Source: Gloeobacter violaceus PCC 7421
GTDB taxonomy: Bacteria; Cyanobacteriota; Cyanobacteriia; Gloeobacterales; Gloeobacteraceae
DNA: 64,000 nt
Direction of reading: 5' to 3'
NCBI RefSeq assembly: GCF_000011385.1
Contig: NC_005125.1
Span: 4,526,001 to 4,590,000 of the forward strand
Under the pieces are notes generated by a model. It did not search any database. It saw nothing but the letters and a program-made list of their open reading frames with translations, and was not told where the DNA came from. The position numbers and the translations under genes are program-made. Shown here one piece after another: positions 1-64,000 of this stretch. Within the stretch, counting starts at the first letter, position 1. Each line of letters begins with the position of its first letter.

Positions 1-598
1 TTTTGCCGTCTAAAAAGTCGATTTTGTCCTGCAGCAGCATGGCCGGCAACTGGTAAGGATCGTCCTGCAGTTGCGGGCAGTTGCGGCAATACTCGCGATA
101 GCCCTCGCACCCTGCCGAGAAATGACAGCCGCCGGTGAAAGCCCACATGTCGTGGAGAGTCCAGAACACCGGCTTGCGGTGTGCTTCGACAAGCTTGCTC
201 AGGGTCACAGGCGACTGCCAGCGAGCCACCCAGTGCAGGTGCAGGATATCGGCGGAGGTTATTGCGGCCACGCTGCTGAGATCGACGGCGGGATAGGGCA
301 GCGTAAAGATCGTATTGGACAGATCCGTCCGGTTGTGATCGATGTAGTACGCCTGCACCCGGGCCAAATCGTCGAGCGTCTCCAGTTGCGCAGAAGCTTC
401 TATCGGCAAGACAGCCCGCGTGCTCGGGTCGTCGGAGTGGCGAATGCGGACGTGGAGCGTCGCATCCTGGCCCAGCTGCAGCAATCCCCGATGCAGCCGG
501 TAGGCGGCCCGGGCGGCTCCTCCCTGGAGATCCCAGGTGCTCAGCGACGCGACGCGCAGGGTGTCGCCCGCGATTATCTGCGGGGGGGTGTTTGCCAT
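1..598 (-). CDS. Glycosyltransferase, GT4-like, 3' part cut by window edge
   Basis: The reading frame is open from an ATG at 598 to the left edge, giving 199 residues of the N-terminal part. It starts with a stretch reading LSTWDLQGGAARAAYRLHRG, followed by HWVARW and FWTLHDMWAFTGGCH, then a Cys-rich stretch with CEGYREYCRNC. These are hallmarks of the N-terminal half of group-1 glycosyltransferases of the WcaC type, which transfer sugars to lipid-linked glycans at the cytoplasmic face (family knowledge). The start overlaps the 3' end of the upstream glycosyltransferase by 25 bp, so the two are probably co-transcribed and translationally coupled. The catalytic C-terminal half lies outside the window, so the sugar donor cannot be judged. 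Confidence 0.85.
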   Translation of the reverse strand, partial: MANTPPQIIAGDTLRVASLSTWDLQGGAARAAYRLHRGLLQLGQDATLHVRIRHSDDPSTRAVLPIEASAQLETLDDLARVQAYYIDHNRTDLSNTIFTLPYPAVDLSSVAAITSADILHLHWVARWQSPVTLSKLVEAHRKPVFWTLHDMWAFTGGCHFSAGCEGYREYCRNCPQLQDDPYQLPAMLLQDKIDFLDGK

Positions 599-2925
599 GT
601 CGGTCTCAAAAGTTTCTTGAGCCGCAACCATTGCCCGCGCAGCTTCCAGAACTTGCTGCTTTCCATGGCGGCAATTTCTGTCTGCAGTCCTTCGCGTTCG
701 ACCTGGGACTGCTGCTTCAAGTCGGCGTAGAACTCCTGCAGGCTGTGCACGTACTTCCAGGCTCTCTCCAGCTCGCGATAGTTGCTTTGCAACTGCTCTG
801 CCGCCGATTTTTGAGAAGTCACCAACTGCTGCCAAGCCGTCAACAACAAGAAGAATTCGCGAGGCGACCATGTTTGAACAGGCAGGCGGGCAAGGCAGGT
901 GCGCAGAAAAAACTGCTCCCTCACCGCAAGAACCGCCCCCGGCTGCGCTGCGGGTGCCCGGCCGCAGGTGTAGAGCGGGTAGGGATAATGGGCGATCTGC
1001 GCGCCGCCGGCAACGGCTCCTGCCAGCCATTCCAGACCGGCGGCGGGGCCTTCTGCCACCAGCGGCGCGAGCGATTCGACCAGACGGCGCTCGTAGAGGC
1101 CGCAGGGATAGGCAAGCTCCACCGCCCGCAACAGACCGTTTAGAGAAACGGGAATCACATTGACGGCGCGCTCGGCCCTCGCTTGAGCGAGCGCCGGGCT
1201 GAAGACCGCCTGAGCGGAGACGGCCGCGCTCAGCAGCACCTCGAGGGCGCCGGGCAACAGTTGGTCTGAAGCCGCGAGTACCAGCAGATGGGTGCTGCCG
1301 GTGCGCGCGAACCAGTCGCGGCACTGTATCCCGGTTGCTGTCATCACCGGCGAGTGCAAGAAGGTGTACCGGTCCCGGGGCAGGGTGTCAAGCTGGGCTT
1401 GAAAATCTTTGTCCACTGGACAGGCAAGCAGAACGGCCACCGCCTGCAGCTTCCGGGTTTGGATATCCAGGCTCCGGAGGCAGGTGGACAGAGCCGAGCT
1501 GCCCTCCCGGCAGAGGACGAGCGCACTGACGGTGGCATCGCGATCCTGGTTCAGGGCGGCCGGTCGCGCACCAACCTGCGCAATGTGCTGCAATTTTTGC
1601 TGTGTCAGGCTCTTGTTGAGTTCCTGCAATCTGACCGCATCCGGGATATCCTGCACCGGTGCCGTTTCGGCCAGCGCCAGCTTGGCGGCTCGAGCCAGCG
1701 AGCGCGAGTCTTTGGGTGAAAACCAGTGCACTCCCTGCGAGCGCCCCAAAAGCCCCAGGGTTTCTCGAAAACCGCCGGTATCTGAGACGATGAGTTGCAC
1801 GGGCAACTGTCCCATCTCCAAAGCCGTGTTGGGAAAGTTTTCTTGGTGGCTTGCCAGAACGACGAGCGGGTGTTCCAGCGCGTGGATGAAGCGGATGGCC
1901 TGATTACTGAAAAAATCGGAGTGGATAGAAAAACTGACAACACCGGCAAGTTGGTCCTGGATGTACTCATCGCTTGTGCGGTTGACCAGCTCCGGGGAGT
2001 TCAAAAAGACCGATTTGCCGACAAATAAAACGTGCAGCTGCCGCCGGATTGGCTCGTCGAGCATTTTGAGCGCCTCGACGAACGTACAGAGCCCTTTTCG
2101 CTCTTCTAGCCGCCCAAAAAAGACCAGCGGTCTGCGGCCGATCCCCACGGGCTCCCCGGCCGACACGGGCGGGCCGCTCAAATGAACGATCGGAGCGCAG
2201 TAGGGCAGATGAATACCGCGCTCCGTTCGCCAACCGTAACTGGCGACCCGGTCGCGCAGGTAGTACGAAGGAAAGTAGGGCAGGTCCGCATTCTCGAACG
2301 TGTACTGCTGGCAGGCACTTACCTGCCAGAAATAATCCAGGTTCTGATCGTCGAATCGCTCGTTCGCTTCGCAGACCCATTCGTGCCCACCGTGCAGGGT
2401 AACGGCCACTGTGCAGGTCTTGGGCAACAACCGCGCCCGCTTCGCCTGGATGGTGTCAAACCCGAGGGCCATCATCTCCGGGAACTCGACGAATATCGGC
2501 GTGTCCGCAAAGCAATGGGCAATTGCCTGGACAAACAGCAGGCAGCGAAAGCTCTCTTCGCGCACGACATCTGGTTTGAAAGCCGCCAGGAGCGCTTCGT
2601 GCACCGGCTGGAGAACCAGCACCTGCTCGGCCTCCCGGGTGGAGTAGATGCGCCGGACGGCAGGCAGAGTAGACCCGCCGCCAAACGTCTGCGAACCCCC
2701 GCAAAGCAGCAGAACGACATGCCAGCCCTGGGCGGCCAGCTGTTCGCTCAGGGTTTTGTAATACGTTCCGACGCCGCCATTTTTATAGATGCCTTCGTAC
2801 TCGCTGGTGGCGAGTACAGCGATCTTCGCCGGCCTGCTGCCGTTGCCGGCCTCGTCCCAGGACGCTTGGAAGGTCGGGGTCCATTCGCTGCAGCCCACGC
2901 CGGCCGCCCATCCACTCGTGTTCAT
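574..2925 (-). CDS. Bidomain glycosyltransferase (GT4 plus degenerate GT2-like) with SSKFWKLR tail
   Basis: A protein of about 783 residues. Residues 1-450 resemble a GT4 retaining glycosyltransferase: an N-terminal SEYEGIYKNGGVGTYY glycine-rich segment, FFGRLEERKG before the donor domain, and an EX7E motif (ENFPNTALE) near residue 362 followed by SDTGGFRETL. A second domain from about 470 looks like GT2, but where its paralogue at 3887-6319 has DADD this one reads LAASD, so that half may be inactive. The protein ends with the tail MESSKFWKLR...W..LK. A TTG lies just before the chosen ATG at 2925. That ATG overlaps the stop of the methyltransferase upstream as TGATG, indicating coupling. Donor and acceptor sugars are unknown. 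Confidence 0.85.
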   Translation of the reverse strand: MNTSGWAAGVGCSEWTPTFQASWDEAGNGSRPAKIAVLATSEYEGIYKNGGVGTYYKTLSEQLAAQGWHVVLLLCGGSQTFGGGSTLPAVRRIYSTREAEQVLVLQPVHEALLAAFKPDVVREESFRCLLFVQAIAHCFADTPIFVEFPEMMALGFDTIQAKRARLLPKTCTVAVTLHGGHEWVCEANERFDDQNLDYFWQVSACQQYTFENADLPYFPSYYLRDRVASYGWRTERGIHLPYCAPIVHLSGPPVSAGEPVGIGRRPLVFFGRLEERKGLCTFVEALKMLDEPIRRQLHVLFVGKSVFLNSPELVNRTSDEYIQDQLAGVVSFSIHSDFFSNQAIRFIHALEHPLVVLASHQENFPNTALEMGQLPVQLIVSDTGGFRETLGLLGRSQGVHWFSPKDSRSLARAAKLALAETAPVQDIPDAVRLQELNKSLTQQKLQHIAQVGARPAALNQDRDATVSALVLCREGSSALSTCLRSLDIQTRKLQAVAVLLACPVDKDFQAQLDTLPRDRYTFLHSPVMTATGIQCRDWFARTGSTHLLVLAASDQLLPGALEVLLSAAVSAQAVFSPALAQARAERAVNVIPVSLNGLLRAVELAYPCGLYERRLVESLAPLVAEGPAAGLEWLAGAVAGGAQIAHYPYPLYTCGRAPAAQPGAVLAVREQFFLRTCLARLPVQTWSPREFFLLLTAWQQLVTSQKSAAEQLQSNYRELERAWKYVHSLQEFYADLKQQSQVEREGLQTEIAAMESSKFWKLRGQWLRLKKLLRPTWQTPPRR

Positions 2926-3764
2926 CAATGTCTTTCCTGACAGATCGTAGGAGCCGCTTCCTCAGCGTGGAGCACTTGGGGGCGGCCCTCTTGAAAGGGG
3001 TAAAGCCACTGGCGATCTGCCGAGACGAGCGCTTGGCCATCGCCAAGAAGCGGCTGGTGGCTCCGCGGACAGGCCAGAAGTGGATAGAACCAATCCGCTT
3101 CGGTACTTTCGATGGCCTGTCGATAGCAGCTTTGCGGTGTACTTTCTCCCCCCGGCTTCACCACAACTGCGTAGTGGGTGTTGTGGGTATTGGGGCTGTT
3201 ACCCCTAAGCAACTTGCCTTGTGAGAGTGCGCGGATGAACCGCAGCCACAGGGGACGCAGAAAGCCGTGGGGCCGGTTGGCTTCCAGGTACTCCCACAAA
3301 AGCCAGGCAATCGTCTGGCCAAAATGATGGACATGGGCGGTCTCAACCACCTCGAACCCGGCGTACCTCATCAATTCCACCAATCCGCTTTCTGTAAAGC
3401 GGACGTAGTCGTGCGGAGAACTGTGCTGAGGTTGCAAAAAAGGAACGGCAATCACTCCCATCCCGCCCGGGCGCAGTACCCGGTAAAACTCCTGGGCCAC
3501 CACCCATGGAAAGCGGGTGTGCTCCAGCACGGCGATGCTCACAACCGTATCGACACAATCGTCGCGTAGGGGTAAGCCGTGCAGATCGGCGATCACATTC
3601 GGACAGCTGTCAGGAACAATGTCAATGCTGAGGTGCTTCTGGCCCAACTGGACCGCCCGCCAGCCGGAGCCGGCATTGAGCACGATTCCTCGGCAATACT
3701 TCAAGAATGGGGCAATTTCCTCTTCGATCGCAGGCCAGATGATCGGGTAGTCGCTATCGGCCAT
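2925..3764 (-). CDS. SAM-dependent methyltransferase with C-terminal Trm112-like domain
   Basis: A 279-residue class I methyltransferase. The SAM-binding motif reads VLNAGSGWRAV near residue 30, with DLHGLPLRDDCVDTVVSIAVLEH and FYRVLRPGG further on, as in the Methyltransf_11 family. The last 50 residues (YPLLACPRSHQPLL...YPFQEGRPQVL) match the Trm112/UPF0434 small domain, which usually activates or accompanies methyltransferases. The frame is open further upstream, but a near-consensus promoter at 3805-3833 overlaps that extension, so the ATG at 3764 (MADSDYP) is preferred. The gene leads a minus-strand operon with the glycosyltransferases at 574 and 1, suggesting it methylates a glycan or glycan precursor. 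The substrate is not visible. Confidence 0.8.
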   Translation of the reverse strand: MADSDYPIIWPAIEEEIAPFLKYCRGIVLNAGSGWRAVQLGQKHLSIDIVPDSCPNVIADLHGLPLRDDCVDTVVSIAVLEHTRFPWVVAQEFYRVLRPGGMGVIAVPFLQPQHSSPHDYVRFTESGLVELMRYAGFEVVETAHVHHFGQTIAWLLWEYLEANRPHGFLRPLWLRFIRALSQGKLLRGNSPNTHNTHYAVVVKPGGESTPQSCYRQAIESTEADWFYPLLACPRSHQPLLGDGQALVSADRQWLYPFQEGRPQVLHAEEAAPTICQERH

Positions 3765-3804
3765 ACATTTCAGGCTTTTCTGTGTGGTTTGCGGGGGCGT
3801 AAGC

Positions 3805-3833
3805 ATTATAAGACGTTGATCAAAGTTGTGCAA
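3805..3833 (-). promoter_or_regulatory. Sigma70-type promoter of the methyltransferase-glycosyltransferase operon
   Basis: On the minus strand TTGCAC (3828-3833) is followed after exactly 17 bases by TATAAT (3805-3810). Transcription would start near 3798, about 35 bases before the ATG at 3764. A perfect -10 box with the optimal spacer makes this the clearest promoter in the cluster, and it argues against the longer upstream reading frame. Confidence 0.75.
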
Positions 3834-3886
3834 AAGCCAATTCAATCTCGGTATCGCCCGGCGCGCGGGCCGCAGTGAGCCGGGCA

Positions 3887-6319
3887 CTATTCGTCCATGG
3901 CCAGTCCCAGGCGCTTTTTCAATTTGAACCACCGGGAGCGCAGCTTCCAGAACTTGCTGCTCTGCATGGCGGCAATCTCGATCTCCAGTTGTTCGATCTT
4001 GGCCAGGTGAAGGCTGTTGTCGGGCGGCGGCAGCTGGGGTGTCGGTTGGGCAGGGACATCAGCTTGCAGCTGTTGAACTTTTGATTGGAATTGTTCGCTC
4101 TGCAGCTGCGCCTGCTCCTTCGCCTGCTGCAGCTGCAAGCGCAAGCTGGCTGAAAGCTGCAGCAGCTGGCGCACAGCGGAGACCAGCAGATGGATCTGGC
4201 GCTTGGGCCAGGCGGAGGCAGGCACCTGCGCCAGCAATTGCTCCAGCTGAAATTGCGCCTGCCCCGACAAGTACCACTGCGGCGGCGCAACCAGCGGCTG
4301 CTTGCGTTCGCACAGGGCAAAGGGAAAGTAGAGGCCAACTTCTCCGGTGGCTGCGGCTGCAGCGATGAGCTCCCGGCTGCAGGCCTGGATGTCCGTGCCC
4401 TGGGTCCGACCAAGGCGTTTGAGAAACTGGACAGAAGCCAGACATCGGCCGGGGCCGGAGGCCGGCATATTGAGAATACCCGGCAACGAACCGCCGGCAA
4501 AACTGGCACTGGTGGTGTGGCTGCCCTGCGGGACGGGGCTTGCAACTACCGCGGCGTCCACCCGCTTGGCAGCCAGAATCAGGCTCTCGATGGCGAAGGG
4601 CTTGAGAATGTCGTCCGCATCGAGGGCAAGGAAATAACCGTTCTGCTCGGCCTTCAGCAAGGATTTGCAGACCTCCAAAATGGCATCGTCGCAGTCGAGA
4701 TAGACAAATTTACAGTTGGGATACAAGCTTCCAGCCTGCTCCAAAAGTTGCGGCAGCGGTTGGGTAGCCTGGGTAGTGCAAAGCACGACAACCTGCCTGT
4801 TGGAATAGGTCTGGGCCTCGATACCGGCAAGGCAATCCAACAGATAGACACCGGATTGTCGAGGGACGATGGCGATGGTGACGATAGGCTGTCCATCGTC
4901 AATCGAGTGTTCGACTGCCCGCAGCGCCCGGTCGATACACCCGACCTTGCGGTCGAGCAACTCACGATTGATTTGCTTCAGACGCGCTGCGTCGGCGGAT
5001 TCGATGGTTTGCGGCGCATCGGTCAGGGCCTGCACGAGTGTTTGGCACAGTGATTGGGCGTTTTTCGGTTTGAACCAGTAGACAGATGCCGAACGGCCAA
5101 TCAGTTGCAAAGTCTCCCGAAAACCGCCCGTATCGGAGACGACCAATCGGATAGGCAACTGCCCCATCTCCAGGCTGCTATTGGGAAAGTTTTCCTGGGG
5201 GCTCGCCAAGCAGACGAGCGGTTCCGGCAGAGAATAGACGAACTGGATGGCCTCTCGACTGTAGAGATCTGTGTAAATACCAAAGGAGGCCACGCCTGCC
5301 AGTTCCTGCTCTATGTACTCGCGGCTGTCGAGATGGCTGAGTTGGGAGGATTGCAACTGCACAACTTTGCCCACGAACAGAATGTGAAGGGTATCCCTCA
5401 AAACAGAGGGTAAGAGCTTGATCGAATGGACAAAAACAAACAAACCTTTGCGGTCCTCCAGGCGACCGAAAAAGACTAACGGTACCTTCCCTTTGGGAAT
5501 TTCCGGTCCACGGCTTTCCTGCCGAACCGGCAACTGCACAACCGGGACAAAGTTGGGCATGTGCACAGCGCGCTCGACCATCCAGCCGTAACTTTCCAAT
5601 TTCATTTTTAGAAACTGTGAAGGAAAAAATGCGAGGTCAGCCTGCTCGAAGGAGACCTGTTCTCGGCAGCAGACGGACCAGAACCAGTCGATATTTTCTT
5701 CAAGGTGCTTGTCCTGGGCTTCGTACAACCACTCACATCCGCTGTGGAGTGTGATGGCAACGATGCAATTAGGTCCGAGCAAACCCGCCCGCTTGGCTTG
5801 AACCGTGTAGAAACCGAAACCCAGCATCTCCGGAAATTCGACATAAACCACAGCGCCTTGGAAGTGGGCGATAACAGCCTGTAGCAGCAGCAAACAACCA
5901 AAACCCTGCCGATCCGTTTCGTTGTAGCGCAGATCATGCAGGATTTCATGGTGCATAGGTTGCAGGCGGACCACCTGCTCAAGGGCGTCGGCAGAAAAAA
6001 TATGCTTAACAGCAACAAGATCCGATGTGCCGACAAAGTGTTTTTCGGTAAAGCACAGTACTAAAATGACATACCAGCCTTCGGCGGCGAGCATCTCGCT
6101 TAGAACTTTATAGTATGTACCGATGCCGCCATTTTTAAAGATGCCTTCGTACTCACTGGTGACGAGCACTGCCACTTTTGAAGCCTGGGGATCACCCAAT
6201 AATTGGACGATATTGTGCCGAAAGCGGACGGAGAAATTTTTGCCTGGCGGGCGGTGCAAATCGTCCGGTAAGCTATGCACTTTAAGCCCCATACCGTCCA
6301 TTGTATTATGTACAGTCAC
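3887..6319 (-). CDS. Bidomain glycosyltransferase (GT4 plus GT2-like) with SSKFWKLR tail
   Basis: Up to 810 residues, paralogous over its whole length to the proteins at 574-2925 and 6700-9093. The GT4 half has TSEYEGIFKNGGIGTYY, FFGRLEDRKG and the EX7E motif ENFPNSSLE near residue 373. The GT2-like half (about 480-660) keeps LALDADDILKP, a DXD-type metal/nucleotide-sugar motif that both paralogues have lost. A Gln-rich, probably coiled segment (about 715-775) leads to the tail MQSSKFWKLRSRWFKLKKRL. The first in-frame start is GTG at 6319; ATG at 6301 or 6292 are alternatives. The gene is not overlapped by its downstream neighbour, whose own promoter lies between them. It is likely to act in exopolysaccharide assembly. 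Confidence 0.85.
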   Translation of the reverse strand: MTVHNTMDGMGLKVHSLPDDLHRPPGKNFSVRFRHNIVQLLGDPQASKVAVLVTSEYEGIFKNGGIGTYYKVLSEMLAAEGWYVILVLCFTEKHFVGTSDLVAVKHIFSADALEQVVRLQPMHHEILHDLRYNETDRQGFGCLLLLQAVIAHFQGAVVYVEFPEMLGFGFYTVQAKRAGLLGPNCIVAITLHSGCEWLYEAQDKHLEENIDWFWSVCCREQVSFEQADLAFFPSQFLKMKLESYGWMVERAVHMPNFVPVVQLPVRQESRGPEIPKGKVPLVFFGRLEDRKGLFVFVHSIKLLPSVLRDTLHILFVGKVVQLQSSQLSHLDSREYIEQELAGVASFGIYTDLYSREAIQFVYSLPEPLVCLASPQENFPNSSLEMGQLPIRLVVSDTGGFRETLQLIGRSASVYWFKPKNAQSLCQTLVQALTDAPQTIESADAARLKQINRELLDRKVGCIDRALRAVEHSIDDGQPIVTIAIVPRQSGVYLLDCLAGIEAQTYSNRQVVVLCTTQATQPLPQLLEQAGSLYPNCKFVYLDCDDAILEVCKSLLKAEQNGYFLALDADDILKPFAIESLILAAKRVDAAVVASPVPQGSHTTSASFAGGSLPGILNMPASGPGRCLASVQFLKRLGRTQGTDIQACSRELIAAAAATGEVGLYFPFALCERKQPLVAPPQWYLSGQAQFQLEQLLAQVPASAWPKRQIHLLVSAVRQLLQLSASLRLQLQQAKEQAQLQSEQFQSKVQQLQADVPAQPTPQLPPPDNSLHLAKIEQLEIEIAAMQSSKFWKLRSRWFKLKKRLGLAMDE

Positions 6320-6699
6320 TCTTCAACAGGAATTCATCATTGCACAGGTTAGTCCCAGCAGACTGCGGCGTCAAGTTGTTTCGGCGCTCCGGCAAGCAAA
6401 AACGGCTTTACTCCAGGGACGTTGCAAGTTACGATGCACTCTGACTGCGCCCAAGAAAGCGGTGTCCAGCAGGCTCTCAGAGCAGGAGCGGGTACCTATG
6501 TGGGTATGAAGGCGAAGGATATCCAAGGCACTGTGCCATTGTGGCGCTTGGCTGCCGGCTGGCTTCCTGCAGCGATGCAAGAAGATTGCGCAAGCACGGC
6601 AAGTCCAACGTATGCGGCTTACTTGTACATACTGACAACCTATCCGCCGCAGGAGGACTGGATGCCACAGCGGCGGTTGAGGGAAATGGAGATAAATAG
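6320..6699. other. 380-bp divergent intergenic region
   Basis: This gap separates two divergently transcribed paralogous glycosyltransferases and must hold both promoters. I see no convincing coding sequence, no strong inverted repeat and no consensus -35/-10 pair. A weak candidate on the minus strand (TTGAAG and TACAAT, 15-base spacing) lies over the start of the 3887-6319 gene. For the plus-strand gene, GGAG near 6687 is a reasonable ribosome-binding site. Confidence 0.4.
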
Positions 6700-9093
6700 A
6701 TGACAGGGCCGAGGTTGGGTCGATACTGCGATATTTACTTCAAACCGGAGTTTGCTGGGATCTTCGAGAATCGCAACGCAGCGAAAGTAGCTCTGCTGGT
6801 CACCAGGGAATTCGAAGGAAAAGAGCAAGAAGGATTGTCAAGAAATGGTGGTATCGGGACCTATTATCGAACCTTGAGCCGCAAACTAGCCGAGGATGGA
6901 TGGTACATTATCCTGCTAATTTCGGTCTGTGAACATCGATTTAGAGGCGAATCAAAAATACCCGAAATCAAGCACATCTTTTCTGCTAGTGAAGCGGAGG
7001 AAGTACTCGATCTGCAGTCGTCACACAGGTCCATCCTTGGCGATGCCAGGATCGATTCGCAGTTGCTTGACTACGAAAGCTTCCTGCACATGATGTTTAC
7101 GCAGGCCATCGTTCACACATTCGATGAGGCCCATATTTACGTGGAGCATCATGAACTGTTTGGAACGGCTTTTCGGACCATCCAAGCCAAAGAAGCCGGT
7201 CTGCTCGGACGGAATTGTCTGGTCGCAATCACTATGCACGGCTGCCTGGAGTGGGTTTATGAGAGCCACGACAAGTTTGTTCTTCAGTATTTGGATTACT
7301 ACTGGCAGGCATCCCACCTTGAGCAAACCGCCTTTGAAAGTGCGGACCTAGCATTTTTCCCATCGCACGCACTCAAGAAGCGTGTGGAATCCTACGGCTG
7401 GTCGACGGCCCACGCTCGACATCAACCTTATTTTGTGCCCATCGTAGAGCCTGCGATTTCCGAGATAGAATCCGAGCGGCAAACGCCCCCTAGAACTCAG
7501 AAAAGATCCCTCGTCTTTTTTGGTCGTCTTGAAGAGCGAAAAGGATTATGCACTTTCGTCGAAGCGCTCAAACAACTGACGGACTACTGGAAGGAGCGCA
7601 TAGAGGTTTATTTTGTCGGCAGAGTGGTCGCCCTGGAAACCTTCAGACCCCAGAACATCGACAGCCGGCAGTACATCGCACAGGAACTGGCTGACGAGAT
7701 TCACTATACAGTTTACTCTGGTTTCTCCAGTGCGGAGGCTATTGCATTTACTCGCGGACTATCGTCGCCAGTTGTTTGTCTTACCAGCAATCAAGAAAAC
7801 TTCCCCAACACAGCTTTGGAGATGGGACAGTTGCCCATCAGCCTGATTGTTTCGGACACCGGTGGTTTTCGCGAAACCCTGCAACTGCTCGAACGCACAG
7901 AAGGCGTCTATTGGTTTGCGCCGAGGGATGTCACTGGTCTGATGGATGCCATACTACAAGTACTGTGCCAACCCCCGCAGCCCCATAACGTACCGACGCA
8001 CGAAAAGTTGGAGCAAATTAATCGGCGTCTTTTAACCCAGAAACTCACCTACATTCAGCAGGCTTTTCCCCGACAGCCTCTGTCGTCGCCCAGCGTGGGT
8101 TGTCCGCAGGTAACCGTTGTCGTCTGCTGCGCTCAAGCCGACAAGCAATTGTTGAATTGTCTGCACAGCCTCAGTGTCCAGAGTCACATGGATCTAGAAG
8201 TTGTGGTCTTGTGCAACTTCTCTCGCTGCGAAGCGGACAGTTCTATCTTCCAGCAGGCCGGAGCGATTTTCCCACGGATCGGGTTGCTTAGAACCAGCCA
8301 TGCCCTCGAAGTGGATGTCACCTGGAAGCGTCTCAAAGAAATGATCAACGGCAAGTTCGTGGTTGTTTTTGAGGCAAGTAGTGTAGCGATGCCGTTCGCA
8401 ATAGAACAACTGCTTCAAACTCTGCAGACTGCCCAGGCTGAAATGGCTACTTGCTCTGTGTTGGATTCGAGGAATCCCGATCGGGCTGTGAACCTGACCC
8501 AGATCCCGCTTCCTGCACTGCTGAAGACAAGCGGACAGGCGCCTGCCTGTGTGCTGCTTCCTGTCGGTGCGCTGGACGATTACGCACCAAACTTGACTCG
8601 GCCAGACGGTCTACACACCGGTCGCATGCTTGCATCTGCGCTCGCTCACGGACGAAAGATTGCCTACTACCCCTACCCGCTTTGCCAGCGCCAGTCCCGA
8701 ACCGAGCCGGCTCTGACTGCGAAGGAACACCTACGAGAGCAGTATGCCCTGCGCCACTACCTTGCCCGGGGCGATGCCGGCCAGTGGAGCAGGCGTCAGC
8801 TTTATGTACTGCTTTCTGCTGCGCAACAATTGCTCTATCAGGAAATAGCGCCTCCGGCCGCTTATTCGCACGCGGAGCCGGCGCCCGAACCGCCTGCCAC
8901 TCCCTCTGTGGACCCGCCCGCTCCCGCAGCCGCCGAGGGAAGTGCCGCAGCGGCTGCGGCGGCAGACTACTGGCAATCGCAGTGGCGGCAGGCCCAGCTC
9001 CGGATCGCAGCGATGGAGAGCAGCAAATTTTGGAAGTTCAGAAAAGTCTGGTTCAGTCTAAAACAGCGCCTCGGTTTGCCGAACGACGAGTGA
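6700..9093 (+). CDS. Bidomain glycosyltransferase (GT4 plus degenerate GT2-like) with SSKFWKFR tail
   Basis: 797 residues, the third paralogue of this architecture. Its GT4 half carries REFEGKEQEGLSRNGGIGTYY, FFGRLEERKG and ENFPNTALE (EX7E) near residue 365. In the GT2-like half the DADD motif of its paralogue is replaced by FEASS, so this domain is probably non-catalytic. An Ala/Pro-rich linker (about 725-765) precedes the tail MESSKFWKFRKVWFSLKQRL. It is transcribed divergently from the other two copies and opens the plus-strand arm of the cluster, followed by two methyltransferases. Codon use and GC content are somewhat lower than in the flanking housekeeping genes. Sugar specificity is unknown. 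Confidence 0.85.
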   Translation: MTGPRLGRYCDIYFKPEFAGIFENRNAAKVALLVTREFEGKEQEGLSRNGGIGTYYRTLSRKLAEDGWYIILLISVCEHRFRGESKIPEIKHIFSASEAEEVLDLQSSHRSILGDARIDSQLLDYESFLHMMFTQAIVHTFDEAHIYVEHHELFGTAFRTIQAKEAGLLGRNCLVAITMHGCLEWVYESHDKFVLQYLDYYWQASHLEQTAFESADLAFFPSHALKKRVESYGWSTAHARHQPYFVPIVEPAISEIESERQTPPRTQKRSLVFFGRLEERKGLCTFVEALKQLTDYWKERIEVYFVGRVVALETFRPQNIDSRQYIAQELADEIHYTVYSGFSSAEAIAFTRGLSSPVVCLTSNQENFPNTALEMGQLPISLIVSDTGGFRETLQLLERTEGVYWFAPRDVTGLMDAILQVLCQPPQPHNVPTHEKLEQINRRLLTQKLTYIQQAFPRQPLSSPSVGCPQVTVVVCCAQADKQLLNCLHSLSVQSHMDLEVVVLCNFSRCEADSSIFQQAGAIFPRIGLLRTSHALEVDVTWKRLKEMINGKFVVVFEASSVAMPFAIEQLLQTLQTAQAEMATCSVLDSRNPDRAVNLTQIPLPALLKTSGQAPACVLLPVGALDDYAPNLTRPDGLHTGRMLASALAHGRKIAYYPYPLCQRQSRTEPALTAKEHLREQYALRHYLARGDAGQWSRRQLYVLLSAAQQLLYQEIAPPAAYSHAEPAPEPPATPSVDPPAPAAAEGSAAAAAAADYWQSQWRQAQLRIAAMESSKFWKFRKVWFSLKQRLGLPNDE

Positions 9094-9175
9094 CCCAACA
9101 GAGCGTTTCGTCGTGTACCCTTTTTGCGGTAAGCCCGGCTGCAGCGGCGGGTGATATGCTTCCAAGGAGAAAAGG

Positions 9176-10990
9176 TTGCCGATAGGGGAATTTATGAACG
9201 AAGCCCGAAAAACGCTGAAAGAGCGGATAACCCAAGGCATTCAACCGTTTCTGAGAAAGCTTGCGTTGCGCTATCCTCGTTTTGCTTACAGAGCGATCGA
9301 GACGCTGATGAGCAACCTCAAACTCAGCGATTACTCGCCTACCGAAGAATCGAGGATCGCCGACATTTTAATACGGCGCTTGCAAAGCTCAAGCTCTGCG
9401 AGCAGCGAGGGATACAGAATAGCTTCAACGCTGCTGCAAAATTTGACCGTTAAAGATAACTTTTCTGAGATTCTGAGAATCATCAATCTACTTTTAAGTC
9501 GGGCAACAGCGGCCGATCGCCAGGGTGAGGTTCGGCAGGTGGTTGAGATTTTACTGATGTATTTGAAACTGGCCCCGCTCGCCTCAGCAGAAATTCTCGA
9601 GATTGTTGAAGTATGCTTGCGCCACCCGGACTCTGAACATGCTCAAGCGGCAATTATTCAGGTTTGTTTAGACAACTTCAAGCCGACCGACGCATCCACA
9701 GCACAAATTGCAGCGGAAGTCTTTAGCCTGTCCAGGACCAGCCTAGATTATCTAAAAACAGCACAAGTAGTGCCGGAGGACTATCACAGAGCCGTCCAAC
9801 AGTTGCTGGATTATTTGTCGAGTTGCCACCGAGCTCGGTCGACTCCCAAAAGACTCGTTGATGCTCTTCCCGAACACCTGGAGGCGGTTGAAATTTCTGT
9901 ATCAGAGCGCTACAACGCTATTCAAGCAGTTATCAATCAAACGCCAATTGATATGGATTCACTTTACATTCCTTACAACATAATTGACGGCATTCTCCGT
10001 AAATTAAACCGTGAGCCCAAGCGCCTAGCACTCGAAGGCTTGTCTGCTTTTGCCTACGTCGATACAAACTTTTATCTAGACAAGGTGTATACCCGGACCA
10101 AACGCAGCCTGATGGAGGATACATTCTGGCGTTACGGTCCAGAATATATCCGGATCGTCGCCCAAAATGTGTGCACTACATTGCTGAAGTATACCTCTAT
10201 TGTCGGCAAATCTTATTGTGAAATGGGCTGTGGCGTGCACCATCCCTTCGGTGTTTCGGCTGCGATGTACATCAATGGCACGGTTGACAATGTTGCAGTA
10301 GATATTTCTGAAGCAGACATAGGTCGAGCGGCCGAGGCGATCTACGAATTGCTCACCGATGTTCTGGCACGGCCTTCGGACTGGCACTGGTCCGGTATCG
10401 AACGCTCCGCATTTCTGGAGCGGATCTACCACTTTGAACTGGCTGCGTTGAAGCGGGGCGACCTGGCTGCCGGCCTGTCGAAAGTAGCACTCCGGCATGC
10501 CGTTATGGATATCCAACAGCCGACTGTGCCGCAGAAAAGCATTCAACTGATGTCCTCTTGGGCTGTGCTCGAACATTTTCTGGACTTTCCCATGGCTGCA
10601 AGGCAAATGTTCGCGCTCATGGCCGAAGGGGGTATCGCTTTTCACTTGATCGACCTCAGGGACCACCGCGTATACTCCGAGCCGCATCGGTACCACGAAT
10701 GGTCGATGCTGGCGGAAGATGAAACCTGGACGGACGGTCTGGTCAATAGACTGAGGGCACAGGAGTTCAAAGTGTGCTTTGAGCAGGCGGGTTTCGAAAT
10801 TCTTGAGCTTGAATGTGTAAAGCAAGACTTGCCCGACGGCTTCGAGGGCCAAGTGCAGGGCCGCTTCGCACAAATGTCCCTGGAAGAATTGCGGACTGTG
10901 ACGGTTACCTGTGTGCTCAAAAAGCCTGTACTCTCCAAAGACCTGGGCTTACAATGGCAGGAACAGCCAGAAAAAGCATGGATAAATTGA
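9176..10990 (+). CDS. Large protein with helical N-terminus and C-terminal SAM methyltransferase domain
   Basis: 604 residues from a TTG at 9176, chosen because AAGGAG (9164-9169) lies six bases upstream; ATG at 9194 is an alternative. Residues 1-220 are a series of Leu-rich amphipathic helices with no recognised family, resembling an alpha-solenoid. The C-terminal half is methyltransferase-like: YCEMGCGVHHPFG near residue 343, AVDISEADIGRA, then SSWAVLEHFLDFP and a GGIAFHLIDLRDH strand. It lies between a glycosyltransferase and a second methyltransferase, so glycan methylation is a fair inference. The N-terminal part could be a scaffold. It lacks the SSKFWKLR tail of its neighbours. Confidence 0.7.
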   Translation: MPIGEFMNEARKTLKERITQGIQPFLRKLALRYPRFAYRAIETLMSNLKLSDYSPTEESRIADILIRRLQSSSSASSEGYRIASTLLQNLTVKDNFSEILRIINLLLSRATAADRQGEVRQVVEILLMYLKLAPLASAEILEIVEVCLRHPDSEHAQAAIIQVCLDNFKPTDASTAQIAAEVFSLSRTSLDYLKTAQVVPEDYHRAVQQLLDYLSSCHRARSTPKRLVDALPEHLEAVEISVSERYNAIQAVINQTPIDMDSLYIPYNIIDGILRKLNREPKRLALEGLSAFAYVDTNFYLDKVYTRTKRSLMEDTFWRYGPEYIRIVAQNVCTTLLKYTSIVGKSYCEMGCGVHHPFGVSAAMYINGTVDNVAVDISEADIGRAAEAIYELLTDVLARPSDWHWSGIERSAFLERIYHFELAALKRGDLAAGLSKVALRHAVMDIQQPTVPQKSIQLMSSWAVLEHFLDFPMAARQMFALMAEGGIAFHLIDLRDHRVYSEPHRYHEWSMLAEDETWTDGLVNRLRAQEFKVCFEQAGFEILELECVKQDLPDGFEGQVQGRFAQMSLEELRTVTVTCVLKKPVLSKDLGLQWQEQPEKAWIN

Positions 10991-11062
10991 CGGCCTGCTT
11001 TCGCGGGAGCGTCGGCAGGGGTTGTGGGCACTCCACCGTACAGAAGGACCACAAGAACCACT

Positions 11063-12226
11063 ATGTTCGAGCCAGAGATTGCCAAGCAGGACCAAAACAC
11101 CGATCTCCCATTTACTGGAGAGCGGCATATGACCGAGCAACTGGACCAGGAACTCGCTCTTGGTCAGATAGAGCATATGGTGCGTTACGCTTTTGTGGCG
11201 CCATTTGCTTTGGGAAAAAAGGTGCTCGACATCGCCAGCGGCAGTGGCTACGGCTCGCAATATCTAGCACTGCAGGGAGCAACCGAGGTTGTGGCGGTTG
11301 AGATCGACAGCGAGGCAATCAAGTATGCCCAAAAGCACCATAGCCATCCGGCCGTCCGCTTCGTGCAGTCCGATGCGCACGCGGTTCCCCAGTTGGAGAA
11401 CGCCGCCTTCGATGTGATTGTTTCTTTTGAGACAATTGAACATCTGCTGCGGCCAAGAGACTTTCTTCTGGAACTGCGCCGACTGCTCAAGCCCGGTGGC
11501 CAACTGTTTCTTTCCTGCCCAAATGACTACCGTGATTCTCCTTGGATTAGCGAATTTCATCTTCACAAGTTTAAGTTTCAGCAGTTTCGCGATCTCGTGA
11601 TCAACGTTTTTGGAGAAACGGTATTTTTGGGACAACACAATGTTTTAGCCAGTTGCTTGCTCAAGCCGGTTCAATCTAAAAGTTGTTTTTCTCAGTTCGA
11701 CTCCTACCGTTCTCCTTTGCCTGAGAGTGGCCTGGGAATCCAGTATATCGACCGGCTCTCACCCATCGAGGGATCTGAAGGATATTTGGCCGTGGTTGGC
11801 GTCGAGCCGGAGCTAATCGAGAATCATATCAGTGTTTCACAAGATGCTTACGAAGTCGTCGTTAAAAGTCAGCACTATTCGAGCACCGAAAATAGCAGAT
11901 TGAGATCCGATATTCAGGCGACTGGCCACCGGCTTCTCAACCTACAAGAACAGTTCCAGGTCGAAAAAGATACTTGGAAAACACACCTGCAAACAGCCCG
12001 GACGGAGTTGGAAGATTTCCAGGCCGGACTGCGGAAGACCCAGGCCGCATTGGAACAAACCCAGGCTGTCCTGGAGCAAACCCAAGCTAATTTGAAACAA
12101 GTCCAGACTGAACTTCGGCAGACTCGGGCAACTGTAGACAGCATGAAAAGCAGTAAGTTCTGGAAGCTGCGCCGTCGCTGGTTTCAGCTGAAGCAGGCTT
12201 TGGGATTTGCCGACTCCGATGGATGA
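11063..12226 (+). CDS. SAM methyltransferase with coiled coil and SSKFWKLR tail
   Basis: 387 residues. The N-terminal class I methyltransferase domain has VLDIASGSGYGSQYLA near residue 55, AVEIDSEAI and VSFETIEHLLRPRDFL, with LKPGGQLFLSCPN, typical of the Methyltransf_11/UbiG-like group. Residues 270-365 form a Gln-rich heptad coiled coil with internal repeats of the form QTQA.LEQTQA. The protein ends with MKSSKFWKLRRRWFQLKQAL, the tail found on three glycosyltransferases in the same cluster although the catalytic fold is unrelated. ATG at 11063 is preferred over an upstream in-frame GTG because homology begins there. It probably methylates a glycan or its lipid carrier. Confidence 0.8.
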   Translation: MFEPEIAKQDQNTDLPFTGERHMTEQLDQELALGQIEHMVRYAFVAPFALGKKVLDIASGSGYGSQYLALQGATEVVAVEIDSEAIKYAQKHHSHPAVRFVQSDAHAVPQLENAAFDVIVSFETIEHLLRPRDFLLELRRLLKPGGQLFLSCPNDYRDSPWISEFHLHKFKFQQFRDLVINVFGETVFLGQHNVLASCLLKPVQSKSCFSQFDSYRSPLPESGLGIQYIDRLSPIEGSEGYLAVVGVEPELIENHISVSQDAYEVVVKSQHYSSTENSRLRSDIQATGHRLLNLQEQFQVEKDTWKTHLQTARTELEDFQAGLRKTQAALEQTQAVLEQTQANLKQVQTELRQTRATVDSMKSSKFWKLRRRWFQLKQALGFADSDG

Positions 12227-12373
12227 GGCTCCCTACGCTGGTGGGTGGACGGCAAGCGGACTCCAATTGCACAAACCAATTTGAGGCGGCTGGGTTAAAC
12301 TTCCCGGTTCAATAGTGGTATTGTGTGCGACAGGGGAGACGTTGCGCGGGGTGAGGGGCTCAGGCAAAACCAC

Positions 12374-13579
12374 ATGAAGATCTGTATCGTCACACCCTTT
12401 GCCCTTTCCAACAGCCACGGAACCGGCGTTCAACTACTCAGATTGTTCGCCTTTGAAGATTACACCCACCTTTACTGGTCCTCTGCCTCGGGGTTTAGCG
12501 AGACGGATAAGTCTTTGCTGCTCGAAGAACAATTCGACTGGTGGCCCCTCTCGCGCGGCAAGGGCCGGCTTGAGCAGGTGATGGGGCTTTTGGGGATGAG
12601 TTCGGTCTGGCGTCATAACGAACTAATCAGCGCCAAGTACCGGCGGTTGCTTGAGCGGGACTACCGCTGCGACGTCGCCCACGTCGTGGCCATCGACGAG
12701 ACGAGCGCGCGCAAAGCCGTTTCGCTGCTGGGCGTACTGGGTTGCCCCTACGTCGTGCATATCATGGACCTGATGCACCCGCGCGGCCTCGACCCCGCTG
12801 CGATGACGGGCTTTGGACGCCTGTTCGCCGGGGCGAGCCGGGTGCTGGCCCTCAGCGAAAATATTCGCCGGGAGGTGCGCAAGTTCCCCAGTCCTCCCTG
12901 CGAGATTTTTCCGATTGTGCGCAGCCTCGGCCGAGCGGTGCAAAGCCCGCCCCAATCCGGCGGGCCGCTGCGCATCGCCATGGTCGGTTCGCTCTACTAC
13001 ACTGAGGGCCTCAAGTGCCTGGCGGCGGCCTGGGACGAGTTGTCCCGGCGCTATCCACGACTGGAACTGGTCTACGCCGGCCCCGAGGCGCAGATCCGCA
13101 ACTACCTGCCCGCCCGCCTCAAGGAGGTCTTGGTCTACCGCGGCTACGTGCCCAACGAAAAGGTCGAATCGATCCTGCTCGAGTGTCACCTCGCCTACCT
13201 GCCCGGTCCCTGCTGGCCCGCCGAAAAGGACAAATACAGCAAATACTCGATTCCTTCGCGCCTGACCGACTACCTGATGGCGGGCTTGCCGATCGTGGCC
13301 TACCTGGCGGACGGTTCGGCCACCGAGCAGTTTCTCAACCCGCTGATGCCCGAGGCGGTGCGCCGGGCGATGCACCCGGCCGCCCTGATTGAAGCGGTGA
13401 CCCACTACGCGGATCAGCCCGCGGTGTGGCGCGCCGCGAGCGGCACCGCCCACGCCTTTGCCGCCGGTCAGTGCACCGTCGAAGGGGTGCACGCGGTGCT
13501 GGCGGACCGCCTGCAGCAGGCGGCCGGATTGCCGCGGCCGGGTTCGCGTGTCCAGGTGTCGGGGAACTCCGATGGCTGA
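12374..13579 (+). CDS. Glycosyltransferase, GT4-like
   Basis: 401 residues beginning MKICIVTPFALSNSHGTGVQ. The N-terminal beta strand and HGTG loop, DYRCDVAHVVAIDETSARK, the central AMVGSLYYTEGLKCL strand, VYAGPEAQIRNYL, and SIPSRLTDYLMAGLPIVAY fit a two-domain GT-B fold. The usual EX7E motif is not obvious, so the exact family is uncertain. The frame is open 51 bases upstream, but the ATG at 12374 matches the start of the conserved strand. It is followed after 35 bases by the glycosyltransferase-FkbM fusion, whose N-terminus shows a similar HGTG loop, suggesting a shared origin and a joint role in one oligosaccharide pathway. Confidence 0.75.
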   Translation: MKICIVTPFALSNSHGTGVQLLRLFAFEDYTHLYWSSASGFSETDKSLLLEEQFDWWPLSRGKGRLEQVMGLLGMSSVWRHNELISAKYRRLLERDYRCDVAHVVAIDETSARKAVSLLGVLGCPYVVHIMDLMHPRGLDPAAMTGFGRLFAGASRVLALSENIRREVRKFPSPPCEIFPIVRSLGRAVQSPPQSGGPLRIAMVGSLYYTEGLKCLAAAWDELSRRYPRLELVYAGPEAQIRNYLPARLKEVLVYRGYVPNEKVESILLECHLAYLPGPCWPAEKDKYSKYSIPSRLTDYLMAGLPIVAYLADGSATEQFLNPLMPEAVRRAMHPAALIEAVTHYADQPAVWRAASGTAHAFAAGQCTVEGVHAVLADRLQQAAGLPRPGSRVQVSGNSDG

Positions 13580-13614
13580 TCGATTAAGCTCGGACAGACG
13601 ATGGTTGTGCCGCG

Positions 13615-15615
13615 ATGACTGCATCGGACCCGCTCAGTAGATTTGTCGAACTCACCGGCGAGACGGCGACGGCGCGCGAGCGCCTGCGCGAACTGTTGGG
13701 CAGCCAGATGGTGCTGCCGGAAGATCCGCCCCCCGAGCAGTTGCGCGCCCTCATCACCCGCGATCTGGCGCTGTTGCGCGCGGCCGATGTGGTGATCACC
13801 GGCAACGAAGTCAACGAGCGCCACGGCACCGGAGTGCTGGTGCGGCGCATCTTCGCCGGCTGCCCGAATATCCTCTCGGTGCGCTCGCGCAACGACTACG
13901 GCGGCGAGCACGCATTCGGGGCGGTCAGCACCCTGATCGCCCACAGAGACGCCCGCCGCCATCTGGTGTTCTACAACGTCATCCAGGCCCTGCGCGGCAG
14001 TACCGCCGGCCGGGTGGTGTGCATTCCCTACTACGCGAGCGACGCGCTCACCGCCATCGCCATCAAAGAGTTGTTCGGCGTGCCGCTTTGCACCTACATC
14101 ATGGACGACCACACCCTCTACGGCGACGGCATCCCCGACGGGTTGATGTCGGAGTTGCTCGCCAAGTCGTCTTTGCGCCTGGCTATCTCCCCCGAGATGC
14201 GCGCCGCCTACGTCCAGCGCTACGGCCTCAAGTTCTGGGTACTGCCGCCGGTGGTGGAGCCGGGCCGGGTGCGCACCCGGCCGGAACTGCCCGAGGCGAG
14301 CGTCCTGGGCTCAAAGACCGGTGTGCTCATCGGCAACATCTGGGGCGAGCACTGGCTGGAGCGGCTGCGGCGGACGGTGGCAGGCTCCGGGCTCAAGCTC
14401 GACTGGTTTGCGAGTCTGCCCCCGTGGCGCAACCTGAGTGCGACCGAACTGGAGCGCGACGGACTGCGCTTGCGCGGCTTCGTGCCGGAACAAGAACTGG
14501 CGCCGCAACTGTCCAACTACCCGTTCGCGGTGCTGCCCTCGGGCACCCTCGATGCGGATGACGACCAGCAGGCGATTGCCCGGTTGAGCTTGCCTACGCG
14601 GGTGCTGTTTTTGATGGCCGCCTCCGGGATTCCGATTCTGGTGCTGGGCAGCCGCCGCACCGCGGCGGCGGGCTTCGTGCTGCGCACCGGTATCGGAGAG
14701 GTGGCCGACTATGAGGCGGCGAGTTTTCGCCGCGCCGCCGAGCGGTTGTGCGACCCCGCCACCCAGCGCGCCGTGCGCGAGCGGGCCGCCGCCGCCGCCC
14801 CCGCCTTTGCCGCCCGGGATGTCGGCGCGTGGCTGTTCGAGTCGCTCGAGCGCGGCGAACCCGCCGACGATCGCTTCGAGCGCGCCCTGCCCAGCGCTCC
14901 CGAGGACCTGACGCCTTATATCGGGCCGGCGGTGCCCGAGGGGGTGCAACTGGAGCTGCGCGCCGCCTTCGAAGCGCTGCGCCGCCTCGGATCGCGCTTT
15001 GTGCCCGATTTTGTCCTGGACGTGGGCGGTTCCTCGGGGATCTGGTCCCACACCATGCAGCCGCTGTTTCCGAAGGCGCGCTTCGTGCTGGTGGAGCCGC
15101 TTTTGGACGAGTACGTCCGGGCCGGGCGCGATCGGCACATCAAAGCCCACCCCGAATTTGAATGGGTCAAAGCCGCCGCGGCCGAGCGGGAGGGCCAGAC
15201 GACCCTGCTGGTGGACGGTGCGCTTTACGGCAGCTCGCTTTTGGATGCAGGGGAGCAGCAGACCCGCCGCACCGTTGCGGTCACGACCCTCGATGCCGTC
15301 GCCCGCGCCAAGCAACTCACCGGCCGCGGCCTGGTGAAGCTTGATGTGCAAGGGGCCGAGCACCTGGTGCTGGAGGGGGCGACCGAACTGCTCCGGCGGG
15401 TGGACGCCCTGGTAATCGAAACTTCGCTCGAAGCGGGGGCCGCGGGCGGCAAGGCCCTGGGCGAGATGCTGCAAATCGTCGCGCAGTTGGGGTTCGCCTA
15501 CGCCGACGACGCTGGGGAGTGGCGCGCGCCCGCGGACGGCCGGTTGCTGCAAAAAGATATTCTCTTCCTCAGAAAAGCACCGCCCGCCCGTCCATCCACC
15601 GATGGGAGGAACTGA
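13615..15615 (+). CDS. Glycosyltransferase-like domain fused to FkbM methyltransferase
   Basis: 666 residues. The N-terminal 430 residues resemble a GT-B glycosyltransferase: NERHGTGVLVRRIF, a GVPLCTYIMDDHTLYGDG loop, and FLMAASGIPILVLG. From about residue 460 the sequence is FkbM-type: FVLDVGGSSGIWSHTM, FVLVEPLLDEY, TTLDAV, GLVKLDVQGAEHLVLEGA, DALVIETS. FkbM enzymes O-methylate sugars or natural products (family knowledge), so this protein may add and cap a sugar in one polypeptide. It is followed three bases later by the unknown protein at 15619, suggesting coupling. A fusion caused by sequencing error is unlikely because the frame is continuous and compositionally uniform. Confidence 0.8.
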   Translation: MTASDPLSRFVELTGETATARERLRELLGSQMVLPEDPPPEQLRALITRDLALLRAADVVITGNEVNERHGTGVLVRRIFAGCPNILSVRSRNDYGGEHAFGAVSTLIAHRDARRHLVFYNVIQALRGSTAGRVVCIPYYASDALTAIAIKELFGVPLCTYIMDDHTLYGDGIPDGLMSELLAKSSLRLAISPEMRAAYVQRYGLKFWVLPPVVEPGRVRTRPELPEASVLGSKTGVLIGNIWGEHWLERLRRTVAGSGLKLDWFASLPPWRNLSATELERDGLRLRGFVPEQELAPQLSNYPFAVLPSGTLDADDDQQAIARLSLPTRVLFLMAASGIPILVLGSRRTAAAGFVLRTGIGEVADYEAASFRRAAERLCDPATQRAVRERAAAAAPAFAARDVGAWLFESLERGEPADDRFERALPSAPEDLTPYIGPAVPEGVQLELRAAFEALRRLGSRFVPDFVLDVGGSSGIWSHTMQPLFPKARFVLVEPLLDEYVRAGRDRHIKAHPEFEWVKAAAAEREGQTTLLVDGALYGSSLLDAGEQQTRRTVAVTTLDAVARAKQLTGRGLVKLDVQGAEHLVLEGATELLRRVDALVIETSLEAGAAGGKALGEMLQIVAQLGFAYADDAGEWRAPADGRLLQKDILFLRKAPPARPSTDGRN

Positions 15616-15618
15616 CAG

Positions 15619-16497
15619 GTGCTCTCTGCGTTGGCCGGTCGGGTAAAGCGACTCAAAGATACCTTCCTGGCGTATCTGGAGTTGAGCAACCGCAACCATC
15701 TGGCGCTGTTGGACGCCACCGCCTACATCATCGAGGTGCTCCAGCTGCAAAACCGCGTCTTTCTAGATGGGCGTACCGAGCTGAACGGACAGATGGCCGC
15801 TCTGGGCGAGGTCTGTGGGCGAGGACGAAGCCCAACCCAACCTGGCGATCTGCCGGTGCCGATCGTCGTCTGGGACGCGGACGCCCCCGCCACCCCGGAG
15901 GCCGGTTTTTTTGCCCACCTGGCCGGGATGCTGCCCGATCGCCGCGCGGTGGCCGTGGGCACTCCGCGCGGCGAGGTGCTCGACTGGTTGCAGGAGGCAG
16001 GCTTTGCCGTCACCGCCTGTTCCGGTGCGCCGGAGGTGACGGCCGTCCTCGCACCGCGGCAGAGCGAACGACACGCCTATCCCGCCGCCCTTCCCGGTCG
16101 CGCCGCTCTGCAGCACGAGGGCGGTGTACCCCGACAGACGTCCCTGGTGCACATCGACACAGGCAGCACGCTCTTCGATGTGCTCGAAGCGCTCGAAGGG
16201 CAGCGCTTCGCAGTGATCTCGGCGGCGTTGGCCCCCGGCGTCCCCGGTGGTCCGGTTCTTGGGGAACTGGTGGGGCGGATGCGGCGGGGCGGCTATCCGT
16301 GGCATCTGGTGCTCTACCGTCTGGAGAGCGGACAGGTTTCTTTTTATTGCAACAGTGCGGCGAGCGTGCCGGGAACCTGGGGGTACGCCTTTTTCTTTGC
16401 CGAGCACGAAACTTACTGGCAGGCGCGGCGGTGGTGCAGTGCGCTGCTGTCGATCACCCACTTCAAAGGCTGGGGAACGGCACCGGATCGGGCGTAA
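15619..16497 (+). CDS. Protein of unknown function in polysaccharide cluster
   Basis: 292 residues from a GTG at 15619, three bases after the stop of the glycosyltransferase-FkbM gene. The first 60 residues are helical and may be coiled coil (LSALAGRVKRLKDTFLAYL). The rest is a mixed alpha/beta segment ending in GYPWHLVLYRLESGQVSFYC and WGYAFFFAEHE. That ending vaguely recalls C-terminal segments of cyanobacterial FkbM-type proteins, but no SAM-binding motif is visible, so it may be a degenerate or non-catalytic relative. I do not recognise a family with confidence. Its position suggests a role alongside the fusion enzyme. Confidence 0.6.
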   Translation: MLSALAGRVKRLKDTFLAYLELSNRNHLALLDATAYIIEVLQLQNRVFLDGRTELNGQMAALGEVCGRGRSPTQPGDLPVPIVVWDADAPATPEAGFFAHLAGMLPDRRAVAVGTPRGEVLDWLQEAGFAVTACSGAPEVTAVLAPRQSERHAYPAALPGRAALQHEGGVPRQTSLVHIDTGSTLFDVLEALEGQRFAVISAALAPGVPGGPVLGELVGRMRRGGYPWHLVLYRLESGQVSFYCNSAASVPGTWGYAFFFAEHETYWQARRWCSALLSITHFKGWGTAPDRA

Positions 16498-16521
16498 AAA
16501 TGCCCCCATAACTAGCTGGAA

Positions 16522-16538
16522 GCAGCCTCTGAGGCTGC
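16522..16538 (+). terminator. Short GC hairpin after the 15619 gene
   Basis: GCAGCCT and AGGCTGC form a seven-base stem with a three-base loop, 25 bases after the stop of the preceding gene. No U-run follows, so it is only a possible transcript end, but it separates that gene from the promoter at 16578. Confidence 0.35.
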
Positions 16539-16577
16539 ATAGTCAACTGCAGCAAGTTATACGGATAGGTCGCGTGT

Positions 16578-16606
16578 TTGACTGCATACATTGCGCATGG
16601 TGTAAA
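16578..16606 (+). promoter_or_regulatory. Sigma70-type promoter of the Wzc-like gene
   Basis: TTGACT (16578-16583) and TGTAAA (16601-16606) are separated by 17 bases. The start point would fall near 16613, about 28 bases before the GTG start at 16641, which is preceded by GGAGAG. This makes the Wzc-like gene an independent unit, possibly also driving the glycosyltransferase that follows. Confidence 0.6.
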
Positions 16607-16640
16607 TTCTTGGTTGCAGGTGCATGGATGAGGAGAGTGC

Positions 16641-18917
16641 GTGGGACTGCGCGAGTACTTGCGGATTTTGAACCGCCACTGGCCCTACGCCGCGGGGACG
16701 GCCCTGGCGGTGGTGACGGTTGTTACCGTCTGGACTTTTGCGCTGCCACCGGTCTGGGAAGCCCAGGGCCGTTTATTGTTCAAACAGAAAGACACGGCGA
16801 TTGACAACCCTACGGCCGTGGGCTTGCGCGGTGCTCTTGGACAGATGGGCTCGGTCGCCTACGGCAATCCCCTCGACACCCAGGCGGAGATCCTCCAATC
16901 GCGGCCGGTGGCAGCCGGGGTGATCCGCGATCTGCAACTGGGCGATCCGCGTCGGCCGGGGGAGTTGCTCGCCACCACCGACTTTTTGCGCGCCCTCAAA
17001 GTGGAGGCATTGCGCCGCACCGACTTATTGGTCATCAAATACCGCGACCGCGACCCGGCGGTGGCGACAAGGGTGGTCAACACCCTCGCCCGCCATTACA
17101 TCGACCTCAACATGCAGCAAAATCGGGCGGAGGCCGCCTCGACCCGCGGCTTCGTCGAAGCGCAGCTGCCGGCGATGGAGCAGCGCCTGCGCGCCTCGGA
17201 GCGCAAACTGCGTTCTTTCAAAGAACAGTACGGCAGCGTCGCCCTCGCCGAGGAGCAGCAGGCGGCGGTGCGTCTTTTGTCCGAATTTAGAAGCCAGCAG
17301 GCCCAGGCCGATGTCGCCCTTTCGGAGGCCGGGGCGCGGGTGCGGGCGATCGACGCCCGTATGGGCGGTCTTTCTGAACCAGAGGCGCTCGTGGCCGGCG
17401 CCCTGAGCGGCAGCGACGGGATGCGCGATTTGCGCAAGACCTTGCTTGAGATCGAATCGAAGCTGGCGGTGGCCCGCGCCCAGTACCAGGACAGCTATCC
17501 CGAAGTCGAGCAACTTATCAAGCGGCGGGGTGCCTTGCGGGCGCTGCTGGCGAGCGAGGCGGACCGGCTTTTGGGCCGCCGGGGACTGCCCGATTCGCTG
17601 CTCGATGCGAATCTGGGGACCGGGAGGACCGAGCCAGCGGCGGTCCCCGACGATCTGCCGCGCCTCGACGCGGTGCGCCAGCAACTGCTCAAAGATCTGA
17701 TCGCCGCCCGGGTCGAAGAACTGGCCGCCCGCACCCGCACCGAGGCGCTCGCCCGGGTGAGTGCCGAGTACGACGCGCGGGTGGCCGCTTTGCCCCGGCT
17801 GGAGGAGTCCCAGCGCCGGCTGGCCCGGCAGGTGGAGGCCGACCAGGAAGCCTACCGGCTACTTCAGAAAAAATTCTACGAATACCGGATTCTCGAAGCG
17901 CAGAACATCGGCAACGCCACGCTCATCGAACCGGCCGAGGTGCCGGAGATACCAGCCTGGCCGAAGCCGCTGCTCAATCTGGCTGCGGGCGGAGTGCTCG
18001 CCCTGATTCTCGCAGCGCTAGCCGCCTACACGCGCGAATTTTTTGACGACTCGCTGCGCAGCGTCGAGGAAGCGCGGGGGCTTCTGGGCACATCGCTTCT
18101 GGGAAGCGTGCCGCGCTGGAACGCCCAGAGCGTCCGGGGTCCGCTCATGGCGCTTCGCGACCCGCTCTCGCCGGTGAGCGAGGCCTACCGTTCGATCCGC
18201 ACCCACCTCAAATTTTTAAGTAGCGAGCGGGGTCTGCGCGCCTTCGTGCTCACCAGCGCCAGCCCCCAGGAGGGAAAATCGACCACCGCCGCCAATCTTG
18301 CGGCGGTGAGCGCCCAGGCAGGGGCGCGGGTGTTGCTGGTGGACGGCGACCTGCGCAAACCCCGCCAGCACGCCCTCTGGGATCTCGACAACCGCCAGGG
18401 GCTCTCGACGCTGCTGGTGGGTGAAGCCGACTGGCAAACGGCAGTCCGCCCCACCCCCCAACCCGGTCTCGTGGTGCTCACCGCCGGACCGCCACCGCCC
18501 AACCCGGTAGTCCTGCTCGAATCGAGGCGATTGGGCGAACTGCTTGGCCTGTGGAGCGAGCAGTTCGACCTCGTCATCTTCGACGCCCCGCCGCTCACCG
18601 CCGCCTCCGATGCACTGGTACTGGGGGCGCTCGGTGGCGGACTGGTGCTGGTGGTGCGTCCCGGCGTCACCAACAAGCGCGTGCTCGCCAAGGTGCGCGA
18701 CAGCCTCAAGCGGCCCGGCATCGAGCTGTTGGGTCATATCGTCAATGGCACAATCGCCGCCAACGAAGGCCACGACGAGTACTACTACTACAACCGCTAC
18801 GGGGCCGACCCCGTCCCAGGGCAGCCCGAAGCTGCGGCCCACACCAACGGCAACGGCACCGCCCGCCGTTGGTTCCAATCCCTCTCCACCCGGCGCTCCA
18901 GCAAGCCCCGCTCCTGA
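16641..18917 (+). CDS. Polysaccharide chain-length determinant / BY-kinase (Wzc-like)
   Basis: 758 residues. A Wzz domain opens the protein, with a first membrane helix near residues 15-35 and a second near 435-455. Long periplasmic coiled coils lie between them. The cytoplasmic kinase has a Walker A SASPQEGKST near 540, Walker A' VLLVDGDLRKP and Walker B LVIFDAPPL. A Tyr cluster EYYYYNRY near 713 is the expected autophosphorylation site. Such proteins control polymerisation and export of capsule or exopolysaccharide by cycling phosphorylation (family knowledge). The start is GTG. No wza, wzb, wzx or wzy is visible in the window, so partners lie elsewhere. It closely precedes a glycosyltransferase (two-base gap). 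Confidence 0.92.
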   Translation: MGLREYLRILNRHWPYAAGTALAVVTVVTVWTFALPPVWEAQGRLLFKQKDTAIDNPTAVGLRGALGQMGSVAYGNPLDTQAEILQSRPVAAGVIRDLQLGDPRRPGELLATTDFLRALKVEALRRTDLLVIKYRDRDPAVATRVVNTLARHYIDLNMQQNRAEAASTRGFVEAQLPAMEQRLRASERKLRSFKEQYGSVALAEEQQAAVRLLSEFRSQQAQADVALSEAGARVRAIDARMGGLSEPEALVAGALSGSDGMRDLRKTLLEIESKLAVARAQYQDSYPEVEQLIKRRGALRALLASEADRLLGRRGLPDSLLDANLGTGRTEPAAVPDDLPRLDAVRQQLLKDLIAARVEELAARTRTEALARVSAEYDARVAALPRLEESQRRLARQVEADQEAYRLLQKKFYEYRILEAQNIGNATLIEPAEVPEIPAWPKPLLNLAAGGVLALILAALAAYTREFFDDSLRSVEEARGLLGTSLLGSVPRWNAQSVRGPLMALRDPLSPVSEAYRSIRTHLKFLSSERGLRAFVLTSASPQEGKSTTAANLAAVSAQAGARVLLVDGDLRKPRQHALWDLDNRQGLSTLLVGEADWQTAVRPTPQPGLVVLTAGPPPPNPVVLLESRRLGELLGLWSEQFDLVIFDAPPLTAASDALVLGALGGGLVLVVRPGVTNKRVLAKVRDSLKRPGIELLGHIVNGTIAANEGHDEYYYYNRYGADPVPGQPEAAAHTNGNGTARRWFQSLSTRRSSKPRS

Positions 18918-18919
18918 AG

Positions 18920-19960
18920 ATGTCTGCCATCGCCGTCAACGGCCGGTTCCTGCACAAAGCGCGCATCTGTGGCGTCGAGCGCTACGGCCGGGAGGTGGTT
19001 GCCCGGCTGCCGGAGTACGTGCCGCTCAACGTCCGGCAGCCGGCCCATGGTACGCTCGCCTACCACCACCTCTGGGAGCAGGCGATTTTGCCCTCGCACC
19101 TGGGTAAGGGCACGCTGCTGTTCAATCCCTGCAACCTGGCACCGCTGTGCCATCCGGCCAATGTGATCACGCTGCACGACGCGATTCCTCTGGCCTACCC
19201 CCAGTTCTACCGACCGGCTTTCAGGCTGTACTACCGGGCGCTCATACCGACACTGGCGCGCCGGGCCGTCCATGTGATCACCGTCTCCGAGTACTCCCGG
19301 CGGCAGATTACCCGCTTCACAGGCATCAGCGAAAAAAAAATTACCGTGATCCCCAACGGTGTCAGCCACCGCTTCCACCCCGCCCTGCGCTCACCGGGTT
19401 CGGAGCTGTGCGCACGATACGGTATCGTGCGCCCCTACATCCTCTACACCGGGTCGCTCGAACCGCGCAAAAACGTCGTTGCCCTGCTCAAAGCTTTTGC
19501 CTTTGCCCGCGAACACCTGGGCCTGGAGGGCTACGAACTGCTGGTGGCAGGTAGCGGTCACCCGATCTTCGCTGCTGCCGGGTTGGGGGCTTCCCCCTGG
19601 CCGGACGTGCGATTTTTGGGCTACGTCGACGACGCCGACCTGCCGTTCCTCTACGCCAACGCCGAATTGTTCGTTTATCCGTCGCTGTGCGAAGGATTCG
19701 GGTTGCCACCTTTGGAGGCAATGGCGGCCGGGGTGGTAGCCCTGGTCTCCCAGGGATCGGCCCTGGAGGAAATGACCACCGAGCCGGAGTTGCGCTTTGC
19801 AGCGCACGATTACCGTGGCCTGGCTGAGAAAATTTGCTATATCCTGGAGCGCCCCTCCCTCAGACTCGCTTACAGCCGCAAGGGCCTGGAGCGGGCACGC
19901 CAGTTCAGCTGGCAGCGGACGGCCGAGCGCACAGCCCAGGTGCTGGCAGCCTACGGCTAA
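18920..19960 (+). CDS. Glycosyltransferase, GT4 family
   Basis: 346 residues starting MSAIAVNGRFLHKARICGVE. Diagnostic features are VITLHDAIPLAYP, VHVITVSEYSRRQI, VIPNGVSHRFHP, YILYTGSLEPRKN and the EX7E motif in YPSLCEGFGLPPLEAMAAG, typical of GT4 retaining mannosyl/rhamnosyl-type transferases acting in the cytoplasm. The frame extends far upstream inside the Wzc-like gene, but the ATG at 18920, two bases after that gene's stop, starts the conserved domain. The tight spacing indicates an operon with the chain-length regulator. This closes the polysaccharide cluster; the next gene is convergent. Confidence 0.9.
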   Translation: MSAIAVNGRFLHKARICGVERYGREVVARLPEYVPLNVRQPAHGTLAYHHLWEQAILPSHLGKGTLLFNPCNLAPLCHPANVITLHDAIPLAYPQFYRPAFRLYYRALIPTLARRAVHVITVSEYSRRQITRFTGISEKKITVIPNGVSHRFHPALRSPGSELCARYGIVRPYILYTGSLEPRKNVVALLKAFAFAREHLGLEGYELLVAGSGHPIFAAAGLGASPWPDVRFLGYVDDADLPFLYANAELFVYPSLCEGFGLPPLEAMAAGVVALVSQGSALEEMTTEPELRFAAHDYRGLAEKICYILERPSLRLAYSRKGLERARQFSWQRTAERTAQVLAAYG

Positions 19961-20021
19961 ATGTGGCGGCAATGCCAGGAAGCGACTTCTCGGCCTCACC
20001 TATCCGTCTACACCTTGGCAA

Positions 20022-20456
20022 TCAGGCCGTCGTGCACAACGAGTCCTCTTCTGCTTCCTCGTCGTCGCTGCCCCAGAACTGCTCGGTGAGCAGTGGATTT
20101 TCTTTGTTCCAGTAGAGCAGAGCGACAATCAGGGACTGATAACCGATGTTGCGCACTTCGCCCTCGGCTTTAAGCCAACGCAGCAGATCCGCCGGCATGC
20201 GGATGCTGATCAAAAACCGCTGCTGTGGATTGGCCGTGGTCAGATCTTCATCGAGCGACGTGCGGGGCGGACGGGCGTGCTTGCGCCACTGCCGTTGATA
20301 ACGGTAAACCGTGCTGCGGGCAAGGTGGGTTACTTTCATCAACTCCTCCACCAGTTGCCCGGCATTCATCGGCAGGTGGCCGGCACTCTCCAGTTCGCGC
20401 AGAGCGCTCTTGATGCGATCTTGCGTACTTTCAGTCATGCTTGTCTGGCTCTCCAT
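20022..20456 (-). CDS. Small predicted DNA-binding protein (HTH plus ribbon-helix-helix-like)
   Basis: About 144 residues from ATG 20456; GTG 20474 and ATG 20438 are alternatives. The N-terminal half contains AGQLVEELMKVTHLARSTVY, which looks like a helix-turn-helix. The C-terminal part (FLISIRMPADLLRWLKAEGE, then GYQSLIVALLYWN) resembles the BrnA/CopG-type ribbon-helix-helix motif with a leading beta strand. An acidic tail follows. Just upstream lies a direct repeat (20483-20501) suited to autoregulation. No toxin gene sits next to it, so it is either a stand-alone regulator or an orphan antitoxin. Confidence 0.6.
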   Translation of the reverse strand: MESQTSMTESTQDRIKSALRELESAGHLPMNAGQLVEELMKVTHLARSTVYRYQRQWRKHARPPRTSLDEDLTTANPQQRFLISIRMPADLLRWLKAEGEVRNIGYQSLIVALLYWNKENPLLTEQFWGSDDEEAEEDSLCTTA

Positions 20457-20482
20457 GGGCTTCAAACCTTGCACAGTGCCAG

Positions 20483-20501
20483 TGTACGAATCTGTACGAA
20501 T
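20483..20501. promoter_or_regulatory. Tandem TGTACGAAT direct repeat upstream of the regulator gene
   Basis: TGTACGAAT occurs twice (20483-20491 and 20493-20501) with one base between. The ten-base period puts both copies on one DNA face. The repeat lies 10-27 bases upstream of the longest start of the predicted ribbon-helix-helix protein, a usual place for an autoregulatory operator. The link is inferred from position only. Confidence 0.45.
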
Positions 20502-20588
20502 ACGCCACTTCCATCTTTTGGCGTAAATCTCGGCATGCGGTAAGTAGATTTCGGGATCAGCCCGGGCAAAGCTTTCTGCTTTGAGTGC

Positions 20589-21221
20589 TCATCCGGCTGC
20601 GCGCAATCGCTCATCGAGAAATTGCGCAAGGGTTTCTATCCAGGCCAGTTCCTGCTCGGAGAAACTGCGGGGTGCCGCACTTCCCACCAGCAACACGCCC
20701 CGATTGCCGAGCGGTTGGCAGACGACCGCCTGCAGGTTCGAAGGCAAATACGCAAATTCGATCCGCCCCGGAAACAGCCGCAAATCGACCAGATAGACCG
20801 GCTGGCCGGTGCGCAGCACCCGCTCGACGATCGGTCCGGCTTTGAAGGGGGATGGTCCTTCAAAGACGCCCGCGCGCATTGCCGTCTCCCCCTGCCACCA
20901 CACGAGCAGCACCCGGGCGCGGGTGTGTTCCAGCAGCAACCGCCGAATCAGCATCAGTGCCGCTTCCGCATAGGCCAGGCGCTCCGACCGCTCATCGACA
21001 GGCTGACCCACCAGTTGCACTTCCTCCGGGGGCACCGGCTGGACCTGCTGCCAAAAAAGCCCCACCAGCACCAGCACCGCCGCCATGGCAAGCCCCAGTG
21101 CGTCGGAGCGGGTCTGCTCGGGGGCGAGGTTCGCGGTACCCAACAGCCGGTTGAGCACCACCAGACTGCCCCCCAGGAGGCCCACGGCGATGGGCAGATT
21201 GCGCAGCAGCACCGACGACAT
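20589..21221 (-). CDS. Cofactor assembly of complex C subunit B-like protein (DUF2930/CCB)
   Basis: 210 residues. The N-terminus has two membrane helices (RNLPIAVGLLGGSLVVLN and ALGLAMAAVLVLVGLFW) separated by TRSDA, followed by a soluble domain with YLVDLRLFPGRIEFAYLP, VVCQPLGNRGVLLVGS and PRSFSEQELAWI. This pattern is that of cyanobacterial and chloroplast CCB2/CCB4-type proteins, needed to attach haem c(i) to cytochrome b6 (family knowledge). Assignment is from memory of the family, not alignment. Its ATG overlaps the stop of hisF as TGATG, so it is translated from the hisF transcript. The pairing with histidine biosynthesis is probably only operonic. Confidence 0.75.
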   Translation of the reverse strand: MSSVLLRNLPIAVGLLGGSLVVLNRLLGTANLAPEQTRSDALGLAMAAVLVLVGLFWQQVQPVPPEEVQLVGQPVDERSERLAYAEAALMLIRRLLLEHTRARVLLVWWQGETAMRAGVFEGPSPFKAGPIVERVLRTGQPVYLVDLRLFPGRIEFAYLPSNLQAVVCQPLGNRGVLLVGSAAPRSFSEQELAWIETLAQFLDERLRAAG

Positions 21222-21985
21222 CAACCCCGTCGCACGGGCACGCCGTGCGCGGCGAGGTGCGCTTTGATCTGCTCCACGGTGAGTTCGCCGTAGTGCAACA
21301 GCGAAGCGAGCAATGCCGCCTGCGCCGCCCCCTCGGTGAGGGCGGTGCGGATGTGTTCGCAGTTGCCCGCCCCCCCCGAGGCGATCACCGGCAGCTGCAC
21401 CGCCTCGGCCACCGCCCGGGTGAGGGCCAGGTCGTAACCGGCCCGGGTGCCGTCCGCGTCCATGCTGGTGAGCAAAATCTCCCCCGCCCCCCGCCGCTCG
21501 CCCTCGACGGCCCAGGCCACCGCGTCGAGGCCGGTGGGGGTACGGCCGCCGCGCACGTAGACCTCCCAGCCCGCGCCGCCTGCGCGGGCGCGCGCGTCGA
21601 TGGCAAGCACGATGCACTGCGCACCAAAGCGCTCGCCGGCGCGCGCAATCAGTTCGGGGTCGCGCACGGCGGCGGAATTGATGCTCACTTTGTCGGCCCC
21701 GGCGTCGAGCAAGGCCTGAATCGTGTCCAGATCGCCGATGCCGCCGCCCACGGTCAGGGGGATGAACACCTGCTCGGCGGTCCGGTAGACCACGTCGATG
21801 AGGATTGCCCGCTCTTCGTGGGTGGCGGCAATATCCAGGAACACCAGTTCGTCTGCGCCCTGGTCGTTGTAGAGCTTCGCCAGTTCCACCGGGTCGCCCG
21901 CGTCGCGCAGCCCGACGAAGTTGACCCCCTTGACCACCCTGCCCGCCTTGACGTCGAGGCAGGGAACGATGCGTTTTGCCAGCAT
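21221..21985 (-). CDS. hisF: Imidazole glycerol phosphate synthase subunit HisF
   Basis: 254 residues, full length for HisF. It begins [20 protein letters not shown] with the catalytic Asp in CLDVK, then [49 protein letters not shown] (second catalytic Asp) and PVIASGGAG. HisF forms the TIM-barrel cyclase of the HisH-HisF complex, converting PRFAR and ammonia to imidazole glycerol phosphate and AICAR in histidine biosynthesis. No other his gene is nearby, as is common in cyanobacteria. It is transcribed divergently from atpC and coupled to the CCB-like gene downstream. Confidence 0.97.
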
Positions 21986-22010
21986 GGATGCGCGGCCTGA
22001 ATGTGCCCGG

Positions 22011-22024
22011 TAATGGTACCATTA
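22011..22024. promoter_or_regulatory. Perfect 14-bp palindrome between hisF and atpC
   Basis: TAATGGTACCATTA reads the same on both strands and lies in the 76-bp divergent gap. It contains CATTAT/CATAAT sequences that could serve as -10 boxes for either direction. It may be a shared operator or overlapping divergent promoters; no matching regulator is known to me. Confidence 0.4.
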
Positions 22025-22061
22025 TGAAAAAATTTGAAGATTTTCGTCCAGGAGCCGGGCC

Positions 22062-23006
22062 GTGCCGAACCTACGTGGTATACGCGATCGCATCAAATCC
22101 GTCAAAAATACCCAGAAGATCACCAAGGCCATGCGCCTGGTGGCTGCCGCCCGGGTCCGCCGCGCCCAGGAGCAGGTGCTCGCCGGCCGGCCCTTTGCCG
22201 ACCGCCTGGTGGGTCTGTTGTTCCGGCTGCGCTCGCGGTTGCGCTTTGAGGACGTCCAGTCGCCGCTGATGGAGCGCCGCGACGTGCAGAAGGTGCTGGT
22301 GCTGGTGATTGCCGGCGACCGCGGTCTGTGCGGCGCCTACAATTCCAACATCATCCGCCGCACCGTGCAGTACTTGCGCGAGTTGCAGCAGCAGGGCAAG
22401 CAGTTCGCCCTCTACCTGGTGGGCAACAAGGCCATCTCGTTTTTCCGGCGCTCCAACTTCCCGATCGCCAAGACCCTCACTAACGTCGACCCCAATACCC
22501 CCCTCGAAGGGGCCAACCAGCTCATTACCGACGACATCCTGGCGCCGTTTCTCTCGGGCGAATACGACCAGGTCGAACTGGTCTACACCCGCTTTGTCTC
22601 GCTGATTTCTTCGCGTCCGACCGTCCAGACCCTGCTGCCCCTCGACCCCGATGCCCTGGGCCAGGAGGACGAGACTTTCAAGCTCATCACCAAAGGCGGC
22701 GGCTTCGAGGTACTCCGCGAAAAGCAACAGGTGCGCACCGAACCCGAATTTGCCGCCGATACCATCTTCGAGCAAGACCCTACCCAGTTGCTCGATGCGC
22801 TGTTGCCTCTGTATCTGACCAGCGAAGTTTTACACGCCTTGCAGGAATCTTCGGCAAGCGAGTTGGCCGCCCGCATGACGGCGATGAGTGCTGCTTCCGA
22901 CAACGCCAAAAAGCTTTTGAGCACGCTCACCATCGTCTATAACAAGGCGCGCCAGGCCTCCATCACCCAGGAAATCTTGGAAGTGGTCAGCGGCGCGAAT
23001 GCTTAA
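22062..23006 (+). CDS. atpC: ATP synthase F1 gamma subunit
   Basis: 314 residues from a GTG preceded by AGGAG. The N-terminal helix NLRGIRDRIKSVKNTQKITK with AMRLVAAARVRRAQ and the C-terminal SELAARMTAMSAASDNA with YNKARQASITQEI are the two coiled-coil segments of the rotating shaft. VLVIAGDRGLCGAYNSNI is also diagnostic. The FKLITKGGGFEV region is the insertion found in cyanobacterial and chloroplast gamma. No disulfide Cys pair typical of plants is evident. In most cyanobacteria this gene follows atpA in the atp1 operon; here it stands alone, so its expression must be matched separately to the other subunits. Confidence 0.97.
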   Translation: MPNLRGIRDRIKSVKNTQKITKAMRLVAAARVRRAQEQVLAGRPFADRLVGLLFRLRSRLRFEDVQSPLMERRDVQKVLVLVIAGDRGLCGAYNSNIIRRTVQYLRELQQQGKQFALYLVGNKAISFFRRSNFPIAKTLTNVDPNTPLEGANQLITDDILAPFLSGEYDQVELVYTRFVSLISSRPTVQTLLPLDPDALGQEDETFKLITKGGGFEVLREKQQVRTEPEFAADTIFEQDPTQLLDALLPLYLTSEVLHALQESSASELAARMTAMSAASDNAKKLLSTLTIVYNKARQASITQEILEVVSGANA

Positions 23007-23011
23007 GTGGT

Positions 23012-23039
23012 CAGGTGTCAGGGCGCGTTCTGACACCTG
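23012..23039. terminator. Hairpin after atpC
   Basis: CAGGTGTCAG (23012-23021) and CTGACACCTG (23030-23039) form a perfect ten-base stem with an eight-base loop, five bases after the atpC stop. It lies between convergent genes and could stop both transcripts, although it lacks a T-run. Confidence 0.55.
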
Positions 23040-23046
23040 ACACCTA

Positions 23047-23331
23047 TCAATCCGCCGCAACCGCGATCGAACTGACCATCTCGCGGATCTCCAGCTGGGT
23101 GCAGGGGATCGTATCCGCCAGCAGGCACGTCGCATGACTGCCTGTGTACACTTCGAGCTGGGCCTCCGGCAGGGCGCAAAACAGAATCGTCTGGGCAGGG
23201 AAGACGACCCGTTCAAAGTACCAGCCGGGAACGTTGGTGACGCGGACAATCTGCAAACCGCCGGTGCGATTTGCGTAGGAGCAGGTGAGATGCGTACCTG
23301 CGGGTGGCAGGCCGTCCAGGGACTGTTGCAT
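23047..23331 (-). CDS. DUF1830 domain-containing protein
   Basis: 94 residues from ATG 23331; a TTG at 23355 would add eight. The core CSYANRTGGLQIVRVTN, then WYFERVVFPAQTILFCALPE and QLEVYTG, matches the cyanobacteria-specific DUF1830 family, small soluble proteins of unknown function. No membrane segment is seen. It is convergent to atpC with a shared hairpin between. Start choice is uncertain because neither candidate has a good Shine-Dalgarno sequence. Confidence 0.85.
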   Translation of the reverse strand: MQQSLDGLPPAGTHLTCSYANRTGGLQIVRVTNVPGWYFERVVFPAQTILFCALPEAQLEVYTGSHATCLLADTIPCTQLEIREMVSSIAVAAD

Positions 23332-23437
23332 AGCGAAGGGTTCGAATAAGGACAACTTATCCAGGCGATAGTGCTCGCCTTAGTCTCCATCAGAGCACGC
23401 CCTAGCGATCCCGGGTGTTCTTGGAGAACTTTTTGTA

Positions 23438-24751
23438 TCAGGCTTGGAACACTTCGCCGCAGAGATCGTAGGGCGTGGCGGCGGTGATGCGCACGGGGAT
23501 CAACTGGTTGAGGGCGGCCCCGCCGCAGACGATCACCTGACCGTCGATCTCCGGGGAAAAGCGTGCCGAACGGCCGAGCCATACTTTTTTCTGGGTATTC
23601 TCCTGCTCGATGAGCACCGGCACCACCCGGCCCACCTGCGAGGCGTTGCGGCGCTGGGAAATCGTCTGCTGCAGGCGCATCAGATCGCGGCGGCGGCGCT
23701 TTTTGATCGCTTCGGGGATCTGGCCCTCCAGGTTGGCGGCGGCGGTGTTCTCTTCGCGCGAGTAGGCGAACACGCCCACGTGATCGAACTCGGAGCGCTC
23801 GACAAAGGCGCACAGATGGGCAAAGTGCGCCTCGCTCTCGCCGGGAAAGCCGACGATGAGCGTCGTGCGCAGGGTCGCTTCGGGAAGGCGCTCGCGGATA
23901 CGCTCCAACAGCCGGGTGTTAAGGTCGGCCTGCCAGGGGCGATTCATCGCCCTCAGCACCTCCGGGTGGCTGTGCTGGAGGGGCACATCGAAGTAGGGCA
24001 GCACGTTGGCGGTCTGCTCGACGGCAGTAAGCAATTCGTCGGTGAGGCCGGTCGGGTAGGCGTAGTGCACCCGTACCCAGGGGATGTCCACTTCCCCAAG
24101 GGCGCGCAGCAGGTCCGCGAGGCGGGGTTTGCCGTAGAGGTCGAGGCCGTAGTTGGTCGAGATTTGGGAAATCAAGATCAGTTCTTTGACCCCTTCGCTC
24201 GCCAGTTGCTTCGCTTCGGCCACGATCGATTCGATCGGGCGGCTGCGCTGGTCGCCCCGCAGGTGGGGAATTATGCAAAACGCGCAGCGGTAGTCGCAGC
24301 CTTCGGCAATCTTGAGGTAGGCCACCGCCTCGGTGGTGGTGCGGTAGCGCGGTAGATGCTCGTCGGCGATGTACGTCGGTGTGGCGCTCACCAGGCTGAC
24401 CCGTTCCCCTGTACGGCTGCGCTCGACCACCTCGACGATGCGGTGGTAGTCGCCGGTGCCGACGATAGCCACCGCTTCGGGAATCTCTTTGAGCAATTCG
24501 TCGCGGAACATCTGGGGCAGGCAGCCGGCGATGATAATCTTCTTGCCCTGCTCCGCCAGGTTGACGAGGGTGCGCACCGACTCGGTGCGCGCCGGGCCGA
24601 TGAAGCTGCAGGTGTTGACCAGGACGTACTCGGCTTTGTCCTCGTCGGAATCAATCTGGTAACCGGCCTGGGCCAGAAGCCCCAGCATGTGTTCGGTGTC
24701 GATGCGGTTTTTCTCGCAGCCCAAGTGGGTGACGGCGATCGTGGCTGGCAT
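23438..24751 (-). CDS. rimO: Ribosomal protein S12 methylthiotransferase RimO
   Basis: 437 residues starting [20 protein letters not shown]. The N-terminal UPF0004 domain has the three cluster Cys residues (LGCEKN, NTCSF, AGCLPQ). The radical-SAM cluster CDYRCAFC lies near residue 150 with [21 protein letters not shown] and FAYSREENT follow, and a TRAM domain ends the protein. RimO uses two 4Fe-4S clusters to methylthiolate an aspartate of ribosomal protein S12. The VHYAYPTGL segment and the absence of MiaB hallmarks favour RimO over MiaB. The frame continues ten codons upstream, but homology starts at 24751. Confidence 0.93.
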
Positions 24752-24869
24752 AGAAATGGTGAATGCTTGCAAACACTTCATTATGGCATGGGGGATCGCG
24801 AGCTTCGGATGCGCCGCCGGGCGTGGGCTCTGTCAGACTGGTGGCAGGCGAGCGCTTTGGAGGTGTGCG

Positions 24870-25223
24870 ATGCGGTTGGTGCGCGTTCAGTGCGATGCTC
24901 AAGGGGCGATGACGATCGCCTGGTACCCTTTTGACCGGGCGGGCAAGGCCGACTTCGCCCACCCGCTGCAGGCGCCGTACCCGCTGCCGCGGGTGGGTCT
25001 GGTGCCGACGATGGCGGCAACACTCGACTTGGTCGTCGACGACGACTACACCCAGGTCTACACGCTGCTGGTGCCGGAGGGAGGCTTGCCGCCCTGGGTC
25101 TTCCACCATCTCTACCAGGCGCTCTGGGAGCATATCCTGGTGCTCAAGCATTTCCTGCCGCCGGAGCCGGGGCCTGAGGATATCGAGCGCATGGACGCGC
25201 TCACTGCCTCGGTTCAAGCTTGA
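24870..25223 (+). CDS. Conserved hypothetical cyanobacterial protein
   Basis: 117 residues. It begins MRLVRVQCDAQGAMTIAWYP and contains GLVPTMAATLDLVVDDDYTQ and PWVFHHLYQALWEHILVLKH. It appears soluble, with a hydrophobic helix near the C-terminal third and a Pro/Glu-rich end. I do not recognise a family. It is divergent from rimO across a gap of about 120 bases. The frame is open upstream, but the residues there overlap the rimO promoter region, so ATG 24870 is preferred. Confidence 0.65.
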   Translation: MRLVRVQCDAQGAMTIAWYPFDRAGKADFAHPLQAPYPLPRVGLVPTMAATLDLVVDDDYTQVYTLLVPEGGLPPWVFHHLYQALWEHILVLKHFLPPEPGPEDIERMDALTASVQA

Positions 25224-25329
25224 GGAGCGCTCTACAGCCGCTCCGGCGATGCGCGGGTCAGCGATCTAAATCGGCGACTGCCGGACCTGCGCGGATGTGA
25301 GCGGCTTGAGCCCGGCAAGAACGCCGCAG

Positions 25330-25533
25330 CTACTTGCTTTCGATGGTCACCAGCGCCAGGGCCGCCATCCCCAGGACCGCCGAGAGCAACGCGCGGGCCG
25401 GTTCGGCGGCGGGAAGCCACTGCGACCAATCGGTATTCAGCAAGGCAAGGGCCGTGGTCCCCAACAGCGCCGCCTTCAAAGAAAGCCAGCGCCGCTCCAG
25501 GGCAATCAGTACACGCAAAGTCGACTTGTCCAT
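25330..25533 (-). CDS. Small membrane protein under operator-embedded promoter
   Basis: 67 residues from ATG 25533, preceded by GGGAGGGG. An N-terminal basic stretch (MDKSTLRVLIALERRW) is followed by two short hydrophobic segments (LKAALLGTTALALL and LLSAVLGMAALALVTI), consistent with a membrane hairpin. No family is recognised. Its promoter (TTGACA-16-TATAAA, 25589-25616) contains two copies of a palindromic site, so expression is probably tightly repressed and induced by a specific signal. The reading frame continues upstream through the promoter, which rules out the longer version. Confidence 0.65.
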   Translation of the reverse strand: MDKSTLRVLIALERRWLSLKAALLGTTALALLNTDWSQWLPAAEPARALLSAVLGMAALALVTIESK

Positions 25534-25564
25534 GACCCCTCCCGATCGCCCAACCACTGGGCTG

Positions 25565-25609
25565 ATGCAACAATTTGCATATCGATACTTTATAGGCAAA
25601 TTGTTGCAT
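25565..25609 (-). promoter_or_regulatory. Paired palindromic operator TGCAACAATTTGC inside a promoter
   Basis: ATGCAACAATTTGC (25565-25578) recurs as its exact reverse complement at 25596-25609, with 17 bases between. Each copy is itself a near-palindrome of the form TGCAA-N4-TTGCA, so these look like two dimer sites 31 bases apart, about three helical turns. One copy fills the spacer of the promoter at 25589-25616 and the other lies just past the predicted start point, the classic layout for repression. The cognate repressor is not identified. Confidence 0.7.
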
Positions 25610-25616
25610 ATGTCAA
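25589..25616 (-). promoter_or_regulatory. Near-consensus promoter of the 67-residue membrane protein gene
   Basis: On the minus strand TTGACA (25611-25616) and TATAAA (25589-25594) are separated by 16 bases. Transcription would begin near 25582, about 50 bases upstream of the ATG at 25533. A consensus -35 box with an operator in the spacer implies strong expression when derepressed. Confidence 0.7.
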
Positions 25617-25813
25617 GGGATGCGTGGATGGTGGGCGCTAGAGCTTGGGAGCCGCCCATCGGGCTGCCCCTGGGCTACATTGGGGAAGGCTGCGGCACGG
25701 TTTTTCCTTGAGACGCTAGATGTGGAGAAATTCAAAGCTGGGATACTAAATGTGCCCCAGGCGTGGTAGAGTGGGGCCGTTCAGCCAGGCGCAACACTTC
25801 TAGAGAGACACCC

Positions 25814-26944
25814 ATGGCGGAGATTGGCATTCTCACAGCCCAGGTCATTCCCGATCGCACCATTGGCCAGATCCACGTCTACGACGGGCTGGGCAAGGGT
25901 AAGTCCCAGGCGGCTTTGGGGGTGGTGCTGCGTTCGATCGGTCTTGGGATCGCCGAAAAGCGCGACAACCGCGTGCTGCTTCTGCGTTTTCTCAAGGGTC
26001 CGGGGCGCGAGTATTCCGAGGACGCCGCCATCGAGGCGCTCCGTCGTGCTTTCCCTCATCTGATTGATCAAGTCCGCACCGGCCGGGCCGAATTTTTCGG
26101 CCCGGACCAGGTGATTCCGTTTGACAAAAAAGAAGCGCGCCGGGGTTGGGACATCGCGAAGGGAGCGATTGCCTCGGGCTTCTACTCGGTGCTGGTGCTC
26201 GATGAACTCAACCCGGTGCTCGATCTGGGTCTGTTGCCGGTAGCGGAGGTGGTGAGCGCCCTCTCCAACAAGCCCCAGGATCTGGAGGTAATCATTACCG
26301 GCCGCGGCGCCCCCAAAGAGATTCTCGAAGTGGCCAATTTGCACTCGGAGATGCGCGCCCACCGCCGTCCCGAGCACAACGGCAACGGCCGCGACTCGGG
26401 GATTGAAATTTATACCGGCGCCGGCAAGGGCAAATCGACCTCAGCTTTGGGCCGGGCCTTGCAGGCGATTGGCCAGGGCATTTCCCGCGACCTGTCGCAC
26501 CGGGTGCTCATCATGCAGTGGCTCAAGGGCGGCACAGGCTACACCGAAGACGCGGCCATCCGCGCTTTGCACCAGAGCTATCCGCATCTTATCGACCACC
26601 ACCGCTCCGGCCGCGACGCGATTGTCTGGCGCGGCAAACAGCAGGAAATTGATTACGTCGAGGCCGAGCGCGGCTGGGAGATTGCCCAGGCGGCCATCGC
26701 CTCGGGGCTTTACAAGACGATCATTTTGGACGAACTGAATCCGACGGTGGATCTCGAACTATTGCCGGTCGAACCGATCGTCAAGGCGCTGCTGCGCAAG
26801 CCCCGCGACACCGAGATCATCATCACCGGCCGCTGCTACAAGCCGCCCGCCTACTTCGAGCTTGCCACCATCCACTCCGAGATGGTCTGCCACAAGCACT
26901 ACGCCGAGCAGGGCGTCGACCTCAAGCGAGGTGTCGATTTTTAA
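25814..26944 (+). CDS. Two-domain CobO/BtuR-type P-loop ATPase, possible corrinoid adenosyltransferase
   Basis: 376 residues made of two tandem homologous domains. The first has YDGLGKGKSQAALG near residue 25 and VLVLDELNPVLDLGLL; the second has YTGAGKGKSTSALG near 200 and TIILDELNPTVDLELL. Both carry YSEDAAIEALRR/YTEDAAIRALHQ and IITGRG/IITGRC strands. The GxGKGKS P-loop and LDELN motif are those of CobO/BtuR, which transfers adenosyl from ATP to cob(I)alamin intermediates. Duplication in one chain is a known cyanobacterial form as far as I recall, and its exact activity is not certain. A strong terminator follows. ATG 25814 has GAGAG upstream. Confidence 0.75.
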   Translation: MAEIGILTAQVIPDRTIGQIHVYDGLGKGKSQAALGVVLRSIGLGIAEKRDNRVLLLRFLKGPGREYSEDAAIEALRRAFPHLIDQVRTGRAEFFGPDQVIPFDKKEARRGWDIAKGAIASGFYSVLVLDELNPVLDLGLLPVAEVVSALSNKPQDLEVIITGRGAPKEILEVANLHSEMRAHRRPEHNGNGRDSGIEIYTGAGKGKSTSALGRALQAIGQGISRDLSHRVLIMQWLKGGTGYTEDAAIRALHQSYPHLIDHHRSGRDAIVWRGKQQEIDYVEAERGWEIAQAAIASGLYKTIILDELNPTVDLELLPVEPIVKALLRKPRDTEIIITGRCYKPPAYFELATIHSEMVCHKHYAEQGVDLKRGVDF

Positions 26945-26971
26945 AGTGTCCAGTGCATCGAGTACCGCCTT

Positions 26972-27018
26972 CCCCCGGTTCTTCACCCTTGCCAGGTGGT
27001 AGACCGGGGGATTTTTTT
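26972..27018 (+). terminator. Rho-independent terminator after the CobO-like gene
   Basis: CCCCCGGT (26972-26979) pairs with ACCGGGGG (27003-27010), followed by ATTTTTTT. A small inner stem (ACC/GGT) lies in the loop. It is 28 bases after the stop and just before the convergent HEAT-repeat gene. Confidence 0.85.
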
Positions 27019-27038
27019 GGTTTGGGTACTCGACATTA

Positions 27039-27821
27039 TCAAGGCAAGTTGGACAGAGTGAGCAGCGTTCGTACCGCGCTTTGACTGACCCGTTCGTCTG
27101 TATCAAGAAGCATCTCGTTCACAGCTGTAAGGATTTCCGGGGTAGCAAGGCGGATTTCGCCCAGTGCCTGTACGGCTACTGTGCGAACTTGCGCATCCCG
27201 CTCTTCGAGTGCCTTCAACAGCACAGACACCACCTGCGGCACCACGGGTCGGATCGACGATAGAGCCCTCAGAGCGTTGGCCCGAACCAGCGGCTGCTCG
27301 TCTTTTGTGGCCTCGAATAAATCTTGCGAACCGGCGGCTGCCAGATGCGGATTTTGATGGAAGGCAAAGGCGGCAAAATGGCGCAGAATAACGCTTTGTG
27401 CCTGCAGAGCCTCGGTAAGGGCTGTAGCTGCAACCGGACCGACTTGGCCCAGGGCAAAAGCCGCGTCGATGCGAACTTGCTCCCTCGGGTCTTCTAAAGC
27501 CGCGATAAGGGGCGGCACCGCAGCGGAGCCGACCTTTCCAAGTGTCTGGGCAGCCGAAAGGCGGACGCCTCTGTCCTCTTGCTGGTCGGTCAAGGTTTCC
27601 ATCAGTGCCGGTACAGCAGCAGCACCGAGTTTTCCGAGGGTTCGCACAGCCGCACGAATAGCCTCTCCATCGTTGCTGCGGAACAACTGGATTTGCGCAG
27701 CCACCTGGTGCTCGCATGGCGACTGGGCGAGCACTGCTCCTTGCACCAGTAAAAGCAATGCCAAGGAACTCGAGGTGGACAGTGGCAGGCGCAGCAGACC
27801 AAAAACGTCCATAGTATTCAC
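27039..27821 (-). CDS. Secreted HEAT-repeat protein (PBS-lyase type)
   Basis: 260 residues from GTG 27821, or ATG 27812. A signal peptide ends near residue 33 (LALLLLVQGAVLAQS), placing the protein outside the cytoplasm. The rest is six or seven HEAT repeats with the pattern LGKLGAAAVPALMETL, LGKVGSAAVPPLIAAL and LGEIRLATPEILTAV, typical of phycobilisome-lyase-like and EZ-HEAT scaffold proteins. No catalytic motif is seen. An IS element begins 22 bases upstream of the start, separating it from the transglutaminase-like gene that otherwise would lie about 30 bases upstream on the same strand. Its native promoter is therefore probably lost. Confidence 0.8.
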   Translation of the reverse strand: MNTMDVFGLLRLPLSTSSSLALLLLVQGAVLAQSPCEHQVAAQIQLFRSNDGEAIRAAVRTLGKLGAAAVPALMETLTDQQEDRGVRLSAAQTLGKVGSAAVPPLIAALEDPREQVRIDAAFALGQVGPVAATALTEALQAQSVILRHFAAFAFHQNPHLAAAGSQDLFEATKDEQPLVRANALRALSSIRPVVPQVVSVLLKALEERDAQVRTVAVQALGEIRLATPEILTAVNEMLLDTDERVSQSAVRTLLTLSNLP

Positions 27822-27842
27822 AAGGTTGCCCGAACCCGATGA

Positions 27843-29512
27843 CTAGAGCATCGGTCCAGAACCAGCAGTTGACGGTAGAAGCCGCATCCTCTTTTCTGGA
27901 GACGACCTCTACCTCCTTCGCCTATGCAGCCTTCTGTCTGGCAGCCGCCAGTGGAACCCTCACCCGCTGAGCAGGCTATCCTCAAGCGTATCCGTCGCGC
28001 CAAGCTGTTCGTTTTCCTGCGCCGCATCCGCCATCAACTCTTCGACGCCGCCTTCCAGAGCGAACTGGCCGGCATCTACAAAGACAGCCCTTGCGGTCAG
28101 CCGCCCATCCCACCGGCTCAACTGGCCCTGGCCACTGTCTTGCAGGCCTACACCGGTATCTCCGACGACGAGACCATTGAAGTGCTCACCATGGACCGCC
28201 GGTGGCAGATGGTGCTCGACTGCCTCGATTGCGAGGAAGCCCCCTTCGGCAAAGCCACCCTGATACGCTTCCGCCAAGCGCTCATCGCCCACGGCCTCGA
28301 CCGTCGCCTGATTGAGCGGACCATCGAGTTGGCCACCAGCGACGGCGGGTTCGGCTCACGGGCGTTGCGGGCGGCCCTCGATTCGAGCCCTTTGTGGGGA
28401 GCCGGGAGAGTCGAGGATTCTTTTAATTTGTTGGGCCATGCAATGCGCAAGGCATTGAGGATCATGGTGTGCCAGACGGGGGTGGGACTGGCGCAATGGG
28501 CTGAGCAGACAGGCACCACACTCGTCGCGGGCAGCAGTTTGAAGGCTGCCCTGGACATCGATTGGAGTCAACCGGACGAATGTGCCGAAGCTCTGGGAAG
28601 GCTGCTCGGGGCGCTCGAATCGCTGGAAAGTTACTTGGACGGGCAAACTCAACCCCCTCAGGCTGGGGTCGCACGGTGTCTGCAAGCGGCCGAGCAAGTC
28701 CACCAGCAGGACGTACAACTCAACTCGCGCGGACAGTTTGTCCTTCGGCGTGGAGTCAGCCGCGAGCGGCGCATCAGCATCGAAGACCCCGCGATGCGCC
28801 ACGGCCGCAAAAGCCGGGCGGTGCGCATCGATGGCTACAAGCGCCACGTGCTCAAAGACATCGACAGCGGCCTGGTGCGCGCAGTGGGCATTACTGCGGC
28901 CAACCGACCGGAAGCGGCGGTGACAAGGGACATCGAGGCGGACCTGGAGCCTCAGCGGGTGAAGTTGATTGAACTGCACATCGACCGGGCGTATCTGAGC
29001 AGCGAGTGGGTCAGACTTCGTCCAGAAGACTTGCGTATTTACTGCAAAGCCTGGCCGGTTAGAAATGGGCCGTACTTCCAGAAGACGGCCTTCGTGCTCG
29101 ACTGGGAGGCGATGCGGATTCGTTGTCCACAGGGCGTCACCCAGCCTTTTGAGGTGGGTGGGAAAGTGCGGTTTCCGGCCGCGCGCTGTCGGCGCTGTCC
29201 CCTACAGGAACGCTGCACGACCAGCCCCAAAGGTCGCAGTGTCTCGATCCATCCGGACGAACTTCTGCTGGTCGAGTTGCGCGAACGCCAGCAGACAAAG
29301 GAGGGTCGAGCGAAGTTGCGTGAGCGCGTGAGTGTCGAGCACAGTTTGGCGCACATCGGTCAGTGGCAGGGACGCCGAGCCCGTTACCTGGGCGTGCGCA
29401 AGAATCTATTCGATTTGCGTCGGGTGGCGGTGGTGCACAATCTGCATGTGCTAGCCCGACAGGAAGCCGCTGGGCGTTCACAGGCGGCTTAGGTTCTGGA
29501 CCGATGCTCTAG
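27843..29512 (+). mobile_element. IS1182-family-like insertion sequence with 17-bp inverted repeats
   Basis: Perfect terminal repeats AGCATCGGTCCAGAACC (27847-27863) and GGTTCTGGACCGATGCT (29492-29508) are flanked on both sides by CTAG (27843-27846 and 29509-29512), read as a 4-bp target duplication. Because CTAG is itself a palindrome it could instead be part of the ends. The element is 1662 bp between the CTAG copies, holds one intact transposase and shows no decay, so it may be active. The right end lies six bases from the stop of the transglutaminase-like gene. Confidence 0.9.
27924..29492 (+). CDS. Transposase, IS1182 family
   Basis: 522 residues. The N-terminal DUF772-like region (PPAQLALATVLQAYTGISDD, then WQMVLDCLDCEEAPFGKATL) is followed by DSSPLWGAGRVEDSFNLLGH with the first catalytic Asp, RIDGYKRHVLKDID with the second, and VSVEHSLAHIGQWQGRRARY with the catalytic Glu. 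A zinc-knuckle-like CRRCPLQERC precedes GRSVSIHPDE. These are the DDE_Tnp_1_6 signatures of IS1182. The stop codon's last base is the first base of the right inverted repeat, a compact arrangement typical of complete elements. No frameshift is seen. Confidence 0.92.
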   Translation: MQPSVWQPPVEPSPAEQAILKRIRRAKLFVFLRRIRHQLFDAAFQSELAGIYKDSPCGQPPIPPAQLALATVLQAYTGISDDETIEVLTMDRRWQMVLDCLDCEEAPFGKATLIRFRQALIAHGLDRRLIERTIELATSDGGFGSRALRAALDSSPLWGAGRVEDSFNLLGHAMRKALRIMVCQTGVGLAQWAEQTGTTLVAGSSLKAALDIDWSQPDECAEALGRLLGALESLESYLDGQTQPPQAGVARCLQAAEQVHQQDVQLNSRGQFVLRRGVSRERRISIEDPAMRHGRKSRAVRIDGYKRHVLKDIDSGLVRAVGITAANRPEAAVTRDIEADLEPQRVKLIELHIDRAYLSSEWVRLRPEDLRIYCKAWPVRNGPYFQKTAFVLDWEAMRIRCPQGVTQPFEVGGKVRFPAARCRRCPLQERCTTSPKGRSVSIHPDELLLVELRERQQTKEGRAKLRERVSVEHSLAHIGQWQGRRARYLGVRKNLFDLRRVAVVHNLHVLARQEAAGRSQAA

Positions 29513-29518
29513 GCGGTT

Positions 29519-31096
29519 CTATGGGGCGGGCAACTCTTCGAGGATGGTGCACTGGACGTGGTTGAGCGACAGGTCCGCCAGCGAATAGCCCCGCACATTG
29601 GTGGCTTCGAAGGTGACACCTTTGCCTAGTTCAATGTGGTACCACGGCAGAGCCATGAAGTAGCGCCGCGGGTAAGGGCGGCTGCCGGTGTCGTCTACAT
29701 TCGATTCGCACGGCACCCAGCCTAGGCCGTTTAGATAAAATTCGAGCCAGACGTGGTTGTACTCGGGCATCAGCGGGTAGTGGCGGCAGTCGGGCAGCGG
29801 CGGGCACTTGTAGCGGCCCACCGTCCGGCAGGGAATGCCGTTGAGGCGGGCAAGGGCCAAGAGCACCCCCACGTACTCGCCGCAGGAACCCTTGCCCCGG
29901 GCGAGTACCGCATCGGGACTATCTGAGACCCGCTGGATGCGGTAGTCGAGCCGGTCGTAGACGTAATCGCGGATGGCGAGCATCTTGGCAAGCGGCCCGG
30001 TGCGATCTCCCACCGCCTCGCGGGCGGCTTCCTGCACCCGGCGCGCGTCCATGGTCAAAAAACCGTCATCTACCAGATAGTGGGCCTTGAACTCCTCGGG
30101 AAACGGGTTGTCCGAGGCTTCGGGGACGTGGTAGCGGATGCCGCGCACTTCTAAAAGCGCCCGCCAACCAAACAGTTGCACTTCGCTCGCAGCGAGCTTG
30201 TCGAACTCGAAGACGGCGATGCGCTGGCCGTCTTCGACCTCCTCGCGAAAAGGCCGGCCGATGGCTTCGACGCGGATAAGCTTTTGGCGGTCCGATTCGG
30301 CGGGCAGGGCAATTTTCCAGACGACGTTTTCGAGATCCGCCGGTTCGAGGGCGGCGGTCTCCTCGCAGTAGACCACCTCCATCAGGTAGCCGTTGGAGAG
30401 AGTATAGCGGCCTTCCGGTTCGGTAAAAATGTGCAGCCGGTGGATGAGGGTCTTGCTGCGGCTGTCGATCGCCAGGCGGTTGTAGCGGTTGGGCTCCTGC
30501 TTGATGAAATCTTCAACCTGGGAGTAGGCGACATAAAGCGATCCCGCCACAAATGCCAGGCCGGTGGGCTGCTCGTAGGGCGTCAGCGCGCTAGAGAGTA
30601 CTTGTCCGCTTTCGGGATCAAGGCAATAGACCGTTTGCTCGGCGGCGTCGGACACCCACAGGCGGTCCTCCGCGTAGACGAGGCTCTCCTCGCCGGTGCC
30701 GGGGGCGTCGAAGGTGCGCACGCAATCGCCTGTGAGGCGGCTGTACACTCTAATCTGCTGAACGGAGCACACGCTCACAAACCATTCATCGGCGCTGATC
30801 GCCAGCCCTTCGCCGCGGTAGCGCAGATCCATGACGATTTCGAGGCGCATCGCCTCGCGGTCCACCCGCATCAACTCATCCTGGCGCAGAGCCCACAGTT
30901 CGCCGTTTTCGGCGGCGATGCCGGTGACATCGAGCCAGTCGCCCACCGCCAGAGAATTGGCAATCACCTCCAGGCCGCTGCACGGATCGATAGCGAGCAG
31001 ATAGCCGGTGTGGGGATCGACCGCGAGCAACCGCTCCTCGACCCAGGCGAGGCCGAAGACGCTCGATGCGCAAATTGGACGAATCAGATGAAGCAC
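29519..31096 (-). CDS. Transglutaminase-like protein with N-terminal beta-propeller
   Basis: About 525 residues from GTG 31096; the frame stays open to 31162, so the start is uncertain. Residues 1-220 form propeller-like repeats (LLAVDPHTGYLLAIDPCSG, LWALRQDELMRVD, LWVSDAAEQTVYCLDPESG). The C-terminal domain is transglutaminase-like: GKGSCGEYVGVLLALARLNG with the catalytic Cys, YNHVWLEFYLNGLGWVPCES with the His, and a following Asp. Such proteins often act as proteases or peptide-crosslinkers. The HEAT-repeat gene would be directly downstream without the IS element, hinting at a former operon. Confidence 0.8.
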   Translation of the reverse strand: MLHLIRPICASSVFGLAWVEERLLAVDPHTGYLLAIDPCSGLEVIANSLAVGDWLDVTGIAAENGELWALRQDELMRVDREAMRLEIVMDLRYRGEGLAISADEWFVSVCSVQQIRVYSRLTGDCVRTFDAPGTGEESLVYAEDRLWVSDAAEQTVYCLDPESGQVLSSALTPYEQPTGLAFVAGSLYVAYSQVEDFIKQEPNRYNRLAIDSRSKTLIHRLHIFTEPEGRYTLSNGYLMEVVYCEETAALEPADLENVVWKIALPAESDRQKLIRVEAIGRPFREEVEDGQRIAVFEFDKLAASEVQLFGWRALLEVRGIRYHVPEASDNPFPEEFKAHYLVDDGFLTMDARRVQEAAREAVGDRTGPLAKMLAIRDYVYDRLDYRIQRVSDSPDAVLARGKGSCGEYVGVLLALARLNGIPCRTVGRYKCPPLPDCRHYPLMPEYNHVWLEFYLNGLGWVPCESNVDDTGSRPYPRRYFMALPWYHIELGKGVTFEATNVRGYSLADLSLNHVQCTILEELPAP

Positions 31097-31199
31097 GGGA
31101 AGTATCTTGACAGCAACAGCCGCCCAGCCCTGCGAGTGACAACGTTCACCGCCCAGGGGCAAGGCCGGCCGTGAATAGTCTAGCCTCTGGTTTGGGAGG

Positions 31200-31327
31200 C
31201 CGGTAGAACCGGTACGGCTATTGCAGCCGTGGCTGGGAGTGACCGGTGCGGTATTTTCACCCGTTCCATCGCCGAAAGCGGTATGGTTTGGTCTGGCCCG
31301 TCAGGGGCTTTTTGGGGGGAGGTGACT
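31200..31327 (+). promoter_or_regulatory. Structured leader of the SMR transporter gene
   Basis: Two GC-rich hairpins lie back to back: CCGGT-AGA-ACCGG (31200-31212) and ACGGCT-ATTGC-AGCCGT (31214-31230). Further on GCCC (31296-31299) and GGGC (31305-31308) could form a small stem followed by TTTTT, just before the Shine-Dalgarno GGAGGTGA. The layout suggests attenuation or a riboswitch-like leader. It does not fit the guanidine-I or -II riboswitch patterns I know. Confidence 0.35.
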
Positions 31328-31657
31328 TTGCATCCGTTAATCCTGCTGGCTGTCGCCATCGCCAGCGAGGTGATCGGCTCCAGCGCGCTCAAATTGTCGG
31401 AAGGTTTCAGCCGTCCCCTGCCAAGTTTGCTGGTAGTACTGGGCTACGGCGCAGCGTTTTACTTGCTGGGTCTGACCCTCAAGGCGATGCCGCTGAGCGT
31501 GGTTTACGCCATCTGGTCCGGGGTGGGCACGGCGGCCACCGCCTTCATCGGCGTCGTTCTCTTCCGCGAAGTACTCGACGCGCCCCGCCTGATCGGCATC
31601 GCCCTCATCATCGTTGGCGTGCTCGTCTTGAATCTTTCGGGCGGCGGCCGCCTCTGA
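31328..31657 (+). CDS. Small multidrug resistance (SMR) family transporter, EmrE/Qac type
   Basis: 109 residues from a TTG start with GGAGG at 31318-31322, five bases upstream, an ideal Shine-Dalgarno that decides the start. Four membrane helices fill the protein. Helix 1 holds the essential Glu (ILLAVAIASEVIGSSALKLS, residue 14); helix 3 has the conserved VVYAIWSGVGTAATA with its Trp. The ALK.SEGF and IWSG patterns fit the Qac/EmrE branch, which exports cationic drugs by proton antiport, better than the guanidinium-exporting SugE/Gdx branch. SMR proteins act as antiparallel dimers in the inner membrane. A structured leader precedes it. Confidence 0.88.
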   Translation: MHPLILLAVAIASEVIGSSALKLSEGFSRPLPSLLVVLGYGAAFYLLGLTLKAMPLSVVYAIWSGVGTAATAFIGVVLFREVLDAPRLIGIALIIVGVLVLNLSGGGRL

Positions 31658-31688
31658 TATTGATCTATCTGAGCCGCTCCTCAAAATC

Positions 31689-31871
31689 TCAGGCGTTGCA
31701 ATCCAGGTAGGCGGTAAAGCCCTCGATATTTTCGGCATCGATAATGGCACCGGCCAACTGCTCCAACTTATCAATCTCCGTAACTGTCGCAATGCGGCAA
31801 GACAGGTCATCCGATACGGAGCCAAATTTCCTGCCAATTTGCCGCCTGCGAAAATGTTTAAAGTACAGGAT
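31689..31871 (-). pseudogene. C-terminal remnant of an Rpn/DUF4351-type gene
   Basis: Read on the minus strand, 61 codons without a start give RRRQIGRKFGSVSDDL, then KLEQLAGAIIDAENIEGF and a stop at 31689. This closely parallels the end of the intact Rpn-family protein at 60345-61226 (LLRQLGRKFGPLPDTL, LEQLADAVLDAGSIGDF). An in-frame TGA at 31872-31874 cuts it off upstream, and no nuclease domain remains. It is a decayed copy stranded between the SMR gene and purU. Confidence 0.7.
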
Positions 31872-31888
31872 TCAGTGCCAAGATAAAC

Positions 31889-32746
31889 TCAAACAAAAAC
31901 TACGGTCCTATTTCCATAGATCAAAACGCGATCTTCAACATGCCATTTGACCGCGCGGGCGAGCACGACGCGCTCGATGTCGCGGCCTTTGAGTTTGAGA
32001 TCGGCTACCTGGTCTCGATGGTTGACCCGCACCACGTCCTGCTCGATAATCGGCCCCGCGTCCAACTCTTCGGTGACGTAGTGGGCGGTGGCGCCGATCA
32101 CTTTCACTCCCCGCTCGCAGGCTCGCTCGTATGGCGAAGCGCCCACGAAGGCAGGCAGGAAGCTGTGGTGGATATTAATAATCCGCCCGGCGTAACGTTC
32201 CACAAACTGTGGGCTCAGTACGCGCATGTAGCGGGCCAGAACGATGAAATCGACCTCACCTTCGAGCAAGTTGAGCATCTGGGCTTCGCGGGCGGGCTGG
32301 TTGGTTTTGTCAATCGCGAGGTAATGGTACGGCAGACCGTACTGGGCGGCCACCGGTTCGAGATCGGGGTGGTTGCTCACCACCAGCGGGATCTTGACAG
32401 GCAGTTCTCCCGACTGCCGGCGCCACAGCAAATCGACAAAGCAATGGTCCAGCCGCGAGACGAATAGCGCCATGCGCTTGGGTTCGCCCGTGCGCACCAG
32501 CCGCCAGTCCATCGCAAAGCGCTCGGCCACGGGCGCGAAGCAGCGGGCGAAGCCGTCGTCGTCGGCAGGCGCGTTCGCGTAGAGAAATTCGAGGCGCATG
32601 AAGAAGATGCCCCCGAGCGGGTCGGTGGTGTGCTGGTCGGAGCGCAAGATGTTGCCCCCCGCCTCCAACACGCACTGCGAGACGGCGGCCACGATTCCCC
32701 GGCGGTCGGGGCAGGAAATGAGTAGGGTGCGGGTGGCAGGGGACAT
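31889..32746 (-). CDS. purU: Formyltetrahydrofolate deformylase
   Basis: 285 residues from ATG 32746 ([20 protein letters not shown]). An N-terminal ACT domain (about 1-85) is followed by the formyltransferase-like catalytic domain: [51 protein letters not shown] and [20 protein letters not shown], containing the conserved His and Asp. PurU hydrolyses 10-formyl-THF to formate and THF, balancing one-carbon pools and feeding formate to PurT. No partner is adjacent. The upstream frame extends 26 codons, but family homology starts at 32746. Confidence 0.95.
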
Positions 32747-32876
32747 CGCGGTGTCGGGTGCCGGACAATCCGGCGGCAAAAGCACAAGCATGATAGCCGA
32801 AATCGCCCGGATGCGCGTGTGCATGGACGAGTGTCCTGCACCAAAGTACGATCGCGGCGCAGTTCGCCTTTGACCT

Positions 32877-33285
32877 ATGCACTCTCCTATTCCACCACGG
32901 CCGGCTCACAATCAGTTGCCGGAGTCGGACGGCACGTTTGTGAAAAATTTTCAGGAGCACCTCCAGAGCCTGCTGCTCACCGATTCGATCGAGCCACGCC
33001 TGAGGCAAATCCATCCGGACGGCCAGGACTGCGGCATCTACTGGCGCCTCACCGAGCCCGCCCGAGCGGGTGCGCGAGCTGGTCGAGCAGGCGCAGCGAG
33101 GGCAACTGGAGGCGGAGCAACGGGCCGAGCGGGAGCATCGCTTGCGGCTCGAAGCGGAGCGCCGGGCGGAGGCCATGGCCGAACGGCTGCGGGCGATGGG
33201 CATCGACCCGCAGCCGTTATCGGGCCGTCCGGCTCAGGGCAGACGCACCGGGTCAGACTCTTCTTTGACGCGACTGATGATCTGA
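32877..33285 (+). pseudogene. Uma2-family endonuclease gene with internal deletion and frameshift
   Basis: The first frame from ATG 32877 gives LPESDGTFVKNFQEHLQSLL and DGQDCGIYWRLTEP, which match the N-terminus of the large cyanobacterial Uma2/DUF820 family. Around 33057 the coding sense jumps to another frame reading PERVRELVEQAQRGQLEAEQ and ending with AERLRAMGIDPQ, the usual Uma2 C-terminal coiled coil. The middle of the protein, including the PD-(D/E)XK core, is absent. The end overlaps the 3' end of cphA on the opposite strand. This is a deletion relic, not a functional gene. Confidence 0.75.
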
Positions 33286-35864
33286 ATCGTCCGCTGCACA
33301 TCCGCCGGGAAGATCACCACCAGATCGCTGCAAGCGGCATTACGCAGGGCATGCTCCACCGCTTCCGCCTCATCGAGAATCGTCTGGAACGGAAATTCGG
33401 GGTTGCGCTGCTTGATGCCTTCGACAATCAGCGACGCCGCCTCGTCGGGAGCCCGGCCGCGCCGGTCGTCGTCCTCTTTGACGATGGCGGCATCGAACAT
33501 GCCCGCGGCCAGGTAGCCCAATTTGCGCAGGTCCTCGTCGCGCCGGTCGCCGGGGCCGCCGATGACGCCGATTTTGCGGGGGTTGTCCATGCGCTCGAGT
33601 ACCTGCTGGATGGCCTCGTAGCCCGCCGGGTTGTGGGCGTAATCGACAATTACCTCAAAACCGTTGACGTCGAAAACGTTGAGCCTCCCCGGCGTCTGGG
33701 CCGGGGAGGGCACGAAGCTGCCCAACCCGGCGCGGATGTCGTCGATTTTGATACCGTGCAAAAAGGCCGCCAGGGTGGCCGCAAGCACGTTCTGGATCAT
33801 GAAGACCGCCCGGCCCGATAGGGTGAGCGGGATATTGACCACCCGCTCGACGCGCAGTTTCCAGGCGCCCTTGAGAATCGAGACGTGGCCTTCTTCGAAT
33901 ACCGCTGCGATGCCGCCGCGGGAGACATGATCCTGGATAAGCGGACTCTGGGGGTCGAGGCTGAAGTACGACACCGGTGCTTTGGCGTCGTGGGCCATGT
34001 CCGCCACCAGCTCGTCGTCGGCGTTGAGCACCACAAAGCCGTCCGGGTGGACCGATTCGGGCACCACCGACTTGACGCGGGCCAGATCTTCGAGGGTCTC
34101 GACGCCCTTGAGCCCCAGGTGATCCGCGGTGACGTTGAGCACCACGGCGATGTCGCACACCGGAAAGCCCAGCCCTTCGCGCAGGATGCCGCCGCGGGCG
34201 GTCTCCATCACGGCCGCTTCGACGGTCGGGTCTTTGAGCACCAGCTTGGCGCTAAAGGGGCCGGTCATGTCGCCCTTCATGACCATCTGGTTCTGGATGT
34301 AGACGCCGTCGGTGGTCGTGAAACCGACCCGCAGGCCGATACCGCGCAGGATGTGGGCAATCAGCCGCGTGGTCGTGGTTTTGCCGTTGGTGCCGGTAAC
34401 GGCAATGATCGGGATGCGCGTCTTGGCACCCGGGGGAAAGAGCATGTCGACCACCGGTTCGGCCACGTTGCGCGGCAGCCCTTCGCTGGGAGCGATGTGC
34501 ATACGAAAACCCGGTGCGGCGTTGACCTCGATCACCGCCCCTCCCACCTCGTTGATGGGCTGGGAGATATCGGGGCAAATCAAGTCGATGCCGCAGATAT
34601 CCAGCCCGATGTTGCGCGAGACGCGCTCGGCCAAAAAGGCGTTGTTGGGGTGCAGCAGGTCGGTGCGGTCGATGGCGGTGCCGCCGGTGCTGAGGTTGGC
34701 GGTGGATTTGAGATAGCAGATTTCGCCCTCCGCCAGCACCGTGTCGAGGGTATGGCCGCGCAGATCCAGAATCCGCTGGGTCATCTCGTCGATGGTGATG
34801 AGCGTGAGCACGTTCTCGTGGCCAAAGCCCCGGCGCGGATCGCGGTTGACCTGATCGATCAGTTCATGGATGCTCTGGCGGCCGTCGCCGGTGATGTGGG
34901 CAGGGACGCGCTCGGCCACGGCCACCACCTGGTGGTTGATCACAAGGATCCGGTAATCCTTGCCGGTGATGTACTGCTCGACGATCACTTCTTTGGAAAA
35001 TTCGCGCGCCGCGTCGTAGGCCGATTGGGCAGTCTTCAGATCGCGGACGTCGACGGTGATGCCCTTGCCGTGGTTGGCATCAAGCGGCTTGAGCACCACC
35101 GGATAGCCGCCCAGCTCCTCGATGGCCTCTTCGAGGTCGGCCAGACGGCGAACGGTGGTGCCCCTGGGGACCGGGATGCCCACCGAGGCGAGCATGCCCT
35201 TGGTGGCGGTTTTGTCGGAGGCAAGCTCGGTGGCGATGATGCTGGTGTTGGTGGTGGTGGTCGCCTGGATACGCTTCTGATGGATGCCGTAGCCCAACTG
35301 CACCAGCGACTTCTCGGATAGGCGAATGTGCGGGATGCCGCGGGTCTGGGCTTCTTCGACAATCGAGGCGGTGCTCGGTCCAAAGCGCACTTCTTCGCGG
35401 ATTTCTTTGAGTTCCTGGATATCCTGCTCCAGTTCGGTATAGGGCTCCCCCGCCACCAGGGTGCGGCAGATGCGCACCGCCGCGCGGGCCGCGTAGCGCC
35501 CGGCCGCCTCCTCGACGTAGGAGAACACGACGTTGTAGACGCCATAGGTGCTCGTCTGGCGGGTGCGGCCAAAGGCGACGTCCATGCCGGCCAAAGTCTG
35601 CAATTCGAGGGCGACGTGCTCGATGACGTGGCCCATCCAGGTACCCTCGGTCACCCGCTCCATGAAGGCGCCGTCGCGACCTTCCGAGCAGCCATGCTGC
35701 ATCAGGCTGGGCATCAGGGCGAGCAACCGGTCGTCAAAGCCGGGGATCAAGTTGGTCGGTTTTTCTTCCAACTCCTCCAGATCCAGCTGCATGACGATCA
35801 GATTGTGGCGCCGGATGCTCCAGTAGTTCGGCCCTCTGAGGGCGTGGGTCTGCAAAATTCTCAT
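33234..35864 (-). CDS. cphA: Cyanophycin synthetase
   Basis: 876 residues, the normal length of CphA1. The N-terminal domain starts MRILQTHALRGPNYWSIRRH. The ATP-grasp half contains GGYPVVLKPLDANHGKGITV and GGAVIEVNAAPGFRMHIAPS. The Mur-ligase-like half has the P-loop AVTGTNGKTTTTRLIAH near residue 493, VMETARGGILREGLGF and VDYAHNPAGYEAI. The enzyme builds the Asp backbone and adds Arg side chains to make cyanophycin, a nitrogen store. cphB (cyanophycinase), which usually lies next to cphA, is not present here; sodB is divergent instead. The start is well defined, since the upstream frame lacks homology. Confidence 0.97.
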   Translation of the reverse strand: MRILQTHALRGPNYWSIRRHNLIVMQLDLEELEEKPTNLIPGFDDRLLALMPSLMQHGCSEGRDGAFMERVTEGTWMGHVIEHVALELQTLAGMDVAFGRTRQTSTYGVYNVVFSYVEEAAGRYAARAAVRICRTLVAGEPYTELEQDIQELKEIREEVRFGPSTASIVEEAQTRGIPHIRLSEKSLVQLGYGIHQKRIQATTTTNTSIIATELASDKTATKGMLASVGIPVPRGTTVRRLADLEEAIEELGGYPVVLKPLDANHGKGITVDVRDLKTAQSAYDAAREFSKEVIVEQYITGKDYRILVINHQVVAVAERVPAHITGDGRQSIHELIDQVNRDPRRGFGHENVLTLITIDEMTQRILDLRGHTLDTVLAEGEICYLKSTANLSTGGTAIDRTDLLHPNNAFLAERVSRNIGLDICGIDLICPDISQPINEVGGAVIEVNAAPGFRMHIAPSEGLPRNVAEPVVDMLFPPGAKTRIPIIAVTGTNGKTTTTRLIAHILRGIGLRVGFTTTDGVYIQNQMVMKGDMTGPFSAKLVLKDPTVEAAVMETARGGILREGLGFPVCDIAVVLNVTADHLGLKGVETLEDLARVKSVVPESVHPDGFVVLNADDELVADMAHDAKAPVSYFSLDPQSPLIQDHVSRGGIAAVFEEGHVSILKGAWKLRVERVVNIPLTLSGRAVFMIQNVLAATLAAFLHGIKIDDIRAGLGSFVPSPAQTPGRLNVFDVNGFEVIVDYAHNPAGYEAIQQVLERMDNPRKIGVIGGPGDRRDEDLRKLGYLAAGMFDAAIVKEDDDRRGRAPDEAASLIVEGIKQRNPEFPFQTILDEAEAVEHALRNAACSDLVVIFPADVQRTIQIISRVKEESDPVRLP

Positions 35865-36037
35865 AAAGTCCCGTGCAAGGTACCGCCGTATGGCTACCGT
35901 GAACCAGCATAGCGCTTCTACCCGGACGGTTGAGAAGCGGGTCCGGCCAGCCGTGCACAGCACTGACCAAAGCGGAACCGGCGTGTTATTAGATCTTAGG
36001 AGGAATGCCGAACCCATTGGCAATTAGAGAGGACCCC

Positions 36038-36649
36038 ATGGCTCATACACTCCCGCCGCTGCCCTACGACGAGAACGCTCTCGCTCCGTACGTTTCGGCT
36101 CAGACTTTGAGCTTCCATTACGGCAAGCACCACACCGGCTATCTCAACAACATGAACAAGGCGATCGCCGGCACCGAGCTGGAGTCGCTGTCGCTGGTGG
36201 ACCTCATCCGTACCGCCGCCAAAAATGCCGAACAAAAGACGTTGTTCAACAACGCCGCCCAGGTCTGGAACCATACGTTCTACTGGAACAGCATGCGCCC
36301 CGGCGGCGGCGGCGAGCCGGGCGGGACGCTGGGCGAGATGATCAAAGATGCCTTCGGCAGCTACGACGAATTCAAGAAGCAGTTCGTCACCGCCGGTACC
36401 ACCCAGTTCGGCAGCGGCTACGCCTGGTTGGTCAAAGACGGTGAGAAGCTGGTGGTCACCAAGACCCCCAACGCCGAGACCCCCATCACCGACGAGAGCA
36501 AGCTGCCGCTGCTCAACATGGACGTCTGGGAGCACGCCTACTACCTCGACTACCAGAACCTGCGCCCCGACTACGAGAACGCCTTCGCCGACAATCTGAT
36601 CAATTGGGAGTTTGCCGAGAAGAACCTGGAGCGCGTCTTCGCGGGTTGA
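36038..36649 (+). CDS. sodB: Superoxide dismutase, iron type
   Basis: 203 residues starting MAHTLPPLPYDENALAPYVS. Metal ligands are visible: His in LSFHYGKHHTGYL, His in AAQVWNHTFYWNSM, and Asp/His in LLNMDVWEHAYYLDYQN. The Gln in FNNAAQVWNH is the position that favours the Fe form over Mn. There is no signal peptide, so it is cytoplasmic, where it converts superoxide to peroxide and oxygen. GAGAGGA lies just upstream as a ribosome-binding site. It is divergent from cphA and 106 bases ahead of bioB. Confidence 0.96.
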   Translation: MAHTLPPLPYDENALAPYVSAQTLSFHYGKHHTGYLNNMNKAIAGTELESLSLVDLIRTAAKNAEQKTLFNNAAQVWNHTFYWNSMRPGGGGEPGGTLGEMIKDAFGSYDEFKKQFVTAGTTQFGSGYAWLVKDGEKLVVTKTPNAETPITDESKLPLLNMDVWEHAYYLDYQNLRPDYENAFADNLINWEFAEKNLERVFAG

Positions 36650-36755
36650 TCGCCTTGAGCATTTTTCACGCGGCCCGCAACCACCCAATCCTGGGCGGCG
36701 GCGGGTCGTTTGCTTTGGATAGGGACGTGCGATCGGGTAGGCTGTTGCTGCTCCG

Positions 36756-37712
36756 ATGTGCCGTGCGCCGATGCCCTCGACCGTCTCCGAGATTTCGCGG
36801 ATCTATCACCAGCCGCTGCCCGATTTGCTCTTCGAAGCCCAGCGCGTCCACCGTGCCCACCATGATCCGCGCGAAGTGCAGCTTTGTACCCTCAGCAACA
36901 TCAAAACCGGTCTGTGCCCCGAAAATTGTGGCTACTGCTCCCAGAGCGTTCACCACAAAAGCGGCCTGGCAGCCCAGGAACTCAGTTCCCTCGACGCGGT
37001 AATGGCCGAGGCGCAGGCAGCCAAGGCGGCGGGTTCGACTCGATTTTGCATGGGGGCTGCCTGGCGAGAAATCAAAGACGGTCCGCCGTTCGAGCGGGTG
37101 TTGGAGATGGTGCGCTCGGTGGCGGCACTGGACATGGAAGTCTGCTGCACCCTCGGTATGGTCAAACCGCATCAGGCCGAACGCCTGAAGCAGGCAGGAC
37201 TCACCGCCTACAACCACAATCTCGACACCGGCCCCGGCTACTACCCGCAGGTGGTGACCACCCGCACCTACAAGGACCGGCTCGAAACGATCCGGGCGGT
37301 GGGTGCGGCGGGTATTTCTGTGTGCTGCGGCGGCATCCTGGGCATGGGTGAATCGCTCACAGACCGCTTCGAGCTACTCGAATCGCTCGGCAGCCTCGAC
37401 CCAACTCCCGAGTCGATCCCGATCAACTGCCTAGTACCGGTGGCGGGCACCCCTCTGGCCGACTCGTCGCCCGTCGAACCGCTCGACCTGGTGCGGATGG
37501 TTGCCACGACCCGTATTCTTTTTCCAGATGCCATGGTGCGCCTTTCGGCAGGGCGCCTGCAGATGAGCGAGGAACTGCAGGCCCTTTGCTTCCTGGCCGG
37601 GGCCAATTCGATATTTACCGGCCCGAAACTGCTCACCACCCCCAACCCCGAGCACTCCCACGATCAGAAGCTGCTTGAAAAATTGGGTATGGAGCCAAAG
37701 ACGACCCAGTGA
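36756..37712 (+). CDS. bioB: Biotin synthase
   Basis: 318 residues. The radical-SAM cluster is CPENCGYC near residue 53, followed by SVHHKSG; AGLTAYNHNLDTGPGYYP, GGILGMGESLTDR, NCLVPVAGTPL and VRLSAGRLQMSEELQ supply the 2Fe-2S ligands, including the conserved Arg. BioB inserts sulfur into dethiobiotin. ATG 36756 and ATG 36771 are both possible starts; the first gives five extra residues. No other bio gene is adjacent. The gene is followed by the AT-rich GTPase/membrane pair on the opposite strand, so it ends the conserved block. Confidence 0.96.
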   Translation: MCRAPMPSTVSEISRIYHQPLPDLLFEAQRVHRAHHDPREVQLCTLSNIKTGLCPENCGYCSQSVHHKSGLAAQELSSLDAVMAEAQAAKAAGSTRFCMGAAWREIKDGPPFERVLEMVRSVAALDMEVCCTLGMVKPHQAERLKQAGLTAYNHNLDTGPGYYPQVVTTRTYKDRLETIRAVGAAGISVCCGGILGMGESLTDRFELLESLGSLDPTPESIPINCLVPVAGTPLADSSPVEPLDLVRMVATTRILFPDAMVRLSAGRLQMSEELQALCFLAGANSIFTGPKLLTTPNPEHSHDQKLLEKLGMEPKTTQ

Positions 37713-37752
37713 ACATCAATATTTTGCTTTGTGATTGCGCTAGGAAAACCTA

Positions 37753-38361
37753 TTAGTTCTTCCAGCTTTTTTCCCTTGAGTTGCTTGTTTGAGAACTGCG
37801 TCCAACGAATGCAGCAATTATCCATCCGAACAAAGCACTAAGTGTTAAATCCCCAGTGGCTAGTTCCCCATAGGCATCAGTTTCATATCTTGAAACGCTT
37901 AATCTGAACCACGCACGATTCAGCGCAGACCATTCCTCTTGCTTTGCTACTGCATGTTCAATTTCGCGTAAAAGCTCTAGTACTTCACCCATAGCACGGC
38001 GATCCATGTATATCTGTCTTTTCAAGGAATCAAGCCCCATAGCCCCGCGAAGCAATTGCTTACCAATTTCTGCTACAGCTGTTGCAGCGATGAAAACTAG
38101 AAATAAAGTCAGTTGCTCAGATGGTGAGCTTAACGCTTGTAAACTTAGCGCTTTTGGATCGAGCTCCTTCACTAGCAAAAAAGCAGATATAATTACCAGC
38201 CAATAGAGGCCGTTGAGTAACGCCGTACTGTTCGATAGCTTCCTGCTGTTTTCACGCAAATCTTTCTGTATTTTTTCAACCAGATCTAAAAGTTGTCCTA
38301 CTTCGCTGCGCTCGTAAAACTCTTTATCTGGTGCATTGCCTCCCTCTGTAAATTTATTCAT
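37753..38361 (-). CDS. Membrane protein paired with a GTPase, function unknown
   Basis: 202 residues. An N-terminal helical, charged segment (EVGQLLDLVEKIQKDLREN) precedes two hydrophobic segments (LNGLYWLVIISAFLLV and LTLFLVFIAATAVAEIG). A central helix with basic residues and a possible third hydrophobic stretch near the C-terminus (LSALFGWIIAAFVG) follow. I do not recognise a family. Its ATG overlaps the end of the GTPase gene by eight bases, so the two are translated together. Base composition is much lower in GC than the surrounding bioB and PRC-barrel genes, suggesting transfer. A membrane effector controlled by the GTPase is one inference. Confidence 0.65.
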   Translation of the reverse strand: MNKFTEGGNAPDKEFYERSEVGQLLDLVEKIQKDLRENSRKLSNSTALLNGLYWLVIISAFLLVKELDPKALSLQALSSPSEQLTLFLVFIAATAVAEIGKQLLRGAMGLDSLKRQIYMDRRAMGEVLELLREIEHAVAKQEEWSALNRAWFRLSVSRYETDAYGELATGDLTLSALFGWIIAAFVGRSSQTSNSREKSWKN

Positions 38362-39220
38362 TTATTGAACGGCTTGAGCAGCACATTGATGGAAGGTATA
38401 CAAATGCAGCTTCAAAATGATCGCGCTGTTCTCCCTTGAGCACGGAGCCTTGTGTTTGATTGTTCCAAGTGAAATCTTCCAGCCAACCGCATACTGGCAA
38501 GGCACTCCACGTGAAATTATCACTCCCGACTCGATGCTGAAGTTCGTGTAGAGTTTTTACGAATTGGCTATTGCCATAGGGTGAGTAATATTTTGCTGCC
38601 TCAACAGCAAAGTTATAGAATAGGTCGACTTTTGTTACAGCTACTACCATCCATGTTGGTTTTTGATTGCGCCTAATGGAGGAACGAAGAAGCTCGCAAA
38701 CTCCCTTTAAATCATGAAGTTCAGAAGATAATTGGAGTTCGCGATATCTCTCAAGGGTGTCTACATTTTGGTCTTCTATTAAAGAAGCTTTGGCGAGCTC
38801 ATTTCGGATTGAAGCAAAACCGTTTGCGACCACATAGACTACTCCATCTACCTTTGTTTCCTCCAAAAAAAGCTCACTTTCCAACATATAGCGGGTCTCT
38901 TTGCCTGGTATCACTCGCAATACCAGTCTCCCTTCCCTGCCTTCCTCAATTTTCGTAGAGGTCATCGGAGGAGAGTAGCCCCTGTCGTAAGCTTTACCAG
39001 TCACATAATCCAGAAGGACTGTTTTCCCAACTCCCTTCATGCCCAAAAAGACAATCGTTTTTCTCCCAAAAAGTTCAGAAACTTTTTTGAAAACAGTTTG
39101 AATATCTTTGCGACGTTTGTAGAGTTCTGATGCGGTCGGCAAAATCCAATCTGGCACTTCAGATATCCTGGTAAGCGCGCCGCCTGGATCAACGGGAAGA
39201 CTGGAGGACATATTGCTCAC
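38354..39220 (-). CDS. Ras/Arf-like P-loop GTPase of accessory two-gene unit
   Basis: 288 residues. A P-loop GMKGVGKT lies near residue 59 (FGRKTIVFLGMKGVGKTVLL). The G4 motif reads VAVTKVD near 195, and TWSALPV near 240 could be G5. The expected DxxG of G3 is replaced by RVIPGKETR, a noncanonical sequence lacking the Asp, which implies unusual catalysis or a switch that binds without fast hydrolysis. There is no transmembrane segment. The gene is AT-rich and shares an eight-base overlap with the membrane protein downstream. Similar GTPase/membrane pairs occur among bacterial conflict genes, but no specific family is claimed. The start has GAGTGAG upstream. Confidence 0.7.
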   Translation of the reverse strand: MSNMSSSLPVDPGGALTRISEVPDWILPTASELYKRRKDIQTVFKKVSELFGRKTIVFLGMKGVGKTVLLDYVTGKAYDRGYSPPMTSTKIEEGREGRLVLRVIPGKETRYMLESELFLEETKVDGVVYVVANGFASIRNELAKASLIEDQNVDTLERYRELQLSSELHDLKGVCELLRSSIRRNQKPTWMVVAVTKVDLFYNFAVEAAKYYSPYGNSQFVKTLHELQHRVGSDNFTWSALPVCGWLEDFTWNNQTQGSVLKGEQRDHFEAAFVYLPSMCCSSRSINE

Positions 39221-39427
39221 TCTTCAAACTTGAATCGCCGACTGAATCTATTGTCACTTTGGTATGATGCTACTCTAAAAAGCTAATCCTAGATTCACTC
39301 CTTACTTTATATTTTGAGAAATGTCTTCTCGACTCTTGTTTGCGATGCGTGAAGGCATTCTGCCACAGCACAAGTCGCCACTCCCCGGCAAGTGTGGGTA
39401 GAGGTAGCAGTAGTCCCAAAACGCAAG

Positions 39428-39458
39428 CAGACCGGCTGACTTCTAGGCAGCCGGTCTG
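39428..39458. terminator. Hairpin downstream of the PRC-barrel gene
   Basis: CAGACCGGCTG (39428-39438) and CAGCCGGTCTG (39448-39458) form a perfect 11-base stem with a nine-base loop, 19 bases past the stop of the minus-strand PRC-barrel gene. On that strand CTTGCGTTTTGGG follows, a weak T-run. The 180 bases between it and the GTPase start hold no other feature I can support. Confidence 0.65.
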
Positions 39459-39476
39459 TACTTCTGTACCAGTACG

Positions 39477-40268
39477 CTAGAGCCCCAACGCGGGGGTGCC
39501 TTCGTCGGGCCGCTCAGCGTCCGCGCTGTGCATGACTCGCGCCACCTGCTGATCGCGCAGGTAGTACTCCTCACCGGTTCTGACAAGCGCGTCAAGCGAC
39601 ACCAGCACATCGTGGCCGCCGCCGAACAAACTGAAGAAGCCACCGGGCTGGGCATCGCCGCCGTAGCGGATCTTCAGCAGCTTCGGCTCACCGGTGGACA
39701 GATCACAGTAGACCTCTTCGATGGTGCCGAACTGTTCGTTGTTACCCGGTTCGTACAGGCGGTGACCCTTGAGGTCCGTGATCTTGCCCTGGTGCGCATC
39801 GACGGTGTTGCTGGTCACCCGGCGCCCGCCGTAGTCGCCCACGTTGCCGGCGAAATTGCCGCCCGGCAGACCGGTACCGCCGCCAATCGCTTCTTTGATG
39901 CCCGTACCCGGACCCTCGGCGTAGCCGTAGGGAGGAGCAAGGATGCCTTCGAGAAAGGCTTGGCCGTCGCCGGGGACGAGGCGACCCTGCATTTTCGTCT
40001 CGTCTTTGGGCATGTCCAGAAAGAAGCGACCGTCGCTGCGGGCGGTGAGTTTGCCTACGGGCACCAGAAATTCTTTGCTGCCCAATCCCAGGAAGCCGCC
40101 GCCGAGGTTGGCTTCAATGTAGATGTCGTTGGCATCGTTGACGTTGACGAAGACCTTGTCGACGCTGCCGAGCTTCTCGTCGTCGGCGTTGATCAGGCTT
40201 TGATTATCAAAACGCTCGGCGATGGCCGAATCGCCGTATGTACTATCATCGGCTCTGATGAAAAGCAT
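39477..40268 (-). CDS. PRC-barrel domain protein (two barrels)
   Basis: 263 residues. The N-terminal region has NADDEKLGSVDKVFVNVND and LGSKEFLVPVGKL, and the C-terminal region has LKGHRLYEPGNNEQFGTIEE, VYCDLSTGEPKLLKIRYGG and HDVLVSLDALVR, consistent with two PRC-barrel folds joined by a Gly-rich linker. PRC-barrels occur in photosynthetic reaction centre H subunits and RimM, and stand-alone forms bind proteins or RNA. No signal or membrane segment is present. It is monocistronic, with a hairpin terminator, and divergent from the Nudix gene. Confidence 0.75.
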   Translation of the reverse strand: MLFIRADDSTYGDSAIAERFDNQSLINADDEKLGSVDKVFVNVNDANDIYIEANLGGGFLGLGSKEFLVPVGKLTARSDGRFFLDMPKDETKMQGRLVPGDGQAFLEGILAPPYGYAEGPGTGIKEAIGGGTGLPGGNFAGNVGDYGGRRVTSNTVDAHQGKITDLKGHRLYEPGNNEQFGTIEEVYCDLSTGEPKLLKIRYGGDAQPGGFFSLFGGGHDVLVSLDALVRTGEEYYLRDQQVARVMHSADAERPDEGTPALGL

Positions 40269-40337
40269 TACTTGTCCCCTTGATTTTCGGAGTCACGCTG
40301 TCGAACGCGAATCGATGGATATCGGCGCCGACTTGAC

Positions 40338-40913
40338 TTGAGAATAGCTTGGGAAATTCTCTTTGAGCTTCCCTCCCAGGGCAGACTTCGGGAGTTGTTA
40401 GACTGGAGCCCGAAAAGCTTCTGTGGGGGTCATTTGGTTGGGACTGCCGCAAAACCGGGCCGAATCTCGACGTTCTGGTACATCGCCCGCACCGTACTCG
40501 GTCTGTTGTTCAGCCGGCCGCTGGTCGGCGTGCGCGCCATTCCCCGTTTGCCCGACGGGCGGTTGGTGCTGGTCAAGCAGCACCGGGGCGGTTGGGTTCT
40601 GCCCGGGGGACTGATCGACACCAACGAAAAAGTGCAGACGGCGCTTGTGCGCGAGGTGCTCGAAGAGTGCGGCCTTCGGGTACGCGGCTTTGGACGTCTC
40701 ACGGGGGTCTACTCGGACCCGAAGCGCGACCCGCGCTTTCATAGTCTGTGTATCGTCATGGAAGTGTTCGTTGAAGGTGAGATGCGTCCTCGCGACGTGA
40801 TGGAAATCGAAAGGGCGGCAGCTTTTGCCCTCGAAGCGCTGCCCGAAGGGTTGACCGGCGATTGCCGCGAGCAAATCGAACATTATCTGGCCGGTGCCGT
40901 CGTGGTGGATTGA
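40338..40913 (+). CDS. Nudix hydrolase
   Basis: Up to 191 residues from a TTG; the true start is unclear and may lie 25-45 codons further in. The Nudix box is complete: GGLIDTNEKVQTALVREV followed by LEECG, i.e. GX5EX7REVXEEXG, so the Mg-binding Glu residues are intact. Nearby RLPDGRLVLVKQHRGGWVLP forms the preceding strands. Nudix enzymes cleave nucleoside diphosphates linked to other groups, and substrate cannot be read from sequence. It is followed seven bases later by a DUF423 membrane protein, suggesting an operon. Confidence 0.85.
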   Translation: MRIAWEILFELPSQGRLRELLDWSPKSFCGGHLVGTAAKPGRISTFWYIARTVLGLLFSRPLVGVRAIPRLPDGRLVLVKQHRGGWVLPGGLIDTNEKVQTALVREVLEECGLRVRGFGRLTGVYSDPKRDPRFHSLCIVMEVFVEGEMRPRDVMEIERAAAFALEALPEGLTGDCREQIEHYLAGAVVVD

Positions 40914-40920
40914 ATTGCCG

Positions 40921-41298
40921 ATGTTTCGCCTCTTTTTGACCACCGCCGCCGTGCTTGCGGGTCTGGCGGTCGCCCTCGGAGCCTTTGGCACCCACGCCCT
41001 GCGCGATCGGCTCGATGCGCGGGCCATCGAAATTTTCGAGACCGCCGCGCGTTACCAGATCCTCCACGCCCTGGCGCTGGCGTTGGTGGCGGTGCTGGTG
41101 AACCGCTTCGACCCACCCCCGGCGCTGTTGGTCGCAAGCGGTGCGGCTTTCATTGCCGGGATCTTGATATTCTCCGGCAGCTTGTATGCTTTGAGCTGGA
41201 GCGGCATCCGCGTTTTGGGGGCGGTCACCCCCTTCGGCGGCGGCGCGTTGATCGTAGGCTGGATCTGCCTGGCCCTATTCAGCGCCAACTTAAAGTGA
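40921..41298 (+). CDS. DUF423 family small membrane protein
   Basis: 125 residues, beginning MFRLFLTTAAVLAGLAVALG and continuing AFGTHALRDRLDARAIEIFE and ARYQILHALALALVAVL, the signature of the YgdD/DUF423 family. Four membrane helices are predicted by eye. ATG 40921 is chosen because the family signature starts at once. It follows the Nudix gene after seven bases. Function of the family is unknown. Confidence 0.88.
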   Translation: MFRLFLTTAAVLAGLAVALGAFGTHALRDRLDARAIEIFETAARYQILHALALALVAVLVNRFDPPPALLVASGAAFIAGILIFSGSLYALSWSGIRVLGAVTPFGGGALIVGWICLALFSANLK

Positions 41299-41338
41299 CC
41301 GTGCGCTGCTGACCACCCGACACCGGAACCTACCCACT

Positions 41339-42136
41339 ATGTGCCGCCTACTTGCCTACCAGGGAGCACCCGTCGCCCTCGCCGATCTGATCGAAAAACC
41401 CGAACATTCGCTTTGCGTGCAGAGCTACCAGCCCAAGGAAATGACCTCCGGCCTGCTCAACGCCGACGGTTTTGGTTTCGGCTGGTACGACCCGGCGCGC
41501 GACAGTCGGCCGTTTCGTTTTCGCAGCACCCAGCCCATCTGGGCCGACGCCAACCTGGGATCGCTCGGCCGCTACGTCCACTCGAGCTGTGTGCTCGCCA
41601 ACGTCAGAAGCGCCACCCCCGGCCTGGCCGTCGACTTGAGCAACTGCCAGCCCTTCGCCTTCGAGCGCATCCTGGGCCTGCACAACGGATTCATTCAGAA
41701 CTTTCGCCAGACCCTTTACCGCCCCATCCGCGACAGCCTGGACGATCCATTCTACAAAGCGATCGACGGCAGCACCGACTCCGAACATGTCTTTGCCTTT
41801 GTGCTCAACACCTGGGAGCGTCAAGGCGGCACCCTCGAAGACGCCCTTACCGAATCGATCCGCACCCTGGCTGTTTGGGCCGCCAAAGAGTCCGTGTCGG
41901 TATCTTTGAATTTGATCTTCGCCGATGGCGAGCGGCTGGTAGCTTCGCGTTACGCCAATCGCCCGGAGGCACCCACGTTGTACTGGCTGGCAGACGACCC
42001 TACTTTCCCGGAAGCGACGATCATTGCTTCCGAACCGCTGTTTGCCTCTAGAGGGTGGCAGTGCGTACCGCCTGGAAGCGTTCTCACAGTTGATGCTGAG
42101 TCGAAGATAAGTGTGCAGCCTATCGAGATGTCATAG
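41339..42136 (+). CDS. Class II glutamine amidotransferase (EgtC/YafJ-like)
   Basis: 265 residues beginning MCRLLAYQGAPVALADLIEK; Cys2 would be the catalytic nucleophile after Met removal. Further family features are LLNADGFGFGWYD, SSCVLANVRSATPG, NCQPFAFERILGLHNGFIQN and GSTDSEHVFAFVL. Homologues include EgtC, which removes glutamate from gamma-glutamyl-hercynylcysteine sulfoxide in ergothioneine synthesis, and YafJ of unknown role. EgtB/EgtD are not in the window, so the pathway assignment is open. This is the last conserved gene before the CARF/RAMP remnant. A weak hairpin (AGCGGC/GCCGCT, about 42149-42170) follows the stop. Confidence 0.85.
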   Translation: MCRLLAYQGAPVALADLIEKPEHSLCVQSYQPKEMTSGLLNADGFGFGWYDPARDSRPFRFRSTQPIWADANLGSLGRYVHSSCVLANVRSATPGLAVDLSNCQPFAFERILGLHNGFIQNFRQTLYRPIRDSLDDPFYKAIDGSTDSEHVFAFVLNTWERQGGTLEDALTESIRTLAVWAAKESVSVSLNLIFADGERLVASRYANRPEAPTLYWLADDPTFPEATIIASEPLFASRGWQCVPPGSVLTVDAESKISVQPIEMS

Positions 42137-42185
42137 AATTCCTAAATAAGCGGCAGCAGGACGAGCCGCTTGAAGGTATATCCAA

Positions 42186-42950
42186 ATGCAAAAGTGTTTA
42201 ATTGTCCAGGTTTTGGGCAACAGCGATATACAAATTGACAGCAACAATGCAAGAGATAGGCTCGGAAATTGCTACTCGAACGAAGAGATAAACGAAGCGG
42301 CGCAAAAATGCAAGACTAAGTACGCGGAAGGCCGCCATGCCGTAAATTTTCGATTTCTGAGCGAATTGCACAGGCAACTGACAGGAGAGGCAGAGTATAC
42401 GTTCTGCGTTCTTCTGACCGATCAGACACAGTGGTTAAATTGCAACAGACAAGCGCCGGAAGACTGGCAGCGTATTGCGATCTCAGATGGTCACTGGTGG
42501 CGTGAACTACTGCTGGAATGGTGCCATCGAGAAGGGCTTATTTGTCAGCCCGTAGAAGTAACTGTGAAACCCGAAATTAGTCATGGCGTAGCAGATTGGG
42601 AGGCTATGGCGGAGCTGGTACATGGCGTTTTGAAAACACATATTCAGTATAAAAATGAGACAGCTACGTTTGCCGCCTTCGGATCGATCTTCGATAAGAT
42701 TCTTATTCAGCACAGCAGTGGTACCGCCGCGTTAAGCAGTGCTCTGTACCTGTGGGGCATTGAGCAGCGCCTTACAAATCAGAATGTTGAATTTATCTAT
42801 CTTGCCCAGGAAGAAGGCGGTAGTAAGAGCACTGCTCACAGTGGTTCGCACTGGCAGCGGCGCTTGAAAGCTCCTCAAGTCTCGCAGCTGATAGACATTC
42901 AGGACTTCGGCGGTGCCCTGGGTGTCAATATAGAAAGAGATGACTCCTGA
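42186..42950 (+). pseudogene. CARF-like CRISPR accessory protein, truncated by insertion sequence
   Basis: The reading frame gives 254 residues, but its last nine codons lie inside the IS element beginning near 42922, so the native 3' end is lost. The remaining part looks like a CARF/Rossmann domain: strand KCLIVQVLGNSDIQ, strand TFCVLLTDQTQW, strand QPVEVTV, and a motif KILIQHSSGTAALSSALYLW that recalls the Thr/Ser-Gly-Gly loop of CARF proteins. VEFIYLAQEE follows. CARF sensors bind cyclic oligoadenylate in type III CRISPR defence and are normally fused to an effector domain, which would be missing here. The family call is from pattern only. GC content is lower than in flanking genes. Confidence 0.5.
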
Positions 42951-42980
42951 AAAAGAACAACCACCACAGCAGTCCTACTC

Positions 42981-43421
42981 ATGCCTATGCCATCCTCAGA
43001 TTCTCCGACCGCCAACGGCTTTGGCAAGACCGATACCGAAGTCCGGCCTCAACCCGAACGCAGACACTTCAGCGCCGAATACAAACTGAAGATCCTCGAA
43101 GAAACCGACAAAGCCTCCCAGCCTGGGCAGATGGGCAGCATCCGCCGCCGCGAAGGGCTCTATTCTTCTCTGATAGCCGAATGGCGCAAGCAGCGCAAAC
43201 AGGCCACCCTCCAGGCCCTCAAAGACCAGCCTGCCGGTCCCAAGTCCTCGGCCGACACCGGGCTCAAAGCCGAGAACGCCCGACTCCAAAAGCACGTCCA
43301 GCAATTGCACAACCAACTCAAGCGAGCCGAGTTGCTCCTGGAGATCCAAAAAAAAGCGTCCGAGCTGCTGGGTCTCGACCTGAGCCAGACCCCCAGCAGC
43401 GACGCACCTGGAACCCGCTGA
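42981..43421 (+). CDS. IS3-type transposase OrfA
   Basis: 146 residues with a helix-turn-helix segment (FSAEYKLKILEETDKASQPG, then GSIRRREGLYSSLIAEWRKQ) and a long leucine-zipper-like coiled coil (KAENARLQKHVQQLHNQLKR). This is the DNA-binding/dimerising half of IS3 transposases. Near its end lies AAAAAAAAG (43348-43356), where -1 frameshifting would produce the OrfAB fusion. Confidence 0.88.
   Translation: MPMPSSDSPTANGFGKTDTEVRPQPERRHFSAEYKLKILEETDKASQPGQMGSIRRREGLYSSLIAEWRKQRKQATLQALKDQPAGPKSSADTGLKAENARLQKHVQQLHNQLKRAELLLEIQKKASELLGLDLSQTPSSDAPGTR
43348..43356 (+). promoter_or_regulatory. A8G slippery sequence for programmed -1 frameshift
   Basis: In the OrfA frame the codons are CAA AAA AAA GCG. 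Slipping back one base reads on as AAA AAA AGC GTC, which continues directly into the OrfB coding sequence. A-run slippery sites at this place are the normal way IS3 elements make active transposase. Confidence 0.75.
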
Positions 43422-44497
43422 ACGCCGTCGCCAAGCAACTGGTAGACCAGTATCACCCCCAGGCGGTTGCCGAGGCCCTTGACCTCAACCGCGCCTCGGT
43501 CTACCGTTTCGCCAAGCCTGCCGATAAGCCAAAGCCGAAAAAGCCCCACCCAGCTCCCCCACGGTCTTTGCAGGCACAGGAGAAACAACAGGTGCTTTCT
43601 GTGCTGCGTTCAGAGCGGTTTGTGGACCAGAGCCCCCGGCAGATCTACGCCACGCTGCTCGACGAGGGCACTTATCTATGTTCCTATCGCACTATGTATC
43701 GCCTATTAGCTGAAGCGGGCGAGGTGCGCGAACGGCGCCACCAACGTCGCCAGCCGCTCTACAGCAAGCCCGAGTTACTGGCGACGGCTCCCAATCAACT
43801 GTGGAGTTGGGATATCACCAAGCTCAAAGGACCACAAAAAGCTCAGCATTATCATCTGTATGTGTTGCTGGATGTCTACAGTCGCTGCGTGGTCGGCTGG
43901 CTGGTGGCAGCGCAGGAATCGGCAGAGCTTGCTGAACAGTTGATTGCCCAAAGCTCTACCAGGGAAGGAATAGCCCGTGACCAGCTGACGATTCACTCCG
44001 AGCGAGGAGCGGCGATGACCAGTCGCACTGTGGCGGTGTTGTTGTCGGACCTGGGTATTACCAAAAGCCATTCGCGTCCGCACGTCAGCAACGACAACCC
44101 CTACAGTGAATCCCAGTTCAAGACCATGAAGTACCAGGGTCGTTGCCCCAACGACCCCCAGCCGCAATTTCCTGAGCGCTTCGGTTCGCTGGAAGATGCC
44201 CGTGCTTTTTGTCAGCGCTTTTTCGCCTGGTACAACCATGAGCATTGCCATTCGGGGATCGGGCTGATGCCACCTGCGAGCCTGCACACGGGCGAAGCGC
44301 ACCAACGACAAGAACGACGACGGCAGGTGTTGGCGGCGGCCTATACCCAGCATCCAGACCGCTTCGTCCGCAAGATCCCCGAGCCGCCGGCCCTGCCCGA
44401 GGCGGTGTGGATCAACAAGCCCAAAGATAGCAGTACAGCTTCCTCAGCGGAAACTCAGCCGAGCTGCTCTGTGCCAGATTCAGAAAGTCGTCTCTAA
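43355..44497 (+). CDS. IS3-type transposase OrfB, catalytic half with Asp-to-Glu change
   Basis: About 380 residues in the -1 frame relative to OrfA. An HTH_21-like segment (QIYATLLDEGTYLCSYRTMY) precedes the integrase core: WSWDITKLKGPQ with the first Asp, LTIHSERGAAMTS where the usual HADRG/HSDRG Asp is Glu, and NDNPYSESQFKTMKY with the final Glu. WYNHEHCHSGIGLMPPA follows as in related elements. The substitution at the second acidic site suggests reduced or lost activity of this copy. Translation is expected through frameshifting from OrfA. Confidence 0.85.
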   Translation, partial: SVRAAGSRPEPDPQQRRTWNPLNAVAKQLVDQYHPQAVAEALDLNRASVYRFAKPADKPKPKKPHPAPPRSLQAQEKQQVLSVLRSERFVDQSPRQIYATLLDEGTYLCSYRTMYRLLAEAGEVRERRHQRRQPLYSKPELLATAPNQLWSWDITKLKGPQKAQHYHLYVLLDVYSRCVVGWLVAAQESAELAEQLIAQSSTREGIARDQLTIHSERGAAMTSRTVAVLLSDLGITKSHSRPHVSNDNPYSESQFKTMKYQGRCPNDPQPQFPERFGSLEDARAFCQRFFAWYNHEHCHSGIGLMPPASLHTGEAHQRQERRRQVLAAAYTQHPDRFVRKIPEPPALPEAVWINKPKDSSTASSAETQPSCSVPDSESRL

Positions 44498-44501
44498 CCT
44501 A

Positions 44502-45272
44502 TTGACACATTCCGAAGTCAGCCAGAAGGGCCTCTATCGATGGAGCCCTCAGGTTCTACGGGCCAACCTGCGCGGACACTTTACTCGTCTTGCCCTCAAT
44601 TGGCTGACTCGCAACGATGCCGAAAAATTGACCGTTTACATCTTTGGTGGACTTGGCTGCCCCGCCAGATTGACACTGGCAAGTTTTCTCACCCGTCGCT
44701 ATATGAGTGTTCATCCAAGCGGCATCTATACCAATGTTTCAGCAGAGAGCGTTTTTGAGACCTGGACGATCCGCCTGCAAGCCAATACCCTCAAACCGCT
44801 GATCACCGACCTGCTCGAACTGGCCAGCCGTATCGGTGGCCTTGGCCCCGGCTGGCGCAGACCACCCCACCCCATGAACAGCTTCAATGGCTACCGGGGG
44901 AGCCAATTCTCCGTTCAGCCAAGCACGCCCGAGCTTGGCCTGCATGCCTTGATCGACAGGCTCCACGAGCAAATCCGACAGTTGGCCCACGAATACCAAT
45001 TGTCACTCAAGCCCACAACCCAGCATGACCTTGGCAGTTTTGTGTCGATCTGGAGGGGCGAAGCGAACCAGTGGTGGGATCTTGTACACGGTGTCTGCAG
45101 TTCCAACGCAGAGGGTCGTCCAGCTTGGTGTGGGGATTCTCAACATCGACCATCAGGCTATTCTGTCCGCCAGCACGCTGACCATAGCCTGATCACCGTC
45201 TTCGACCCAGACAAATCCATCAAAAACACACTGCAAGAGCTTGAATTCAAACGCATCTGGCCAACGGTGTAA
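44502..45272 (+). pseudogene. RAMP-like CRISPR protein fragment, N-terminus replaced by insertion sequence
   Basis: The frame reads 256 residues, but its first codons lie inside the IS right end, so the true N-terminus is missing. RAMP-like features are LRANLRGHFTRLALNWL, IFGGLGCPARLTL, the Gly-rich loop RIGGLGPGWRRPPHPM and FNGYRGSQFSV, followed by a helical region with WRGEANQWWDLVHGV. RAMP proteins bind crRNA and target RNA in type III effector complexes. Together with the CARF-like fragment left of the IS it suggests one former CRISPR-type locus. No repeat array, cas10 or other cas gene is visible. The subtype cannot be fixed. Confidence 0.5.
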
Positions 45273-45340
45273 TCCTGACGGCTTACTCGTGTCGGCTACG
45301 TCAATTACTTTCGGAAGTTGGACGGCCGCACGGAGTAAAA

Positions 45341-45397
45341 GTTCAAGTCCTGCTTGATTTGCAAAATTCTGATATATAAATCAAGCAGGACTTGAAC
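45341..45397. repeat. Perfect 20-bp inverted repeat upstream of abiEi
   Basis: GTTCAAGTCCTGCTTGATTT (45341-45360) recurs as its exact reverse complement at 45378-45397, with a 17-base AT-rich loop. It lies about 70 bases before the AbiEi start. AbiEi antitoxins are known to bind inverted repeats in their own promoters, so this may be an operator; a small mobile repeat is the alternative. Confidence 0.6.
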
Positions 45398-45425
45398 CCT
45401 CTGCTGGTTTAGTAATTGGAGAAAC

Positions 45426-45444
45426 TGCATAATTAAATTATGCA
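45426..45444. promoter_or_regulatory. 19-bp palindrome just upstream of abiEi
   Basis: TGCATAATT-A-AATTATGCA is a perfect palindrome around one central base, 21 bases before the ATG at 45466. It overlaps where a core promoter would be expected and is the second palindrome of the region, suggesting operator function for the AbiEi winged helix. Confidence 0.5.
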
Positions 45445-45465
45445 AAATCCTCATTTTCTAAACTA

Positions 45466-46248
45466 ATGAACAGTGTCAAGTCCTGTAAATCCCTTGAAAG
45501 CTGCCTACCGGAGGGGCAGGTTGTCGATCGCGCCTGGCTGGAGGCAAGGGGATTCGACCGCCCACGGGTGGATAGTTATTTGCGATCCGAGGCATTGCAG
45601 AGGGTGGCGCAGGGAGCCTATCGAAGGCCCGGGCCACCGCTCAAGTGGGAGCATATCGTCTACTCCCTGCAGGGGTTGGGGTACGCGGTGCACGTGGGTG
45701 GGCGTAGCGCACTGGAACTGCAAGGGCTGGCCCATTACCTACCCATGCGGGGCGTGCAACGGATCGCATTATACGGGGACAAGGTACCCACCTGGCTGGA
45801 GAAGCTGGATGCTCCATATCGGTTCGAGCACCACCGGCCGAAGCTGTTTGCCAAGATACCTGAGCACGCCGTGACTACCCGATCCTTTGGGCACTGGGAC
45901 TGGCCTGTCCGCTACAGCACACCGGAACTGGCGTTGTTGGAGCTGCTGGCCGAGGTAAGCGATGAGGCGGACTTTCAGGTGGCGGACAAATTCTTCGAGT
46001 CGGCGGCTACCCTGCGGCCCGACTTGATCCGGGCATTGTTGCTGGCCTGCACCAATGTAAAGGCCAAACGGCTCTTTCTCTGGTTCGCTGCCCGTCACAG
46101 CCATGCCTGGCAGCAAGCGCTCGATACCCAGGGTGTGGACCTGGGAAGCGGCAAGCGCATGATTGTCAAAGGCGGTGCATTCGACAAGTGCTTTGAAATC
46201 ACGGTGCCGAGAGAGATGGCGGATGGAGCCGAACAACCCTTTTTCTAG
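45466..46248 (+). CDS. abiEi: AbiEi-family type IV antitoxin
   Basis: 260 residues. The N-terminal winged-helix region has GQVVDRAWLEARGFDRPRVD, then VAQGAYRRPG. The AbiEi core follows with GYAVHVGGRSALELQGLAHY, RYSTPELALLELLAEV and NVKAKRLFLWFAARHSHAW. In AbiE systems the antitoxin represses its own promoter and neutralises the nucleotidyltransferase toxin without forming a stable complex (family knowledge). Its 3' end overlaps the toxin start by 26 bp. Two palindromes precede the gene. The operon sits beside IS-disrupted defence remnants, in an accessory island. Confidence 0.85.
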   Translation: MNSVKSCKSLESCLPEGQVVDRAWLEARGFDRPRVDSYLRSEALQRVAQGAYRRPGPPLKWEHIVYSLQGLGYAVHVGGRSALELQGLAHYLPMRGVQRIALYGDKVPTWLEKLDAPYRFEHHRPKLFAKIPEHAVTTRSFGHWDWPVRYSTPELALLELLAEVSDEADFQVADKFFESAATLRPDLIRALLLACTNVKAKRLFLWFAARHSHAWQQALDTQGVDLGSGKRMIVKGGAFDKCFEITVPREMADGAEQPFF

Positions 46249-47140
46249 GCAAGTCCGTCTACTGGTGAGCTTATTGCCCCAAGTGGCAAAGCAGGAGTGT
46301 TTTGCGCTTAAGGGAGGCACGGCACTGAATCTGTTCGTGCGCGACATGCCGCGCCTGTCGGTGGATATCGACCTTGCCTACCTGCCGGTACAGGATCGTG
46401 ACACCAGTCTGGCAGCCATCGATCAGGCGTTGGAGAAAATAAGGGCAGCAATAGAAAAGGCTGTTCCAGGTTGTGCAGGGCGGGCACAGAGGCTCAAGGG
46501 CACCGATAAACGTATCAAGCTTTTGGTGACTCAGGCAGAAGTCACCGTAAAAATCGAGGTGACACCGGTGCTGCGCGGCAGTGTCTACCCATCCCAGGCG
46601 CGTGAAGTGGCTGACCGGGTACGCTCAGAATTCGGGTACGCGAAGATACAGTTGCTGAGCTTCGAGGATCTGTACGCCGGTAAGCTGTGCGCTGCCCTTG
46701 ACCGCCAGCACCCGCGGGATCTGTTCGATGTGCGGATTCTATTGGCGAACGAGGGGATCAGCCCCAGACTCAAAGATGCCTTTTTGGTCTACCTGCTGGG
46801 CCACAACCGGCCGATGGTGGAACTGCTCGCTCCTGTGATGCAAAACATACAACCGGCCTACGCAGCGGAATTTGCCGGTATGGCGCTGGAACCAGTAAAG
46901 CTTGAGGAACTGGAGGAAGCGCGCCGCCAACTGGTCGGCCAGATACGGCGGATGCTGACTGACGAGGATAAACATTTCCTGCTGGCGGTGAAGCGGGATG
47001 ATGCCGATTGGAGTAGATTTGCCCTGCCAGAGGCGGAGCGCCTTCCCGCTGTACAGTGGAAGCTGCACAATCTAAAGCGCATGGACAAAACCAAGCGTCG
47101 ACAAGCGATACTAAAACTTGAAAGGGTTCTGTTTGGCTGA
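46223..47140 (+). CDS. abiEii: AbiEii/AbiGii-family nucleotidyltransferase toxin
   Basis: 305 residues from ATG 46223 (MEPNNPFSRQVRLLVSLLPQ). The nucleotidyltransferase signature is CFALKGGTALNLFVRDMPRL followed by SVDIDLAY, supplying the GG/S and DxD metal residues. IQLLSFEDLYAGKLCAALDR and HPRDLFDVRILL match the conserved second motif of the family. Such toxins modify tRNA acceptor ends or otherwise use NTPs to stop growth and abort phage infection. All catalytic residues appear intact, so the module is probably functional. Confidence 0.88.
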   Translation: MEPNNPFSRQVRLLVSLLPQVAKQECFALKGGTALNLFVRDMPRLSVDIDLAYLPVQDRDTSLAAIDQALEKIRAAIEKAVPGCAGRAQRLKGTDKRIKLLVTQAEVTVKIEVTPVLRGSVYPSQAREVADRVRSEFGYAKIQLLSFEDLYAGKLCAALDRQHPRDLFDVRILLANEGISPRLKDAFLVYLLGHNRPMVELLAPVMQNIQPAYAAEFAGMALEPVKLEELEEARRQLVGQIRRMLTDEDKHFLLAVKRDDADWSRFALPEAERLPAVQWKLHNLKRMDKTKRRQAILKLERVLFG

Positions 47141-47178
47141 GGCCGAACATAGCATCGCACCAGTACAGGAACGCTGAC

Positions 47179-47334
47179 ATGGAACAATTGCTTGATGATG
47201 ATTGGGTACGTAGGGTCGGCCAAGCCGAATCCGATCTGCAACAGGATGAAGTAAGTGCCGGCCTAAATCTTGATACGCACTTTGCTGAGTATGTAGAACG
47301 GCTGAAAAGTGGAGGAGATGCGCTTAGCTCTTGA
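47179..47334 (+). CDS. Small orphan ORF after abiEii
   Basis: 51 codons beginning MEQLLDDDWVRRVGQAESDL and ending LKSGGDALSS. It is acidic, helical and soluble, starting 38 bases after abiEii. Size and charge would suit an antitoxin, but I recognise no family and no intact toxin follows. The spacing suggests it could be read from the abiE transcript. Confidence 0.35.
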   Translation: MEQLLDDDWVRRVGQAESDLQQDEVSAGLNLDTHFAEYVERLKSGGDALSS

Positions 47335-47497
47335 TGACTGGAGAAATTGCTTGAAGACAAAGGTGCGCTCTTATCCTGAGGACATCGGTCTAGGCAGGGT
47401 CACCGGTAAGTCGCTTTGGTTTGAAAAATATCGTCAGAATATCAGCTTGATGAAAAACTATTTCTCGACCAGCTCGTCGCTTTCCGGAATGAGGTAG
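47318..47497 (+). CDS. Possible small or frameshifted ORF
   Basis: An overlapping frame reads MRLALDDWRNCLKTKVRSYP and continues to KYRQNISLMKNYF before stopping at 47497. Another frame over 47430-47540 reads EKLFLDQLVAFRNEVDKMIP, which also looks protein-like, so a single frameshifted gene is possible. GGAGG precedes the ATG at 47318. No family is recognised; treat as doubtful. Confidence 0.25.
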   Translation: MRLALDDWRNCLKTKVRSYPEDIGLGRVTGKSLWFEKYRQNISLMKNYFSTSSSLSGMR

Positions 47498-47592
47498 ACA
47501 AAATGATACCCGATTACTACGAGCGAAAGAGTGGCTGCGGATGAATGGCGTAGCCCTCAGTCTCTGAGTGAAGCTTTTCGCAATATTCTATC

Positions 47593-47615
47593 CAGTGCGG
47601 GATTCGAACCTACGC
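47593..47615 (-). other. Isolated tRNA T-arm-like sequence
   Basis: On the minus strand GTAGGTTCGAATCCCGC resembles a tRNA T-stem/loop with one mismatch in the stem. No acceptor 5' strand, D-arm or anticodon arm pairs with it upstream, so it is not a complete tRNA. It lies at the right end of the accessory region (42186-47540) and could be an attachment-site relic, or chance. Confidence 0.2.
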
Positions 47616-47667
47616 TTAGAGCTTTAGAATTGACAGATAACGGTGAACATAACAAGGAGTTACACCG

Positions 47668-48069
47668 ATGCAAAAAGTATTAAAAAGTGACCAAGAATGG
47701 CGGCAGCAACTGACGCCCGAGCAATATAAGATCACGCGCCAAAAAGGGACGGAGCGGCCGTTTTGCGGCGTTTTCTACGACCACAAACAACCTGGGGAAT
47801 ACACCTGCGTCTGCTGTGAATTGCCCCTTTTCACCGCTGAGGCCAAGTTCGACTCCGGCACCGGCTGGCCGAGTTTTCTCGCACCAATAAACGCAGAAAA
47901 CGTCGCGACCCAGAAGGATTTCAGCCATGGCATGAGCCGGGTGGAGGTGCTTTGTGCGCGGTGCGATGCCCACCTCGGTCATGTCTTTACGGACGGTCCG
48001 CCACCCACGAGACTGCGGTACTGTCTGAACTCGGCCGCGTTGGAGTTCGTTCCGCAGGTAAAAAGCTAG
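47668..48069 (+). CDS. msrB: Peptide-methionine (R)-S-oxide reductase
   Basis: 133 residues. Two CxxC zinc pairs are present ([10 protein letters not shown] and [12 protein letters not shown]). [13 protein letters not shown] is diagnostic, and the catalytic Cys lies in [11 protein letters not shown] near residue 117. MsrB repairs the R epimer of methionine sulfoxide in the cytosol with thioredoxin as reductant. AAGGAG lies ten bases upstream. The SOUL-family gene follows after 33 bases, so they may form an operon. Confidence 0.96.
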
Positions 48070-48102
48070 CGCTGCCAAACGACCCACTGGAGAAAGAATG
48101 CC

Positions 48103-48627
48103 ATGGCCGAACTGCCCGAGGGTTTTCCGGCGCCCACCCTGCCCGGGGTGATCGAGATTAAACACTACCCGCCCTACCGGTCTGCGACCGTCCGTATCGA
48201 AGGGGCGCTCGCCGGGGCGACATCGGCTGCCTTCGCCCCACTTTTCGCGCACATCAGCACCAATGAGATCGCCATGACCTCCCCCGTGGAGGCACGCTAT
48301 CCAGCCATTGCCCTCGACGAGCCGAGGGAACACGGCCAAGCCGAAGTTTCTTTTCTGTACGGTAGTCTGGCGATTGCTCCCGGCCGGACAGCCCAGGGCG
48401 TTGCCGTCGAGGATCATCCGGCGATGACCGTGCTCAGCCTGGGTCTGCGGGGCGAGTATTCCTGGGAACGCTTTCGGGCGGGCCTGCAACAATTGCGGGA
48501 GTGGCTGATGCACCACCCCGGCTACGAGGTGTCCGGCTCAGCCCGCCGCTTGCTCTACGATTCGCCTTATGTTCCAGCCGAGCGCAAGCGCAGTGAGGTT
48601 CAACTTCCTGTGCGGCCTGAAGGCTAA
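48103..48627 (+). CDS. SOUL haem-binding family protein
   Basis: 174 residues. GVIEIKHYPPYRSATVRIEG at the start, NEIAMTSPVEARYP in the middle and YDSPYVPAERKRSEVQLPV at the end are SOUL/HEBP signatures. The family binds tetrapyrroles with low affinity, and in photosynthetic organisms some members are plastid-localised. No signal peptide is seen. Proximity to msrB may reflect oxidative-stress context but this is inference. Confidence 0.85.
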   Translation: MAELPEGFPAPTLPGVIEIKHYPPYRSATVRIEGALAGATSAAFAPLFAHISTNEIAMTSPVEARYPAIALDEPREHGQAEVSFLYGSLAIAPGRTAQGVAVEDHPAMTVLSLGLRGEYSWERFRAGLQQLREWLMHHPGYEVSGSARRLLYDSPYVPAERKRSEVQLPVRPEG

Positions 48628-48686
48628 CTTGACGGCGCGGCCGTACTGAGCGCATTTTGCGATTGCGGGCGGTGGCTTCGTTATTT

Positions 48687-49061
48687 TCAGGTTTTGAGGG
48701 TTTCGGCGGTACGAACGGCCGCTTCCTCGACTGTGGCATCGAGTTGGAGGGTGTCCTCGCCCAGCACTGCAAGCCAGTGGATCTGGCCCTGTGCGTCAAT
48801 AGTCACCTCGACGTACGCATCGTCCTCGGCCTCGGGATCGGTGGTGGCCCAGTCGATGCGAAGGCCGCCGCTGTGCAGCGGCTCAATGGCAGGGCGATAG
48901 ACCGATGCGATGCCGTCGAGCCATTCGCTTTGCAAAAACTGCTCCGCGGCGGCAAGGGCAAGACCCGAAACGGGCGCCGCCCCGTACCCATCCCAGTCGG
49001 GGCCGTAAGCTGCCAATTTCTGCAATTGCTTGTGCAGGTGCGATAAGCGCTTTCGGTTCAT
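48687..49061 (-). CDS. Conserved hypothetical protein
   Basis: 124 residues starting MNRKRLSHLHKQLQKLAAYG. It contains PDWDGYGAAPVSGLALAAAE, a pattern I have seen in small uncharacterised bacterial proteins next to toxin-antitoxin genes, then RPAIEPLHSGGLRIDWATTD and VEVTIDAQGQIHWLAV. It seems soluble, acidic and alpha/beta. It is divergent from the vapBC pair across about 80 bases. Function unknown. Confidence 0.65.
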   Translation of the reverse strand: MNRKRLSHLHKQLQKLAAYGPDWDGYGAAPVSGLALAAAEQFLQSEWLDGIASVYRPAIEPLHSGGLRIDWATTDPEAEDDAYVEVTIDAQGQIHWLAVLGEDTLQLDATVEEAAVRTAETLKT

Positions 49062-49142
49062 ACCTACCTGTACCTTTGCCCGCGAACGCCCATGTTAGCC
49101 TAGGTCCAGGCATAGGCCAGCCAGGAAGGCCAGGAGGTCGTC

Positions 49143-49379
49143 ATGCATGCAGAACGTCACGTTCGTCTTTTCAGAAATGGGCGCAATCAGGCTCTGCGAA
49201 TTCCTCGTGAGTTTGAATTGCCCGGCGACGAAGCCATCATTCGCAAAGAAGGCGACCGGCTGATTGTCGAGCCGGTCAGACGACGCTCCCTGCTGGCTAT
49301 CCTTGCAACCTTAAAACCCCTCGATGAGGAATTTCCCGACATCGACGATTTTCCGCCTCTCAACGACGTGAATCTGTGA
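49143..49379 (+). CDS. vapB: VapB-type antitoxin (AbrB/MazE fold)
   Basis: 78 residues: HVRLFRNGRNQALRIPREFE, DEAIIRKEGDRLIVEPV is the swapped-hairpin AbrB-like DNA-binding domain, and the acidic tail DEEFPDIDDFPPLNDV would wrap the toxin. AGGAGG lies seven to eight bases upstream. The stop is one base from the VapC start. It should repress the operon with VapC as co-repressor. Confidence 0.9.
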   Translation: MHAERHVRLFRNGRNQALRIPREFELPGDEAIIRKEGDRLIVEPVRRRSLLAILATLKPLDEEFPDIDDFPPLNDVNL

Positions 49380-49380
49380 G

Positions 49381-49791
49381 ATGGACACTCACCGCTATCT
49401 GCTAGACACCAATATCATTTCCAATTTGATCCGGTATCCAGGTGGCGCAGTAGCTCCCCACATCGCCCGAGTTGGGGAAGATAAAGTATGTACCAGCATT
49501 ATTGTCGCCGGTGAACTGCGCTTCGGCGCGGTCAAGAAAGGCTCGACACGGCTGTCTGCGCAGCTTGAGACAGTATTGTCGGGGCTCGATATATTGCCCT
49601 TCGAGTCTCCCGGCGCTCAACACTACGCGACCCTGCGAGCAGCTATCGAAAGGACAGGAGCGCCGATTGGCTCCAATGACATGTTTATCGCCGCCCATGC
49701 GCTGTCCCTCGGATTGATTCTGGTGACCGGCAATCTACGTGAATTCGCCCGCGTACCGGGGCTGAGCGTCGAGAACTGGCTGGATCTTTGA
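49381..49791 (+). CDS. vapC: VapC-type PIN-domain ribonuclease toxin
   Basis: 136 residues. PIN-domain acidic residues are visible: Asp in YLLDTNIISN (residue 9), Glu in SIIVAGELRFG near 43, and Asp in IGSNDMFIAAHALS near 100, with a further LVTGNLREF strand. It is a Mg-dependent RNase, usually cutting initiator tRNA or rRNA. All catalytic residues are present, so the module is probably active. Confidence 0.92.
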   Translation: MDTHRYLLDTNIISNLIRYPGGAVAPHIARVGEDKVCTSIIVAGELRFGAVKKGSTRLSAQLETVLSGLDILPFESPGAQHYATLRAAIERTGAPIGSNDMFIAAHALSLGLILVTGNLREFARVPGLSVENWLDL

Positions 49792-49894
49792 ACAGGGAGG
49801 CCCAGGTAACCCACTCGCTTGAATACGCTGTTCCCTGCACAAAGGCAAGACCCCGGTATGCGCTAGTCTCAAATGGCATGTTTCTTGAATATTG

Positions 49895-51055
49895 ATGGAA
49901 GCGCACAGGCAAAACGTTGCAACCGTCGTCTCCGCCTCACCGCCCGGGCGTATCGGCTACCTCGACGGCGTCCGGGGATGCCTGAGCCTGCTGGTCATCC
50001 TCCATCACGTGGCGATCACCTACGGGGCCGTCGGCGGGTGGTACTACACAGAGCACACCGGCGAAGCCTGGGTGAATCTGCTGCTGACCACGTTCGTCGC
50101 GCTCGATCAGTTCTATTTTATGGGGCTGTTCTTCCTGTTGGCCGCCGTCTTTACGCCTGCTGCCCTGGCCCGCAAGGGGGAAGCCGCCTTCCTGCGGGAG
50201 CGCTGTGTACGGCTGGGTATTCCCCTGGTGCTCTTCGCGCTCTTCCTCAGCCCACCCCTTGATTACGTCGCCTGGGTCTACCAGGGTGATTTCAAGGGCA
50301 GCTTCGTTGAGTATCTCGCGCTTGAACCGCCGCTGGTCAAGGACTTCGCCCCCGGTCCGCTGTGGTTTGTAGAGACATTGCTGGTATTCAGTCTGGTCTA
50401 CCTGCTTGTCCGGCGCTTGCGGCCAAGGCTCAGTTCGTTGCTGCAGGAGGTGACGGCCAGGCAGGTGGCGGGCTTCGCCGTTTTGCTGGCGGTCCTGTCC
50501 TTTTGCACCCGGCTGATGTACCCGATTGGGGCCGAATTCTGGCATCTGCAACTGGCCTACTTCTCCCAGTACATCCTGCTGTTTGCAGTGGGAGTGTGGG
50601 CCGGTTCAGCCGAGATCTTCGCGCGGCTGAACCGCCGCTGGTTCTGGCCGTGCGCGGCCCTGACCGCCTGGGGCGCGGCGATGGTGCCCATCCTCGTCCT
50701 GCTCAACGGCGGCATCGACGATCGCTTCTTGGGTGGGTGGCACTGGCAGGCGGCAGCCATCTGCCTGGTGGAGGGTGTGACCTGCCCGGCCGCCTGCATT
50801 ACCGTGCTCCTGCTGTTTCGCGACCGGATTTTCAGCGGCCAACGGTGGTGGGCGTTTCTGGGCGAGCATTCCTATGCCGTGTACATCGTGCACGCGCCGG
50901 TGTGCGTGCTCGCCGCGCTGGCGTTTCGGGGCATTCCCCTGCACCCGTTGGGCAAGTTTTTCGTGGTGTCGCTCCTGGGCGTGGGCCTGTCGCTGGCAGT
51001 GGCCGCCTCTCTCCGGCGGTGGGGCGGCAAGGCGGTGCGAGCGGTGCTCGGGTGA
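49895..51055 (+). CDS. Acyltransferase 3 family membrane protein
   Basis: 386 residues from ATG 49895; a TTG precedes it. RIGYLDGVRGCLSLLVILHH is the family's N-terminal motif with the conserved His, and AFLRERCVRLGIPLVLFALF holds the R-x10-H-like region. About ten membrane helices follow, ending in HSYAVYIVHAPVCVLAALAF. Such enzymes O-acylate sugars, peptidoglycan or lipids on the outer side of the membrane. The gene is alone, so its target is unknown; surface polysaccharide from the cluster at 1-20000 is a possible but unsupported substrate. Confidence 0.85.
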   Translation: MEAHRQNVATVVSASPPGRIGYLDGVRGCLSLLVILHHVAITYGAVGGWYYTEHTGEAWVNLLLTTFVALDQFYFMGLFFLLAAVFTPAALARKGEAAFLRERCVRLGIPLVLFALFLSPPLDYVAWVYQGDFKGSFVEYLALEPPLVKDFAPGPLWFVETLLVFSLVYLLVRRLRPRLSSLLQEVTARQVAGFAVLLAVLSFCTRLMYPIGAEFWHLQLAYFSQYILLFAVGVWAGSAEIFARLNRRWFWPCAALTAWGAAMVPILVLLNGGIDDRFLGGWHWQAAAICLVEGVTCPAACITVLLLFRDRIFSGQRWWAFLGEHSYAVYIVHAPVCVLAALAFRGIPLHPLGKFFVVSLLGVGLSLAVAASLRRWGGKAVRAVLG

Positions 51056-51125
51056 TGGCGTGATTTGGATCTGGAAATACTCTCCTTCGATGCAGTGCTA
51101 ACTGCTTGAAGACGCGTCTTCGGCT

Positions 51126-51938
51126 CTATCTCTCGGCCCTTTCAACCGCCGGTTCGAGTTGCAGCCACCGCCGTTCACCAATAAAACCCTCCGGGCCGGT
51201 CAACGTCTGGAGCCAGGTTTGGTTTGCCTGCCGGATGGGGGCGGGCAGCCATTCGCCGACACGTCCGGGATCGCTCGACAGCAAGATCTGCCAGCGCTCC
51301 GACCCCGCCTCGTAGCAGCCGTAATCGGCCTGAAAATCCAGCAACCGCCGCAACTCCGGTTCCGAAAGATCCTGGGGGTCGGGGGCTTCGAAGTCTGGCG
51401 GATAGCCCCGGGGATCGTAGATATGGGTGAAATGCTGAGCCAGTCGAACCAGCATTCCCTTCGCAGGCCGAATAGCCCGGCTTGCGGAATCGACCGGCTC
51501 GGACAGTTCGAGCACCAGTACATCCGGACTTGCGCACGGCTGGGGTACCCAGATTTCTTTGTACATGCCGGTGCTGCCGTCCGGGCGGGCAAATTCGCCG
51601 ATTTCAATCAAATGGCTGTCTTCCCGGTGCACGCGGCCCTGATCGAGCTGGCCGGGGCGGGGGCGAAAGTCGATGGTCCGGTTCCAGCGGATCCAATCGG
51701 CCGTCGCCTCGATGGAACCCGCAAAGGCCGAAAAGCCCGCAAAATCCCGCAATCGCCGGATGGGCAAGTCCGCCAGCGATTGACCCGCCGGCAAAAACGC
51801 CCGCTCGAACGGAATGCGCAGATCCGCGAAGTACGCATCTACCTGCAACCAGAGCACTACCGCCGTCTCATGGGGCTCCCCGCCTTCGATCTGGATGGTC
51901 TCGCGCCGCCAGAGCCCTGTGTAGCGGCCCTTGGTCAC
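51126..51938 (-). CDS. Conserved protein, HRI1-like, function unknown
   Basis: 270 residues from a GTG that overlaps the GST stop (GTGA). RYTGLWRRETIQIEGGEPHE and VVLWLQVDAYFADLRIPFER at the start recall the HRI1-type beta-barrel family, followed by SIEATADWIRWNRTIDFRPR and an acidic C-terminal half. The internal similarity of two lipocalin-like barrels is plausible but not shown. No membrane segments. It is coupled to the GST gene, suggesting a role in small-molecule or stress metabolism; the family call is tentative. Confidence 0.6.
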   Translation of the reverse strand: MTKGRYTGLWRRETIQIEGGEPHETAVVLWLQVDAYFADLRIPFERAFLPAGQSLADLPIRRLRDFAGFSAFAGSIEATADWIRWNRTIDFRPRPGQLDQGRVHREDSHLIEIGEFARPDGSTGMYKEIWVPQPCASPDVLVLELSEPVDSASRAIRPAKGMLVRLAQHFTHIYDPRGYPPDFEAPDPQDLSEPELRRLLDFQADYGCYEAGSERWQILLSSDPGRVGEWLPAPIRQANQTWLQTLTGPEGFIGERRWLQLEPAVERAER

Positions 51939-52576
51939 TGACTTTTTTCTTTGGTGATCTGCAAGGCCCGCTCGACAGCCGGTCGTTTAGCAATCGCATC
52001 GTACCAGCGCCGTACATTCGGGGAGTCTTCAAGTGCCTGCTGCATAAAGTCGGACCCAATGAACTGGGAAGCGCGCACCCAGGGGTAGGTGGCAATGTCG
52101 GCGATCGAATATTCGACCGCCAAATATTCTTCCTCGCCAAGCCGCCGCTCCAGCACACCGAATAGCCGCTGCGATTCGGTGGTATAGCGCTCGATGGCCT
52201 GTTCGTTGCGCTCTTTGGCGCGCAGGAAAAAGCCCACCTGCCCGAACATCGGACCCACCCCTCCTATTTGGAAGGCTAACCACGCGAGCGCTTCGACCCG
52301 ATGGCGCGGGTGGGCGGGGAGCAGTTGGCCGGTCTTTTGCGCCAGATATTGCAAAATGGCCCCCGACTCGAAGACCCGCAGAGGCTTGCCGTCCGGTCCC
52401 TCGGTGTCGACGATGGCGGGAATCTTGCCATTGGGGTTGATGGCCAGAAATTCGGGGGTCTTTTGCTCGCCCTTGCCGATGTGGACCGGATGAAAGTTGT
52501 AGGGCGTGCCGGTCTCTTCTAAAAAGATCGGGATCTTTTGGCCGTTGGGCGTGTTCCAGGTATAAAGCTCGATCAC
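51935..52576 (-). CDS. Glutathione S-transferase (YghU/YfcG-like)
   Basis: 213 residues from GTG 52576 (MIELYTWNTPNGQKIPIFLE), preceded by GGGAG. The N-terminal thioredoxin fold has the TPNGQK active-site segment with Asn rather than Cys or Ser, then NPNGKIPAIVD and VFESGAILQYLA for glutathione binding. The C-terminal helical domain includes YSIADIATYPWV. This is the Nu-class pattern (YfcG, YghU), which reduces disulfides using two glutathiones. The start overlaps nothing upstream. The next gene downstream overlaps by four bases. Confidence 0.88.
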   Translation of the reverse strand: MIELYTWNTPNGQKIPIFLEETGTPYNFHPVHIGKGEQKTPEFLAINPNGKIPAIVDTEGPDGKPLRVFESGAILQYLAQKTGQLLPAHPRHRVEALAWLAFQIGGVGPMFGQVGFFLRAKERNEQAIERYTTESQRLFGVLERRLGEEEYLAVEYSIADIATYPWVRASQFIGSDFMQQALEDSPNVRRWYDAIAKRPAVERALQITKEKSQ

Positions 52577-52619
52577 GGTTTTTCTCCCACCCTTGCCGCC
52601 CGATTGTACGCCCTCGAGG

Positions 52620-53390
52620 CTACATGGCGGTGTAGCCGCCATCGACGTGCAAGATAGCCCCGGTCACATAGGAAGCGGCTTCGGAGGCCAAGAAGATCAC
52701 CGGACCCACCAACTCCTCGGGTTTGCAGCGTCGGCCCATCGGCGTGAAGGTGCGGATCTGCTGTTCCTTGACCGGGTCTGCGTGGGTGGACTCGGCCCCG
52801 ACCATGATGTTTTCGCAGTAGCCGGGGGCGATGGCGTTGACGCGGACGTTGCTGGTGGCCCATTCCACCGCCATCGAACGCACCAGTTGGTTGACGCCCC
52901 CTTTGGCGGCGGCGTAAGCGACCAGCCCGTGGATACCGATTACACTGGCGAGCGAAGAAGTCATCACAATCGAACCGCCCCCCTGGGCCAGCATCCGGCG
53001 GGCGGCGGCCTGGGCCGCATTGAAGTAGCCCTTCAGATCGACATCGACAATCCAATCCCACTCAGCCTCCGCCAACTCGACCGCCGGTTTGATCACATCC
53101 ACGGCGGCATTGCAGACCATGACGTCGATTCGACCGAAGCGCTCCACGGTCGAATCGACCATCCGGGTGCACTGCTCTGGGCTCACCGTGTCCACCTCGA
53201 CCGCCAGGGCTTCTGCGCCCGCCTGTTCAATTTCAGCGGCGCTCACCCGGGCGCTCGCGGCGTCGATGTCGGCAATCACCACCTTCGCCCCGGCCGCTGC
53301 CATCCCCCGGGCGATCGCCCGGCCGATACCCCGCCCAGAACCGGTGATCGCGGCCACTTTTTGGCTTAAATCGAACAGCTTGATACTCAT
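52620..53390 (-). CDS. Short-chain dehydrogenase/reductase
   Basis: 256 residues from ATG 53390 (MSIKLFDLSQKVAAITGSGR). The Rossmann motif TGSGRGIG near residue 16, IADIDAAS (Asp after the second strand, favouring NAD), VCNAA, catalytic Ser in SIVMTSSLAS and YAAAKGG (Tyr/Lys) near 153 are all intact. LHVDGGYTAM closes the family pattern. Classical SDR of the gluconate/glucose dehydrogenase-like group; substrate unknown. It precedes the GST gene by 43 bases on the same strand. Confidence 0.9.
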   Translation of the reverse strand: MSIKLFDLSQKVAAITGSGRGIGRAIARGMAAAGAKVVIADIDAASARVSAAEIEQAGAEALAVEVDTVSPEQCTRMVDSTVERFGRIDVMVCNAAVDVIKPAVELAEAEWDWIVDVDLKGYFNAAQAAARRMLAQGGGSIVMTSSLASVIGIHGLVAYAAAKGGVNQLVRSMAVEWATSNVRVNAIAPGYCENIMVGAESTHADPVKEQQIRTFTPMGRRCKPEELVGPVIFLASEAASYVTGAILHVDGGYTAM

Positions 53391-53474
53391 CCCGCATCCC
53401 CCAGCGCAATCCGGGGATTTTATCACGGCCGAATCGGGCTTGACGCCCGCAGAGCCTTGGGGGAGGGTAGGGCA

Positions 53475-54560
53475 ATGGTTACCATCGTCCAGGGGCAGGC
53501 GGTCGCCCTTTTTGCCTTCGACGTCGGCTATGAAGTCTCACTTCAGGAAGTGAGCAGCTTGTTTGCTTCCTCCCCCGTCCAGCCGCTCTCGCGCAAGCGG
53601 CAGACCCCCAGTTACCTGCAGTACAACGACCCGCCTCCCCAGGTGTTGAACCTGGGCGAGACCCCGGCCATCGGCGCAGAGGGGTCGGGGCAACTGCAGG
53701 CGACCGTATTCGGTTTCGGGGCGATCAGCCTCGCCTTTCGCTGGCCTTTGCGGCTGGCTGTGGACCAACTGCCGCAACTGAGCCGGCACCTCTACGGATT
53801 GGAACTCGAAAAACAGGCGCGCTCGCGGGTGAGCAGTCTGATGGAGAAGTTGCGCCCGGCCATCGCGCGGCCCCAACTGTCCAATCTGGTGGAAGACTAC
53901 TACCTGTTTATTCTTGAAGAACTTGATGCACCCCTCAAGGCGGAGGAACTGCTCGAGCGCCACCGCGCCACCCTCGCCCAGGTGCTGCGCTTCGAGACAT
54001 TGCCCCTCAGCAGTGAGCAGCAGGAAGAAGCACTCTCCCAAAGCGTCAGCTACTACGAAAACGATCTGGTACTGGTCGACTGGAATGCTTCGATCATCTA
54101 CGACCGCGACCACTACGATACCGTCAACGTCCTTGAGCTGATCAACGTCGAGCTGCTCGAAGCGCGCTACATCGACGCCCAGCTCGACCGGCAGGTGGGA
54201 AGCTACGAAGGATTGGTCCAGAAGCGCTTCGTGTGGCCCATTCCGCTGCGTACCCCTTACCGCCAGGCGATCGAAGAGCTGGCCGAGTTGCGCCTGGAGT
54301 ATTCGCTCCTCTCGGAACGGGTGGACAACGCCCTCAAACTGATCGGCGATCTGTACCTGGCCAAGGTGCACGCCGCCGCCACCAAGCGGTTTTATCTGCG
54401 CGAGTGGGAGGCGGCGATTGCCCAAAAGCTCGACATCGTCGCCAACTTATATCAGCTACTGACCGACCGGCTGGGCTCGATCCAGGGCCAGACGCTGGAG
54501 TTGGTGATTATCGTCTTGATCCTCTTCGAGGTGGTGATGGCTTTCGTGCGCGGCGGCTAA
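53475..54560 (+). CDS. RMD1/DUF155 family membrane-anchored protein
   Basis: 361 residues from ATG 53475. FAFDVGYEVSLQEVSSLF near the start, FGFGAISLAFRWPL, ENDLVLVDWNASIIYDRDHY, NVELLEARYIDAQLD and a long helical region with EYSLLSERVDNALKLIGDLY fit the DUF155 (RMD1/Sif2) family. A single C-terminal membrane helix (LELVIIVLILFEVVMAFV) anchors it. Eukaryotic members sit in mitochondria; bacterial roles are unclear. It is divergent from the SDR gene and 52 bases ahead of the Gfo/Idh gene. Confidence 0.75.
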   Translation: MVTIVQGQAVALFAFDVGYEVSLQEVSSLFASSPVQPLSRKRQTPSYLQYNDPPPQVLNLGETPAIGAEGSGQLQATVFGFGAISLAFRWPLRLAVDQLPQLSRHLYGLELEKQARSRVSSLMEKLRPAIARPQLSNLVEDYYLFILEELDAPLKAEELLERHRATLAQVLRFETLPLSSEQQEEALSQSVSYYENDLVLVDWNASIIYDRDHYDTVNVLELINVELLEARYIDAQLDRQVGSYEGLVQKRFVWPIPLRTPYRQAIEELAELRLEYSLLSERVDNALKLIGDLYLAKVHAAATKRFYLREWEAAIAQKLDIVANLYQLLTDRLGSIQGQTLELVIIVLILFEVVMAFVRGG

Positions 54561-54612
54561 AGCCCGTCTGCACGCACAAGTGATACACTCTGCGCCAGGA
54601 CGCGGTTTCACC

Positions 54613-55731
54613 ATGGCACGCATCGGCATCGGCATCATCGGCACGGGATTCGGACAAAAAATTCATCTGCCGGGCTTTCAAGCGCTTGCAGAAGCAATGG
54701 ATCTGCAGGTGCTGGCCGTCCTGGGCCGTGACGGCGACCGCATCGCCCAGGTGGCCCGTCAGTTCGATGTGCCCTACCCCTGCACGAGCATCGAGCAACT
54801 ATTGGAAATACCGGGCCTAGGAGCAGTGAGTATCGCCTCGCCGCCCTTTTTGCACTACGAGCAGGCGATGGCGACGATCGCCGCGGGCAAGCACCTGCTG
54901 TGCGAAAAACCGGTGGCTCTGGCGGGTTTTGAAGCCTACCGGCTTTTGGAAGCCGCCACCGCCCGCTCCCTGATCCATGCGGTCGATTTTGAGTTTCGCT
55001 GCATTCCCGAGTGGCAACTGCTCCACGAGTTGCTGATGGAAGGCGCGGTCGGAGCGCTGCACCTGGTCACCGTCGACTGGCTGGTGGAGGGACGAGCTGA
55101 CCCCCGGCGGCCCTGGAGCTGGTATGCCGAGCGCGAACGGGGCGGCGGCGCGCTCGGATCGCTGGGCTCCCATCTCTTCGACTATCTGGGGTGGCTATTT
55201 GGTCCCCTTACCCGCCTCAATGCCCGCCTCGACACGCTCATCCACAGCCGCCCCGACCCGGTGAGCGGCGATTGGCTGCCGGTTGACAGTGACGACAGTT
55301 GCCAACTGTGGCTCGAACTCACCGACGGCACCCCGGTGAACGCGCGACTGTGCACCGCTACCTGGCAGGGTACCGGCCATCGTCTCGCAGTCTACGGCGA
55401 GCGGGGCAGCCTGGTGCTCGCCAACGACAACCAGAAAGATTACGTCCACGGTTTCAAGCTCCAGCGCGCCAATGCAGGGGGCGTTCTGGAGCCCGTCGAG
55501 GTGCCCGAGCGACTGCGCTTCGAGCGTACCTACCCGGACGGGCGGCTCGCGCCGTTTATCGCCATTGCCCGCCGCTTTCTAGAAGGCATCCGCGAGGGCG
55601 AGACGGTAGTGCCGTCGCTGCGCGAGGGCGCCTACGCGCAACTGTTGATGGATCTGGCCCAACGCTCCCACCGGGAGCAAGTCTGGCTGGAGGTGCCGGT
55701 CGAAGCGTTTCCGGGCGAAACGTCAGCTTAA
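54613..55731 (+). CDS. Gfo/Idh/MocA family oxidoreductase
   Basis: 372 residues from ATG 54613. The NAD(P) motif GIGIIGTGFGQKIHLPGF is at the very start, with SIASPPFLHYEQAM and the conserved CEKPVAL Lys/Pro motif near residue 97. HAVDFEFRCIPEWQ and GSLGSHLFDYLGWLFG belong to the C-terminal beta-sheet domain. The family oxidises or reduces sugars and inositols with bound NAD. Neighbours give no pathway. Its 3' end overlaps the convergent gene by nine bases. Confidence 0.88.
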   Translation: MARIGIGIIGTGFGQKIHLPGFQALAEAMDLQVLAVLGRDGDRIAQVARQFDVPYPCTSIEQLLEIPGLGAVSIASPPFLHYEQAMATIAAGKHLLCEKPVALAGFEAYRLLEAATARSLIHAVDFEFRCIPEWQLLHELLMEGAVGALHLVTVDWLVEGRADPRRPWSWYAERERGGGALGSLGSHLFDYLGWLFGPLTRLNARLDTLIHSRPDPVSGDWLPVDSDDSCQLWLELTDGTPVNARLCTATWQGTGHRLAVYGERGSLVLANDNQKDYVHGFKLQRANAGGVLEPVEVPERLRFERTYPDGRLAPFIAIARRFLEGIREGETVVPSLREGAYAQLLMDLAQRSHREQVWLEVPVEAFPGETSA

Positions 55732-56220
55732 TCCCGTGGCCAACCGTTGCTGGAGGCGGCGGGCCAGCGCTTTAGCGAAGGTCACCGGCGAGAACTGATA
55801 ATACGAACACACCGCCAGCAGCACGCAGCCCAGGTGGCAGGTGAAAGTGAGCGCGGTCCACAGCGGCGGCAGCCAGGCAAGCGGAGCATCCGGGGGCGGG
55901 CCGAACCGCCAGGCGAGCCCCCCCACCAGCGCGGCCGGAAAAACGAGCATTGCGAGGGCTACGAGCTTATCGAGGCGGTTGGGCCCTTGGGCAAAGGGGT
56001 CATGCCAGGTACGGCCGTTCCACCGCCAACTCAATGGCGGCAGGCTGCCGTTCATTTTGACTTCTTGCTTTCCTAGATCGACATCAAAAATGTGGCGGCA
56101 CAGATCGCAGGCCATCACTTCCATCAACGGCATCATGGCGATCCGCCCGAAGCGGCAAGCCGGACAGCGGTAGGCGGTATCGAGGCGCAATCGCCCGGTA
56201 GTCGATAGTTCACAGTGCAT
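55723..56220 (-). CDS. Zinc-ribbon membrane protein, unknown function
   Basis: 165 residues from ATG 56220. Two CxxC pairs (YRCPACRFGRI and MACDLCRHIFDV) near residues 19 and 38 form a likely zinc ribbon. Then comes QEVKMNGSLPPLSWRWNGRTW and two membrane helices (LVALAMLVFPAALVGGL and ALTFTCHLGCVLLAV). The combination suggests an integral membrane protein with a cytosolic metal-binding head. An earlier ATG at 56241 adds seven residues. Family not recognised beyond a cyanobacterial flavour. Confidence 0.65.
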   Translation of the reverse strand: MHCELSTTGRLRLDTAYRCPACRFGRIAMMPLMEVMACDLCRHIFDVDLGKQEVKMNGSLPPLSWRWNGRTWHDPFAQGPNRLDKLVALAMLVFPAALVGGLAWRFGPPPDAPLAWLPPLWTALTFTCHLGCVLLAVCSYYQFSPVTFAKALARRLQQRLATGLS

Positions 56221-56328
56221 CGAGGCGCACTCCCTTGGCAACCCGTCCTCTCAGTGTAGGAGAGTGCCTGCGAAGCCCCGGAGGACTCCAACATTCGCAA
56301 TTGTTAGTTACACTCTGCAACCCGCTCT

Positions 56329-59300
56329 TTACAGAATGCGTTCCACTGCCCCGAGGGCGATCAGCACCGCCTTTTGGGCGTCGCTGAGGCCGGTGGCGCC
56401 GGTGAGGTCGGTGCCTTCGTAGGTTCTTTCGACCGTGAACCTCCGCAAACATGCGCCCGTGGCCGGATCGAAAAGCCGAATGGTCTCATCGAGGCTGGCG
56501 CTTGCGAGGGTACTGCCGTCCGGGGCGTAGGCGATCGACACGACCAGGCTGGTGTGCGGACCCAGCGTCTTGACGCACCGGCCGGTGCCCACCTGCCAGA
56601 GCTTCACGGTCATGTCGTTGCTGCCGCTTGCGAGGATTTGTCCATCCGGGCTGAAGGCCAGCGAAAAGACCATGCCGGTCTTTTCTGTAAGGGTGCGCAG
56701 GCACGCTCCTGTCTGTACCTCCCACAGCCGGATGGTCTGATCTTGGCTGCCGCTGGCGAGCAGCTGTCCGTCGAGGCTGAAGGCCACCGAGCAAATCAAA
56801 TACGTATGTCCCGCCAGGATCTGGAGGCATTCGCCGGTGCGGGTGTCCCAGATTCTGGCGGTGCCGTCCTGGCTGCCGCTGGCGAGCAGCCCCCCGTCCG
56901 GGGCAAACGCCACCGAGCGGATCCAGCTTGTGTGCCCCCGCAGCGTCGCGACGCACCGCCCTGTGCCGGGATCCCAGAGCTTGGCGGTGCCGTCCTGGCT
57001 GCCGCTGGCGAGCAGCCGTCCGTCCGGGGCAAACGCCACCGAGCGGATCGAGCCGGTGTGCTCGCGCAGCGTCCTGAGGCACTGGCCCGAGAGCGCGTCC
57101 CAGATCTTGACGCTCAGATCCGCACCGGCGCTTGCCAGGGTGCGCCCGTCCGGGGCGACGGCGACGGTGGTGACCCCCCGCAGGTGACCGCGCAGCACGC
57201 GGGTGCATTCGCCGGTGCGCACATCCCACAGCCGGACCAGCCGGTCGTCGCTGCCGGAAACCAGGGTTTGCCCGTGCGGGCTGAAGGCCACTGCGAGGAC
57301 CGTGACCGTTTTTCCCTGCAGCGTGCGCAGGCATTGGCCGCTCTCGGTGTCCCAGAGCTTGACCGTCTGGGTCGGGCTGCCGGAGGCAAGGGTATGGCCC
57401 TGGGGATGGAAGGCGATGGAGAAGACCTGATCGGTATGCTCCTGCAGCGTTTTCAAGCATTGACCGGTGATCGTCTCCCACAGCCGGACGGTCCGATCGA
57501 GGCTACCGGTGGCAAGGCTGCGCCCGTCTGGGGCGAAAGCCACCGCCGAGACCCAGTCGCCATGCCCGGCGAGGGTGGCGAGGCATCTTCCTGTGGCCGG
57601 ATTCCAGAGTTTGACGGTCCGGTCGTGGCTGGCACTGGCGAGCCTGTGGCCGTCCGGGGAAAACACCACCGAGCGGATCGGCTCTGTGTGTCCTTGGAGC
57701 GTGGCGAGGCACCTTCCCGTGGCCGCATCCCAGAGTTTGACGGTGCTGTCCTGTCCGGCGCTTGCGAGGAGGCTCCCGTCCGGGGCAAAGGCGACGCTGT
57801 GGACTACGCCGGTGTGTCCTTGGAGCGTGGCGAGGCACCTTCCCGTGGCCGCATCCCAGAGTTTGACGGTGCTGTCCTGTCCAGCGCTTGCGAGGAGGCT
57901 CCCGTCCGGGGCAAAGGCCGCCGAGCGCACCCAGCCGATGTGCCCGCGCAGCGTCGCGAGGCACTGGCCTATGCGCGCATCCCAGAGTTTGACGGTGCCA
58001 TCCTGGCTGGCGCTGGCGAAAGTTTGTCCGTTCGGGGCGAAGGCGACGGCGCAGACCCAATCGGTGTGGCCCTGGCAGCTGAGTTGTTGCTGGCCGTCGG
58101 CTGCGCGCCACAAACGAATTTCGCTGTTGTCGTCACCGACAGCTATCTGCTCGCCGTCCGGACTGAAGGCCACCGAGAACACCCCCCCGAAGTTCTGGGC
58201 AAAGACGCAGCGGGCCAGATCGGTGTGGGAAAAATTGACGCCGTACAGATTCACCTCCTGCAGATAGGCTTGCCAAACGGCCAGGTGGGAAAAATCCCAG
58301 TGGCGCAATTCTGTCTGCAAAGTGGCGAGCATGTTGAGGGTATTGCCACCCACATACCCCGGCTGCAATGGCGCCTCATCGCGCTGCTGCGCCAGGACGG
58401 CCGCCAGCCGTTGCTCCAGGTGCGCCTGCGATCCGAGTCTAACAAGCAACTCGTCGATTACCGGCTTGAGAATCAGCCGGCTCTGGGCGGCGCGAATGTA
58501 GTCTTTTGCCTGGGCCAGCAGCAGGGCATGGCTTCTAAATAGACCGATCGTCCCTTTGTGCACTTCGTCACAGATGCGCTCCACGAAGTGCTCGGTGGTA
58601 TATTCCATGACCACCGGCTGTTGCGAATACCCCGTGGTGCCGCGCTCGATGAGCGAGCGACGCAACAGCGATTCGAGCGCTTCGAGGATTTTGGGCGCGG
58701 AGACGGCAGGGACGACGTTTTCCCGCAACTGAGTGGCAACCACCGGCTCCCGGTGGATGGCCAGCCAGTACATCAGCTGTTTTTCAGCCTCGGTCAACCG
58801 GTCGAACTGCTGCTGCAAAAGGTTGGCGATCCCGTTGAAGACCGCCGTGTCCTGAGCGAGAAATTCGCGGATCTGGCCGTCGAACAGCTCCCGGATCGAC
58901 GTCGAGATGATCATCAACGCCAGCGGGTTGCCCCGGTAGCATTCCACCAGCTTGCGCCGCTCGTCCGCTCCGCCCCTGAGCCCCTTCGCCTGCAAAATCA
59001 CCTCGCCTTCGCTCTCCTGCAGACCGCCCAGCCGCAGCGAGCGCACCGGCAGGCTCGACCCCTCCAGGGCCGCGACCTCGGCGGGTTTTTCGCGGCTGGT
59101 GAGCACCAGGCAGCTCGCGTGGGGCACCTCCCCAACCCGTCTGAGCAGCTCGCCATAGCCTTCGCAGCCCTCGCGGTAGGTACCTGCCTGCTCTCCGCCG
59201 CGCAACAGCGATTCGGCGTTGTCGAGCACCAGCAAACAGCGGTTGCGGCGCAGGCATTCTAAAAGCCGCAAGATCCGGCCTTCGATGCCCGTGGGCAGTG

Positions 59301-59883
59301 CCGGGGCCTGCTCGTCGCCTGCAAAGACAATCAACTCGGCCAGCAGATCCGCAAGCGGTGGCGCGTTGCGCAGCGAGCGCCAGATGAGCCGCTCGAAGTG
59401 TGCCTCGCTTTGGCGGGCGAGTTTAACGGCGAGGGCGGTCTTGCCGATGCCGCCCATCCCCAAAACGGCCACCAGCCGGCAGCGCTCCTCGACCAGCCAG
59501 TTCTCCAGAATCGCCAATTCGCCGCCCCGGCCGTGGAACAGCGACACATCGACCGCCTCGCCCCAGTCGCGACGCACCTCGCGCGGCGGCTGGGACGATG
59601 CTGCTCCGGCTTCCGGCCGCGCATAATCGTCGCTTTCCAGTTCCAGGCCAAAAGCGATGAAAAAGCGCAACAGGGTCTGTTTATCCACGCCTTCCTCGGC
59701 CTTGAGCACCTTGGCAACGGTGTTGGGGTCAAAGCCGGTGCGCTCGCTGAGATCTTCGAGGGTCAAGCGCTCCCCGGCATTCTCGCGCTCTTCAGTCCGG
59801 CAGCGCGCCTCGTGCAGGCGCTGCCAGCCCTGGGAAGTCAGCCGGTACCCACGCCTGCGTCTTGCCTTGGGAGTATCGCTCAT
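56329..59883 (-). CDS. HTH-NB-ARC-WD40 STAND protein with 14 WD40 repeats
   Basis: 1184 residues. A helix-turn-helix near residues 30-75 (LEDLSERTGFDPNTVAKVLK) is followed by an NB-ARC ATPase: LVAVLGMGGIGKTALAVKLA near 140, CLLVLDNAESLL near 217 and CLVLTSREKP near 258. Helical linkers lead to 14 WD40 repeats from about 565 to 1150, enough for two seven-bladed propellers. The C-terminus is YEGTDLTGATGLSDAQKAVL. STAND proteins are switches activated by ligand binding to the repeats, and many act in phage defence (family knowledge). No TIR, protease or nuclease effector is fused, so output could be through the HTH. Repeats 3 and 4 are nearly identical at DNA level. Confidence 0.9.
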   Translation of the reverse strand: MSDTPKARRRRGYRLTSQGWQRLHEARCRTEERENAGERLTLEDLSERTGFDPNTVAKVLKAEEGVDKQTLLRFFIAFGLELESDDYARPEAGAASSQPPREVRRDWGEAVDVSLFHGRGGELAILENWLVEERCRLVAVLGMGGIGKTALAVKLARQSEAHFERLIWRSLRNAPPLADLLAELIVFAGDEQAPALPTGIEGRILRLLECLRRNRCLLVLDNAESLLRGGEQAGTYREGCEGYGELLRRVGEVPHASCLVLTSREKPAEVAALEGSSLPVRSLRLGGLQESEGEVILQAKGLRGGADERRKLVECYRGNPLALMIISTSIRELFDGQIREFLAQDTAVFNGIANLLQQQFDRLTEAEKQLMYWLAIHREPVVATQLRENVVPAVSAPKILEALESLLRRSLIERGTTGYSQQPVVMEYTTEHFVERICDEVHKGTIGLFRSHALLLAQAKDYIRAAQSRLILKPVIDELLVRLGSQAHLEQRLAAVLAQQRDEAPLQPGYVGGNTLNMLATLQTELRHWDFSHLAVWQAYLQEVNLYGVNFSHTDLARCVFAQNFGGVFSVAFSPDGEQIAVGDDNSEIRLWRAADGQQQLSCQGHTDWVCAVAFAPNGQTFASASQDGTVKLWDARIGQCLATLRGHIGWVRSAAFAPDGSLLASAGQDSTVKLWDAATGRCLATLQGHTGVVHSVAFAPDGSLLASAGQDSTVKLWDAATGRCLATLQGHTEPIRSVVFSPDGHRLASASHDRTVKLWNPATGRCLATLAGHGDWVSAVAFAPDGRSLATGSLDRTVRLWETITGQCLKTLQEHTDQVFSIAFHPQGHTLASGSPTQTVKLWDTESGQCLRTLQGKTVTVLAVAFSPHGQTLVSGSDDRLVRLWDVRTGECTRVLRGHLRGVTTVAVAPDGRTLASAGADLSVKIWDALSGQCLRTLREHTGSIRSVAFAPDGRLLASGSQDGTAKLWDPGTGRCVATLRGHTSWIRSVAFAPDGGLLASGSQDGTARIWDTRTGECLQILAGHTYLICSVAFSLDGQLLASGSQDQTIRLWEVQTGACLRTLTEKTGMVFSLAFSPDGQILASGSNDMTVKLWQVGTGRCVKTLGPHTSLVVSIAYAPDGSTLASASLDETIRLFDPATGACLRRFTVERTYEGTDLTGATGLSDAQKAVLIALGAVERIL
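57686..57918. repeat. Near-identical 126-bp tandem repeat inside the WD40 gene
   Basis: Bases 57686-57792 and 57812-57918 match over 107 positions with one difference (CCGGCGC against CCAGCGC), offset by exactly 126 bases, one WD40 unit. The other repeats are far more diverged, so this duplication is recent or has been homogenised by gene conversion. Confidence 0.85.
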
Positions 59884-60184
59884 CGGCGTCGCTCGCGTGA
59901 ATTTCGATAACCTCGGGTCGGCGGGCTTTTCGGAAGATAAGGAACTATCCGGATTTTAAGGGGATTTCAGCCGCGGGCTTCAAGAGTTGTCACGGACGGC
60001 AGAGCAGCCCACCGTGTATGGCCGACGACCCGCTGCCCAACAAGTGCTTATCGACCTAATTGTCCCTGGATTGGCGCAGTGCGGCTATTTAGTCTGGTTA
60101 CAGCAGCGGAGAGATGAAGGGTCCGAATACACCCCGACGCTCCAACCAAAATTTCCGCTCCGACATTCACAAGGAGATACGCAC
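59884..60184. other. 301-bp gap upstream of the STAND gene
   Basis: The gap holds the divergent promoters of the STAND protein and the 39-residue membrane protein. No consensus -35/-10 pair, clear palindrome or RNA gene was found. Coding potential is weak apart from the frame leading into the small gene at 60185. Confidence 0.4.
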
Positions 60185-60304
60185 ATGCAGCCGACACATT
60201 CGCGCAGAATCGGGCGCATTGACGCGCTTAAAACCGCCCTGGGGACACTGTACTTCGTGGCCATGGTCGCCGCTCCGGTCCTTCCGGCTTTGGGGTGGAT
60301 CTGA
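60185..60304 (+). CDS. 39-residue single-span membrane protein
   Basis: A short frame starting MQPTHSRRIGRIDALKTALG, with a basic N-terminus and one hydrophobic helix (LYFVAMVAAPVLPALGWI). AAGGAG at 60171-60176 sits eight bases before the ATG, which is strong support for a real gene. It could be a small toxin-like peptide or an accessory membrane subunit. It lies between the STAND gene and the Rpn nuclease, pointing away from the former. No family is recognised. Confidence 0.55.
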   Translation: MQPTHSRRIGRIDALKTALGTLYFVAMVAAPVLPALGWI

Positions 60305-60344
60305 GAGCAGAGATTTGAGTATTTACCCCTGCCACAGGCGGAAA

Positions 60345-61226
60345 CTACAATCTGCGGCAAAAGTCACCAATGCTGCCGGCGTCGAGCACCGCGTCCGCCA
60401 GTTGCTCAAGCTGAGCAAGATCCGCAATGGCTTGCACCTGCTGCACCAGCGTGTCCGGCAGAGGACCGAACTTGCGACCCAGTTGCCGCAGCAGTAGGCG
60501 GCGCTCACCTTCAAGCTGTCCCTCGGCCCATCCCTCGGCCCATCCCTCGGCCCGTCCCTCGGCCCGTCCTTCGGATTGACCTGCCTTTCGTCCTTCCTGC
60601 AGGATTTGCTGAAATATCACCGACTCGCGCATCATACCCTCCGGAAAAATTTGAGCGAGCAACCCCGCATCGAACTTCAAACCAGCCAGGATGGTGGCAA
60701 ACGTTGCGATGTCTCGCCGCTGCACCGGCTCCTCTATCGTACCGAGTTGCCGTGCGACCCGGCCGAGCAGTTCCTCGGCCGATGGCGCCCTGGCCAAAGT
60801 GGCCAGCGGCAACAAAGCCCGATCCGCGAGCAGGGGTTCCGGGTCTTCCTCCCAAAGGCGCACGACCCGGTAGCGGTGCAAAGTATTCTCCGAGCGGTAC
60901 TCCTGCTCGATCGTTGCGCCGCCGGCCGGTTCGCGCAGCAAAACCAGCACCTGATCGATCGGCTGGCGGTGGCGCCGGGACAGCCGCACAAAGTAATCGA
61001 GCATGCGCAACGGCAGGGGCGGATCGGAATCGTATTTTGTCTGAAATTCGATATGCAAAATGCTACCCTCGGCGGCCAGAAAAGATACCGAGTCGGCCCG
61101 AATGGGCTCGATACTCAACTCGGTTTTCAAGACACTGGCCGTGGAAACAGGACGGCGAAGCAGCCAGGTGGCAAAGGCGATTGGCGCCAGCTCGGCCAGC
61201 AGCTTGCAGAGGTTGTCGTAAGCCAT
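60345..61226 (-). CDS. Rpn-family nuclease / putative transposase with DUF4351-like end
   Basis: 293 residues. The PD-(D/E)XK-like core reads SVSFLAAEGSILHIEFQTKY near residue 50, with PLRMLDYFVRLSRRH. A variable tract SEGRAEGRAEGWAEGWAEGQ near residue 225 is encoded by imperfect 12-base units. The end, LRQLGRKFGPLPDTLVQQVQ then LEQLADAVLDAG, resembles the DUF4351 domain. Rpn proteins are recombination-promoting DNases, often variable in copy number in cyanobacteria. A second, degraded copy of this C-terminus is at 31689-31871. Confidence 0.85.
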   Translation of the reverse strand: MAYDNLCKLLAELAPIAFATWLLRRPVSTASVLKTELSIEPIRADSVSFLAAEGSILHIEFQTKYDSDPPLPLRMLDYFVRLSRRHRQPIDQVLVLLREPAGGATIEQEYRSENTLHRYRVVRLWEEDPEPLLADRALLPLATLARAPSAEELLGRVARQLGTIEEPVQRRDIATFATILAGLKFDAGLLAQIFPEGMMRESVIFQQILQEGRKAGQSEGRAEGRAEGWAEGWAEGQLEGERRLLLRQLGRKFGPLPDTLVQQVQAIADLAQLEQLADAVLDAGSIGDFCRRL

Positions 61227-61383
61227 GGGTATTGCTCGGCTGAAGGCGATTGATGGGGAGCCATTCGGCCTTCCATCTTGGTAAGGAATATGCCATGACC
61301 ATTTCCAGCGGAACCACTCTGCGCGATTGCCCGCACGTTTTCATAACTGCCGCACAGCGCAGATGAGGCGATTGCTCGGTGCA

Positions 61384-61842
61384 TTAGCGCAGCAGGCTGT
61401 CTCCGTCATTCAGCCATTGTTGTCTCAACGTGTCAGGCAGGTGGTGCAACAGCCTATCGGCCAGCCGTATGCGGTCTCTATCGCCCAGCAAAAAGAGTGG
61501 AAAGCTGATCTTATCTCCGTTGCGGGAGTGCAAGACCAGACGTACCCGCCTGAAGCCGGGCACGGCATCGACCCGAACCGTCTCCAGGTCTGTCCACCGG
61601 CAATGCAGCACCAGTGGTCCCAAACGGCGCGTAAGACCGCCATCGCCGATGCGCAGTTCGAATCCCAGAAACACCGAAAGCACCCAGACGGCGGCCAGAG
61701 CGCTACCGAGGCGCACAGGCCAGGGCATCACCTCACCCGGCCCCAGGATACTGCCCAGCAAAACAAGACATGCCGCTACCGAGGCTGCTTTCACCCACCC
61801 ACCGCCAAAGCGAATCCGGACCTGCGGCTCTGTCAACCACAA
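61384..61842 (-). CDS. Small membrane protein, PH-like cytoplasmic part
   Basis: 152 residues from a TTG. Two hydrophobic segments (VKAASVAACLVLLGSILG and VRLGSALAAVWVLSVFLG) are followed by a beta-rich domain: FELRIGDGGLTRRLGPLVLH, VDAVPGFRRVRLVLHSRNGD, then ISFPLFLLGDRDRIRLADRL. This arrangement resembles bacterial PH-domain membrane proteins. The family is not certain and the start is weakly supported. Confidence 0.55.
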   Translation of the reverse strand: MWLTEPQVRIRFGGGWVKAASVAACLVLLGSILGPGEVMPWPVRLGSALAAVWVLSVFLGFELRIGDGGLTRRLGPLVLHCRWTDLETVRVDAVPGFRRVRLVLHSRNGDKISFPLFLLGDRDRIRLADRLLHHLPDTLRQQWLNDGDSLLR

Positions 61843-61894
61843 ATCCTCGCAGGTACACCCTGTGTCGGAGCGAGCCCCACCCGGCGGCCTAGGC

Positions 61895-62098
61895 CTAGGA
61901 TGCCTTGGAGCCTGCGACCTGGTTGAGCTGCCCCTCGGCTGCCTGCTGGAGTTGTTGCCAGAGCCGCAGGTCGCAAATTTTGATCTGATGCTCGGTGAGC
62001 ACCTGGGTCATCACCTGCGGCAAAGCCTTCGCAGCATCGGTCCGCTGCTCGTAGCAGTCGGCAATTTCCTTGGCCAAAGGCTTCATCCAGCCGTCCAT
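61895..62098 (-). CDS. Small hypothetical protein
   Basis: 67 residues beginning MDGWMKPLAKEIADCYEQRT and ending GQLNQVAGSKAS. It is helical with Gln-rich stretches. The ATG at 62098 has only a weak ribosome-binding site (GGGG). The stop sits inside a 12-bp palindrome CCTAGGCCTAGG at 61888-61899. No family is recognised; coding status is moderate because the length is small but composition is protein-like. Confidence 0.45.
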   Translation of the reverse strand: MDGWMKPLAKEIADCYEQRTDAAKALPQVMTQVLTEHQIKICDLRLWQQLQQAAEGQLNQVAGSKAS

Positions 62099-62144
62099 GT
62101 TTAACCCCTTGCTCTATCTGCGATATCCTTTGATTCCATTCTGT

Positions 62145-62185
62145 TTACCAATTTTGCGCCTGTCCAGTACAAATACTTACCAATT
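62145..62185. promoter_or_regulatory. TTACCAATT direct repeat upstream of the SDR gene
   Basis: TTACCAATT occurs at 62145-62153 and 62177-62185, 32 bases apart, about three helical turns, in the 136-bp divergent gap before the SDR start. This spacing suits a dimeric or cooperative regulator. No -10 sequence could be fixed with certainty. Confidence 0.35.
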
Positions 62186-62234
62186 GTCGCCATTTCAGGA
62201 ACAATCGATAAGCAGCGACAAGCGAGGAGATCCG

Positions 62235-62930
62235 ATGCAGGGAAGGCACGTATTGCTCACCGGCGGCACGGGCGGTTTGGGTCTGGGGGTGACCCCGGCG
62301 GTGCTGGCACGGGGGGCGCATTTGACGATCCCGTTTATCGCGCAGCGGGAAGTCGAGCGCCTCAAAAGCCGCCTCTGCCCGGCGGATCTGAGCCGCGTGC
62401 GCTTTGTGGAGGCGAACCTGGCCGAGGAGGCGAGTGTCGAGGGATTGTTGGCTGCGCTGGAGCGGGTCGACGTGCTTATCCATCTAGTGGGAGGGTTCAA
62501 CATGGGACCGACCCACCAGTACACCTACGCCGACTGGAAGCGCGACATCGAGTTGAATCTGGATACGACGTTTTTATTGTGTAAGCACTGCCTGGGGCGG
62601 ATGCTGGCCACGGGCTACGGACGGATCGTCACGGTCGGTTCGCGCGGTGCGCTGGAGCCTGCCGGGCAACTGGCCGCCTATTCGGCGGCAAAAGCCGGGG
62701 TGGTGGCGCTCACCAAGGCGATCGCCGCCGAGACCAAAGGCACCGGGATCACCGCCAATGTCGTGCTGCCGAGCGTCATCGACACCCCCGGCAACCGGGC
62801 GGCGATGGGTGCGGAAAATGCCGACAAGTGGGTTAAACCCGAGTCGCTCGCCGAGGTGATTTGTTTTCTCGCTTCGGAGGCGGCCCGCGATGTGCGCGGG
62901 GCGGCGGTGCCGGTTTACGGCAGCGTCTAG
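62235..62930 (+). CDS. Short-chain dehydrogenase/reductase
   Basis: 231 residues from ATG 62235, with GAGGAGA eight bases upstream. The cofactor motif is [20 protein letters not shown]. Further motifs are [14 protein letters not shown], the catalytic Ser region [10 protein letters not shown], and Tyr/Lys in [11 protein letters not shown] near residue 154. VYGSV at the end is short, so the protein lacks the usual C-terminal extension. It is a classical SDR of unknown substrate. Its stop overlaps the convergent WD40 gene by three bases (CTAG). The frame is open upstream but lacks homology. Confidence 0.88.
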
Positions 62931-64000
62931 CCTGCCGCCTCCACCGCCCCCAAAGCCTGGAGCATCGACTTTTGGGCGTCGGTCAGACCCGTCACCCCGG
63001 TGATGTCCATGCCCTCGTAGAGCCGGTCGGCGCGCAGCAATTCGAGGGGTTTGCCGGTGTGACTGTCCCACAGCCGGATCGTTTCGTCCTGGCTGCCGCT
63101 GATGACGGTGCGGCCGTCGGGGCTAAAAGCCACCGACCACACCTGACTGGTATGCCCGGTGAGCGTCCGCAGGCACTCGCCGGTGGCCGCGTCCCAGAGT
63201 CTGACCGTCTGGTCGTGGCTGCTGCTGACGACCGTCCGGCTGTCGGGGCTAAAAGCCACCGACCACACTTGACTGGTGTGCCCGGTGAGTGTCCGCAGGC
63301 ACTCGCCGGTAGCCGTGTCCCAGAGCCAGACGGCGTAGTTGCCGCTGCCGCCTGCGAGGATGCGGCCATCCGGGCTGAAGGCGACCGACCACACCTGGCT
63401 GCTGTCGACTTTGAGCGTATGCAGGCATTCGCCGGTAGCGGCATTCCAGACCCGAACGGTCTGATCGAAGCTGCCGCTGGCCACCGTTCGGCCGTCGGGG
63501 CTAAAAGCCACCGACCACACCCAACTGCTGTGGCCAGTCAGGGTGCGCAGGCACTGACCGGAGGAAACCTCCCACAATTTCACCGTCTGGTCGTGGCTGC
63601 CGCTGGCCAGGGTGCGGCCGTCGGGGCTGAAGGCCACCGAACGCACCCAGTTGTTGTGGCCCGAGAGGGTGCGCAGGCACTGGCCGGTGGCCGCATCCCA
63701 GAGTTTGATGGTCTGATCGAAGCTGCCGCTGGCCAGGGTGCGGCCGTCGGGGCTGAAGGCCACCGACCACACCCAACTGCCGTGACCGGTGAGGGTGCGC
63801 ACACAACGACCCGAGGGTACATCCCAAATCCGCACGGTGCGATCGAGGCTGCCGCTGGCTAGGGTTTGGCCGTCCGGGGCAAAGGCCACCGACCAGATCC
63901 AGCCGGCGTTGCCCTGCAGCGTGCGCAGGCACTGGCCGGTGGCCGCATCCCAGATCCGCACGGTTTGATCGAGGCTGCCGCTCGCTAGCGTCTGGCCGTC
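62927..64000 (-). CDS. WD40 repeat protein, 5' end beyond window
   Basis: The frame is open to the right edge, giving 357 C-terminal residues with at least eight WD40 repeats of the form [40 protein letters not shown]. It ends [20 protein letters not shown], closely matching the tail of the STAND protein at 56329-59883. It is therefore probably the propeller end of a second NB-ARC/STAND protein, but the ATPase domain is not in the window. Repeats are highly similar to one another, a sign of recent expansion or gene conversion. Confidence 0.85.

Follow-up and report, generated by a model that had tools for sequence, protein, structure and literature searches.

The stretch analyzed here, 64,000 nucleotides of the Gloeobacter violaceus PCC 7421 genome (hereafter the window), holds near its start a glycan gene cluster in which three glycosyltransferases and one class I methyltransferase carry nearly the same short peptide close to their C-termini (Table 1). 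We call this peptide the foot, the catalytic part of each carrier its head, and the mostly helical segment between them its stalk. A sequence-only reading of this DNA had placed four such tails here, and all four were found in frame at the ends of long open reading frames, within a few bases of where they had been placed. When a profile built solely from the copies in other genomes was run on the six-frame translation of the window, it recovered the four feet at E-values of 3.6e-13, 1.7e-12, 6.3e-12 and 7.5e-12, and the next match had an E-value of 4.8. In the whole single-contig genome (4,659,019 bp) there are five copies, all within 13.3 kb (4524922 to 4538202). The fifth (G000:C1:4524922-4524993), on another GT4-type protein (L069:16372-18825), precedes the window by about 1 kb, and no sixth copy was found in the whole Gloeobacter genome. 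The codons of the foot differ between the window copies, and therefore it is the peptide that has been conserved, rather than a DNA segment that was recently copied.

Table 1. Foot-bearing genes, feet and cluster context in the window
Feature	Coordinates	Strand	Description
Glycosyltransferase 1, 784 aa	574..2928	-	GT4-type N-half, GT2-like half, helical linker, foot
Foot of glycosyltransferase 1	607..678	-	EIAAMESSKFWKLRGQWLRLKKLL; near the C-terminus; 20-residue core 607-666
Methyltransferase without foot	2925..3932	-	Flanked by two foot-bearing genes
Glycosyltransferase 2, 810 aa	3887..6319	-	GT4 half, weak GT2 half, linker with proline-rich stretch, foot
Foot of glycosyltransferase 2	3908..3979	-	EIAAMQSSKFWKLRSRWFKLKKRL; 20-residue core 3908-3967
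Glycosyltransferase 3, 797 aa	6700..9093	+	GT4 half, clear GT2 half (Pfam 6e-42), Ala/Pro-rich linker, foot
Foot of glycosyltransferase 3	9001..9072	+	RIAAMESSKFWKFRKVWFSLKQRL; 20-residue core 9013-9072
Methyltransferase (Methyltransf_23) without foot	9176..10990	+	Same cluster as the foot carriers
Class I methyltransferase, 400 aa	11024..12226	+	Head, predicted stalk, Ser-Ser break and foot helix
Foot of the class I methyltransferase	12131..12202	+	TVDSMKSSKFWKLRRRWFQLKQAL; 20-residue core 12143-12202
Wzc-like polysaccharide co-polymerase (Wzz, GNVR, ParA-type ATPase)	16641..18917	+	Cluster context

The foot-bearing methyltransferase matches Pfam Methyltransf_11 at 4e-22. The three glycosyltransferases, 38-39% identical to one another, belong as paralogs to a single GT4-plus-GT2-like family, and the GT2-like half of glycosyltransferase 1 is not recognized by Pfam. 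Because of this paralogy, the foot spans only two unrelated heads within the window; the earlier description of the carriers as enzymes of unrelated folds holds between glycosyltransferase and methyltransferase, but not among the glycosyltransferases themselves. The foot is also absent from the next glycosyltransferase and the FkbM-type genes of the Gloeobacter cluster.

Distribution of the foot and the enzymes that carry it

We found the foot in 46 of 96 sampled Cyanobacteriia genomes (profile, E below 1e-3), and the earlier expectation of a wide cyanobacterial spread is thus borne out. At a cut-off of E 0.1, 50 of the 96 genomes match, and the four weakest of these look like chance. A relative in the same genus (G168) has neither the glycosyltransferases of the cluster nor the tails. 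In a profile scan of genome contigs, 78 of 80 among the matches listed were cyanobacterial, with Nostoc, Moorena, Microcystis, Trichodesmium, Calothrix and Pseudanabaena among their sources. A foot of the same form outside the cyanobacteria was considered and rejected: among the matches listed, those in Spirochaetes (L184) and Rickettsiaceae (L204) arose by chance at the DNA level, in reading frames about 20 amino acids long.

Across the phylum, the catalytic domains that carry the foot belong to at least four unrelated folds, and the tail is thus not confined to one homologous family. The heads are GT-B and GT-A glycosyltransferases, Rossmann methyltransferases (Methyltransf_11/23/24, FkbM and TylF) and PAPS-type sulfotransferases, together with single weak matches to Capsule_synth and heptosyltransferase models. 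One relative encodes a protein that consists of a helical stalk and a foot, and nothing else (L078:8623-9174). The carrier genes lie in glycan loci and are clustered; where a genome has several copies, a second foot is present on the stretch examined (20 kb at most) for 46 of 67 feet. The foot is one portable module, clustered and conserved, that is common to unrelated enzyme heads.

We also examined the placement of the foot in 88 copies. In 72 of them it is terminal, with a median of 6 residues after the 24-residue block, and in the other 16 it is internal, so that the label 'C-terminal' given to it earlier is right for most copies but not for these relatives. The internal feet usually stand between a head plus stalk and glycosyltransferase modules: in L081 and L093 a methyltransferase and stalk precede the foot, in L085 and L105 a sulfotransferase and stalk do so, and GT2 or GT4 modules follow it. 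The exceptions are L096, L148 and L235, in which a methyltransferase is placed after the foot.

No Pfam or NCBIfam model covers the foot residues among the proteins scanned, no paper naming the peptide was found in a search of mostly open literature, and no solved structure containing the foot was found. Thus, a single foot peptide carried by enzymes of many kinds appears to be undescribed, as the sequence-only reading had supposed.

Conservation and predicted geometry

The consensus of the foot is M-x-[ST]-S-K-F-W-[KQ]-L-R-x-x-W-F-x-L-K. Among the 88 copies, whose selection by profile inflates the conservation figures somewhat, F10 and W11 are present in all 88, R14 and W17 in 87, K9 in 84 and K21 in 82. 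The hydrophobic positions 10, 11, 13, 17, 18, 20 and 24 are near-invariant; 10, 13, 17, 20 and 24 form the core of the putative helix, and 11 and 18 lie beside them. The mean net charge is +5.4. Position 9 is lysine in 84 copies and arginine in two, and position 14 is arginine in 87 and lysine in none; at the basic positions 19 and 22, lysine and arginine interchange freely. Judged from these residue preferences, the strict choice at positions 9 and 14 suggests that the foot makes a specific contact and is not simply a generic basic anchor. At 100 degrees the helical moment averages 0.376, a value attained in about 27% of sequences with these residues shuffled, and the amphipathicity is therefore moderate.

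The foot is kept across dozens of genera, and the linker adjoining it varies freely. The likeness of feet within a genome is 0.350, compared with 0.332 between genomes (permutation p 0.17), which gives no support to the idea that feet are tuned to a local partner in each genome. This favors a universal partner, which may be the membrane or an invariant protein site. A sorting signal of the PEP-CTERM type, in which a short motif is joined to a transmembrane helix and a basic cluster at the extreme C-terminus of an exported protein, was also considered and rejected, given that the foot has no long hydrophobic stretch, that its carriers are enzymes of the cytoplasmic type, and that 16 of the 88 copies are internal.

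The 60 residues upstream of the foot contain on average 2.35 proline and glycine residues, compared with 6.30 in control windows. However, some linkers, such as that of glycosyltransferase 3, are rich in proline and alanine and form no continuous stalk, and therefore a role of the stalk as a ruler cannot be general. We modeled the window methyltransferase as a monomer with AlphaFold2, using an alignment of 11 sequences. The model consists of the head, one helix of 114 residues (262-375), a break at Ser376-Ser377 and a foot helix of 15 residues (378-392), with a pLDDT of about 80-90 in the foot region. The AlphaFold2 model of glycosyltransferase 3, which is of low confidence in this part, has a helix at 747-772, a break and a helix at 775-791, so that both models break at the same place. 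In both of them the tail lies outside the catalytic fold, the glycosyltransferase model being poor there. A geometry of stalk, hinge and foot is thus predicted.

Known chain terminators and export context

The stalk-and-foot design itself is already known for a few O-antigen terminators. WbdD, the methyltransferase-kinase chain terminator of E. coli O9a and K. pneumoniae O3, has a methyltransferase head and a long helical stalk, like the window methyltransferase as modeled; beyond its coiled coil lie a membrane-associated amphipathic helix and a site that recruits the polymerase (PMC11231755; PMC5082667). In the C-terminal region, where WbdD has this amphipathic helix, the window methyltransferase is predicted to have a separate basic aromatic helix. 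With an E-value of 4e-9, the methyltransferase domain of WbdD (4azs/4ax8) is one of many class I methyltransferases that the window methyltransferase matches. The match to the solved WbdD chains, and with it the comparison, covers the methyltransferase domain alone. There are also clear differences. WbdD contains a kinase, which phosphorylates the end of the glycan, whereas the window methyltransferase has no Pfam kinase and its model runs from the methyltransferase straight into the stalk. In addition, WbdD is a single terminator that sets the length of the chain, whereas the cyanobacterial foot is common to many enzyme types.

K. pneumoniae O7 ORF6 is arranged in the order methyltransferase, coiled coil and two GT2 modules, and cyanobacterial orthologs of the O7 protein, with or without C-terminal glycosyltransferase modules, have been mentioned (PMC11231755). 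Both O7 ORF6 and O12 WbbB have a head, a stalk and then glycosyltransferase modules, as in L081, L085, L093 and L105. However, a shared foot peptide is not described for these proteins, and the O7 terminator has a kinase and a carbohydrate-binding domain besides.

WbdD-type loci encode an ABC exporter (Wzm/Wzt). Wzm-like and/or Wzt-like genes, families that we recognized by sequence and recurrence rather than by a Pfam scan, occur near feet in 22 of 43 other foot-bearing genomes (stretches of up to 20 kb), and Wzt is often only 10-62 bp from the foot gene. Given about two Wzm matches per genome, we estimate that chance would bring a Wzm gene this close to a foot in about 1% of genomes. The Gloeobacter locus differs. 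Wzt_C was not found in the Gloeobacter genome, where the only Wzm match is about 1 Mb away from the window cluster, and the cluster holds the Wzc-like co-polymerase instead of an ABC exporter. The window cluster is therefore not an ABC-export cluster, a universal role of the foot in ABC export fails for Gloeobacter, and the foot is not tied to one export route. We also searched the recurrent neighbors of feet for a receptor, and found mainly exporters (Wzm and Wzt), sugar-nucleotide enzymes and ordinary glycosyltransferases, with a few rarer recurrent families besides.

Possible roles of the foot and a counterpart in Pseudomonadota

The sequence-only reading had proposed that the tail is a common docking or membrane-targeting signal. 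This is supported in part: one shared module is indeed present, and it may target membranes or dock into one complex, although the helical moment is matched by more than a quarter of shuffles. Our main reading, to which we give about even odds (roughly 0.5), is that the foot is a membrane-proximal anchor that gathers glycan enzymes and works like the base of WbdD. Each enzyme would consist of a catalytic head that a mostly helical stalk joins to a hinge (Ser-Ser or Thr-Ser) and then to a short helix with aromatic and basic residues. The foot would hold the enzyme on the cytoplasmic membrane, at its inner face; there the lipid-linked glycan would be extended and handed to an exporter. The stalk would set the reach of each head, and the common foot would bring unrelated enzymes to one nascent glycan. 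The order seen in the fusions, in which a head and stalk are followed by the foot and then usually by glycosyltransferase modules, is what a foot at the membrane-proximal end would predict. From these features we infer membrane-proximal anchoring and enzyme gathering by the foot.

It is possible, though we consider it doubtful, that the foot is not a lipid binder but a docking peptide for one conserved receptor protein of the glycan-assembly or export machine. Positions 9 and 14 are stricter in their residues than a lipid anchor would require, F10 and W11 never vary while positions 19 and 22 mix lysine and arginine, and the peptide works both internally and C-terminally, all of which argue for such a receptor. 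However, these figures come from the profile-selected set, no receptor family emerged among the main recurrent neighbors, and half of the clusters have no ABC genes nearby. Given that feet are alike across genomes, the site on any receptor would also have to be equally invariant. The spacing of F10, L13, W17, L20 and L24 suggests a different kind of contact, since it corresponds to heptad positions a and d, and W11 and F18 would widen this face. After a skip of one residue, the foot helix would then continue the stalk, and feet would bind each other in a bundle of mixed enzymes. The clustering of feet by locus and the stalk-plus-foot protein of one relative are consistent with such a bundle, but the AlphaFold2 monomer models break the helix between stalk and foot, the genomes with a single foot gene would allow homo-assembly only, and a genome-specific matching of feet was not seen. 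We therefore regard a bundle of feet as unlikely.

The genes in question adjoin one another and three of the four carriers in the window are paralogous, as would be expected if the likeness of the feet were a passive relic of recent gene conversion, domain shuffling within the cluster or chance, with no function of its own. However, the differing codons and the lack of excess similarity within genomes rule out chance or copying at the DNA level, and the foot has been retained in many genera next to a linker that is free to vary. A passive relic is therefore highly improbable.

Pseudomonadota glycan enzymes have a comparable element, S-x-S-W-R-[LI]-T-x-P-L-R, which follows a helical stalk and is terminal or internal. 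The search was begun from a sequence pattern, and the evidence consists of the matches obtained. Its heads are methyltransferases, GT2, a possible sulfotransferase and methyltransferase-stalk-GT4 fusions. This element shares the register S-x-x-W-[KR]-[LI], the position after the stalk and the types of head with the cyanobacterial foot, but after this core it continues with T-x-P-L-R rather than R-x-x-W-F-x-L-K. When the two profiles were aligned with hhalign, the P-value was 7.7e-5, and none of 200 column-permuted controls reached the score. Both forms are present in two cyanobacterial loci (L133 and L226). On the basis of these sequence comparisons, a common descent of the two elements is likely. 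No paper or family model was found for the Pseudomonadota element, and neither this counterpart nor the internal copies had been foreseen in the sequence-only reading.

We tentatively suggest that feet with S-x-x-W-[KR]-[LI] may act as an address code, which would route glycan enzymes of unrelated folds into one complex via a common receptor or membrane site. Such a code would have at least two phylum-specific dialects, SKFWKLRxxWFxLK in cyanobacteria and SWRxTxPLR in Pseudomonadota. If the address code is true, then the sequence of the foot would predict which enzymes work together.

To our knowledge, it is poorly understood how glycosyltransferases and modifying enzymes of the cytoplasm come together on a lipid-linked glycan as it grows. 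In addition, the annotation of cyanobacterial polysaccharide loci is difficult. With a shared foot, enzymes of one assembly line could be recognized from their sequences, and orphan methyltransferases and sulfotransferases could be placed in glycan loci. Whether a membrane-bound assembly complex exists could be probed through the transfer or removal of 25 residues, and the stalk-and-foot design of WbdD would extend from a few O-antigen terminators to a general, phylum-wide arrangement.

Tandem, isolated and variant feet

The foot, a short helical peptide usually found at the C-terminus of glycan enzymes, can also occur in pairs. One Pseudomonadota protein (L272 and L285) ends in two tandem SWR-type feet, which are probable relatives of the cyanobacterial element and read, in order, SRSWTLARPLR and SISWELTAPLR. 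A sulfotransferase gene with a shortened foot lies less than 1 kb from the stalk-and-foot-only protein of L078.

A variant foot occurs at L136, L141, L198, L206 and L153, L227, L241. It has a Trp shortly upstream of the core Ser, as in WMETSKFWK, and the basic segment that comes next differs from that of the standard foot, reading LKVKW or ARLKFI; a standard foot gene often adjoins.

Proteins with particular domain or foot arrangements
Feature	Location	Strand
FkbM methyltransferase C-terminal half and unassigned N-terminal half in one protein	window 13615-15615	
184-residue protein, helical stalk and foot only	L078:8623-9174	-
Cyanobacterial protein, two standard feet (one internal, one C-terminal)	L226:4334-7567	-

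FkbM protein and glycosyltransferase paralogs of the window

The FkbM protein carries no foot and is encoded inside the foot-gene cluster. The three paralogs at 574-6319 and 6700-9093 are each GT4 plus GT2-like proteins, whose GT2-like second half is clear in copy 3, weak in copy 2 and unrecognised in copy 1. This gradation suggests step-wise decay or divergence of the GT2-like module across the three copies.

Follow-up and report, generated by a model that had tools for sequence, protein, structure and literature searches.

Paired AphA-type operators tie a probable small membrane protein of Gloeobacter violaceus to a candidate PadR regulon with an exporter and a monooxygenase-like gene

Of the systems already described, the closest to the one considered here is AphA, the quorum-sensing regulator through which Vibrio cholerae controls virulence and competence. 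The AphA study (PMC6855506) assigns the protein the ChIP-seq motif ATGCAA-N4-TTGCAT and reports that it shuts RNA polymerase out of one promoter and binds co-operatively to paired sites at two others; operator consensus, polymerase occlusion and co-operative binding to paired sites are also the features that the Gloeobacter system would share with it. The differences lie in the linked genes, which here encode an exporter and monooxygenase-like proteins, and in the layout of the operators, which here flank the -10 element, are often mirror copies, and stand 27-35 bp apart.

Two ligand-responsive repressors, LmrR with lmrCD and Bacillus PadR with padC, offer a second comparison, in that a PadR protein is again found beside transporter or detoxification genes. 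Self-regulation, of the same kind as that proposed below, is reported for LmrR (PMC3506622). LmrR belongs to PadR subfamily 2, whereas the AphA type is subfamily 1, and the canonical site of other PadR proteins is given in the same paper as ATGT/ACAT, unlike ATGCAA-N4-TTGCAT.

The third relevant system is the DevBCA ABC exporter, with which the devB and devC genes of the Gloeobacter PadR locus agree in exceeding the NCBIfam cut-offs of TIGR02971 (devB, 374.5 bits) and TIGR01185 (devC, 538.2 bits); an ABC-ATPase-like ORF (L005:2339-3127) follows them, with Walker A and LSGGQ motifs recognised by eye only. Gloeobacter is not known to form heterocysts, and the cargo of DevBCA here is therefore not expected to be heterocyst glycolipid. 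A further difference is that the exporter genes are linked here to PadR operators, while the window (the whole 64,000-nucleotide stretch of G. violaceus PCC 7421 DNA that was analysed) itself holds only the gene for a 67-residue protein. The elements of this locus, and the regulator gene elsewhere in the 4,659,019-bp, single-contig genome, are as follows:

25616-25611, minus strand: -35 hexamer TTGACA, unchanged in the congeners G001 and G003
25608-25595, minus strand: operator 1, TGCAA-CAAT-TTGCC (TGCAACAATTTGCC), within the promoter spacer
25594-25589, minus strand: -10 hexamer TATAAA, predicted from the consensus, with a 16-bp spacer to the -35 hexamer
25592-25587, minus strand: alternative -10 TAAAGT with an N18 spacer, also possible by sequence
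25579-25566, minus strand: operator 2, TGCAA-ATTG-TTGCA (TGCAAATTGTTGCA), overlapping the expected start region
25542-25538, minus strand: GGAGG, resembling a ribosome-binding site
25533-25330, minus strand: gene of 67 codons plus stop, with two hydrophobic stretches in its product, genus-restricted
G000:C1:1533926-1534477: padR gene, divergent from the devBCA exporter genes

The minus-strand sequence bears out the TTGACA-N16-TATAAA promoter of the first-pass annotation, with one palindromic site in its spacer and an inverted copy past the start, operator 2 lying ~4-17 bp downstream of the expected start. The distance between centres is 29 bp, correcting the earlier figure of 31 bp, and the description of each site as TGCAA-N4-TTGCA holds for operator 2 but not for operator 1, an imperfect palindrome that ends in TTGCC (one mismatch). 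Read as ATGCAA-CAAT-TTGC and ATGCAA-ATTG-TTGCAT, the two operators have 13-bp cores that are exact inverted copies of one another. Operator 1 retains TGCAACAATTTG in both G001 and G003 and differs in G001 by a single base, located in TTGCC; operator 2, both promoter hexamers and the ORF are all retained in this congener comparison.

With hydropathy peaking near residues 17-33 and again near 49-65, the 67-residue product is a probable two-helix membrane protein. It matched no family in Pfam or NCBIfam, and among 39 genomes searched, its own included, it was found in G. violaceus, G001 (96% identity) and G003 (99%); a profile built from the three sequences was run on 194 genomes of the class and recovered the same three. 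One further profile match, in G446 (E 4.6e-4), lies within a 752-residue frame and was judged to be due to chance. The start position is kept as ATG, ATG and GTG in the three genomes. Relative to G003, the ORF has five changes in synonymous codons and one in a non-synonymous codon; relative to G001, it has four of each, the start codon included. A longer in-frame ORF of 109 residues, from an ATG at 25659, was rejected because its frame would span the promoter and operators.

Single sites with at most two mismatches show no enrichment in the window (33 against 30.9 expected). It is the pairing that stands out: one pair with no more than one mismatch in total and starts 20-45 bp apart occurs in the window, compared with none in 100 Markov sequences of equal composition. 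Genome-wide, the exact 14-bp palindrome is present at 7 places and the 18-bp form, at up to two mismatches, at 10, compared with none for a reversed control pattern. Six of these ten places form three pairs, which take in all four one-mismatch places; the other four, with two mismatches each, are unpaired.

In its own genome the paired palindrome is thus found at three places only: before the 67-residue gene; upstream of a gene for a PF13826 (monooxygenase-like) protein (152.7 bits, cut-off 25), with the two sites 28 bp apart; and between the divergent devB and padR genes, where a 29-bp pair is accompanied by a third, imperfect site. In three congeners, ATGCAA-N4-TTGCAT sites are present at the padR/devB and PF13826 promoters, one half-site of the PF13826 promoter of G003 being degenerate. 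L024 and L025, the stretches flanking the PF13826 locus in the own genome, contain neither an exact site nor a pair at up to two mismatches in total.

Several single sites were also recorded. Two exact ones, L022:2475 and L023:14159, were not counted as regulon members, being without a second operator; at both, a single TGCAACAATTTGCA site is kept in G003 and G001 without a clear promoter, near but not before a secreted-protein-like gene. One TGCAACACTTTGCA palindrome lies ~80 bp upstream of a BlaI-like repressor/M56 peptidase pair (PF03965, PF05569; L006:4113-5544, G000:C1 ~2176111-2177543), and in the leader of psbO (PF01716; L007:3984-4838, G000:C1 ~3899483-3900337) TATTGCAACCATTTGCAATA comes right after a promoter-like stretch, TTAGAATATGAGAG. 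The psbO-leader site is kept in 5 of the 6 family genomes searched, two of which (G002 and G004) are without a close PadR orthologue, and another factor may use it.

The product of the padR gene has 184 residues and scores 54.2 bits against PF03551 (cut-off 27) and 86.2 bits against PF10400 (cut-off 22.4). Its best match in the PDB is AphA itself (1YG2, E 4.7e-35, over residues 1-176), and the presumed DNA-reading helix region is near-identical in the two proteins (GCFWKATHQQIYREL in PadR, GYFWKASHQQVYREL in AphA). The winged-helix domain, the length of ~180 residues, the helical C-terminal domain and the operators at its own locus are those of an AphA-type (PadR-s1) regulator. The window operator is the ATGCAA-N4-TTGCAT motif given for AphA in PMC6855506, and this match is an independent check because the operator had been defined earlier, from the sequence and the genome scan. 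The repressor is therefore best sought, and probably found, in the AphA-type PadR-family protein encoded beside devBCA. The TetR, MarR, ArsR and LacI families suggested by the first-pass annotation are not likely sources of it. That annotation had also left both the target gene and the repressor unnamed; the second half of this statement is probably resolved by the PadR protein.

The same architecture recurs across the phylum. In a scan of 386 genomes of the phylum, a degenerate promoter-plus-operator pattern, allowing one mismatch at most, was matched 47 times, in 44 of the genomes, and its reversed control gave 8 matches. Almost half of the matches (23) adjoin a divergent PadR homologue of ~42-52% identity; two have only a PF13826 gene beside them, and the own genome supplies one of these; one is the window promoter; and 21 are without PadR or PF13826 within ~1.5 kb. 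A second operator, agreeing at 10 or more of 12 positions and lying 27-35 bp on, accompanies 31 of 36 linked promoters compared with none of the 21 unlinked ones; the 36 comprise 25 of the 47 phylum matches, 3 PadR loci from outside that draw, and 8 loci from a named genome collection (L029 and L108 are one locus). That collection yielded 22 exact matches, and all 8 cyanobacterial ones (Nostoc, Gloeocapsopsis) lie between PadR and PF13826 genes. None of the 14 non-cyanobacterial matches, mainly in Bacteroidales, does so; these were set aside, as no PadR or PF13826 homologue was present in the surrounding DNA. Counting against the reading, only 4 of the 9 PadR-homologue loci inspected outside the genus carry the promoter pattern at one mismatch or fewer. 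A PadR-like gene of Nostoc punctiforme, described in PMC7660261 as lowered in an alkane-overproducing strain, was left aside and not linked to the operator.

The linked promoters drive close PF13826 homologues, HlyD-type adaptors, weak PF13826/ABM proteins, RPE65-type oxygenases, an NAD-dependent epimerase-like protein and a DUF2214 protein, as assigned from one example each (two for weak PF13826) run against Pfam and from the others by eye. At L033, L037, L042, L057, L067 and L070, the genes facing PadR across the promoter vary widely (HlyD, RPE65, epimerase-like, DUF2214, ABM-like). With facing genes so varied, it looks as if regulator and promoter formed a reusable cassette.

Within the genus, the promoter is present in three genomes and absent from one, G002, together with padR and PF13826, as a single loss. 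G002 has no 67-residue gene and no PF13826, and its PadR matches are weak and partial (best 2.8e-8). Upstream of the CobO orthologue of G002 (97% identity) the DNA is different and the promoter is missing. This co-absence, a single event in one congener, agrees with a shared regulon.

Taken with the recurrence and conservation of the arrangement, which give good support to the earlier proposal that a repressor controls the promoter of a small membrane-protein gene, these comparisons lead us to regard it as very probable that an AphA-type (PadR subfamily 1) repressor uses both palindromes as operators and controls the 67-residue gene, devBCA/padR and the PF13826 gene. With the same high confidence in the regulon explanation as a whole, the 67-residue protein would be its genus-restricted member.

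A working model can be drawn up from this arrangement. In the absence of inducer, one PadR dimer would sit in the spacer that separates the -35 from the -10 hexamer while a second covers the start region, and with both bound, RNA polymerase would be excluded from the promoter of the 67-residue gene. The targets of PadR would further include its own gene together with devBCA, and the gene for the PF13826 monooxygenase-like enzyme. A small molecule, perhaps a hydrophobic or toxic compound, would bind PadR and release the three units together, whereupon devBCA would export, the PF13826 enzyme would modify, and the 67-residue protein would act in the membrane, perhaps with the exporter. What the DNA and its comparisons show is the operators, their confinement to three units, their conservation and their linkage to PadR genes; that PadR binds and represses there, that an inducer acts on it, and what the 67-residue protein does are inferred from these. 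The full shut-off by a dimeric or tetrameric repressor and the induction by a specific signal that the first-pass annotation had read from operator placement are likewise predictions. On this model, the small membrane protein probably belongs to an inducible response that serves detoxification or export.

Of the competing explanations, the one that survives best, although we consider it improbable, is that another regulator with the same half-site, of MarR, BlaI or other PadR type, controls the 67-residue promoter, its similarity to the devBCA-padR interval being convergent or shared. The own genome does encode two more PadR-like proteins (33% identity) that could share sites, and similar single palindromes precede the BlaI-like/M56 pair and psbO, the latter conserved in a congener without this PadR. 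Those sites are single, however, not paired, whereas the arrangement of a promoter with two operators is tied in many cyanobacteria to PadR homologues of the devBCA-linked type, and the motif equals the one that PMC6855506 gives for AphA.

Granting the AphA-type PadR, it might act mainly as an activator or dual regulator and not as a simple repressor, much as AphA, according to PMC6855506, activates tcpPH in Vibrio in addition to its role as a repressor. This is very improbable for the promoter at hand: both operators cover its core (spacer and start region), a perfect TTGACA should need no activator, and at the Vibrio cqsS promoter AphA sites that overlap the start repress, according to the same text. 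That the inverted repeats are a DNA or RNA structure or the remnant of a mobile element, and not operators, is barely credible, for although the two copies do make a long inverted repeat, operator 1 precedes the expected start, so that its arms and those of operator 2 do not lie within one transcript, and the same arrangement, linked to PadR, stands before unrelated genes, where both its spacing and its centres vary.

Returning to the paired operators of the PadR repressor, we found a feature that was not expected, namely that they tend toward mirror copies even at the non-conserved central bases. In the window the centres themselves are inverted (CAAT in operator 1, ATTG in operator 2). Of 30 pairs entered in a mirror test, 20 hand-chosen ones were used for permutation; L029, L108, L055, L050 and L113 (second operator below 10, or 43 bp on) and several Nostoc duplicates were left out. 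Mean inverted identity over these 20 pairs was 14.6 of 18 positions, compared with 12.57 (sd 0.32) for permuted partners, a mean that 0 of 5000 permutations reached. For the central four bases alone, inverted identity was 2.65 against 1.92 (p 0.0002), and direct comparison of the same bases in the 20 pairs remained at chance level (1.95 against 1.88, p 0.40); relatedness among the loci makes all of these p-values approximate. The devB-padR pair has no mirror centre, agreeing at 1 of 4 central bases.

The mirror tendency may stem from inverted duplication or from a preference for opposed dimers, and the distance between operators, which ranges over 27-35 bp, does not imply a fixed dimer-dimer geometry. 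We offer, as a doubtful but specific proposal to which the inversion of the central bases points, that the repressor reads mirror operators that each have a functional direction, two opposed dimers forming an ordered tetramer across the -10, and that the 67-residue protein serves the co-regulated DevBCA exporter as a small accessory subunit or as a sensor.

Judged by titles in the open-access literature, we found no report of this operator in cyanobacteria and no usable report of expression in a padR mutant. Regulator, operator and exporter are of known kinds, and what is new, as far as those titles show, is the regulon and its small member. An orphan operator gains a named candidate regulator and a concrete regulon made up of an exporter, a monooxygenase-like enzyme and a small membrane protein, and the inducer and the function of both the PF13826 and the 67-residue protein become directly testable. 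Gloeobacter is an early-branching cyanobacterium, and the comparison suggests that Vibrio and cyanobacteria share an AphA-type operator code and place very different genes under it. If the mirror operators and the ordered tetramer are real, they would amount to a new architectural rule for AphA-type regulators throughout the cyanobacteria.
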